Positions 1 through 35,301 of a stretch of 35,301 nt of DNA are shown here, one piece after another. A program made the translations under genes and the position numbers. The notes below the pieces were generated by a model. The model saw only the letters and a program-made list of their open reading frames with translations, was not told where the DNA came from and did not search any database. This DNA comes from an uncultured Synechococcaceae cyanobacterium (GTDB lineage: Bacteria > Cyanobacteriota > Cyanobacteriia > PCC-6307 > Cyanobiaceae). The first letter of the stretch is position 1. The number at the start of each line of letters is the position of its first letter. The stretch covers positions 1 through 35,301 of the forward strand of contig CAIVPT010000240.1 in NCBI GenBank assembly GCA_903907855.1. The letters run 5' to 3'.

Positions 1-1
1 C

Positions 2-1435
2 GCCCTGCTGAACGCCTGCCTCGACCGCATCAGCGAAGTCACCGACGAGCTGAAGCGCCTGATGAAGGAGTTCGAGAAGGAGCTGGCGGTGCTGCGCGGC
101 CGCGTGGATGGCCTGGAGGCCAAGGTGGGTGAGCTGGAGGCTACCCAGTTCTCCACCACCACCAAGCTGCGCGGCGACACCCGCTGGGTGCTCGGCGCCC
201 TCAACTACAGCGGCAACCAGGCCGAAGACGGTGTCTATGGCACCAACGGCAAGTTCGTCAACCTGCGCGAAGCCCTCACCTTCAACTACGACGTTCGTCT
301 GAACTTCGACACCAGCTTCAGCGGTAAGGATCTGCTGCGCACCACCCTGCGGGCCGGCAACTTCCGCGACAGCGGCTTCAGCAGCTCCAACGCGGTCTCC
401 CCGCTGGCCAACCTCGACGCCGCCTTCGAGGAGAGCTGCGGCACCGGCACCGATTGCGGCGACGTGGTGGCGATCAACCGCCTCTTCTATCGCTTCCCGA
501 TCGGCTCCAGCTTCACCGCCGTGGTGGGTGGCCGCATGCGTCAGGACGACGGTCTGGCCGTCAAGCCCAGTGTCTACACCGCCGACAAGATCCTCAAAAT
601 CTGGGACTTCAACGGCGCCCCCGGTGCCTATAGCCAGCTCCTCGGTGCCGGCGGTGGCCTGTGGTGGAAGCAGCCCGGCAAGACCGGCTTCAGCTTTGGT
701 GGTGTCTACGTTTCCGCCAACGGCGACGCCGGCTCCCCCAACAGCGAAGCCTGCAACAGCTACAACGGTGATTGCGGCGGCATCGGCAACAGTTCCTCCC
801 AGCAGAGCGGCACCCTGCAGCTGGCCTACACCGGCAAGGGCTGGAACCTCACCGGCGCCTACACCTACAACAGTGCCGGCGTGAACATTGCTGGTACGCC
901 CCTCAGCCAGGCCCTGCTGCCGAACGTTTACAACGGCAATGGTTCCGGCCGGGTGAATTCCTGGAGCGTGGCCGGTTACTGGCAGCCCTTGGAAAATGGT
1001 TGGTTCCCCTCCCTCAGCGCTGGCTGGGGTTACAACGATTACCAGTACGGCGGCACGGTGGATTCCACCACGCTGTTGGTGGATTCGGCCGCCAGCCAGT
1101 CGTGGTATGTGGGCCTGAATTGGCGTGATCTGTTCGCCAAGGGCAACGCCCTCGGTTTCGCAGTCGGCCAGCCCACCTTCATCACCTCGCTCACGGGCAT
1201 CGACGGGGACGACATTGACACCAACGATGGCAACTATGCCTTCGAGGTGTACTACAAGTTCCAGGTGACCGACAACATCGCCGTCACCCCGTCCCTGTTC
1301 TGGCTCTCCCGGCCCCGTGGTGCCCTCACCACCGCCGGCTCCAGCGCCAAGACCGTCATCACCGATCCCTCCTTCAGTGATGGCGACGACTTCGGCACCC
1401 TCGGCGGCCTGATCCAAACCACCTTCCGGTTCTGA
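2..1435 (+). CDS. SomA/OprB-type outer-membrane porin (iron-uptake porin family), 5' end cut by the window
   Basis: This is the C-terminal part of a cyanobacterial major porin; the frame is already open at the first base, so the N-terminus (expected signal peptide and SLH domain) lies outside the window. The first 45 or so visible residues are a charged heptad-like segment (ELKRLMKEFEKELAVLRGRV) that in this family links the SLH domain to the barrel. An OprB-like beta-barrel rich in Gly, Asn, Tyr and Trp follows and ends in a terminal Phe (TTFRF), the usual barrel-assembly signal. Function by family: passive outer-membrane passage of small solutes or iron. Two pairs of Cys (ESCGTGTDC and EACNSYNGDC) sit in probable loops and could form disulfides. 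A strong terminator follows the stop codon. The family call is confident; the substrate is unknown. Confidence 0.9.
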   Translation, partial: ALLNACLDRISEVTDELKRLMKEFEKELAVLRGRVDGLEAKVGELEATQFSTTTKLRGDTRWVLGALNYSGNQAEDGVYGTNGKFVNLREALTFNYDVRLNFDTSFSGKDLLRTTLRAGNFRDSGFSSSNAVSPLANLDAAFEESCGTGTDCGDVVAINRLFYRFPIGSSFTAVVGGRMRQDDGLAVKPSVYTADKILKIWDFNGAPGAYSQLLGAGGGLWWKQPGKTGFSFGGVYVSANGDAGSPNSEACNSYNGDCGGIGNSSSQQSGTLQLAYTGKGWNLTGAYTYNSAGVNIAGTPLSQALLPNVYNGNGSGRVNSWSVAGYWQPLENGWFPSLSAGWGYNDYQYGGTVDSTTLLVDSAASQSWYVGLNWRDLFAKGNALGFAVGQPTFITSLTGIDGDDIDTNDGNYAFEVYYKFQVTDNIAVTPSLFWLSRPRGALTTAGSSAKTVITDPSFSDGDDFGTLGGLIQTTFRF

Positions 1436-1453
1436 TCACCCCTTCGCCCTGCC

Positions 1454-1480
1454 AGCCCCCCGTCACCGGGGGGCTTTTTT
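1454..1480 (+). terminator. Rho-independent terminator of the porin gene
   Basis: An 8-bp GC-rich stem (AGCCCCCC paired with GGGGGGCT) with a 6-base loop runs straight into six T residues. It lies about 18 bases after the porin stop codon and before the DnaJ-domain gene, so it probably isolates the highly expressed porin mRNA. Confidence 0.9.
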
Positions 1481-1534
1481 CATGGCCCGCCTGGCTGATG
1501 ATGGGCGCTGCCTTTCCGCTGTCGTTTTGCTGCC

Positions 1535-2209
1535 TTGCCTCCGTCCCGTCGCCCCGCCAGCGATCCCTATGCCGTGCTGGGGGTAACGCCGGAGGCCTCC
1601 CCCGCCGAAATCAAGGCCGCCTATCGCTCCCTGGTGAAGCGCCACCACCCCGATGCCGGTGGCGATGCCCAACGCATCGTGGATCTCAATGCGGCCTGGG
1701 AAGTGCTGCGGGAGCAGGTGCGCGGCGGGTCGGCAGCCGCCCCCACCAACGGCACCAACGCCCCCGCCCCTGGCTCAGCCCGCGCCGGCCGCCGCCGCAG
1801 CAGCAGCAACGATCGCCTTCTGGCGGAATGGCTCGACCAGGTGTACGCCCCGATCGAGCGGCTGCTTGGCCAGGTGATCGACCCCTTCCCCGCCCAGCTG
1901 CGGGCCCTGGCCGACGATCCCTATGACGACCGGCTGATGGATGCCTTCTGTGCCTTCCTCGCCCAGAGCGAGAAGAGGATGGAGAAGGTGGAAAGCCTCT
2001 ATCGCTCCCGGATATGCCCTGCCTCAGCCCAGGGTTTTGGCCTCAGCCTCTACCACTGCCTCGGCCAGGTGCAGGACGCCCTGGCAGAACTCGAGCGCTA
2101 CACGATGGGTTACGTGGATGGCTACCTGCACGACGGGCGGGAGATGCTGCGGGAAGCGGGCCTGCGATTGCTGCGCCTCCAGGAGGAGCGCCGCCGCCTG
2201 GAGATCTGA
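1535..2209 (+). CDS. J-domain (DnaJ-like) protein with a cyanobacterial C-terminal domain
   Basis: The 224-aa protein has an N-terminal J domain (about residues 8-62, DPYAVLGV followed by the HPD signature in KRHHPDAGG), which stimulates Hsp70/DnaK ATPase activity. A Pro/Ala/Ser/Arg-rich low-complexity linker (about 65-90) follows, then a mostly helical C-terminal region (95-224) with no zinc-finger or DnaJ C-terminal substrate-binding domain. It is therefore a type III J protein that recruits DnaK to a specific partner; the client is unknown. The best start is TTG, since no ATG or GTG lies suitably upstream of the J domain. It converges with ndhO, with 36 bases between the two stop codons. 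Confidence 0.85.
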   Translation: MPPSRRPASDPYAVLGVTPEASPAEIKAAYRSLVKRHHPDAGGDAQRIVDLNAAWEVLREQVRGGSAAAPTNGTNAPAPGSARAGRRRSSSNDRLLAEWLDQVYAPIERLLGQVIDPFPAQLRALADDPYDDRLMDAFCAFLAQSEKRMEKVESLYRSRICPASAQGFGLSLYHCLGQVQDALAELERYTMGYVDGYLHDGREMLREAGLRLLRLQEERRRLEI

Positions 2210-2245
2210 GGGCCGCCGTGCCCTCTTCCGCCGCGCTCCTGGTCT

Positions 2246-2500
2246 TCAGCCGCTCCAGGCCTCCAGCTGGTCGAGCCGCAGCCACACATCGGGCACCGGG
2301 CGGCGCCAACGCAGTTGGGCGTACTCCCCGCGGATGGCCAGGATCTCCCCCGGCCCCTCCATCACGTAGGCAGGCAGCTCGGGATCGCTGGCCTCCGCCT
2401 CCAGGCTGCCCCGGTAGGCCGTGACGTTCAGCCGCACCAGGGAACCCTTCTTGAGCGCCGGTGCGGGGGTGGGTGCGGCGGAGGTGGTGGGCTCGGCCAT
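2246..2500 (-). CDS. ndhO: NAD(P)H-quinone oxidoreductase subunit O
   Basis: An 84-aa protein matching NdhO, a small peripheral subunit specific to the cyanobacterial and chloroplast NDH-1 complex. NDH-1 passes electrons from ferredoxin to plastoquinone in respiration, cyclic electron flow and CO2 uptake. The recognised core is KKGSLVRLN, GPGEILAIRGEYAQLRW and the near-invariant PDVWLRLDQLE at the C-terminus. A 16-residue Ala/Pro/Thr-rich N-terminal extension precedes the core. The ATG start is divergent from the cation antiporter, with only 53 bases between the starts, so both promoters must fit there or overlap coding sequence. Confidence 0.93.
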   Translation of the reverse strand: MAEPTTSAAPTPAPALKKGSLVRLNVTAYRGSLEAEASDPELPAYVMEGPGEILAIRGEYAQLRWRRPVPDVWLRLDQLEAWSG

Positions 2501-2553
2501 GACAGGCGATGGAGGTACCGGCAGGCTAGGGCGGCCGCTTCACCCCCGGGTCG

Positions 2554-3780
2554 TTGAGCTTCACCCTCTCCCTGCTGCTCGCCGTCTTCGGAGCCCTGCT
2601 GCTCGTGGCGGTTCTCCTCGACGACATCGCCGCCCGCCTGCGGGTGCCGGGCATCCTGCTGGTGCTGCTGCTGGGGCTGCTCACCACCAACGATGTCGAT
2701 GCCCTGCCGACGGGCCCCAGCCAGCTCCTCTCCCTGGAGCAGGCCGACCAGATCTCCCAGCTGGCCCTGGTGCTCGTGCTGTTCTTCGGCGGACTGACCA
2801 GCAACTGGCAGGAGTTGCGCAGCGTGCTGCGCCCGGCCCTGCGCCTGGCCACCCTCGGATCGCTGCTGACGGCGGGCCTGGTGACAGCGCTGGTGCTGCT
2901 GTTGGGCCAGCTGCCGATCACCGCCGTTCATCCTGCGTTCCCGGTAGCCCTGTTCATCGGGGCGATGGTGTGCAGCACGGATGCCTCCGCCGTGCTCGTG
3001 CTGCTGCGCCCCCTGGCGGGCCATCTTCCCCGTCGCCTGATCGACCTGATCGAATGCGAGTCGGCCTTCAACGATCCGGTGGCCGTGGTGATCGCCGGCG
3101 TGGCCCTGGTGCTGGCCACGGGCCATGGGGTCGCGGACCCCACCACCTTGCTCATCTCCGGCTTGCGCCAGTTCCTGCTCGGCGCCCTGCTCGGCTTCCT
3201 GGGGGGCAGCCTGGCGGCTCAGATGCTTGTGCACAGCCCGCGCCTGCGCCATCCCGCCCTGCTGGCGGTGGTGAGCCTGGCGGTGTTGATGCTGCTGGTG
3301 GGGGCGACCCAGCTGCTCGGGGGAAGCGGCATCCTGGCCGCCTATGTGGCCGGTCTGGTGCTGGGCAACACCCCCGGCTGCGACCGGGGAGTGCTGGAGC
3401 AGACCCATGCCGGCTTCGCGAAGATGGCCGAGCTTGGCTTGTTCCTCTGCCTGGGGTTGGTGGTAGACCCCGCCCACGTGGTGCGGGATGGCCTGTGGGT
3501 GCTGGTGTTGTTCCTGGTGATGCAGCTGGCCCGCTGGCTGATGGTGGAGGCGGTGCTTCTGCGCAGCGAATTCCGGCGTGCCGATCGCCTGATGATCACC
3601 GCCTCCGGCCTGAGGGGCGCGGTGCCGATCGCCCTGGCCATCCAGGCGGCCTCCTCCACCGCGGTCTGGGGGCGGGAGATGCCGCCCCTTGCCCTGGGGG
3701 TGGTGCTCCTCGGACTGGTGCTGCAGGGTTTTTCGCTGGTCCCCCTCGCCCGGCGCCTCGGCCTAGCCTCGGCGGGCTGA
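2554..3780 (+). CDS. CPA1-type cation:proton antiporter (NhaP/KefB-like)
   Basis: A 408-aa inner-membrane protein with about 11-12 hydrophobic segments and no soluble RCK/TrkA-N domain. It should exchange Na+ or K+ for protons for pH and salt homeostasis. Family hallmarks are the early RVPGILLVLLLGLL segment, the SAFNDPVAVVI motif near residue 170 whose Asn-Asp pair is typical of electroneutral CPA1 exchangers, and a late LRGAVPIALAI helix near residue 350. The start is TTG; hydrophobic sequence begins within four residues of it. The downstream epimerase gene starts 17 bases after the stop, suggesting co-transcription. The transported ion cannot be read from the sequence. Confidence 0.87.
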   Translation: MSFTLSLLLAVFGALLLVAVLLDDIAARLRVPGILLVLLLGLLTTNDVDALPTGPSQLLSLEQADQISQLALVLVLFFGGLTSNWQELRSVLRPALRLATLGSLLTAGLVTALVLLLGQLPITAVHPAFPVALFIGAMVCSTDASAVLVLLRPLAGHLPRRLIDLIECESAFNDPVAVVIAGVALVLATGHGVADPTTLLISGLRQFLLGALLGFLGGSLAAQMLVHSPRLRHPALLAVVSLAVLMLLVGATQLLGGSGILAAYVAGLVLGNTPGCDRGVLEQTHAGFAKMAELGLFLCLGLVVDPAHVVRDGLWVLVLFLVMQLARWLMVEAVLLRSEFRRADRLMITASGLRGAVPIALAIQAASSTAVWGREMPPLALGVVLLGLVLQGFSLVPLARRLGLASAG

Positions 3781-3797
3781 TTCAACGGGGACGAAGG

Positions 3798-4733
3798 GTG
3801 CGCCTGCTGCTGCTGGGGAGTTCGGGATTCGTGGGGCGAGAGCTGGTGCCCTATCTGCTCGGGCTCGGTCACACCCTCACCCTGGTGAGCCGGCGGCGCC
3901 AGCCCTTTCCGCCCCGCTCCGACGACCGGCTCGCCTGCATCCAGGCTGATCCGAGTGATCCGGCTACCTGGCAGCGCGACGAGCTGCGCCAGGCCCTGGC
4001 AGCCGCCGAGGGGGTGGTGAACCTGGCGGGCGAGCCGATCGCCGAAAAACGCTGGACCCCCGCCCATCGCCAGCTGCTGCTCGACAGCCGCCTGCGCACC
4101 ACATCCCTCCTCGTGGAGGCCATGGCCCGGTTGCCCCAGCCGCCGCGGGCGTTGGTGAATGCCTCGGCCGTCGGGTACTACGGCACCAGTCTCGAGGCCC
4201 GTTTCGACGAGCAGAGCCAGGCCGGTGAGGATTTTCTCGGTCAGCTGTGCCAGCGCTGGGAGCAGGCGGCCCTGGCGGCCCCCAGCCCCTGCCGGGTGGT
4301 GGTCCTGCGCCTGGGCATCGTGCTCGGCCCCGATGGCGGTGCCCTCGGCAAGATGCTGCCGGTGTTCCGGGCGGGCTTCGGGGGGCCCGTGGGCTCCGGC
4401 CGGCAGTGGATGAGCTGGATCCATCGTCACGATCTCTGCCGGATGATCGCCACGGCGCTTGAGGATCCAGCCTGGAACGGTGTCTACAACGCTGTTTCCC
4501 CAGAGCCCACCCGCATGGGGATCTTCGCCACGGCCCTGGGCCGTTGCCTGCGCCGTCCCAGCCTTCTGCCGGTGCCCGGCCCGATTCTTCAGCTGCTGCT
4601 GGGTGATGGCGCCCAGGTGGTGCTGGAAGGGCAGCAGGTGCTCCCTGGCCGCGCCCTTGCCCAGGGATTCCAGTGGCAGTACCCCGAGCTCAACGGGGCT
4701 CTCGCCGCTGCCACCACCCCAGCGCCCCGCTGA
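3798..4733 (+). CDS. TIGR01777-family NAD(P)-dependent epimerase (SDR fold)
   Basis: A 311-aa extended short-chain dehydrogenase/epimerase-like protein. The N-terminal Rossmann motif is GSSGFVG (about residues 7-13). NLAGEPI and NASAVGYYG (catalytic Tyr region) are characteristic of TIGR01777, which includes the E. coli YfcH group and plant/cyanobacterial homologues; the physiological substrate is unknown. The C-terminal DUF1731-like part contains the LLGDGAQVVLEGQQVLP pattern. The start is GTG, directly before the RLLLLGSSGF strand. The long open frame upstream (through the antiporter) is a GC-rich shadow. Its last 44 bases overlap the convergent small membrane protein gene. Confidence 0.88.
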   Translation: MRLLLLGSSGFVGRELVPYLLGLGHTLTLVSRRRQPFPPRSDDRLACIQADPSDPATWQRDELRQALAAAEGVVNLAGEPIAEKRWTPAHRQLLLDSRLRTTSLLVEAMARLPQPPRALVNASAVGYYGTSLEARFDEQSQAGEDFLGQLCQRWEQAALAAPSPCRVVVLRLGIVLGPDGGALGKMLPVFRAGFGGPVGSGRQWMSWIHRHDLCRMIATALEDPAWNGVYNAVSPEPTRMGIFATALGRCLRRPSLLPVPGPILQLLLGDGAQVVLEGQQVLPGRALAQGFQWQYPELNGALAAATTPAPR

Positions 4734-4965
4734 TCAGTGCTGCGGCCATCAGCAGGGAGATCGCCGGGGTGAAGAGGGGCTGCCAGAGCCGCTGAAACAG
4801 CAGCAAGGCACCGTCCCGATGCCAGCCGTGCAGCAGCACGGCCACGGCGAACCACCGGGCACCGGCCAGCACCAGGAACACGTCCGCCACCAGCAACCTG
4901 TCGATCAGCTGGCGGATCTGCTGCAGCCGCTCCGGGGGGGGGGAGTCGGGAGGCGAGTCGCTCAT
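4690..4965 (-). CDS. Conserved cyanobacterial small membrane protein (function unknown)
   Basis: A 91-aa protein with a soluble Pro/Ser-rich N-terminus, a helix (RLQQIRQLIDRLL), and two probable transmembrane segments (about 26-46 and 65-84), ending in basic residues. I recognise it only as a conserved picocyanobacterial hypothetical. The ATG start overlaps the stop of the upstream LpxB-related gene in an ATGA arrangement, pointing to translational coupling. The 5' coding part holds a run of ten C (on the coding strand) encoding consecutive prolines, a site prone to slippage. Its 3' end overlaps the convergent epimerase gene by 44 bases. Confidence 0.75.
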   Translation of the reverse strand: MSDSPPDSPPPERLQQIRQLIDRLLVADVFLVLAGARWFAVAVLLHGWHRDGALLLFQRLWQPLFTPAISLLMAAALISGALGWWQRREPR

Positions 4966-6224
4966 CGGGGAGCCGTCCGGGTGAGCCCCATGATCGCTGC
5001 CGCCAGGCGGGCGCTGCCCCCCGGGGCCCCGATTCGCTCCTCGGCCAGCTGGCGCAGCTGCCGCCGCCAGTCCGGGCCCGCCTGCGGATCCGCCTGGCGC
5101 GCCAGGAGCGTGGCCGCCAGGTCGGCCGCCCGCCGCAGGCTGATCTCCTCCCCCACCGCCCCCGGGGCGCACACCACCCCAGCCCCCAGCAGGCGCCGCT
5201 GCGCTTCCGCGAAGCCGGCGGTGAACTGGGGGCCGTCGCCGGCCAGCTGCAGCACCGGGAGCCCCAGGCCCACCGCCTGTTCCGCCGCCGTGCCGGTCAT
5301 CGAGAGCACCAGATCGCTGCCGCGCAGCACCGTGGCGAAGCGGCCCCAGTGCAGCTGCAGCCGCAGGGATCCGTGGCGCAGCACCAGGGTGGCACCGTCC
5401 TCGCGCATGGGGTCGGCCACCTCCTTCCCCCAGCCCAGCCGCTCCGCCAGCGCTGCCACCGCCTCTGCCGGCAGGGCCCCCACCAGGGCCGCCTGCAGCC
5501 GCAGCCGCCGCGGATCCTGCAGTGCCTCCGGCAGGTTCGCCAGCACCCGCAGCATCAGCGTGAGGTTGCGGGCCGCCTCCGGTAAGCGGCTGCCGGGCAG
5601 CAGCGCCAGCGACTGGCGCCCGGAGGCGGAGGGGGAAGGAGCCGAGTCGCCTTCTTTCTGCCCCTTTCCCCCGGCGGCCACCAGATCGAGGAAGGGGTTG
5701 CCCAGGAAGGTCACCGGACGCCCCAGCTGGCCGCTCAGATCCGCGGCGGTCAGCGCATCCCGGCTCCAGATCGCCCGCCAGCAGCGGGCCCGCAGCAGCC
5801 AGCCGCAGGGGAAGGGCAATCGCAATCTCCCCTCATAGTGGCTGGAGTAGGCCACCAGGTACACCGCCGCAGGCCGCCCCATCAGCCAGGCCGCCAGGAC
5901 GGGCACCAGATCGCCCACCGCCACCACCAGGCCGTAGCGCCGGCGGCTGCGCCACAGCCACACCAGCCGCAGCAGCAGGTAGGAGGGCTGTCCCTGCCGC
6001 AGCTCCGTGAGACGCCCCGTCAGGCTCGTGTAGCCCAGGCCGCCGGTGCTGAATTCCCTTGTGGGGCCGCCCACCACGGCGATCCCCTCCTGCCGGTAGG
6101 CCCCCCCATGGCCCACCAACGGCATCGCCTCTACAGGCAAGCCCTGCCGGCGGAGCTCCCGACCCAGCAGCGCGCCGCTGAGATCCTCGCCGTGCCCGTT
6201 GCTCAGCAGCAGAAGCGGCCTCAA
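4962..6224 (-). CDS. Lipid-A-disaccharide synthase-related protein (TIGR03492 family)
   Basis: About 420 aa, with a GT-B glycosyltransferase-like fold related to LpxB. The conserved N-terminus RPLLLLSNGHGEDLSG and the REFSTGGLGYTSL and GDLVPVLAAW motifs identify the cyanobacterial TIGR03492 family, distinct from true LpxB; its sugar donor and acceptor are unknown. A C-terminal half with a nucleotide-sugar-site-like stretch (SMTGTAAEQAVGLGLPVLQL) supports a GT-B enzyme. I favour the TTG start at 6224: it sits immediately before the conserved block and forms a 4-base TTGA overlap with the upstream TPR gene. A second in-frame TTG at 6263 would add 13 unconserved residues. The next gene is coupled through ATGA. 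Confidence 0.87.
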   Translation of the reverse strand: MRPLLLLSNGHGEDLSGALLGRELRRQGLPVEAMPLVGHGGAYRQEGIAVVGGPTREFSTGGLGYTSLTGRLTELRQGQPSYLLLRLVWLWRSRRRYGLVVAVGDLVPVLAAWLMGRPAAVYLVAYSSHYEGRLRLPFPCGWLLRARCWRAIWSRDALTAADLSGQLGRPVTFLGNPFLDLVAAGGKGQKEGDSAPSPSASGRQSLALLPGSRLPEAARNLTLMLRVLANLPEALQDPRRLRLQAALVGALPAEAVAALAERLGWGKEVADPMREDGATLVLRHGSLRLQLHWGRFATVLRGSDLVLSMTGTAAEQAVGLGLPVLQLAGDGPQFTAGFAEAQRRLLGAGVVCAPGAVGEEISLRRAADLAATLLARQADPQAGPDWRRQLRQLAEERIGAPGGSARLAAAIMGLTRTAPR

Positions 6225-6649
6225 TCCTGCAGCCAGCTCCGCACCTTCTCCAGGGCCTGCCAACCGGGCCGGCGGCGCAGGCCGTCGGCCATGGAGTCGG
6301 TGAGTTCCTGGCTGAGATCGGGGGCCAGCACAAGGATGCGGCGCACCATCTCCACATGCTCCCGCACCCCCTTGGCGCCGGTTTCCAGCATCGCCACGCT
6401 CAGGTTGATGCGCGCCTGGGGGTCCTGGGGATTGAGGCGCACCGCCGTGCGTGCGGACTGCAGGGCAGCCTGGGGCTGGTCGAGCAGAAGCTGGAGCCAG
6501 GCCAGGCAGGTCCAGCCGGCCGACTGGCGCGGGCTCTGGGCCGTGATTGTCAGGAAGTCGCCGATCAGCTCCTCGGGAGCCGCCCCCCCCTGATAACGGG
6601 CGATCGCCTGGTCAAACAGGGAGGTATCCGAAGGGGAGGTGGCCGTCAT
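6221..6649 (-). CDS. TPR-repeat protein
   Basis: A 142-aa helical protein. A TPR-like repeat pair is visible around residues 44-95 (AGWTCLAWLQLLLDQPQAAL, then a second unit with LNPQDPQARINLSVAML), so it is probably a protein-protein adaptor. There is no signal peptide or membrane segment. It heads a reverse-strand operon and ends in a TTGA overlap with the LpxB-related gene, which suggests the three products act together at the membrane. No specific partner can be named. Confidence 0.75.
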   Translation of the reverse strand: MTATSPSDTSLFDQAIARYQGGAAPEELIGDFLTITAQSPRQSAGWTCLAWLQLLLDQPQAALQSARTAVRLNPQDPQARINLSVAMLETGAKGVREHVEMVRRILVLAPDLSQELTDSMADGLRRRPGWQALEKVRSWLQD

Positions 6650-6711
6650 GGCAGCGTCGCGGCGGGCGTGTCGGTCTTCTCAGGTTCCCATGCCGGCGTA
6701 GTCGAGGGCGG

Positions 6712-7137
6712 TCACACCGCGAAGGAGCTGCCGCAGCCGCAGGTCTGGGTGGCGTTGGGATTGGTGAAGTTGAAGCCCCCGCCGATCAGGGCGCTCGAGA
6801 AGTCGAGCTGCATGCCGTAGATGTAAAGGAGGCTTTTCGGATCGCACACCACCTGGAAGGCGGGGGCGTCCGCCGGTTCGTAGGTGTAGACCTCGTCATC
6901 GCTGCGGATGGCGTCGCGGCCGCTGAAATCCATCGTGTAGCTCATGCCGCTGCAGCCGCCCGAGCGCACGCCGACCCGCAACACCGCCTCGCCCCCCTGC
7001 TGTTGCATCAGCACGGCCAGTTGGCGCAGGGCTGGCTCGGTGATCAGGATGCCGCGGCCCTCCCGGTCGGTGTGGGCGGGGCTGGGGGTGGCCACGGGGG
7101 CCGGGGGCGCCGTGGTGGGGGCTCCTTCACTCGACAT
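6712..7137 (-). CDS. A-type iron-sulfur carrier (HesB/IscA/SufA/ErpA family)
   Basis: A 141-aa protein. After a Pro/Ala/Thr-rich N-terminal extension of about 30 residues comes the A-type carrier domain starting at ILITEPALRQL. The three cluster-ligand cysteines are present: one in GGCSGMSY and two in the C-terminal CGCGSSF. These proteins receive [4Fe-4S] or [2Fe-2S] clusters from scaffolds and pass them to apoproteins; this window encodes three radical SAM enzymes that would need clusters. The start is the ATG at 7137; an in-frame extension further upstream lacks conserved sequence. It is divergent from crtQ across a 169-base gap. Confidence 0.92.
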   Translation of the reverse strand: MSSEGAPTTAPPAPVATPSPAHTDREGRGILITEPALRQLAVLMQQQGGEAVLRVGVRSGGCSGMSYTMDFSGRDAIRSDDEVYTYEPADAPAFQVVCDPKSLLYIYGMQLDFSSALIGGGFNFTNPNATQTCGCGSSFAV

Positions 7138-7306
7138 GACAGACGGCGGCAGAGAACATCGTGACCCCACTCTAGGAAGGTGACCTGGGAGCAAGGAGAA
7201 CTTCCTGGGGTGGAGCCCCCCGCCCCCCAGGCCGGTTCTCCCGACCCTCGGCCCTCGGCACTCCCTCCCGTCGCTCCATAGAGTCGGTGCCATCCGGGAG
7301 CAGCAG

Positions 7307-8782
7307 GTGCGGGTCGCCATCGTGGGGTCGGGTCTGGCGGCGTTGTCTGCCGCTGTGGATCTGGTCGATGCGGGCCACGGGGTGGATCTCTATGAAGCAC
7401 GCCCCTTCATGGGCGGCAAGGTGGGCAGCTGGGTGGATGACGATGGCAACCACATCGAGATGGGGCTGCACGTTTTCTTCTACAACTACGCCAATCTCTT
7501 TGCCCTGATGGGCAAGGTGGGCGCCCTTGACAACCTGCTGCCAAAGGAGCACACCCACCTGTTCGTGAACCGGGGCGGCGATCTGCGCGCCCTTGATTTC
7601 CGCTTTCCCGTCGGCGCCCCCTTCAACGGTCTCAAGGCGTTTTTCACCACACCCCAGCTCTCCTGGATCGACAAGCTGCGCAACGCCCTGGCCCTGGGCA
7701 CCAGCCCGATCGTGCGGGGTCTGGTCGACTACGAGGGGGCGATGGGGGTGATCCGCGATCTCGACCGCATCAGCTTCCGTGACTGGTTCGTGGGCCACGG
7801 CGGCAGCGAGCACAGCATCGAAAGAATGTGGAATCCGATCGCCTACGCCCTCGGTTTCCTCGACTGCCAGCAGATCTCGGCTCGCTGCATGCTGACGATC
7901 TTTCTGATGTTTGCGACCCGCACCGAGGCCTCCAAGCTCAATTTGCTCAAGGGCTCTCCCCATCGCTGGCTCACGGGCCCGATCCTGCGCTACATCGAGG
8001 CCCGCGGCGGCCGGCTGCACCTGCGCCATCGCGTCACCGAGCTGCAGTTTGAAGAGCGTGACGGTGCCCCCCTGGTGACCGGCCTGACGCTGGGCACCCC
8101 GGAGGGGGAGCAGCGGGTGGAGGCCGATATCTATCTGGCTGCCTGCGATGTGCCGGGCATCCAGCGGTTGCTGCCCTCTGCCTGGCGGCGGTATCCGCTG
8201 TTCGAGGCGATTCACCGGTTGGAGGCGGTGCCGGTGGCCACCGTCCAGCTGCGTTACGACGGTTGGGTGACCGAGCTCGGGGCCGGGCAAGAGGCAGCCG
8301 CTGCCCGCAGCAACACCCGTCAGCCGGCCGGCCTCAACAACCTTCTCTATACGGCGGACGCCGACTTCAGCTGCTTCGCCGACCTCGCCCTGGCCAGCCC
8401 GGAGGACTACCGCCGCGATGGCCTCGGCTCGCTGCTCCAGTGCGTGCTCACCCCCGGCGACCCCTGGATTCCCAGGAAGACCGAAGAAATCGTTGCCCAC
8501 ACCGATCGCCAGGTGCGCGAATTGTTCCCCTCCGCCCGAGATCTGCGGTTGGTCTGGAGCCATGTGGTCAAGCTGGCCCAGTCGCTCTACCGGGAAGCCC
8601 CCGGCATGGAGCCCTACAGGCCGGAGCAGCGCACGCCGGTGCCCAATTTCTTCCTCGCCGGCAGCTACACCCGCCAGGACTACATCGATTCGATGGAGGG
8701 GGCCACGATGAGCGGCCACCTTGCCGCCGCTGCTATCCTGAAGCTGCCGGTGGCTCTGGCCCAGAACGCGGCGGTCGCCTAG
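7307..8782 (+). CDS. crtQ: 9,9'-di-cis-zeta-carotene desaturase
   Basis: A 491-aa FAD-dependent plant-type carotene desaturase that converts zeta-carotene to lycopene isomers after phytoene desaturase. The N-terminal dinucleotide site [17 protein letters not shown] with the ribose-binding acidic residue in DLYEA is immediate. The family-specific [17 protein letters not shown] segment follows near residues 48-64, and a C-terminal FAD-binding block ([19 protein letters not shown]) closes the protein. Length is typical. The GTG start directly precedes the first beta strand. A -10-like TAGAGT lies about 23 bases upstream (7279-7284), without a good -35. The SRPBCC gene follows 11 bases after the stop, a pairing I recall as common in cyanobacteria. 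Confidence 0.95.
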
Positions 8783-8793
8783 GAGACGCGGAC

Positions 8794-9228
8794 ATGGGAC
8801 GGTGGCTCGAGCACAGTGTGACCACGGAGATCGAAGCCCCGGTCGAGCGGGTTTGGGAGGTGTGGAGCGATCTGGAGGCCATGCCCCGCTGGATGCGCTG
8901 GATCGAGTCGGTGGTGACCCTCGACGACCCCGATCTCACCGATTGGACCCTGGCGGCCCAGGGTTTCCGCTTCCACTGGAAAGCCCGCATCACCAAGCGG
9001 GTGCCCTCCCAGCAGCTCCACTGGGAATCGGTGGGCGGCCTGCCCACCAAAGGGGCTGTCCGCTTCTATCCTCTGGGCGGCCAGCGCACCGCGGTGAAGC
9101 TCACCGTGAGCTACGAGCTCCCTGCCGTACTTGCACCCCTGATGGAACCCAGCATTATGGGAGGCATCGTGACCAAAGAGCTCCAGGCCAATCTGGATCG
9201 TTTCCGTGATCTGGTGCAGGCCGGCTGA
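8794..9228 (+). CDS. SRPBCC (START-like, polyketide cyclase/dehydrase-type) protein
   Basis: A 144-aa single-domain protein with the helix-grip pattern: an N-terminal strand HSVTTEIEAPVERVWEVWSD, a middle run of strands, and a long C-terminal helix (GGIVTKELQANLDRFRDLV). The fold binds hydrophobic ligands. Its place immediately after crtQ makes carotenoid or quinone binding a reasonable inference, but no catalytic motif is visible. The ATG at 8794 has an upstream AGGAGA that can act as ribosome-binding site. A lipoprotein-like gene follows four bases after the stop. Confidence 0.87.
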   Translation: MGRWLEHSVTTEIEAPVERVWEVWSDLEAMPRWMRWIESVVTLDDPDLTDWTLAAQGFRFHWKARITKRVPSQQLHWESVGGLPTKGAVRFYPLGGQRTAVKLTVSYELPAVLAPLMEPSIMGGIVTKELQANLDRFRDLVQAG

Positions 9229-9232
9229 CGCC

Positions 9233-9922
9233 ATGGCGAATCCTGTCCTGCTGACCCCCGCGACCCGCCTGATCGCCAGGCTCCCGGTCCTGCCTGCCGC
9301 TTTTCTGTCGCTGCTGATGGCGGGCTGCGTTCAGCCGCCCCCCCCCGTTGATCCCAACGTCCTCCTGCCCCCGCCAGTCCGCAAGGCCCCCACGGCGGTC
9401 ACGCCCGCCGGAGCCAGCGACGGCAAAACGGCCGCGGCAGCCGGCGCCAACCTCGCCCCCCTTGCCACCCCCCAACAGGTCGTGGGAGCCGTGGACCTTG
9501 GCCGTCTCGATCCCTTCGGTGCCTCGATCAGCCGGCTTCCCACGCTGATCGGGCCCGATGGCAAGCCCCTACCTGTTAACCAGGCGGGCGTTGCTCCCGG
9601 CGGTGGTGCTGCCCAGGGTGCTGCGGCTGGCGGTGCTCGGCCTGGTGGCGGCCCAGCAACGGCGGGTGGTGGAAAGGCCGCTCGCTCCATGGCTCCCCTG
9701 CAGCTGCCTCCCGGCTTCAGCATCAGCGGTGTGATCCGCAGCGGTGGCCTTAGCGAGGCGGTGGTGAGTTATGGAGCCCTGAGCGGCAGCCTGCGCCCGG
9801 GCGACCGCGGGGGCCGCACCACCGACCTGCTCCCTTCCGGCTGGAGTGTGGCGGCGATCGACGTCAACCGCGGCCTGATCACCCTGCAGAAGAACGGCCA
9901 GCGGGTCAGCGCCGAGCTCTGA
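9233..9922 (+). CDS. Putative lipoprotein with a C-terminal PilP/GspC-like domain
   Basis: A 229-aa protein. Residues 1-34 form a signal peptide ending in a lipobox-like LMAGC (hydrophobic run LPVLPAAFLSLLMAG), so the mature protein is probably lipid-anchored at its Cys. A long Pro/Ala/Gly-rich disordered linker runs to about residue 155. The C-terminal 70 residues (FSISGVIRSGG, later GWSVAAIDVNRGLITLQKNG) resemble the small beta-domain of PilP/GspC periplasmic connectors; this is inference from pattern only. A run of nine C just after the lipobox encodes prolines. Its last 17 bases overlap the convergent hemD gene. The function is unknown. Confidence 0.68.
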   Translation: MANPVLLTPATRLIARLPVLPAAFLSLLMAGCVQPPPPVDPNVLLPPPVRKAPTAVTPAGASDGKTAAAAGANLAPLATPQQVVGAVDLGRLDPFGASISRLPTLIGPDGKPLPVNQAGVAPGGGAAQGAAAGGARPGGGPATAGGGKAARSMAPLQLPPGFSISGVIRSGGLSEAVVSYGALSGSLRPGDRGGRTTDLLPSGWSVAAIDVNRGLITLQKNGQRVSAEL

Positions 9923-10709
9923 GGGCCAGCCCGCAGGCGGCCACCAGTCCCTCCAGGTCGTGGGGGTTGGCTTCGCTATCCACACGGCCGAGCACGGCGT
10001 GGCAGCGCTCACTGGTGGCCGGGCCGATGGAGACCACCCGCACCGTCGCCAGCCGCTCCCTCCAGCCATCCCCGAAAGCCCCCTCCAGCAACTGGGCTGT
10101 GTGGTACACGGTCTTGCCGCTGCTGAAGGTGATCGCATCCACTTCCCCCCGGTCCAGGGCCCGCACCGCGGCGCTGGGCAGGCCATCCGGGCAGCGGCTT
10201 TCGTAGGCGGGCACCTCCACCACCCGGGCGCCAGCCTCGGCAAAGGCCTCCGCCAGCACCGTGCGCCCGCCGCTTTGCACCCGCGGCAGCAGCAGCCGCT
10301 GGCCCCAGCCGGAGACCGGGAAATGCTCCACCAGGCTCTCGGCGATGAAGTCGGGGGGGATGAAATCGGCGGCGGCTCCCAGGGCCTCCAGGGCCGCGGC
10401 GGTCTTGCGCCCCACGGCGGCAATCTTCACCCCCGACGGCCGGTGGGCCAGGCTGCCGCCCAGGCGGGCTAGCCGCTGCTGCACCGCCTCCACCCCGTTA
10501 CCGCTCGAGAACACCAGCCAGTGAAACTGGTCGAGCTCCGCTAGGGCGTCATCGAGAGGGCCCCAGTGGTCCGGGGGACCGATCACCAGGGCTGGCAGAT
10601 CCACCACAGCGGCTCCCGCCGCCTCGAACAGCCGGCGGGCAGCGCCCAGTTGCTGGTCGGCACGGGTGACGGCGATGGTGCGGCCGCTCAGGGCGGGGGA
10701 ATCGGACAT
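9906..10709 (-). CDS. hemD: Uroporphyrinogen-III synthase
   Basis: A 267-aa enzyme that cyclises hydroxymethylbilane to uroporphyrinogen III, the branch point to heme, chlorophyll, phycobilins and B12. HemD is weakly conserved, but the pattern fits: TIAVTRADQQ at the start, WLVFSSGNGVEAV near residue 70, KIAAVGRKTAAAL near 105, VDAITFSSGKTV near 200, and VVSIGPATSE near 235. The ATG start gives the usual length. The coding sequence ends inside the tail of the convergent lipoprotein gene. Upstream, 17 bases away, is the glycosyltransferase-TPR gene on the same strand. Confidence 0.9.
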   Translation of the reverse strand: MSDSPALSGRTIAVTRADQQLGAARRLFEAAGAAVVDLPALVIGPPDHWGPLDDALAELDQFHWLVFSSGNGVEAVQQRLARLGGSLAHRPSGVKIAAVGRKTAAALEALGAAADFIPPDFIAESLVEHFPVSGWGQRLLLPRVQSGGRTVLAEAFAEAGARVVEVPAYESRCPDGLPSAAVRALDRGEVDAITFSSGKTVYHTAQLLEGAFGDGWRERLATVRVVSIGPATSERCHAVLGRVDSEANPHDLEGLVAACGLALRARR

Positions 10710-10726
10710 CGCGGGGGAAGCGGCGG

Positions 10727-11920
10727 TTAGGGATCGAGGCGGACCAGTGGACCGGCACGGTTGGCGAGGGCGGTGGCCTCCCCGGTGCGCCCCTGGTCGC
10801 GCAACAGGGCAATGGCCTGGCGGAAGCCCTGCCGGGCGCCGGGGATGTCGCCGGCCAACAGCAGGGCCACGGCCAGATTCTGATGGGCTTCCGGGTGGGA
10901 GGGGTCCCGCGCCAGGGCCTCGCGGTAGGCGGCGATGGCCTCGGCCAGGCGGCCCCGTTGGCGCTCGATCCTGCCGAGGGCCATCCACCCCTGCAGCAGC
11001 TCCGGTGCGGTCGCGGTGACCGCCTGGGCCAGAGCGGCTGCCTCTGCCAGCTCGCCCCGCTCCTGCCGCAGGAGCGCCAGGTTGAGGCGGGCCGCTGCGG
11101 TGATCCGGGCATCAAGGGGCAGCTCCAGGGCCTCTTCGTAGCGGCAGGCCGCCTCGCCGGCATCGGTAGGGGTGAGCCCGATGGCCAGGGGCAGCAGCAG
11201 TTCGAAGCGCTCGGCGTGGGCCCCGGGCGGGCAGGCCGCCAACCCGCGGCGCAGCAGCGCCAGGGCCCGTTGCCGCTGGCCTGTCTGCAGCTCCAGCCCG
11301 GCGAGCTTGGCGATCGTGTAGGGGTCGTTCGGCCGGTGGCGCAGTTCGCTCTCCATGGCGTCCCGCAGCTGGCGGGCCTTGCGGCCATCCGCCAGGGCCT
11401 CGGCCCGATAGCCGTCATGCAGCAGGGCCGGCTCGGGGCAATGGCGGATCTGCCAGTGGGGCTCGCAGGCCTGCAGGGCCAGCACGCTGTCGTCGATCAG
11501 GGAGTGGTAGGCGCGGCTCCAATGCAGGGAGGGGTGGCGGCGGAACAGTCGGCTGACCGTGGAGTACGGCGCCTGGGCCGCCCCCAGTTCCCGCCGCAGC
11601 AAGGTGATCACCAGCGCGTCGGGCTCTTCCATCAGCCGCTGGAGCGGTGCGCGTGCCTCGGCCCGCAGCCGTTCGTCGGCGTCAAGCACCAGCACCCAGT
11701 CGCCCTGGACCAGCTCCAGGGCCCGGTTGCGGGCTGGGGCGAAGTCCCCTGGCCAGGCGATCTCATGCACCGTCGCCCCCAGCGAACGGGCCACCGCCAC
11801 GGTGTCGTCCTGGGAGCCGGTGTCCAGCACCACCATCTCATCGACGAAGTCGGCCACGGACGCCAGGCACTGCGGCAGCCGTTCGGCTTCGTCGCGCACG
11901 ATCATCGAGAGGCTCAGCAT
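10727..11920 (-). CDS. Family 2 glycosyltransferase fused to TPR repeats
   Basis: A 397-aa protein. Residues 1-130 are a GT-A/GT2 catalytic domain: the SLSMIVRDEAERLPQCL start, VVLDTGSQDDT, and the metal-binding Asp-Ala-Asp at D80-A-D82. The C-terminal 200 residues are TPR units (for example LQGWMALGRIERQRGRLAEAIAAYREAL and the following HPEAHQNLAVALLLAGD). Such SunS/WaaE-like GT2-TPR proteins glycosylate proteins or lipids; the acceptor is unknown. There is no membrane segment. It sits between hemD and the glycosidase gene, 10 bases after the latter. The start is the first ATG, at the first beta strand. Confidence 0.87.
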   Translation of the reverse strand: MLSLSMIVRDEAERLPQCLASVADFVDEMVVLDTGSQDDTVAVARSLGATVHEIAWPGDFAPARNRALELVQGDWVLVLDADERLRAEARAPLQRLMEEPDALVITLLRRELGAAQAPYSTVSRLFRRHPSLHWSRAYHSLIDDSVLALQACEPHWQIRHCPEPALLHDGYRAEALADGRKARQLRDAMESELRHRPNDPYTIAKLAGLELQTGQRQRALALLRRGLAACPPGAHAERFELLLPLAIGLTPTDAGEAACRYEEALELPLDARITAAARLNLALLRQERGELAEAAALAQAVTATAPELLQGWMALGRIERQRGRLAEAIAAYREALARDPSHPEAHQNLAVALLLAGDIPGARQGFRQAIALLRDQGRTGEATALANRAGPLVRLDP

Positions 11921-11930
11921 CGGCTTTCCC

Positions 11931-13589
11931 TCAGTCGGTGAACTCGTCGGCGCCGCTTGCGGTGCGGGCTCGGTCCCGGCCGAATCCGAGGCTCTCCAGC
12001 AGGTGCTGCTGGGCCTGGGGCATCTGACCCGGGCTGTAGGCGGCGGGGATCCCCTCCCCGAGCAGGGGCCGCAGCGACTCCCACAGGTAGGGGCTCCCCA
12101 GCACCGCCAGCCCCGCCAGCCGCTGGGCCTCCTGCAGCTGGCGCAGCACCTGCGGCCAGGGCTCGGGGCTGCTGGCGCTGGCGCGGAACGGGTTGCCCCG
12201 CACGAACAGCTGCAGCAACACCGGGCCGTCTCCCAGGCGCTCCAGGGCCAGCGGCCGCTCCGGATCCCCGCTCCAGGGGGAGGGGCTGCGCCCCTCCAGC
12301 AGGCGGGTGCGCAGGCCCGCCGCTTCCGGCAGCACCAGGGCAGGGGCCAGGGGGCCCAGGATCGGGTTGCCCAGGCCGGAATCCACCCGCACCAGATTCA
12401 CGCCTTCCGCGCCGCCCTCACCCCTTCCGCCAGCGACGGCCCAGGTGGGGCCCTGCCGCTCGAGGCTGCCGGCCAGGAGCCGCACCGCCAGGTCCCGGTC
12501 CTCGGCCACGGGGCCATTGCTCAGGCCCCCCAGGGGTTCGGTGGCAGCGGCCTCCGGCGGGTCGGGGGGGAGGCCCTCCAGCGCCCGGCGGCGGCGGGCC
12601 AGGCTCTTCTCCAACCGTCCTTCGCTCAGCCGGCCGCTGCGCACCGCCGCCACGATCGCGTCGAGGGCGTCGTCGGCGTCGGCGGGCATCAGCACCAGGT
12701 CGGCGCCGGCCTCCAGGGCCAGCACCGCCGCCTCGCCGCTGCCCCAGCGCCCGGCGATCGCCTCCATCACCAGGGCGTCGGTGACGATGAGACCGTCGAA
12801 GCCCAGATCTCGCCGCAGCAGGCCGTCGAGAACGGCTGGGGAGAGGGTGGCGGGCCGCTGGGGGTCGAGGGCCGGCAGCAATAGGTGGGCGGTCATCACC
12901 GAGGCGACGCCGGCGGCGATGGCGCGGCGGAAGGGCGGGAGCTCGATGGCCTCCAACCGCTCCCGGTCGTGCGGCAACAGCGGCAACTCCAGGTGGGAAT
13001 CGCTCGCCGTGTCGCCATGGCCGGGGAAGTGCTTGGCGCAGCAGAGAACACCCTCCCCCTGGGCACCCAGGCAGAAGGCTTCGGCCAGATCGGCGACGCC
13101 CTGAGGCTCCTCCCCCCAGGCGCGCACATTGATCACCGGGTTGGCCGGGTTGTTGTTGACATCGCAGACCGGACCGAGCACCCAGTTGAGCCCGAGCTGT
13201 CGCGCCTCCCGCCCCGTGCATTGGCCGTAGCGCCGGGCCAGGGTGATCGCCCCGGCTCGATCGCTGGGGTGCAGGCGGCCCACCGCCAACGGCGGCACCA
13301 GCCAGCTGGCCCCCTCGAATCGCTGGCCCACCCCCTCCTCCACATCCGCGCACAGAAGCAGGGGCGCCCCGGCCCAGGCGACCAGCTGGTGTGTGCGCAG
13401 CCGTACCTCAGCGGCGCTGCCCCCCAGGAGGATCACGCCCCCGACCCCCTCGGCCAGCAGGCGTCGCAGGTCGTCGTTGGCCAGCTCCCAGCGGGGATAG
13501 CGGCGCTGGTCGTCCGCCAGGTGGCCACTGGCGCGCACCACGAGCAGCGCGGCCAGGCGGCGTCGCAGGCTGTCGGCGGAACTGCTCAT
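11931..13589 (-). CDS. Glycoside hydrolase family 3, NagZ-like beta-N-acetylhexosaminidase
   Basis: A 552-aa protein. The NagZ signature is complete: KHFPGHG (186-192) followed by D197-S198-H199, which supplies the unusual His/Asp general acid-base, and the nucleophile D271 in LIVTDALVMEA. VCDVNNNPANPVINVR is also typical. NagZ enzymes release N-acetylglucosamine from muropeptides during peptidoglycan recycling. A further 200-residue C-terminal region makes it longer than minimal NagZ (about 340 aa) and resembles a degenerate GH3 C-terminal domain. I chose the ATG at 13589; a longer frame upstream would overlap rbfA. No signal peptide is evident, so it probably acts in the cytoplasm. Confidence 0.88.
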   Translation of the reverse strand: MSSSADSLRRRLAALLVVRASGHLADDQRRYPRWELANDDLRRLLAEGVGGVILLGGSAAEVRLRTHQLVAWAGAPLLLCADVEEGVGQRFEGASWLVPPLAVGRLHPSDRAGAITLARRYGQCTGREARQLGLNWVLGPVCDVNNNPANPVINVRAWGEEPQGVADLAEAFCLGAQGEGVLCCAKHFPGHGDTASDSHLELPLLPHDRERLEAIELPPFRRAIAAGVASVMTAHLLLPALDPQRPATLSPAVLDGLLRRDLGFDGLIVTDALVMEAIAGRWGSGEAAVLALEAGADLVLMPADADDALDAIVAAVRSGRLSEGRLEKSLARRRRALEGLPPDPPEAAATEPLGGLSNGPVAEDRDLAVRLLAGSLERQGPTWAVAGGRGEGGAEGVNLVRVDSGLGNPILGPLAPALVLPEAAGLRTRLLEGRSPSPWSGDPERPLALERLGDGPVLLQLFVRGNPFRASASSPEPWPQVLRQLQEAQRLAGLAVLGSPYLWESLRPLLGEGIPAAYSPGQMPQAQQHLLESLGFGRDRARTASGADEFTD

Positions 13590-13599
13590 CGACGGGGGA

Positions 13600-14037
13600 T
13601 CAGGCCGGATCGCGGCGGCTCGCATCGTGGTCGTCGTCCATCTCGTCGTCCATCTCGTTGTCCGCCGACTCACCGCGCTCCTGCCGCTCCCCCTCCAGAC
13701 GATGGAGCAGCTCCAGCACCGAGGTGCCCCGCTCCAGGCCCCGGTCGAGTTGGAAGGCCACCTCCGGGGTGCGACGCAGCCGCAGGCGGCGCCCGAGCTC
13801 GCCCTTCACGTACGGCGCCGCCGCCTTGAGCCCCTCGAGAACCTGGGTGCGGTCGTCTTCGCTGCCCAGCACGCTCACGAAGATGCGGCAGTGCTGCAGA
13901 TCTCCCGCCACCTCAGCGTGGGTGACGCTCACCAGACCGCTGTGGACCCGTTCGTCCTTGATGCCGCTCCGCAGCAGCTCGCTCACCTCACGGCGGATCA
14001 GGGCGGCAATCCGTTCCACCCGTCGGCCCTGGGCCAT
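13600..14037 (-). CDS. rbfA: 30S ribosome-binding factor A
   Basis: A 145-aa protein that binds free 30S subunits and helps mature the 5' end of 16S rRNA. The KH-type domain occupies residues 1-118: [18 protein letters not shown] at the start, [21 protein letters not shown], and [18 protein letters not shown] at the end. The last 25 residues are a very acidic tail ([11 protein letters not shown]) encoded by a short 12-base tandem repeat. The ATG at 14037 is at the conserved N-terminus. The glycosidase gene follows 10 bases downstream. Confidence 0.94.
13627..13667. repeat. 12-bp tandem repeat coding the acidic tail of RbfA
   Basis: The 12-base unit TCGTCGTCCATC occurs twice in tandem, flanked by degenerate copies, and is translated on the reverse strand as repeats of Met-Asp-Asp-Glu type. 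The tail length may vary between strains. Confidence 0.6.
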
Positions 14038-14054
14038 GGTGATCCCGCAGCGGC

Positions 14055-14246
14055 TCAACTCACCATCGCACGCAGCACAAGGCCGAGGCTGAGCATGCCG
14101 CTGATCAAGGCGCCCAACAGGGCTATGGCGGTGACGGGATTGCTGCGCCGCTGGGCCAGGGGTTCCACCACCGAGTTGATCACCCCGAGGCTGAAGGCGA
14201 TCAGGTAGCGCGGATAGCGGGTGACGTTGACCAGAAAATCCTTCAT
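14055..14246 (-). CDS. ycf33: DUF751 / Ycf33 family small membrane protein
   Basis: A 63-aa protein. The conserved start [18 protein letters not shown], then [15 protein letters not shown] and a C-terminal hydrophobic helix match the cyanobacterial/plastid Ycf33 (DUF751) family, of unknown function. It has one or two hydrophobic segments. I placed the start at the ATG giving MKDF; a GTG four codons upstream is the alternative. It lies 17 bases before rbfA on the same strand, so the two are probably co-transcribed. Confidence 0.85.
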
Positions 14247-14372
14247 CGGCCCGGGCACCGCCCTCCGGCGGCATCACTGTGGAACTGCGGGCTACTCTGC
14301 CGCGGGCGGGGCCGCAACGACCGATCGCTTCCCGTTCCGCTCCGATCCGCCCCCGACGCCGCCCGACGCGCT

Positions 14373-15092
14373 GTGGAACTGCATCAGTTCAGACATTCCG
14401 CCTTCTGCGAAAAAGTGCGCCTGATCCTGGCGCTCAAGGGCCTTGCCCACACGGTTGTGGAGGTCAGCCCGGGCCTCGGCCAGCTGGAGCTCTTTCGCCT
14501 CTCCGGCCAGCGGCAGGTGCCGGTTCTGGTCGATGGCGGTGAGGTGATTGCCGATTCCACCGCCATCGCCTTCCATCTCGAGGAGCGCCATCCCGAGCCC
14601 GCCCTGCTGCCCCGCGAGCCCCGATCCCGCGCCCGGGTGCTGCTGCTGGAGGACTGGGCGGATACCGCCCTGGCCTCCGGCTGCCGCCAGGCCCTGGTGC
14701 AGGCGGCTGCCGCCGATCCGGTGCTGCGCGGCGCCCTGCTGCCCGACACCACCCCCGCCCCGCTGCGCCAACTGGTGACTGCGCTGCCCGGGGCCATGCT
14801 CAGCCCGGTCAGTGAGGCGGTGGGAGAGGTGCTGGCCCCCTGCGAGGCCCGCCAGTTGCGTCGCAACCTCGAGCAGCTCAGCGCCCTGGTGGAGGGAGGT
14901 GACTACCTGGAAGGCGATCGCCTCAGCCTTGCCGATCTGGCGGTGGCGGCCCAGCTCACGCTGCTGCGCTTCCCCGAATCCGCCGGGGCCCCCCTCGCGG
15001 GCCGCGGTGTGGCGGGCCTGGCGGACAATCCGATGTTCGCGCCCCTGTTCAGCTGGCGGGATCGGATCCTGGCGGAAGCGGGTCGAGCCTGA
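14373..15092 (+). CDS. Glutathione S-transferase family protein
   Basis: A 239-aa protein. The thioredoxin-like N-terminal domain has [14 protein letters not shown] (with a Cys-containing active-site loop), the cis-proline strand [10 protein letters not shown] and the glutathione gamma-Glu binding segment [12 protein letters not shown]. The C-terminal all-helical domain contains the folding motif [15 protein letters not shown]. It probably conjugates or reduces with glutathione; the substrate is unknown. The start is GTG, at the first strand. The last 44 bases overlap the convergent lumenal/periplasmic protein gene. Confidence 0.9.
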
Positions 15093-15789
15093 GCCGCCAG
15101 TGGCTGGTGCCGCTGGGCGCCGCCACCAGCCCCTGGGCTGGCGAGGGGTAGCGGGCCTGCCACTGCTCCGCCTCGATCCAGCGCCGGCCCCCTTCCTCAC
15201 GACGCTCATAGCGGCTGAGGGTTTCGATGCGGCTCACCCGGGGATCCCCGGGGCCATGCAGCACCTGGAGGCTGAGCTCGTCACTCAGGAACTGGTTGGC
15301 GTTGCCCGCGGGCTGTTCGCTGCGCCGGCCCACCACCGTGGATTCCAGCGTCTGTTCCCCCCGCAGCCGCGCCAGCTGCCGGTTGGGGTTGGCGGGATCG
15401 TCGCGCACTTCCTGCAGGGCATCCCCCAGCAGGGCCCGACCCACGGCCTGGGCGTTGCTGGCCCGTTCCCCCACCACGGCGCCGTTGGGCCCGGTGCGGA
15501 AGCGCACCGTCCAGCGCACAGCGCTCTGGGGCGAGGATTCCGCCTCCCAGCTGCTCACCTGCCAGTCGCCAGCGAACCAGGCCGGGTATTCCAGGTCGCC
15601 GCGGCCGGGGCGGGGCAGGGGGGCGGGCAGCCGCCACTGCGGCCAGCGGGTGCGCCGCTGCTCCAGGGTGCCCGTCCCGTCAGCGAGGGCCGGCGACGGC
15701 CCAATGATCATCAGTCCCGCCAACACTCCCCCCACCAGCCAGGCCACCAGCCCCGCCGCCAGGATGGCGCCCAGCCGTGTTCTCCCCAT
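15049..15789 (-). CDS. Exported cyanobacterial protein of unknown function (possibly DUF6816 family)
   Basis: A 246-aa protein with a signal peptide (a Arg/Lys-type start MGRTRLG, a hydrophobic stretch, and a likely cut after PALA near residue 36), so it is periplasmic or lumenal. The mature part starts with a Trp/Pro-rich segment (RWPQWRLPAPLPRP) and YPAWFAGDWQV, a beta-rich lipocalin-like pattern. I believe this is the cyanobacterial/plastid family catalogued as DUF6816, but could not check. Its ATG overlaps the start of the divergent crr7-like gene in the shared CATG, and its 3' end overlaps the GST gene by 44 bases, so it is squeezed on both sides. Confidence 0.72.
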   Translation of the reverse strand: MGRTRLGAILAAGLVAWLVGGVLAGLMIIGPSPALADGTGTLEQRRTRWPQWRLPAPLPRPGRGDLEYPAWFAGDWQVSSWEAESSPQSAVRWTVRFRTGPNGAVVGERASNAQAVGRALLGDALQEVRDDPANPNRQLARLRGEQTLESTVVGRRSEQPAGNANQFLSDELSLQVLHGPGDPRVSRIETLSRYERREEGGRRWIEAEQWQARYPSPAQGLVAAPSGTSHWRLRLDPLPPGSDPAS

Positions 15790-16069
15790 GTCGGATCCTC
15801 TCCTGCGGGAACTCGATCATTACGTGGTGTTGGAGCCCGGCGGTGGCGAGACGATCCTCACGGCCGCCGAAACCCTGGAGTGGCTGAGCGAGCGGCTGGC
15901 GGCGATGCCCGAGCCGCCGGCCGATCTGGCCGATCTGGCGGGCGCCGGTCCCCGCGCCCAGCGGCTCCTGGAGACCGCCTGCGAGCTTGAGATTGCACCC
16001 GGCCTCACGATCCGCTGGTTTGCGGTGCGTCTGGATCCCCCGGCGCGATCGGCCGGGCCGGAGTGTTGA
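15788..16069 (+). CDS. crr7: CRR7-like protein (chlororespiratory reduction 7, NDH-1 accessory)
   Basis: A 93-aa soluble protein. The pattern ELDHYVVLEPGGGETILTAAE, then LLETACELEIAPG and the C-terminal IRWFAVRL matches the CRR7 family (formerly DUF3571). In plants CRR7 is needed for accumulation of the NDH complex; the cyanobacterial role is presumed similar. ndhO, another NDH-1 gene, is 13 kb away in the window. The ATG is inside the CATG shared with the divergent gene, so its promoter must lie within that gene's coding sequence. Its last 65 bases overlap the convergent aroK. Confidence 0.85.
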   Translation: MSDPLLRELDHYVVLEPGGGETILTAAETLEWLSERLAAMPEPPADLADLAGAGPRAQRLLETACELEIAPGLTIRWFAVRLDPPARSAGPEC

Positions 16070-16727
16070 ACTCCCGTCGGGGAGCCCCGTCCTCGTCCAC
16101 CAGCACCGCCGGTTGGGCTGGTGGGGTCTGGTGGGGGTCCCGCAGGATCGTCGGCAGCCCCTCCAGAACCTGGGCGGCCACCTCGGCGGGTGATCCCCCC
16201 CCTTGGGGCACCGTCAGGTCGGCCTGGGCGTAGAGGGGGCGGCGGGCGGTGAGCAGGGCGGCCAGGCGGCTGGCCGGGTCGGCTTCGGCCAGCAGGGGCC
16301 TGGGGGTGGGATCGGCCCGCAACCGCTGCAGCAACACCTCCTCGGGCGCATCCAGCCAGATCACCACACCCTGGCGCAGGTGTCCCCAGTTCTCTGGCCG
16401 TCCCACCACGCCGCCGCCCGTGGCCACCACCAGGGAATGCCAGCTGGCGAGCTGATCAAGAACGGCCGTCTCCAGGGCGCGGAAGCCGGCCTCCCCCTCG
16501 CGGGCAAAGATCTCCACAATCGATTGGCCCGCCGCCTGCTCCACCACCGCGTCGGCATCAAGGAATCGATAACCGAGGGCCTCGGCCAGGGGCCGGCCGA
16601 CGCTGCTTTTGCCTGCCCCCATCATCCCCACCAGATAGAGATTGAGGCCCTTCAGGCGCTGGGCCAGGTCCCGGTGGCTGGGGAGGGGGGCGGCCGCGGC
16701 GGTCGGGTCGGGGCGATCGGGCTCCAT
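16005..16727 (-). CDS. aroK: Shikimate kinase
   Basis: A 240-aa enzyme that phosphorylates shikimate at O3 with ATP in aromatic amino-acid synthesis. The P-loop is GMMGAGKSSVG (about 34-44), the shikimate-binding DADAVVEQ and GEAGFRALE segments follow, then GGGVVGRPEN and the lid RPLLAE. The kinase core is about 170 aa; this protein carries about 25 extra residues at the N-terminus and 40 or so at the C-terminus, the latter Pro-rich and encoded partly by the 65-base overlap with crr7. The start is ATG. It is divergent from the pterin synthase, with 35 bases between start codons. Confidence 0.93.
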   Translation of the reverse strand: MEPDRPDPTAAAAPLPSHRDLAQRLKGLNLYLVGMMGAGKSSVGRPLAEALGYRFLDADAVVEQAAGQSIVEIFAREGEAGFRALETAVLDQLASWHSLVVATGGGVVGRPENWGHLRQGVVIWLDAPEEVLLQRLRADPTPRPLLAEADPASRLAALLTARRPLYAQADLTVPQGGGSPAEVAAQVLEGLPTILRDPHQTPPAQPAVLVDEDGAPRREFNTPARPIAPGDPDAPQTSGS

Positions 16728-16762
16728 CGGGGATCGGCCAGCAAACGGAGGCTGTTTCTAGG

Positions 16763-17752
16763 ATGGCCCCCTTCGGAATCCGTCTGATGACCCCCACAGG
16801 GCTCACGGCCCCCCCTCCGGCGGCGGCCCCGGCGGCGCCCGCCACCCACGGCCGGGGGCGCCCCTGCGTGATCACCCGCCGCGCCAGCTTCAGCGCCAGC
16901 CATCTCTACCGGCTTCCGGAACTCAGTGACGAGGAGAATGCCCGCCGGTTCGGCCCCTGCAGCCTGGCACCGGGCCATGGCCACAACTACGAGCTGATCG
17001 TGGCGATGGGGGGTCCGTTGGATGCCGATGGCATGGTCCTCAATCTCTCGGATGTGAAGCACGCCATCCGCCGCGAGGTCACCGCCCCGCTCGACTTCCA
17101 TTTCCTCAATGGGGTCTGGCCGGAATTCGACCTGGCCCGTCCGGAGGGTCGCCTGCCCACCACCGAGGCCCTGGTCCTGGCGATCCGCGACCGCCTCCAC
17201 CCCCACCTGCCCCTCGTGGGCCTGCGCCTTTACGAGCAGCCCAGCCTCTGGGTCGACGTGCTCGCCGCCCCCTCCACCGATCCCATGGAAGCCTTCCTCT
17301 CGATCCGTACCCACTTCGCCGCCGCCCACCGCCTGGCGCGCCCGGAACTCAGCCAGGCCGAGAACGAGGCCATCTACGGCAAGTGCGCCCGTCCCCACGG
17401 CCACGGCCACAACTATCTGCTCGACGTCACCGTGCGTGGCTCCATCGATGCGCGCACCGGCATGGTCTGCGATCTGGCGGCCCTGCAGCAGCTGGTGGAG
17501 GAGCTGGTGGTGGAACCCTTTGACCACACCTTCCTGAACAAGGACGTGCCCCACTTCGCCAGCACCGTTCCCACGGCGGAGAACATCGCCCTGCACATCG
17601 CGGATCGGCTGCAGGGGCCGATCGCTGCCAGTGGCGCCCACCTGCATCGGGTGCGTGTGCAGGAGAGCCCGAACAACGCTGCGGAGGTCTTCGCGGAACT
17701 GCCGCGCCTCGATCAACAGCCCGACGCCCTGGCCGCCCTGGCCGCCGGCTGA
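16763..17752 (+). CDS. Tandem-domain 6-pyruvoyl/6-carboxy-tetrahydropterin synthase family protein
   Basis: A 329-aa protein made of two PTPS/QueD domains (about 35-167 and 176-312); a single-domain enzyme is about 120-140 aa. Domain 2 has the full set: H189, C208, H214/H216 (HGHNY), the Asp-His pair D254-H255 and E301. Domain 1 keeps H47, C66, H72/H74 and E158, but the Asp-His pair reads D111-F112, with His displaced to 113. The product could be a 6-pyruvoyl- or 6-carboxy-tetrahydropterin, feeding cyanopterin or queuosine-type pathways; the sequence does not decide. The ATG at 16763 has GGAGG 11 bases upstream; an ATG at 16787 is the alternative. Confidence 0.88.
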   Translation: MAPFGIRLMTPTGLTAPPPAAAPAAPATHGRGRPCVITRRASFSASHLYRLPELSDEENARRFGPCSLAPGHGHNYELIVAMGGPLDADGMVLNLSDVKHAIRREVTAPLDFHFLNGVWPEFDLARPEGRLPTTEALVLAIRDRLHPHLPLVGLRLYEQPSLWVDVLAAPSTDPMEAFLSIRTHFAAAHRLARPELSQAENEAIYGKCARPHGHGHNYLLDVTVRGSIDARTGMVCDLAALQQLVEELVVEPFDHTFLNKDVPHFASTVPTAENIALHIADRLQGPIAASGAHLHRVRVQESPNNAAEVFAELPRLDQQPDALAALAAG

Positions 17753-17757
17753 GCCGA

Positions 17758-18198
17758 TCACTGGGTGCTGCTGCTGCGGCTGGCAAAGCGCCGGCCCAGC
17801 TCCCGCAGCGGCACCTCCCGCAGGCTTTCCGGCGGTAGGCCGAACATCCGGGCCAGGCAGCGCTTCACCACCACCTCGCTGTCATCCCCGAAGCGACCGC
17901 CGAGCATCTCGGTGAGCACCCCCAACCCGCGGCCGGTGCTGTCCGTCTCCTCGATCAGGCAGCGGCTCGTGGGGATCGCCAATTTGCGGCAGGGATCCTG
18001 CAGGGTTCGCTCCAGGTCGGCACGGCCGCCCGCAGCGGCCTCCACGCACACCTGGGCCAGTCGGTTCTCCAGCTGGGGGCGCATCAACATCAGCACCGGC
18101 CGCAGCAGCCCGGCTTCGGCGGGCCGGGGAATGCCCCAGGATCCCGCCCCCCAGGCCAGGGTCAGGCAGACCCCCAGCATCCGCTGCCGTGCCGCCAT
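17758..18198 (-). CDS. Secreted or lumenal cyanobacterial protein with conserved-looking cysteines, function unknown
   Basis: A 146-aa protein. The N-terminus is a signal peptide (MAARQRM, hydrophobic LGVCLTLAWGAG, likely cut after PAEA near residue 27). The mature part is helical and holds four Cys (VCVEAA, DPCRKL, SRCLIE, KRCLARM), which could form disulfides in the periplasm or lumen; the window also encodes a VKOR disulfide generator. No domain is recognised. I placed the start at the ATG that begins the signal peptide; a longer frame upstream would run into the divergent gene. It converges with the pterin synthase, with a gap of 5 bases. Confidence 0.68.
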   Translation of the reverse strand: MAARQRMLGVCLTLAWGAGSWGIPRPAEAGLLRPVLMLMRPQLENRLAQVCVEAAAGGRADLERTLQDPCRKLAIPTSRCLIEETDSTGRGLGVLTEMLGGRFGDDSEVVVKRCLARMFGLPPESLREVPLRELGRRFASRSSSTQ

Positions 18199-18265
18199 CG
18201 CTTCTTCAGAGGAAGGGGAAACCCGGCTAGTTTGCGCCTTTGACGCCCCTGCCGCACCCCGGGCC

Positions 18266-19495
18266 ATGGCCGAGCTCACCGCCCGCTGGCATCGCGCGAC
18301 CCGGGAACTCCCCCAGGACCAGTGGCAGGCCCTGCTGGAGAGCCAGCCCGATGGCCCGGCCGAGGCCCTCCCCTTCTATTCCTGGCGTTGGCTCCACCAG
18401 CTGGAGGCCAGTGGCAGCATCGTTCCCCGCCAGGGCTGGCAGACGTGCCATCTGGGCCTCTGGCGCGGTGAGCGGCTGGTGGGGCTGGCCCCCCTCTATC
18501 TCAAAGGCCACAGCTACGGCGAGTTCGTTTTCGACCAGTCCTTCGCCCAGCTCGCCGGCCAGCTCGGTTTGCGCTACTACCCGAAGTTGGTGGGCATGAG
18601 TCCGGTGAGCCCGGTGCAGGGTTATCGCTTCTGGTTCGCTCCCGGCGAGGACCCGGCCGCCCTGACAGCGCTGATGCTTGATCAGATCGACGACTTCTGT
18701 CGCGCCAACGGCATCCTCAGCTGCAACTTTCTCTACGTTGATCCCCGCTGGCGCCCCCTGGCCGAGGCGGCGGGCTGCGCCCTCTGGCTCAACCAGCAAA
18801 GCCTCTGGCTCAACCCCGGCCACGCCGACTTCGAGGCCTATCTGGCCAGCTTCAATGCCAACCAGCGCCGCAATATCCGCCGCGAGCGACGGGCCGTGGC
18901 CGAGGCAGGCCTTTGCGTCACCGCCCTGGCCGGTGCCGATCTCACGCCGCAGCTGGTGCGCCGCATGCATGGGTTCTACGCCCAGCACTGCGCCCGTTGG
19001 GGCCCCTGGGGAAGTAAATACCTTACCGAGGACTTTTTTGCCGCTGCCGCCGAGGAGCTGAGGGACTCCCTGGTGCTGTTCAGCGCCCACCACGGCGATC
19101 CCGCCGATCCGGTGGCGATGTCCCTGTGTGTGCATGACGGCCAGCAGCTATGGGGGCGCTACTGGGGCAGCGATGTGGAGGTCGAGAACCTGCACTTCGA
19201 GGTCTGCTATTACGCACCGATCGAGTGGGCGATCCAGCACGGTATCTGCCGCTTCGATCCGGGCGCCGGCGGCAGCCATAAACGCCGTCGGGGCTTCATG
19301 GCCCAGCCCCGCGCCAGCCTGCACCGCTGGCTGGATCCGCAGTTCGACACGATCCTGAGCCAGTGGCTGCCCGGCGCCAATCGTCAGATGCTGACAGAGA
19401 TCGAGGCGATCAATGCCGATATGCCCTTCACGGCTTCGTACGATCCCCCCCATGCCCCAGATTCCCACTCTCTCCGATCGGCAGCGGCTGGATGA
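18266..19495 (+). CDS. FemAB/GNAT-like protein (peptidogalycan biosynthesis family, PF04339)
   Basis: A 409-aa protein. The pattern LPFYSWRWLHQLEASGS, WRGERLVGLAPLYLKGHSYGEFVFDQ, the YYPKLVGMSPVSPVQGYRF segment and the C-terminal CRFDPGAGGSHKRRRGF identify the PF04339 family, structurally related to FemX/FemAB and GNAT acyltransferases. Members are thought to transfer aminoacyl or acyl groups, possibly in cell-envelope synthesis, but the substrate is not established. There is no signal peptide. The ATG at 18266 begins the conserved region, although the frame is open further upstream. The next gene starts inside its last 44 bases. Confidence 0.85.
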   Translation: MAELTARWHRATRELPQDQWQALLESQPDGPAEALPFYSWRWLHQLEASGSIVPRQGWQTCHLGLWRGERLVGLAPLYLKGHSYGEFVFDQSFAQLAGQLGLRYYPKLVGMSPVSPVQGYRFWFAPGEDPAALTALMLDQIDDFCRANGILSCNFLYVDPRWRPLAEAAGCALWLNQQSLWLNPGHADFEAYLASFNANQRRNIRRERRAVAEAGLCVTALAGADLTPQLVRRMHGFYAQHCARWGPWGSKYLTEDFFAAAAEELRDSLVLFSAHHGDPADPVAMSLCVHDGQQLWGRYWGSDVEVENLHFEVCYYAPIEWAIQHGICRFDPGAGGSHKRRRGFMAQPRASLHRWLDPQFDTILSQWLPGANRQMLTEIEAINADMPFTASYDPPHAPDSHSLRSAAAG

Positions 19496-19841
19496 GCAGC
19501 TCTCCCAGCGCTTCATCGCCCTTGATCCGGCTGGCTATTTCCTGATCCGCGTCGAGGCGGAGGCCGGCGAGCTGGTGGCCGAGCACTACAGCAACGCCAT
19601 CAATGAGCGTGGTCTGGCCACCGACCCGGAGACGGGCGAGGTGCTCGCCTGTCGGGGCAGCGCCCCCCGCAGCCCTACGGCGGTCTTTCGAGGCCGTTCG
19701 GCCAAAGAACTCGGGATCCAGCTCACCGAGGCCGAGGGACCCTTGCCCGTCAGCCGGCTCGATCACGCCCTCTACCTGGGGCGCGAGCTGCAGAAGGCTG
19801 AGCAGTGTCTCCTGGCGGGGCTTCCCTACGTGCAGGACTGA
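19452..19841 (+). CDS. DUF4346 domain protein
   Basis: A 129-aa protein recognised by YFLIRVEAEAGELVAEHY, the GLATDPETGEVLAC segment and the C-terminal HALYLGRELQKAEQCL ending in YVQD, which match the cyanobacterial DUF4346 family of unknown function. It is soluble, with no signal peptide. The ATG start lies 44 bases inside the end of the FemAB-like gene, in another frame, so translation is probably coupled. It converges with the radical SAM gene, with 12 bases between stops. Confidence 0.8.
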   Translation: MPQIPTLSDRQRLDEQLSQRFIALDPAGYFLIRVEAEAGELVAEHYSNAINERGLATDPETGEVLACRGSAPRSPTAVFRGRSAKELGIQLTEAEGPLPVSRLDHALYLGRELQKAEQCLLAGLPYVQD

Positions 19842-19853
19842 AGGAGATCTGCC

Positions 19854-21464
19854 TCAGGCAGGCTGGAGCTCGCGAGTGGGGGATACCGTCGCGTTCGGGG
19901 GTTCGGGGGGAAGGGCTGCCAGCTGGTCCTGGATCTCGCGGGTCACAATGCTGCGATACTCCTGGAAATGCTCATTGTGGGCGAGCGTTACCAGGAATTG
20001 CTCGAAGTTGTCGGGGTTGACGCGGGCGATCTTCAGCAGGGAGCCCCAGAAGCGCCAGCGGGTGTCCCGAACCACGCCCTGGCGCCAGATCACGATCGAG
20101 AGGGCGCGGATGTCCGTCCAGCTGGGTAGTCCAGACTTGCCAAAGCTGACGGCCTTGGCAAAGGGTTGCCAGCGGGGCTTGCCCATCTTGGTGTAGTAAT
20201 GGGTGACGCGGTCGATGTAGGCGTTGGGCTCGTACAGGCGGCAGAATGCATCCACGTATTCGGTGGCGATTTCGCGAATGGGTCGACTGGGTACGAAATT
20301 CAGCAGGTTGGTTTGGTTAACCCCTTTGGCGTCTTGCTTCTCTTGAATCAGGCGCCCCTCCTTCTCGAGGCGATGCCAGAGACCGGTGTTGGGCAGTGCT
20401 TGCAACATGCCCATCATTGCCGCCGGGATGCCAGTGCGGCTCACAAAGGTCACGATCCGATCGCCAGCGCCCGTCTTCTCACCGTCGAAGCCAATGATGA
20501 AACCGGCCATCACGCGGATTCCGTAGGAGGTGATGCGATCCACGGACTCCTCCAGCGAGCTGCGGGTGTTCTGGTGCTTACCGGCGATGGAGAGGCTGGC
20601 CTCGTCGGGGGTTTCGATGCCGAGAAAGACGCTGTCGAAGCGGCACTCGGCCATCATGTTCATCAATTCGTCATCGGAGGCAAGGTCAACAGAGGCTTCG
20701 GTGGCAAAGCTGAACGGATAACTGTGGTCAATCTGCCATTGCTTAAGGGCTGGCAACAGCAGTTTTGCGTTTCGCTTGTTGCCGATGAAGTTGTCGTCCA
20801 CCAGGAAGATGGAGCGGCGCCAGCCAAGATCGTAGAGGTATTGAAGTTCGCTGATTAGTTGATCGGGATTCTTGGTGCGAGGTTTGCGACCATAAAGAAC
20901 GATGATATCGCAGAATTCGCACTGAAATGGGCAGCCCCTTGAGAACTGCACGGACATCGAATCATAGGCTTCGAGTTGTAAAAGGTCGAAGCGTGGAATG
21001 GGGGTGTTCGTTACGTCGGGCTTTTCGCCATTGGCGCTGAAGCGGCCGCTCTGTTCACCTTTCTGAATGGCTTCGATGAACATTGGCAGGGTGATTTCCC
21101 CCTCATCCAGCACCTTGAAATCGGCCAGCTCCAGCTCAGGGGCGTCGGGTGTGGAACTGGCGAAAGGCCCACCCACGGCCACCGGCAGTCCGCGCTGCTT
21201 GGCCTTGCCGATCTGAACCGCCATATCGGCCTTCTGGACGATCATCCCGGAGATCACCACCAGCTCCGCCCAGGCCCACTCCTCTTCGTTTACCTCGCGC
21301 ACATTGCGGTCGACCAGCTTCATGGGCCAGTCCTGCGGCAGCAAAGCCGCCACCGTCACCATGCCTAGGGGCGGAAGCAGTACCTTGCGGTTCACCAGCT
21401 CGAGAATCTTCTCGTAGCTCCAGAAGGTCTTCGGGAACTCGGGATAGATGAAGAGGGTGCGCAT
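19854..21464 (-). CDS. B12-binding-domain radical SAM protein (DUF4070-type)
   Basis: A 536-aa class B radical SAM enzyme. Residues 1-150 form a cobalamin-binding-like Rossmann domain (LLPPLGMVTVAALLP, VVISGMIVQKADMA, VAVGGPFASS). The [4Fe-4S] motif CxxxCxxC is in RGCPFQCEFCD (about residue 190), followed by DDNFIGNKRNAK. The C-terminal region matches the DUF4070 extension. HpnP/HpnR hopanoid methylases and BchE have the same architecture, but I do not see a reason to assign one of these. Base composition falls sharply in the middle: hand counts give 52% GC at 20701-20760 and 48% at 20881-20940, against 63% at 22381-22440. The start is ATG. Confidence 0.87.
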   Translation of the reverse strand: MRTLFIYPEFPKTFWSYEKILELVNRKVLLPPLGMVTVAALLPQDWPMKLVDRNVREVNEEEWAWAELVVISGMIVQKADMAVQIGKAKQRGLPVAVGGPFASSTPDAPELELADFKVLDEGEITLPMFIEAIQKGEQSGRFSANGEKPDVTNTPIPRFDLLQLEAYDSMSVQFSRGCPFQCEFCDIIVLYGRKPRTKNPDQLISELQYLYDLGWRRSIFLVDDNFIGNKRNAKLLLPALKQWQIDHSYPFSFATEASVDLASDDELMNMMAECRFDSVFLGIETPDEASLSIAGKHQNTRSSLEESVDRITSYGIRVMAGFIIGFDGEKTGAGDRIVTFVSRTGIPAAMMGMLQALPNTGLWHRLEKEGRLIQEKQDAKGVNQTNLLNFVPSRPIREIATEYVDAFCRLYEPNAYIDRVTHYYTKMGKPRWQPFAKAVSFGKSGLPSWTDIRALSIVIWRQGVVRDTRWRFWGSLLKIARVNPDNFEQFLVTLAHNEHFQEYRSIVTREIQDQLAALPPEPPNATVSPTRELQPA

Positions 21465-21613
21465 GCTGGGGAAGTGGCGGCGGGCGGCCGGGGACGGGGA
21501 AAGGATCTGGGGGGAGGTGGGGCGCGACGGTCAGCGCGAGGGGATCAAACGGTTAGTTGGGCAACACTAGAGGGTTTTGTGCCGACGGGCGGCGGGTAGC
21601 CCCTGCTGTCTGC

Positions 21614-21619
21614 TGTAAT
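21614..21619 (+). promoter_or_regulatory. Candidate extended -10 element for the PetL-like gene
   Basis: TGTAAT preceded by TG one base upstream forms an extended -10 (TGCTGTAAT). It would start transcription about 20 bases before the micro-ORF. No good -35 is present. Confidence 0.35.
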
Positions 21620-21645
21620 GGCAGCACCTTTTCACAGGCTTGGCC

Positions 21646-21738
21646 ATGGGCGTGGCGATTTATCTCGGTCTGGTCGGCGGCGGTCTGGTGGCCGCATTCG
21701 TCGCCTCCACCATCCTGCGTGGCATCCGCCTGATCTGA
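21646..21738 (+). CDS. petL: PetL-like 30-aa single-span membrane protein (cytochrome b6f subunit 6 candidate)
   Basis: A micro-ORF too short for ordinary gene finders: ATG to TGA, 30 residues, one transmembrane helix (VAIYLGLVGGGLVAAFVA) ending in a basic LRGIRLI tail. Length, topology and the basic C-terminus resemble PetL, a small peripheral subunit of the cytochrome b6f complex; I recall similar GxR/K-L-I endings in cyanobacterial PetL but could not align them. It follows a 180-base gap and a plausible extended -10, which supports a real gene. Another small photosystem or b6f subunit is the main alternative. It converges with the MFS gene. Confidence 0.6.
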   Translation: MGVAIYLGLVGGGLVAAFVASTILRGIRLI

Positions 21739-21742
21739 GGCC

Positions 21743-22984
21743 TCAGGCGGGCTCCAGCCGCAGCCGTCGCTGTCCCAGCTCGACCAGCCCCATCGCCAGT
21801 CCGGCCAATCCCAGCAGGGCGAAGCACCAGAGCAGTCCGAGCCGCATCGTCAGCAGCGCCGCCAGCAGGCCACTCAGGCCGCCCCCTCCGAGAAAGGCAA
21901 TCTGGCCAAGGCCCGCCATTCGCCCTCGCAACACCTGCGGGGCTCCCACTTGGGCGATCAGATTGGTGCCCGCCAGCAGGCAGGCTGTACCAGCTCCGAT
22001 CAGGAATGTCATCGCCAGGCTCAGGGTGGTCTTGCCCCCGGAGTCCGGCCAGGCGAGCGACAGGGCCATCCCCAGCTGAGCCAGGGCGGTAAGAACGGCA
22101 CAGCCCCCCAGCAGCCAGGCCGGCCGCCGACTGAGCACCTGGCTGTGCCGCTGCAGCAGCAAGCCGCCACTGACGCTCCCTGCTGCCAGCACACTGGTGA
22201 ACCACCCCAGGGCCTGGGGAGTGGGTCCGAGCAGCTCCGCCGCGATCAGGGCAGCGAGCCCGGGATGGAAGAAGCCCACCAGACAGGCCAGGGCCGTGAA
22301 GCGCAGCACATGCCGCAGCACTGGCCCGCACTCCCGCCAGGCGGTGCCCAGGCTGGCGGCAGCTCCAGCCTGGCTGCGCTGTTCCCGATCCCGGTTCGGC
22401 TGCAGCAGCCAGATCACGGTGGCGATCGGGATCAGATAGGTCGCCGCATCGATGGCCAGCGCCATCGCCGGGCCCGCCAGCGCCACGAGCCAGCCCCCCA
22501 GCGGCGGTCCCACCAGCTTGCCCACGTTGAACACCACCGAGAAGCTCGTCAGATAGGGCGCCAGCTGGTCGGGGCGGTCCACCAGCAGCGCGCAGTATTT
22601 GTTGCGGGCGGTCAGCTCATAGGTGCTCGCCAGCCCCACCAACAAGGTGCTCAACAGCAGCATCAGCACCTGGGCCCTGCCCTGCAGCAGCGGGATCGCC
22701 AGGGCCCCCAGGCAGCCGGCGCCGAAGAGGGCCCACTGGGAGCGAATCAGCACGCGCTCGCAGCCCAGCCGATCGGTGAGCACCCCCGCCGGGCCGCTCA
22801 TCAGCAGCGCAGGTAGGGACAGTGCCGCGAAGTGCAGCGCCAGCAGCAGGGGGCTGCCGGTGCCGTGCAGCAGAATCCAACCCTTGGCGATCAGGCCGGC
22901 GAACGAGCCGGCGGTGCTCAGGCCCGAGGCCACGAGAAAGGTGCTGCGCTGCTGGTGCCGCAGGCGCCGGGCCAGGCCCCTCAA
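21743..22984 (-). CDS. MFS transporter (EntS/enterobactin-exporter-like)
   Basis: A 413-aa inner-membrane protein with about 12 hydrophobic segments. The loop 2-3 signature [28 protein letters not shown] and the C-terminal half [20 protein letters not shown] with LRGRMAGL are typical of the MFS subgroup used for small-molecule efflux. The substrate is unknown. The start is TTG within a TTGA overlap with the stop of rimO, so translation is probably coupled to rimO; the functional reason is not apparent. A basic N-terminus ([12 protein letters not shown]) precedes the first helix. Confidence 0.87.
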
Positions 22985-24363
22985 CGGCCGGAACCGCCGG
23001 CGCGTAGATCAGCCACCATTGCCGCAGCCCCCACCACCTCGCCCTGCAGGTCGTAGGTGTCGGCGGCGGTGATCCGCACAGGCACCATCGTGCCGGGGGC
23101 GGCGCTGAGGCCCCCCGCCCCAGGGTGTACCTGCACCTCCCCATCCACTTCGGGAGCAAAGCGGGCGCAGCGACCCAGCATCGCCCCGGTGCCGGGGTTT
23201 TCCTGCTCGATCAACACATCGACGATGCGGCCCACCCAGGCCGCGTTGCGCTCGGCCGCGATCGGCTGCTGCAACGCCATCAGCCGATCGCGGCGCTCCT
23301 GCGCCACCGCCGCCGGCACCGGATCGCCCAGATCCGCCGCCGCGGTTCCCTCCTCCGGCGAGAAGCAGAAGACCCCCACGTGGTCGAAGCGCTCACGGGC
23401 CACAAAGTCGAGCAGGTGCTGGAAGTGGCTCTCCCCCTCGCCCGGGAAACCCACAATGAAGCTCGTACGCAGCACCGCATCGGGCAGCTGATCGCGGATG
23501 CGTTGCAGCAGCCCTTCATTCACTTCGGCTTGCCAGGGGCGGTTCATGGCCCGCAACACCTCCGGATGGCTGTGCTGCAGGGGCAGATCCAGGTACGGCA
23601 GCACGTTGGGTGTTTCCCGGAACGCCGCCAGCACCTCCGGGGTGAGGCCGGTGGGGTAGGCGTAATGAACCCGGATCCAGGGGATCTCCACCTCCCCAAG
23701 GGCCCGCAGCAGTTCTGCCAGGTGGGGGCGGCCGTAGAGATCCAGGCCGTAGTTGGTGGTGATCTGGCTGATCAGGATCAGTTCCTGCACCCCCTGGGCC
23801 GCCAGGGCCTTGGCCTCGGCCACGATCGATTCGATCGGCCGGGAGCGCTGGTCGCCCCGTAGCTTCGGGATGATGCAGAACGCGCAGCGATAGTCGCAGC
23901 CTTCGGCCACCTTGAGATAGGCCACCGCCTCGGAGGTGGTGCGGTAGCGGGGCAGATGCTCATCCGCCACGAAGGTGGGAACCTCGCTCACCTGACTGAC
24001 CCGCTCGCCGGCTTCCACCCGCCGCAGTACGTCGACGATGTGCTGGTAATCACCCGTTCCCACGATCGCCCGGGCCTCCGGCAGCGACTCCAGCAGCTCC
24101 TCCCGGAATTGCTGCGCCAGGCAGCCGGCGATGATCAGTTCCTTGCCTTGTTCCGCCAGTTCCACCAACGTGCGCACCGATTCCGTCCGGGCGTCCTGGA
24201 TGAAGCTGCAGGTGTTCACCACCACCACAGAGGCCTGGTTTTCATCGGCACTCACCGAGTAGCCGGCTTCGGCCAGCAGCCCAAGCATGTGCTCGGTGTC
24301 CACCCGGTTCTTCTCGCAGCCGAGGTGGGCGAAGGCGACGCTGGGGCGGCTCGGTTCGTGCAT
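22981..24363 (-). CDS. rimO: Ribosomal protein S12 methylthiotransferase
   Basis: A 460-aa radical SAM methylthiotransferase that adds a methylthio group to an Asp of ribosomal protein S12. The N-terminal UPF0004 domain provides three cluster cysteines ([12 protein letters not shown] near 16, NTCSFI near 52, AGCLAQ near 81). The radical SAM CxxxCxxC is in [16 protein letters not shown] (about 155), and a TRAM domain with [10 protein letters not shown] lies at the C-terminus. LGCEKNRVD separates RimO from MiaB and MtaB. The ATG at 24363 begins just before the conserved start; the upstream open frame is not conserved. The MFS gene is coupled behind it. Confidence 0.95.
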
Positions 24364-24460
24364 GGCGGCGGCTGGCGGCGTAGCTCCCAGGAGAGCCCGA
24401 TCCCTCACCCTACCCAGAGAGGCCTGCCACAATCGATTCGACCACGTCCGCGCCATCGCC

Positions 24461-25381
24461 GTGACCTCCACCCGCCTGGCCAGCCGACTGAGCACTTCCC
24501 GACGCCGCAGTGATCTCGGCCGCCGTTGGGTGCGTGTGGCGATGGCTGTGCTCGCCACCATCGGCGCCATCGATACCGGCGCCATCACCCTCAAGCGCTG
24601 GGGGCTGATCGGCCCCCTCACCTGCCCCGGTGGCGCGGAAGCCTGCGACAAGGTCCTCAACAGCGCCTGGGGCTCCCTTTTCGGCCAGCCCCTGTCGCTG
24701 TTTGGCTGCCTGGCCTATCTGGCGGTGATTGTGCTGGCCTTGTTGCCCCTGGTTCTGCGTGGTGAGGCCCGCAGCGCTGTCGCCGAGCCCAGTTGGTGGG
24801 GGTTGCTGCTCCTGAGCACCGGCATGGCGGTCTTCAGCCTGCTGCTGATGGGTGTGATGGTGTTCAAGATCCAGGCGATTTGCGCCTTCTGCATCCTCTC
24901 CGCCCTGTTGAGCCTCGCCCTGTTCGTGCTCGCGTTGATCGGCGGCGAATGGGCGGACCGGGGCCAGCTGATCTTTCGCTCCGTGCTGGTCGGTTTGGCG
25001 GTGATGCTCCTCGGCCTGGGCTGGGCGACCGCCGTCGACCGTCCCGCCGATCTGGGCAAGGGTGCCCCCATCCCGGTGACGGGGCCCAGCACCCCGGCCA
25101 CCCTGGCCCTGGCGGAACACCTCACCGCCAGCGGAGCGCGCATGTATTCCGCCTACTGGTGTCCCCACTGCCATGAGCAGAAGGAGATGTTCGGCAAGGA
25201 GGCCGCGGCCCGCCTCACCGTCATCGAGTGCGCTCCGGATGGCCGCAACAGCCAGTCAGCCCTCTGCGAAAGCAAGAAGATCCAGGGGTATCCCACCTGG
25301 GAGATCAACGGGCAGATCGATTCCGGTGTGAAGAGCCTGTCGGAGCTGGCCCTGCGCAGCGGCTTCAAGGGCAAGCTCTGA
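24461..25381 (+). CDS. Vitamin K epoxide reductase (VKOR) - thioredoxin fusion
   Basis: A 306-aa membrane protein that makes disulfides in exported and lumenal proteins with quinone as electron acceptor. The VKOR domain (about 22-190, four or five helices) has the loop cysteines C55 and C62 and the quinone-proximal CAFC (C141, C144). The C-terminal thioredoxin-like domain has the WCPHC active site (C234, C237), extra cysteines C257 and C269, and the cis-proline in GYPTW (P278). This is the architecture of the crystallised Synechococcus VKOR. The GTG start fits a short basic N-terminus before helix 1. It is divergent from rimO, with 97 bases between, and convergent with nadB. Confidence 0.95.
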
Positions 25382-25402
25382 GTCCGGTCTTCCAGAAGGG
25401 TG

Positions 25403-27124
25403 TCAGTGGGGTCCTTCCCCCACAGCCCCGGTTCGGATGGGTCGGTGCCTCTGCTGCAGGGTGTGGCACCGCCAGAAGGGCTGGGCTGCTTGAGCATCCG
25501 TCCGGAAGTGCCCGCCGCGGCTCTCCTGCCGGAAGGCCGCCGCTTCGATCAGCAGTTCCGCCAGCACCAGGCGCTGCCGCAGTTCCTGCTGCAGGCGCAG
25601 CAACCCGAGGCTTGCCCGCCCCAACTGGAACTGAGCCCCGGGCTCAAGCCTGCGGCTGCTTCGCAGCAATGGCTCCTGCTCCAGCGCCAGCCTCTGCCCT
25701 CGCACCTGCGCCAGGGCCCGACGGAGGGCCACGCCCTGGCGCTCCACCCCGGCCACCTGCCAGCAGAGCTGTCGCAGGGCAATGATCGCCTGGCGCAGCC
25801 CGGCGGCTGTGGCCGCCGGATCGGTGCCGGGTTGGTCCAGAACGTGGCAGGGTTCCCCCGACTTGTGCCGCCCTTCCCCGCCCGCTCCGCCCGACAGCTG
25901 CAGCCGGCTCAGCTGCCGGGCAAACACCAGGCATTCCATCAGGGAATTGCTGGCCAGGCGGTTGGCGCCGTGCACCCCGGTGCTTGCCACCTCGCCCACG
26001 GCATACAGACCCGGGATCGTGGTGGCCGTCTTCAGGTTGGTGGTGATGCCGCCCATCCAGTAATGGGCTGCCGGGGCGACGGGGACCGGGGCTTGCAAGG
26101 GCTCAAGCCCGAGGGCCCGGCAACGACCCAGGATCGTGGGGAACTGGCTCTCGAGTCGCGCCCGACCCACCGGCCTCAGGTCGAGCCAGAGGTTTTCCAC
26201 CCCCTGCCGCTGCATGCAACGGGCCAGGGCCCGGCTCACCTGATCGCGCGGTGCCAGGTCGCCGCCGGCCAGATCCGCCACCGGACTGGCTCCAGCGGCA
26301 TCACAGAGTCGCGCCCCTTCCCCCCGCACCGCCTCGCTGATCAGGAAGTGGGGGGCTCCCGGCAGCATCAGGGCGGTGGGATGGAACTGCACGAACTCCA
26401 GATCGCGCACCTCCGCGCCAGCGCTCCAGGCCATCGCCACCCCATCGCCGCTGGCCTGGGTGGGGTTGGTGGTGTGGGAGAAGAGATGGCCGCCGCCGCC
26501 GCTGGCCAGCAGCACCGCCCCGGCCCGCAGCCAGCGGAGCCGATCGCCGTCGAGCACCTGCAGGCCGACGCAGCGGCCTGCCTCCATCCACAGCTGCAAG
26601 GCCAGCAGACCCTTGCGTTGCACCAGGCCCTGTCGGTGCAGCACCTCCCGTTCCAGGGCATCAACCAGCGCTCCGCCCGTGCGGTCCTGGGCGTGCAGCA
26701 CCCGCCGATGGCTGTGGGCGGCCTCGAGGGTGGTGCTCAGCTGGTCGCCGTTGCGGTCGAAGGCCATGCCGAGCTCCACGAGCCGCTCCACGCAGCCGGG
26801 GGCCTGGCTCACCAGCATCTGCACCGCCTCCGGCTCACAGAGCCCGGCGCCGGCCCTCAATGTGTCCTCCACATGGCTTGTGAAGCTGTCCTCCGGGCGG
26901 GTCACTGCGGCGATACCGCCCTGGGCCCAGCGGCTTGCCGAACGCGGAGTGGCGCTCTTGCTCAGCAGCAGCACCCTCAGCTCGGACGGCAGCTCGAGGC
27001 AGCTCATCAGACCGGCGGCGCCGCTTCCCACGACCACCACGTCCCAGGGGCCCGGCGCCAGTTCTTCGCTGGCCCCCCGCGAGGGGGACTCGCCGGTGTC
27101 GGATAACGATGGTTGCGTTGCCAT
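25403..27124 (-). CDS. nadB: L-aspartate oxidase
   Basis: A 573-aa flavoenzyme that oxidises L-aspartate to iminoaspartate in de novo NAD synthesis. The FAD site VVVVGSGAAGLMSCLEL is at about 30-46. Further diagnostic blocks are RSASRWAQGGIAAV, HSHRRVLHAQDRTG, FVQFHPTALMLPG, PAAHYWMGGITTN and GEVASTGVHGANRLASNSL. The C-terminal helical domain is present. The start ATG precedes a 27-residue extension. The reading frame on the opposite strand is open for almost the whole length, a GC-codon artefact. Confidence 0.95.
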   Translation of the reverse strand: MATQPSLSDTGESPSRGASEELAPGPWDVVVVGSGAAGLMSCLELPSELRVLLLSKSATPRSASRWAQGGIAAVTRPEDSFTSHVEDTLRAGAGLCEPEAVQMLVSQAPGCVERLVELGMAFDRNGDQLSTTLEAAHSHRRVLHAQDRTGGALVDALEREVLHRQGLVQRKGLLALQLWMEAGRCVGLQVLDGDRLRWLRAGAVLLASGGGGHLFSHTTNPTQASGDGVAMAWSAGAEVRDLEFVQFHPTALMLPGAPHFLISEAVRGEGARLCDAAGASPVADLAGGDLAPRDQVSRALARCMQRQGVENLWLDLRPVGRARLESQFPTILGRCRALGLEPLQAPVPVAPAAHYWMGGITTNLKTATTIPGLYAVGEVASTGVHGANRLASNSLMECLVFARQLSRLQLSGGAGGEGRHKSGEPCHVLDQPGTDPAATAAGLRQAIIALRQLCWQVAGVERQGVALRRALAQVRGQRLALEQEPLLRSSRRLEPGAQFQLGRASLGLLRLQQELRQRLVLAELLIEAAAFRQESRGGHFRTDAQAAQPFWRCHTLQQRHRPIRTGAVGEGPH

Positions 27125-27206
27125 CCTTCCGGCCCGCTGTTGGTGAGCCTATGGGAGCGTGGGCAGCGCGCCCGCAGAAGAGTCGGCAGGGGGATCGGGG
27201 GCAGCC

Positions 27207-27236
27207 AAAAAAAAGGCCATCCCCGAAGGAACGGCC
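27207..27236 (-). terminator. Rho-independent terminator of psbU
   Basis: On the reverse strand a 9-bp stem (GGCCGTTCC with GGGATGGCC, two G-T pairs) closes an extra-stable C(TTCG)G tetraloop and is followed by eight T. It lies about 40 bases after the psbU stop codon, separating psbU from nadB. Confidence 0.92.
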
Positions 27237-27275
27237 CTGGCAGCGGGACGGAAGCTGGGATGGACGGGGGTCGCC

Positions 27276-27656
27276 TCAGCGGTACTGGCCGTCGTTGATG
27301 CGATCGAAGCCTTCGTTGAGGGCGATGGAGGGAGGCGTGACGGTGAAGTTGCCTTTGTACTTCTCGAAGAGCTCCTTCTGGCGCTCGGTCAGGTCGAGGT
27401 TCAGCACGTCGTCGACATCGCTGTAGGGCCCACCCAGCACGATCTTGCCGGCCAGGGTGGGGTACATCCCCGGGTACTGCTGAAAGCGCCGGACCGACGA
27501 GTTGTTGAGGTCCACCTTGTCGCCCCGTTCGGCGATCTTGTCATCGGCAAGGTTGCGCAATTGGCCTTCGGCGTAGGCGGGGCCGGGCAGCAGCAGACCG
27601 ATGAGCAGACCGGCCAGAACCACACCACTCATCAACCAGGCAAGCAGCCGCTTCAT
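27276..27656 (-). CDS. psbU: Photosystem II 12 kDa extrinsic protein PsbU
   Basis: A 126-aa precursor of the lumenal PSII subunit that stabilises the oxygen-evolving complex with PsbO and PsbV. The signal peptide runs to about residue 29 (basic MKRLLAW, hydrophobic core, cut after PAYA). The mature protein of about 97 aa has the helix-hairpin-helix pattern: KVDLNNSSVRRFQQYPGMYP, then GGPYSDVDDVL and LFEKYKGNFTV. The ATG has GGAG seven bases upstream. An own terminator and a 184-base upstream gap suggest a separate transcript. Confidence 0.96.
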   Translation of the reverse strand: MKRLLAWLMSGVVLAGLLIGLLLPGPAYAEGQLRNLADDKIAERGDKVDLNNSSVRRFQQYPGMYPTLAGKIVLGGPYSDVDDVLNLDLTERQKELFEKYKGNFTVTPPSIALNEGFDRINDGQYR

Positions 27657-27840
27657 CACGACACTCCAGAGAAAGGAAAGGCGGGAAAACCAGGGTGCCG
27701 GGACCCAGAAGGAGCCCAGCCGCCGGGAACTCTTGGGATCCCGGGCGGTCACAGGAGGTGGTGGTCCACCGCTGCGACCCCACAACGTTACAGAGCGTCC
27801 CACAAGGGGCCCATGACGGTTCACCGCCGTTTGCAGTTCT

Positions 27841-28584
27841 TCAGATCAGGCCGCTCAGGCTGGGGGCCACTCCGGCGGCCAGGAGGAACAGACCATCCAC
27901 CGCCAGGGTGGTGACCAGGGTGACGGCCCACACCTTCTCGTCCAGGGCACCGCGGCCCCAGAGCCAGCGGCTGAGTTGGGCCAACAGGCTGGCCGCTAAC
28001 AGAGTCAGGGCGAGGGGAGCCGGCCGGAGAACCGCCGCCGCCGCGGACTGCAGAAGGGCCGGCGCTTCGGTGGCCGGTGCTGCCAGCACGGAGGGCCAGA
28101 AGGCCATCACGCCGCTGAGGGCCATCACCGCATCGGTGGCGGCGGTGCCAAGCAGGGAGGTCAGGTAGAAGCCGGCCGCCAGCCGCCAGCGGCTGCGGAG
28201 CCCGGCCAGGGCGATTGGCAGCGCAAAGGCCTCGATCGGCAGGTGCCAGAGGGGGTGCAGGCGGCACCAGCCCCAGAACAGGCTTCCCCCAAGCCAGCTG
28301 CCGGCAAAGCCCACCAGAAGCACCCCCAGGGAGCGCAACCGCCCGCTGGCGCGCTGTTCGAGCACCACGCCCAGGGCTGCCAGCGGCAGGGTGAACAGGG
28401 CGGCGGCCATGGGAGCCATCCGCACCCAGGGTGCCTGCACAAAAACAGGCACCGTCACCAGCAGGGCGGCGATCAGGGGAAGGGGGAGGTCACCGTTCCA
28501 CGCCAAGACGGAAACCCCAGGCTCCGCCAGGGTCGGGGCCACGTCGCGGGGAGGTCTGGGGAGGGTGGAGGGGACCCCGGTCAC
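27841..28584 (-). CDS. DUF3120-type polytopic membrane protein
   Basis: A 247-aa protein with about six or seven hydrophobic segments. The motifs PVFVQAPWVR, GSWLGGSLFWGWCRLHPLWHLPIEAFALP and GTAATDAVMALSG agree with the cyanobacteria-specific DUF3120 family as I recall it; the function is unknown. Conserved polar and aromatic residues between helices (Trp/His cluster) suggest a transporter or membrane enzyme, but that is speculative. The start is uncertain: the first 25 residues are Pro-rich and could be excess. It is divergent from uppP, with 95 bases between. Confidence 0.75.
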   Translation of the reverse strand: MTGVPSTLPRPPRDVAPTLAEPGVSVLAWNGDLPLPLIAALLVTVPVFVQAPWVRMAPMAAALFTLPLAALGVVLEQRASGRLRSLGVLLVGFAGSWLGGSLFWGWCRLHPLWHLPIEAFALPIALAGLRSRWRLAAGFYLTSLLGTAATDAVMALSGVMAFWPSVLAAPATEAPALLQSAAAAVLRPAPLALTLLAASLLAQLSRWLWGRGALDEKVWAVTLVTTLAVDGLFLLAAGVAPSLSGLI

Positions 28585-28627
28585 CTGAGATGTGAAGAAA
28601 GTTGGCCAACCTTAGGGGGTCTGAGGC

Positions 28628-28657
28628 TTGGCGCCCTGCCCGACCCCGCCATAGGGT
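28628..28657 (+). promoter_or_regulatory. Candidate promoter of uppP
   Basis: TTGGCG (28628-28633) and TAGGGT (28652-28657) are separated by 18 bases, giving a start point about 16 bases before the uppP ATG. The match is fair for a high-GC cyanobacterium. Confidence 0.35.
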
Positions 28658-28679
28658 CGCCCCAGTCTTCCCCCGGCGC

Positions 28680-29552
28680 ATGTCGATCAACGCTGCCGCG
28701 GAGCCGCTCTCCCTGGGCGCGGCCTGCTGGCATGCCCTGGTGCTGGGGGTCGTCCAGGGCCTTACAGAATTTCTGCCGATCAGCAGCACCGCCCATCTCA
28801 AGGTGGTCCCCGTGCTGCTCGGCTGGGGCGATCCGGGCATCGCCTTCACCGCCGTGATCCAGCTCGGCAGCATCGCCGCGGTTCTCGCCTACTTCCGCCG
28901 TGACCTGGTCCAAGTGGGCCGTGGCGTGGCCCGGGCCTGCCGCCACGGCCAGTGGCGTGACCCCTCCGCCCGGCTCGGTGTGGCCATCGGCCTGGGCACC
29001 GTGCCGATTCTTCTGGCGGGCCTGGCGCTGAAGGTTTGGGTCCCGGCCTATGAGCAGTCCCCTCTGCGCAGCATGACCTCGATCGCGATCGTGTCGATCG
29101 TGATGGCGCTGCTGCTGGCCGTAGCCGAGCTGGTGGGCCGCCGTCAGCGCCGGATCGAAGAGGTTCTGCCGCGCGACGGTCTGCTCGTGGGCGCAGCCCA
29201 GGCCCTGGCCCTGGTGCCTGGGGTCTCCCGCTCCGGCAGCACCCTCACCGCGTCCCTGTTCGATGGCTGGGAGCGGGCGGATGCTGCCCGCCTCTCCTTC
29301 CTGCTCGGGATTCCCGCGATCAGCCTGGTGGGCCTGGTGGAGTTGCGGGAGGCGGTCCTCCACCCCTCCAACGGCGGGGCGCTGCCCACGCTCGTAGGGG
29401 TCCTGTCGGCGGCGGCGGTGTCCTGGCTGGCCATCGCCTGGCTGCTGCGCTTCTTGCAGCATCACAGCACCTGGATTTTTGTGGCTTATCGCCTGGTCTT
29501 CGGCCTGGTGATCCTGCTGTTTTTCCGCGCCAGCGAGACGCCCCTGGGCTGA
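28680..29552 (+). CDS. uppP: Undecaprenyl-diphosphatase
   Basis: A 290-aa BacA/UppP-family membrane enzyme that dephosphorylates undecaprenyl diphosphate to recycle the lipid carrier of peptidoglycan and other envelope glycans. Both active-site blocks are present: QGLTEFLPISSTAHL (about 23-37, with catalytic Glu and Ser) and LVPGVSRSGSTLTASL (about 180-195). The eight or so helices are in the usual order. I chose the ATG at 28680; the upstream in-frame extension would cross the candidate promoter. TIGR03279 follows after 61 bases. Confidence 0.95.
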   Translation: MSINAAAEPLSLGAACWHALVLGVVQGLTEFLPISSTAHLKVVPVLLGWGDPGIAFTAVIQLGSIAAVLAYFRRDLVQVGRGVARACRHGQWRDPSARLGVAIGLGTVPILLAGLALKVWVPAYEQSPLRSMTSIAIVSIVMALLLAVAELVGRRQRRIEEVLPRDGLLVGAAQALALVPGVSRSGSTLTASLFDGWERADAARLSFLLGIPAISLVGLVELREAVLHPSNGGALPTLVGVLSAAAVSWLAIAWLLRFLQHHSTWIFVAYRLVFGLVILLFFRASETPLG

Positions 29553-29613
29553 CCAATCCCGTCGGCCCGGCCCGCCGCTCCGCAGACTGGGAACAGATCT
29601 CCCCCCACCTGCC

Positions 29614-31023
29614 GTGTGGAATGAACCCTCCGCGGGCATTGCCCTTGCCGAGGCCCAGGCCCGTGTGCTCGGGGGGCAGGAGCCCCGCCTTCCCCAGCCT
29701 GCGGTCGTCGCCGGCGTCGAGCCTGGCTCCATCGGCGAGGAGCTGGGCTTCCAGCCCGGCGATCGCCTGCTCAGCATCAATGGCGTCCGCCCCCGCGACC
29801 TAATTGATCTGCAGGTGCTCTGCAGCGAGGAGGAGCTGGTGCTGGAGGTGGAGGATCCAGACGGCAGCCATCACTTGGTGGAGCTGGAGAAGGATGCGGA
29901 CGAGGGCCTGGGTCTGGCCTTCACCGAGGCTCTGTTCGATGGCCTGCGGCAGTGCAATAACCACTGTCCGTTCTGCTTCATCGACCAGCAGCCGCCCGGT
30001 CGGCGCAGCAGCCTTTACCTCAAGGACGATGACTACCGGCTGAGCTTCCTTTACGGCAGCTACCTGACCCTCACCAATCTCACCCCCGCCGACTGGCAAC
30101 GGATCGAGGCGCAGCGCCTCTCGCCGCTTTACGTATCCGTACACGCCACCGATCCGGAGCTGCGCAGTCGTCTGCTGGTGAACCCCCGGGCGGCCCAGCT
30201 GGGCGATCAACTGGGATGGTTCGCTGAGCGCCGCCTCCAGATCCATGCCCAGGTGGTGGTTTGTCCCGGTCTCAACGACGGCCCGGCCCTGGTGCGCACC
30301 CTCAGTGACCTGGCGGCACACGGCCGGGGGGCCTGGCCGGCGGTGCTCTCTACGGCGGTCGTGCCGGTGGGCCTCACCCGTTTTCGCCCCGCTGGCGATG
30401 CTCTGCGACCCGTCACACCGGCTGACGCGGCGGCCGTCATCGATGCGGTGGAGCCCCTCCAGCGACGCTTCCAGCAGGAGCTCACGAGCCGTTTCGCCTG
30501 GCTTGCGGATGAGTGGTATCTGATTGCCGATCGCCCCCTGCCGCCCAGGGCCAGCTACGAGGACCTGCCCCAGCGGGAGAACGGCGTCGGCAGCATCCGC
30601 GCCTTCCTCGAAGAGCTGGAGCGGGCCACGGCGTCCCTGCCGGTCTCCATCCCCACCCCCCGGCGGCTGAGTTGGGTGGTGGGGCGCCTGGTGTCGGGTG
30701 CCCTGCAGCCCGCGGTGGATCGACTCAACGCGGTGCAAGGGCTCGAGCTGGTTCTGCATGGGTTGCCCAGCCCCTATTGGGGGCAGGAACAGGTGGTCAC
30801 GGGTCTGCTCACCGGCTCCGACCTTGTGGAGGGGTTGATGGGGCGGGATCTGGGCGAGGAACTGCTGCTGCCACGGGTGATGCTGCGCGAGGGGGCGCCG
30901 GTTTTCCTCGACGACTGCACCCTGGAGGAGCTGCAGAAACGGCTGCCGGTGCCGGTGCGGCTGATCGGGGGTGCGGACGATCTGGTGGCCGTCTGCCTTG
31001 GAAGAGACGGTTCCACTGCCTAA
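29614..31023 (+). CDS. TIGR03279-family cyanobacterial radical SAM protein (PDZ-like, DUF512)
   Basis: A 469-aa protein. A PDZ-like N-terminal domain (about 30-85, VEPGSIGEELGFQPGDRLLS) precedes a radical SAM core whose CxxxCxxC is in QCNNHCPFCFIDQQP (about 115), and a DUF512 C-terminal domain (VGRLVSGALQPAVDRLN, VTGLLTGSDLVEGL). This is TIGR03279, a putative Fe-S oxidoreductase nearly universal in cyanobacteria with no assigned reaction. The start is GTG. The TolC-like gene follows after 27 bases. Confidence 0.92.
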   Translation: MWNEPSAGIALAEAQARVLGGQEPRLPQPAVVAGVEPGSIGEELGFQPGDRLLSINGVRPRDLIDLQVLCSEEELVLEVEDPDGSHHLVELEKDADEGLGLAFTEALFDGLRQCNNHCPFCFIDQQPPGRRSSLYLKDDDYRLSFLYGSYLTLTNLTPADWQRIEAQRLSPLYVSVHATDPELRSRLLVNPRAAQLGDQLGWFAERRLQIHAQVVVCPGLNDGPALVRTLSDLAAHGRGAWPAVLSTAVVPVGLTRFRPAGDALRPVTPADAAAVIDAVEPLQRRFQQELTSRFAWLADEWYLIADRPLPPRASYEDLPQRENGVGSIRAFLEELERATASLPVSIPTPRRLSWVVGRLVSGALQPAVDRLNAVQGLELVLHGLPSPYWGQEQVVTGLLTGSDLVEGLMGRDLGEELLLPRVMLREGAPVFLDDCTLEELQKRLPVPVRLIGGADDLVAVCLGRDGSTA

Positions 31024-31050
31024 GCTCTTGCGGATTGTTCGGGTTCGGAT

Positions 31051-32850
31051 GTGAACCGCCGCCATCTTCTGCTCGCTGCACTGATGGTGGCGCCCGTTCT
31101 CCCCCCACGGGCCGTCGCCGTACCCAGTCCCCTCCTGGCTGCCGCTCCTGGCGGTTCCTCCCCTGCGGCATCCCCCGCGTCGACGCCCGCTTCCACCCCG
31201 GCGCCCGCTTCCACCCCGATGCCCGCTCCTGTCCCTGGGGTTAACCCCGAGGATCCCGCCGGGGCCATCATCCGCCGCTCGATCCCCTTAGCCCCCGCCG
31301 TCAAGGGGGAGCGGCCCAAATCCAATCCCTCGCTGCTGCCGCCAGCGGCCACCGAGCTGCCCCCCTCGGAGCTGGATCTCTCCGCCCCGGCCCCGTTGGC
31401 GCTCCCGGTGAAACCCGAGCAGGTTCGGATCCGCGAGCTACGCCCCCTGGGTCTGCCGGAGGCGGAAACCCTCGCCGAGGTCAACAACCCCAACCTCAAG
31501 GCCCTCTCGAGCAAGGTCGAGCAGGCCCAGTCGACCCTGCGGGCCGAGATCTCCCGTTGGTATCCCACGCTCAGCTTCAACGCCACCAACTTCCCCACCT
31601 ACAGCGCCGGTGAGGACTCTCGGGGCCAGGTGGGCCTTCCGCCAGACCTCAGACGCACCAGCATCTTCCAGATGGATGCCCAGCTGGAGCTCAACTGGGC
31701 GCTGATCAACCCATCCCGCACCCCCATCATCGCCGCGGCCCGCGATCGCTACGAAAAGGCCAAGAACGACTATTTGATCGGTCTGCGCGAGCTGAGGCTC
31801 CAGGTGGCTGAGGCCTACTTCGATCTCCAGAAGGCCGATGAGCAGGTACGCATCGGCCAGCAGTCCGTGCGGGCCTCCCTGGTGAGCCTGCGCGATGCCC
31901 GCGCCCGCTTCCAGGCCGGCGTGGCCACCAAGCTGGAGGTGCTGGAGGCCGAAACCCAGCTGGCCCGCGACCAGCAGCTGCTCACCAACGCCCTGCTGGG
32001 CCGCAGCTCCAGCGGCATCGGTCAGGCCGCGGCCCGCCGCAACCTGGCTTCCCTGCTGGACCTTCCGCAGGATGTCACCCCCACCGCTAAGGATCCCTCC
32101 CGGCCCGTGGGGGTATGGCTGCCATCGCTGCAGGAGAGCATCGTGGCCGCCTACGCCTTCCGCGAGGAGCTCGATCAGCTGCTCCTTGATATCTCGATCG
32201 CCAACAGCAACGCCAACGAGTCCTTGGCGCAGGTGCAACCGCTGCTGAACATCTTTAACCGTTTTTCCGGTGGCCGCAGCTTCGGCTACCTCAACGAACC
32301 TGCCCCTACCACCGAGGTGGAGAGCTGGAATGTCGACAACTCGGTGGGCGTCAACGTCCGTTGGACCCTCTTTGATGGCGGCAGGGCCCAGGCTGAATAC
32401 CGGGCCGGCAAGCAACGGGCCGAGGAGAACCGCTACAACTTTGCCCGCGAACGCGACCAGATCCGCCGCGAGGTGGAAGAAAACTGGTACACACTCGAGC
32501 AGAACAACCGCAACATCACCACCACCTCCCGCGAAGTGCTCTCCGCCAGGGAGTCCCTGCGGCTGGCGCGCTTGCGTTTCCAGGCCGGCGTCACCACCCA
32601 GCGGGAAGTGGTCGACAACCAGCGCGACCTCACCCAGGCCGAGGTGCGTTGGTCGAACGCCATCGCCGACTACAACATCAGCCTTGCCCGTCTGCGCCGC
32701 TTCACCGGCCTCGATCAGATCGCCATCTGCCCCAGGCCCTCGCTGCCCGCCGCACGGCCACCTTCCGACGCCACGGACCAGGTGCCGGTGGAGCCCACCC
32801 CCCTGCTGCCGGCCTGTACGGCGGACACCACACCCAAGTCCAGCCGCTGA
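31051..32850 (+). CDS. TolC-family outer-membrane efflux/secretion channel
   Basis: A 599-aa precursor. Residues 1-23 are a signal peptide (MNRRHLLLAALMVAPVLPPRAVA). A long Ala/Pro/Ser/Thr linker with an 18-base DNA repeat follows to about residue 120. Two OEP repeats of long helices then follow, as in TolC: GLPEAETLAEVNNPNLKALSSKVEQAQ, the RLQVAEAYFDLQKADEQVRIGQ helices with FQAGVATKLEVLEAETQL, and a second copy with FQAGVTTQREVVDNQRDL. The two FQAGV(A/T)T segments are the internal repeat. The N-terminal proline-rich extension, typical of cyanobacterial TolCs, is longer than in proteobacteria. The start is GTG. It exports proteins or small molecules; partner pumps are not in the window. Confidence 0.93.
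   Translation: MNRRHLLLAALMVAPVLPPRAVAVPSPLLAAAPGGSSPAASPASTPASTPAPASTPMPAPVPGVNPEDPAGAIIRRSIPLAPAVKGERPKSNPSLLPPAATELPPSELDLSAPAPLALPVKPEQVRIRELRPLGLPEAETLAEVNNPNLKALSSKVEQAQSTLRAEISRWYPTLSFNATNFPTYSAGEDSRGQVGLPPDLRRTSIFQMDAQLELNWALINPSRTPIIAAARDRYEKAKNDYLIGLRELRLQVAEAYFDLQKADEQVRIGQQSVRASLVSLRDARARFQAGVATKLEVLEAETQLARDQQLLTNALLGRSSSGIGQAAARRNLASLLDLPQDVTPTAKDPSRPVGVWLPSLQESIVAAYAFREELDQLLLDISIANSNANESLAQVQPLLNIFNRFSGGRSFGYLNEPAPTTEVESWNVDNSVGVNVRWTLFDGGRAQAEYRAGKQRAEENRYNFARERDQIRREVEENWYTLEQNNRNITTTSREVLSARESLRLARLRFQAGVTTQREVVDNQRDLTQAEVRWSNAIADYNISLARLRRFTGLDQIAICPRPSLPAARPPSDATDQVPVEPTPLLPACTADTTPKSSR
31185..31220. repeat. 18-bp tandem repeat in the TolC linker
   Basis: GCCCGCTTCCACCCCG occurs at 31185-31200 and 31203-31218, a period of 18 bases, coding alternating Ala/Ser/Thr/Pro. 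It probably reflects slippage in a disordered linker. Confidence 0.6.
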
Positions 32851-32855
32851 GCGCC

Positions 32856-34253
32856 TTGCCCCCAACCCCTGCCCGCCTCACCCTGCCCGACACGCTCCGC
32901 CTGGGGCTGTTCCAGGGGTGCCTGGGGATGTTGGCCGTCGTCTTTGCCGGCATGTTCAACGGCGTGATGATCAGCGAGCTTGCCTTCCCCGGCCTGCTTG
33001 TGGGCGGTGCCCTGGCCTTCGAACAATTCGTTGCCCCTGCCAGGGTGTTGTTCGGCCAGATCTCCGACGCCCATCCCGTCGCCGGCCGCCGCCGGGTCCC
33101 CTATGTCCTGGCAGGCACCGTCCTCTTCTGCGCCTTGGCGGTGCTTTCCGTGCCCCTGATCTTTCATGTGGGCCGCCTGCTGGAGAACGGCAGCCAGCCC
33201 CAGCTCGCCTTGGCCATCGCCGCCCTCTGTGGCCTGTTTTCCCTCTATGGCCTGTCGATCTCCCTGGCCTCCACCCCATACCTGGCGTTGGTCATCGATC
33301 GCACCAACGAAACGGAGCGTCCCCGTGCGGTTGGCATTATCTGGTGCATGCTCACGGTGGGCATCGTCATTGGCGCCGTCGCCATCAGCCTCAGCCTGCG
33401 TGGTCTCGACGGCATCGACGATCCCGTCCTGCTCGAACCCGCCCTGTTGCGTTTCATGGTCAAGGTGGCCGCTGTGGTTCTTGCCCTCACGGTGATCGCC
33501 ACCTGGGGCATGGAGCCTCCGGTCACCCCCGCCCCGGATGAACGCCCAGGCCAGCCCAGGGAAGACGCCGTCACCCTGGCTCAGGCCTGGCGCCTTGTTC
33601 GCTCGAGCCGCCAAGTGCTGGTCTTTTTTACCTTCCTGATCCTGTTCACCCTTGGCTTGTTCCTGCAGGATCCGATTCTTGAGGGCTATGGCGCCCAGGT
33701 CTTTGGCCTGTCGATCGCCGCACGCACGCAATTGAATGCCTTCTGGGGGGTGGGCACGTTGCTTGGCCTGCTGGCGGCCGGCTTCTGGATCGTGCCAAAG
33801 CTGGGCAAACTGGCCACCGCGCGCTTGGGGTGTCAGATGATCGTCACCACCTTGACCCTCCTGCTGGCCAGCGGGCTCACCGGTAACGCTGCTTTGCTGC
33901 GACTGGTGATGCTGCTCTTCGGCCTGGCGGCGGGCATCGGCACCAACAGTGCCCTCTGTCTCATGCTGGATCTCACGCTTCCCCAGGTGGCCGGTACCTT
34001 CGTCGGGGTGTGGGGGCTTGCCCAGGCCATGTCGAGGGCTCTAGGCAAGCTGATCGGCGGTGGTCTGCTCGATCTCGGACGCCGTCTTCCCTTCGGCGAT
34101 GGGGCCTATCCGGCCTATGCCCTGGTGCTCACGGTCGAGATTGCTGTGGCCGTTCTGGCCTTGAGGATGCTCTCCCACCTCAACATCCAGCAGTTCCGCC
34201 AGGACACAGTTGGATCGCTCGAACGGGTTCTGGCCCAGGAGGTGGGATCGTGA
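32856..34253 (+). CDS. BCD-family (PucC-like) MFS transporter
   Basis: A 465-aa inner-membrane protein with about 12 hydrophobic segments. The early LRLGLFQGCLGMLAVVFAGMFNGVMISEL, the RVLFGQISDAHPVAGRRRVPY loop and the late GIGTNSALCLMLDLTLPQVAGTFVG are typical of the PucC/LhaA (BCD) family linked to bacteriochlorophyll or chlorophyll handling during antenna assembly. In an oxygenic cyanobacterium a chlorophyll-related role is likely but unproven. I chose the TTG at 32856, five bases after the TolC stop; no ATG or GTG is nearby. The next gene is coupled by GTGA. Confidence 0.87.
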   Translation: MPPTPARLTLPDTLRLGLFQGCLGMLAVVFAGMFNGVMISELAFPGLLVGGALAFEQFVAPARVLFGQISDAHPVAGRRRVPYVLAGTVLFCALAVLSVPLIFHVGRLLENGSQPQLALAIAALCGLFSLYGLSISLASTPYLALVIDRTNETERPRAVGIIWCMLTVGIVIGAVAISLSLRGLDGIDDPVLLEPALLRFMVKVAAVVLALTVIATWGMEPPVTPAPDERPGQPREDAVTLAQAWRLVRSSRQVLVFFTFLILFTLGLFLQDPILEGYGAQVFGLSIAARTQLNAFWGVGTLLGLLAAGFWIVPKLGKLATARLGCQMIVTTLTLLLASGLTGNAALLRLVMLLFGLAAGIGTNSALCLMLDLTLPQVAGTFVGVWGLAQAMSRALGKLIGGGLLDLGRRLPFGDGAYPAYALVLTVEIAVAVLALRMLSHLNIQQFRQDTVGSLERVLAQEVGS

Positions 34254-35056
34254 GTGTTGCTGTAGAGCCCGGCGTCGATCCGGCCCTCCACGCCCTGGTG
34301 GATCGGGTGGCTGAGCGGCAGCGAGCCGACTTCGGCCACATGGTGTCCGATCTCAAGGCCGACGGCACCTTGATCACGGCCTGCGACCGCTGGAGCGACG
34401 CCGCCCTGGTCGGGGGTCTGGCCGAGCTGTTCCCGCAGGATGGGGTGCTCAGTGAGGAGGGCGATCAGCGCGTTCCCGCCACTGAGGCCTACTGGGTGGT
34501 TGATCCTCTCGATGGCACCACCAATTTCGCCGCTGGCATCCCCTATTGGGCCATCTCCATGGCCCGTTTCCACGACGGTGTTCCCGTTCTCGCCGTGCTC
34601 GATGTCCCCCCGCTGCGGCAGCGGATCGTGGCGATCCGGGGGCGCGGCGCCTGGCGCAACGGCAAACCCCTCTCCCCCCCTTCTTTGCATAGCCACCCTG
34701 CCGGCTGCGCCTCTCTCTGCAGCCGTTCGATCGGCGTGCTGCAGAAGCTGCCGGATCGCCGCTTTCCCGGCAAGATCCGGATGCTCGGGGTCGCCAGCCT
34801 CAATCTGGTGAGCGTGGCGATGGGCCAGACCGTCGCAGCCCTGGAGGCCACGCCGAAGATCTGGGATCTCGCTGCTGCCTGGCTGGTCCTTCACGAACTC
34901 GACTGCCCGCTGCGTTGGCTCAGCCGCGATCCCAGCCATATTCCGGCGGGTACCGATCTGTCCCAGACCGACTTCCCCGTGCTGGCAGCCGACCGGGCCG
35001 ACACCTTCGCCCGTTTCACGCCGTGGGCCGAGGCGCTGGTGTCGGCCGAAGGTTGA
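34250..35056 (+). CDS. Inositol monophosphatase-family phosphatase
   Basis: A 268-aa Mg-dependent, Li-sensitive-type phosphatase. The metal-binding Glu pair is in SEEGDQRV (about 71), followed by VVDPLDGTTNFAAGIPYWAIS (about 84) and the C-terminal WDLAAAWLVLHE (about 205), where WDLAAA replaces the more usual WDxAAG. In cyanobacteria this family includes inositol and histidinol phosphatases; the substrate cannot be chosen from sequence. The GTG start overlaps the transporter stop (GTGA) and has a strong AGGAGGTG ribosome-binding site, so translation is coupled. The stop codon lies inside the -35 box of the downstream promoter. Confidence 0.9.
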   Translation: MSVAVEPGVDPALHALVDRVAERQRADFGHMVSDLKADGTLITACDRWSDAALVGGLAELFPQDGVLSEEGDQRVPATEAYWVVDPLDGTTNFAAGIPYWAISMARFHDGVPVLAVLDVPPLRQRIVAIRGRGAWRNGKPLSPPSLHSHPAGCASLCSRSIGVLQKLPDRRFPGKIRMLGVASLNLVSVAMGQTVAALEATPKIWDLAAAWLVLHELDCPLRWLSRDPSHIPAGTDLSQTDFPVLAADRADTFARFTPWAEALVSAEG

Positions 35057-35080
35057 CTGCCTGCTCAGGGGTGCTATGGT
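35053..35080 (+). promoter_or_regulatory. Strong sigma70-type promoter
   Basis: TTGACT (35053-35058) and TATGGT (35075-35080) are 16 bases apart, with TG one base before the -10 (extended -10). This is the best promoter match in the window. The -35 overlaps the stop codon of the upstream phosphatase gene. Predicted start point about 35087. Confidence 0.75.
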
Positions 35081-35086
35081 TATGGA

Positions 35087-35301
35087 CTGCGCGGCCGAGA
35101 GGCAGCGCGGCCCTGTCGAAGGACGGGGTGAACCGGTCAGCCTGCTAGGTTGATCGGGCCTGCGAGAGAAGCCGAGGAGGCTTTTTGAGCGGGTGCCTAC
35201 CAGCCGAAGCGACCGAGGGTCCGACGGTGATGTAGGTTTCAGAGGTCGCCGCGAGGCGATGGCCGAGCGAGCCCGCGAGGGGGAGCCGGCAGCACCTGGA
35301 C
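35087..35301 (+). ncRNA. Candidate structured RNA or long leader of unknown family, cut by the window end
   Basis: The 215 bases after the promoter hold no convincing gene but several hairpins. HP1 35089-35108: 8 positions with one mismatch, GAGA loop. HP2 35111-35128: 7 bp, GAAG loop. HP3 35133-35157: 10 bp with G-T pairs, TGCTA loop. HP4 35166-35186: AAGCC/GGCTT, followed by T run. Further on are GACC/GGTC (35211-35221), TCGCC/GGCGA with a GCGA loop (35246-35259) and CCC/GGG with a GCGA loop (35272-35281). GNRA loops (GAGA, GCGA twice) are strand-specific and favour the plus-strand RNA. HP4 may end a short RNA of about 100 bases. I could not match RNase P RNA, 6S, SRP RNA or tmRNA landmarks. 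Confidence 0.5.

Follow-up and report, generated by a model that had tools for sequence, protein, structure and literature searches.

The locus at the end of the contig

The window analysed here, a stretch of 35,301 nucleotides from an uncultured Synechococcaceae cyanobacterium, is one complete contig (C240) in an assembly of 320 contigs. Near its right end lies a gene of the inositol monophosphatase family (34253-35056; Pfam E 2.4e-37), directly upstream of what is almost certainly the promoter of an rRNA (rrn) operon, and a chain of predicted hairpins runs from there to the last base. The features are listed below in the order in which polymerase would meet them.

35053-35058, plus strand: -35 element TTGACT, overlapping the phosphatase stop codon at 35054-35056
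35072-35080, plus strand: extended -10 element TGC TATGGT, with TATGGT at 35075-35080 preceded by TG
35086-35301, plus strand: probable 16S precursor 5' leader, first ~216 nt, assigned by a 99% copy on contig C123 and by homology to sequence that precedes 16S in relatives, with its start placed from the promoter
35087-35110, plus strand: HP1, GAGA loop; the stem includes the conserved CTGCGC of the transcript start
35111-35128, plus strand: HP2, from the predicted fold
35133-35157, plus strand: HP3, 11 pairs, closing on U-GCU-A, with counterparts in relatives' longer leaders
35158-35194, plus strand: HP4, Ts paired within the stem, not a terminator
35196-35237, plus strand: leader tail helix A, from covariance model R1
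35245-35260, plus strand: leader tail helix B, GCGA loop, from covariance model R1
35262-35290, plus strand: leader tail helix C, GCGA loop, from covariance model R1
35294-35301, plus strand: ACCTGGAC, where the leader's 5' strand of the leader-spacer helix begins, placed by that pairing in relatives

A sequence-only reading of this stretch had pointed to a near-consensus -35 and extended -10, and a scan for promoter-type sites places them at 35053-35080. The spacer between TTGACT and TATGGT is 16 nt, and together with the TG this is the sole site of its type in 33000-35301, where 0.3 would be expected. Judged by its sequence, this predicted promoter is probably used, and transcription would start near 35086, just past the extended -10.

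The predicted folding energy of the RNA from 35085 to 35301 is -117.7 kcal/mol, compared with an average of -93.3 for shuffled versions (z -5.5), and none of 200 shuffles did as well. All of the hairpins described earlier from the letters reappear in this fold, namely HP1 with its GAGA loop, HP2, HP3, HP4 and the two with GCGA loops, although HP3 comprises 11 pairs rather than 10, and the T residues into which HP4 was thought to trail (35182-35186) lie within its stem, where GAGAAGCC pairs with GGCTTTTT. Because these residues are stem-paired and GAGCGGG follows, HP4 has no terminator U-tract; correspondingly, a terminator scan found nothing at HP4 or near 35186. Open reading frames overlap the leader stretch mechanically, for example 34915-35148 on the plus strand, and frames are open on the minus strand too.

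A second copy in the same genome

The last 232 bases of the window (35070-35301) recur at 99% identity at C123:27315-27546, and C123 ends at the same base. The earlier reading was right to place a structured RNA at the contig end, but it had overlooked this two-copy repeat, which has a sharp 5' border beyond which the flanks differ: the phosphatase gene lies on the window side, and the C123 flank is, we presume, petB/petD-like. Between the two leaders there are differences at 35154, 35155 and 35160 only, the first two of them in HP3, and the predicted structure is identical. In the C123 copy the -35-like element is TTGACG, 19 nt ahead of the -10.

No 16S was found in this genome's own sequence, although stretches that read N could conceal one, and a same-genus rrn operon used as a query matched nothing in its 16S or 23S parts. 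On contigs C2 and C173 the query did match bases 1-63, which cover the last 55 bases of 5S, and it gave two weaker matches within its tRNA-Ala part (C37 and C181). The genome therefore contains two leader contigs and two contigs that begin in 5S, for which the simplest reading is that an rrn operon would be present twice and fall between contigs. The leader is cut off at 35301 because the contig ends inside this repeated operon. Since 16S is absent from C240 and was not found elsewhere in the genome, the link between leader and 16S rests on homology.

Leaders of rRNA operons in related genomes

In the one-contig genome G020, of the same genus, the homologous stretch precedes 16S in three operons, two of which were read onward as 16S-tRNA-Ile-tRNA-Ala-23S-5S with the leader in 16S orientation. 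The same leader stands ahead of 16S in G023, G012, G006, G003, G002 and G046. Of 39 other genomes, plain DNA similarity picked out the leader in 6, each belonging to the same genus, a low reach that follows from the fast evolution of the leader. When 41 other genomes of the genus were searched by 16S, 9 of them yielded a total of 11 loci, a low number for which draft assemblies, stricter search filters or N-masked stretches may account. Ten of these loci, from 8 genomes, were read, leaving out L023 with its 143 upstream bases; the transcript-start motif lies upstream of 16S in nine of the ten (the G046 contig starts at the motif itself), and the tenth, in G042, starts inside the leader-spacer helix. 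A 25-base promoter-end pattern with up to 2 mismatches found matches in 13 of the 41 genomes, and a similar 27-base pattern, required to match exactly, had none across the genome contigs.

Counted from the conserved transcript-start motif, leaders of relatives extend over 603-750 nt before 16S is reached (nine loci), and ~455-600 of these bases lie between the equivalent of the window's end and 16S. The suggestion that the window holds the 5' part of a longer noncoding RNA running past its edge is thereby borne out, as conserved structure in relatives continues towards 16S. Other Cyanobium and Synechococcus rrn leaders share with the window the extended -10, the transcript start, tail helices A-C and the ACCTGGAC block, but differ in the occurrence of HP3 and in the length of the stretch that opens with the start motif and closes with ACCTGGAC, which ranges over 146-268 nt in same-genus genomes. 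Among 21 distinct leaders with a length of 100 nt or more, folding z runs from -1.67 (G022) to -5.98. HP1, HP2 and HP4 vary with species, and within the 21 leaders folded the window's hairpin set recurs only in the C123 copy and in G056; HP3, traced via its TGCTAG string, has counterparts only in longer or truncated leaders of relatives.

Within G020, the leader of the third rrn operon (L030) shows 33 differences to the other two in its first 86 of 603 nt and is identical over the remainder, as if gene conversion might stop after 86 nt.

Beyond the tail, the relatives offer the partner of the strand that the window barely begins. In 10 of 10 loci, the sequence of the leader stretch ACCTGGAC...AGTTTAGGAACTGA complements TCAGTTCC...GTCTAGGT, which lies in the spacer that follows 16S, and the window contains just the first 8 nt of this leader strand. 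Pairing of the 32-nt leader strand with the spacer is predicted at -33 to -36 kcal/mol in each of the 8 loci taken for a shuffle test (two further G020 copies were left out), versus means of -17 to -19 for shuffled spacers and -29.1 kcal/mol for the best of 200 shuffled spacers per locus. Relative to the others, the G020 helix has a two-sided change from A-U to G-C, plus a change from U-A to U-G.

A further string that lies beyond the window, TGCACTCTTTGAACCC, occurs at -125 from 16S in 6 of the relatives' 10 loci (G023, G042, G012, G006, G003 and G002), and within 3 mismatches there is none in G020 or G046. It may resemble the antitermination signal boxA, and 5 of 8 loci from named genomes match it loosely; these are raw counts, uncorrected for chance.

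Covariation in the leader tail

Counts of covariation cover the tail, 35196-35301. Alignment A4 consists of 17 tails aligned on sequence only from a helix start chosen by eye. Of its 412 cells, 90.5% are paired, compared with 85.5% when shuffled and 36.5-50.1% when slid, a comparison in which the slid controls are biased in favour of the structure because it was drawn from the aligned sequences themselves. Two-sided changes occur in 23 cells versus 8.3 in shuffled alignments, and the covariation score is 0.241 versus 0.163; none of 500 shuffles was as high on either measure. Two other counts are unremarkable: pairs with a two-sided change (7 vs 5.2 shuffled; 64 of 500 as high) and further pair types (23 vs 20.7; 32 of 500 as high). 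In outer helix C the rows of the window and of the two G020 sequences seem shifted by one position, so that the count in this part comes out too low.

A covariance model built from A4, designated R1, matches at E<=0.001 in 47 of 80 phosphatase loci and in the window. The resulting alignment of 48 sequences (A6) has 92.9% of 952 cells paired and two-sided changes in 17 of 26 pairs, versus 8.6 when shuffled (0 of 500 as high), figures inflated by kinship and by fitting to the model, towards whose structure A6 leans; it also contains the window and four contigs whose equal lengths mark them as members of the training set (L053, L059, L062 and L084). The innermost pair of helix A fails in 23 of 47 cells of A6. 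With 150 candidates scored per genome, R1 found matches in 5 of 5 genomes of the genus and in 0 of 3 others. All three matches in G020 lie ahead of 16S, as does one of two in G023, the other being without readable downstream sequence; G004 and G008 have two matches each, in loci that end at or beside the match, and G000 has matches in two places.

The covariation among relatives that the sequence-only reading had proposed as a check is thus present in the tail helices, in A4 and A6 alike. Together with the folding z of the window, these covarying stems uphold its view of a real structured RNA that starts near 35086.

The extended -10 is a second conserved element. Among 70 distinct rrn upstream sequences, the pattern TG-N-TA-N3-T is nearly invariant, and the -35 is loose, with 5 or 6 of 6 matches to TTGACA in 20 of the 70 at free spacing. 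Three loci with too little upstream DNA were excluded from this set, and because the start motif was used to select all of the sequences and the -10 to select some, that share of the conservation is not independent.

The neighbouring phosphatase gene

The phosphatase falls below the cut-off of all 7 NCBIfam models listed, the best being HisN (97.5 vs 275 bits), and scores 56 vs 332 bits against PRK10757, which we take to be the SuhB model. Membership in SuhB is unsupported at the curated cut-off.

Of 22 loci tested, 10 carry a close relative of the gene; two of them represent a single operon. Among the best 80 of 477 relatives in named genomes, 57 have the strict start motif behind the gene, 49 of them within 150 bases of the stop codon and 8 more than 500 bases away; as for the rest, 10 loci end within 260 bases without the motif and 13 are longer without the strict motif. 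16S is visible in 8 of the 80. The phosphatase gene is a synteny marker, with a relative ahead of the rrn start motif in many Cyanobium and Synechococcus genomes.

One locus of this survey, L055 (CALPNT020000030.1), is titled as a Bifidobacterium breve MAG, and on it are a phosphatase gene and an rrn promoter of cyanobacterial type; it looks like a wrong label or a mixed bin.

A functional link between phosphatase and operon is speculation. The adjacency may be notable given that SuhB of E. coli, a member of the inositol-phosphatase family, is reported to act as an rRNA antitermination factor (PMC6614801). It is conceivable, albeit improbable, that tail helices A-C, together with HP3 in long leaders, form a lineage-specific protein-binding element for antitermination or 30S assembly, perhaps bound by the phosphatase.

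Identity of the contig-end element

With a probability of roughly 0.97, the contig-end element belongs to one of two rrn operons in a Cyanobium-like picocyanobacterium and comprises that operon's promoter and the opening ~216 nt of its 5' leader. The structured RNA at 35086-35301 is of a known kind, the start of an rrn operon and its 16S precursor leader, an identification that draws on the demonstrated repeat structure, on 16S synteny and leader-spacer complementarity in relatives, and on the covarying helices.

The readings first proposed for this stretch included an sRNA and a riboswitch leader. A new trans-acting sRNA of ~100 nt (35087-35186) with its terminator in HP4 would suit the promoter-like site and the stable hairpins; however, the Ts of HP4 lie within its stem and form no terminator, the part tested for covariation (35196-35301) lies downstream of the supposed end at 35186, conserved structure reaches the contig end, and in relatives the sequence runs into 16S. 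A discrete sRNA is thus very unlikely. Still less credit is due to the idea that a protein gene outside the window is preceded by a riboswitch or attenuator: a structured leader at a contig end is what it would look like, but nothing was found in its support, and the downstream gene in relatives is 16S. The earlier reading had also proposed a search of Rfam, and across 4227 families no match in the window exceeded a gathering threshold; the 7 weak matches in 34900-35301 are all far below gathering scores, the best (E 0.28) being to a microRNA model. What endures of that reading is a structured 5' part of a longer RNA, which is an rrn leader in place of an sRNA or riboswitch.

The repeat also invites comparison with a two-copy mobile element or self-splicing intron, whose 5' end would likewise show a sharp border and differing flanks. 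Each flank, however, supplies its own -35-like element, the genome yielded neither a group II intron RNA nor a reverse transcriptase family, and the homologous stretch in relatives is the rrn leader, whose position ahead of 16S already refutes such an origin; its likelihood is negligible. A search of 35040-35301 for phage or plasmid origin gave no match.

On the rrn leader reading, what stood out as an 'orphan' structured RNA marks the place where a contig breaks off within an rrn operon, and contig ends of draft genomes are likely to show further such cases. Two by-products are the conserved extended -10 promoter and a model, supported by covariation, of the 16S leader tail in picocyanobacteria, a tail that no Rfam 15 family matched. 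Among the papers listed on cyanobacterial rrn leaders, promoters and start sites, no title or abstract describes the leader, and absence from print is not claimed.

A proposed mechanism and its counterparts in other bacteria

We propose that RNA polymerase starts behind the extended -10 near 35086 and makes a chain of local hairpins, the leader folding locally while it emerges from the polymerase, as would be expected from what PMC10250234 reports for bacterial rrn operons. Once the spacer has been made, the leader strand would pair with it, and the long helix thus closed around the 16S precursor would be a putative substrate of RNase III-type enzymes. For Synechococcus PCC 7002, a review passage concerned with 23S reports three RNase III homologues, two of which act on the 23S precursor (PMC8708148). 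The local hairpins may serve as a folding aid for 30S assembly or as an antitermination platform.

The closest parallel was drawn on architecture. In E. coli and other Enterobacteriaceae, as described in PMC10250234, the pre-16S leader likewise has lineage-specific local helices followed by a long, covariation-supported leader-trailer helix, and the flanks are likewise far more variable than 16S itself. In the cyanobacterial relatives, whose leaders span the 603-750 nt given above, the helix partner sits in the spacer before tRNA-Ile.
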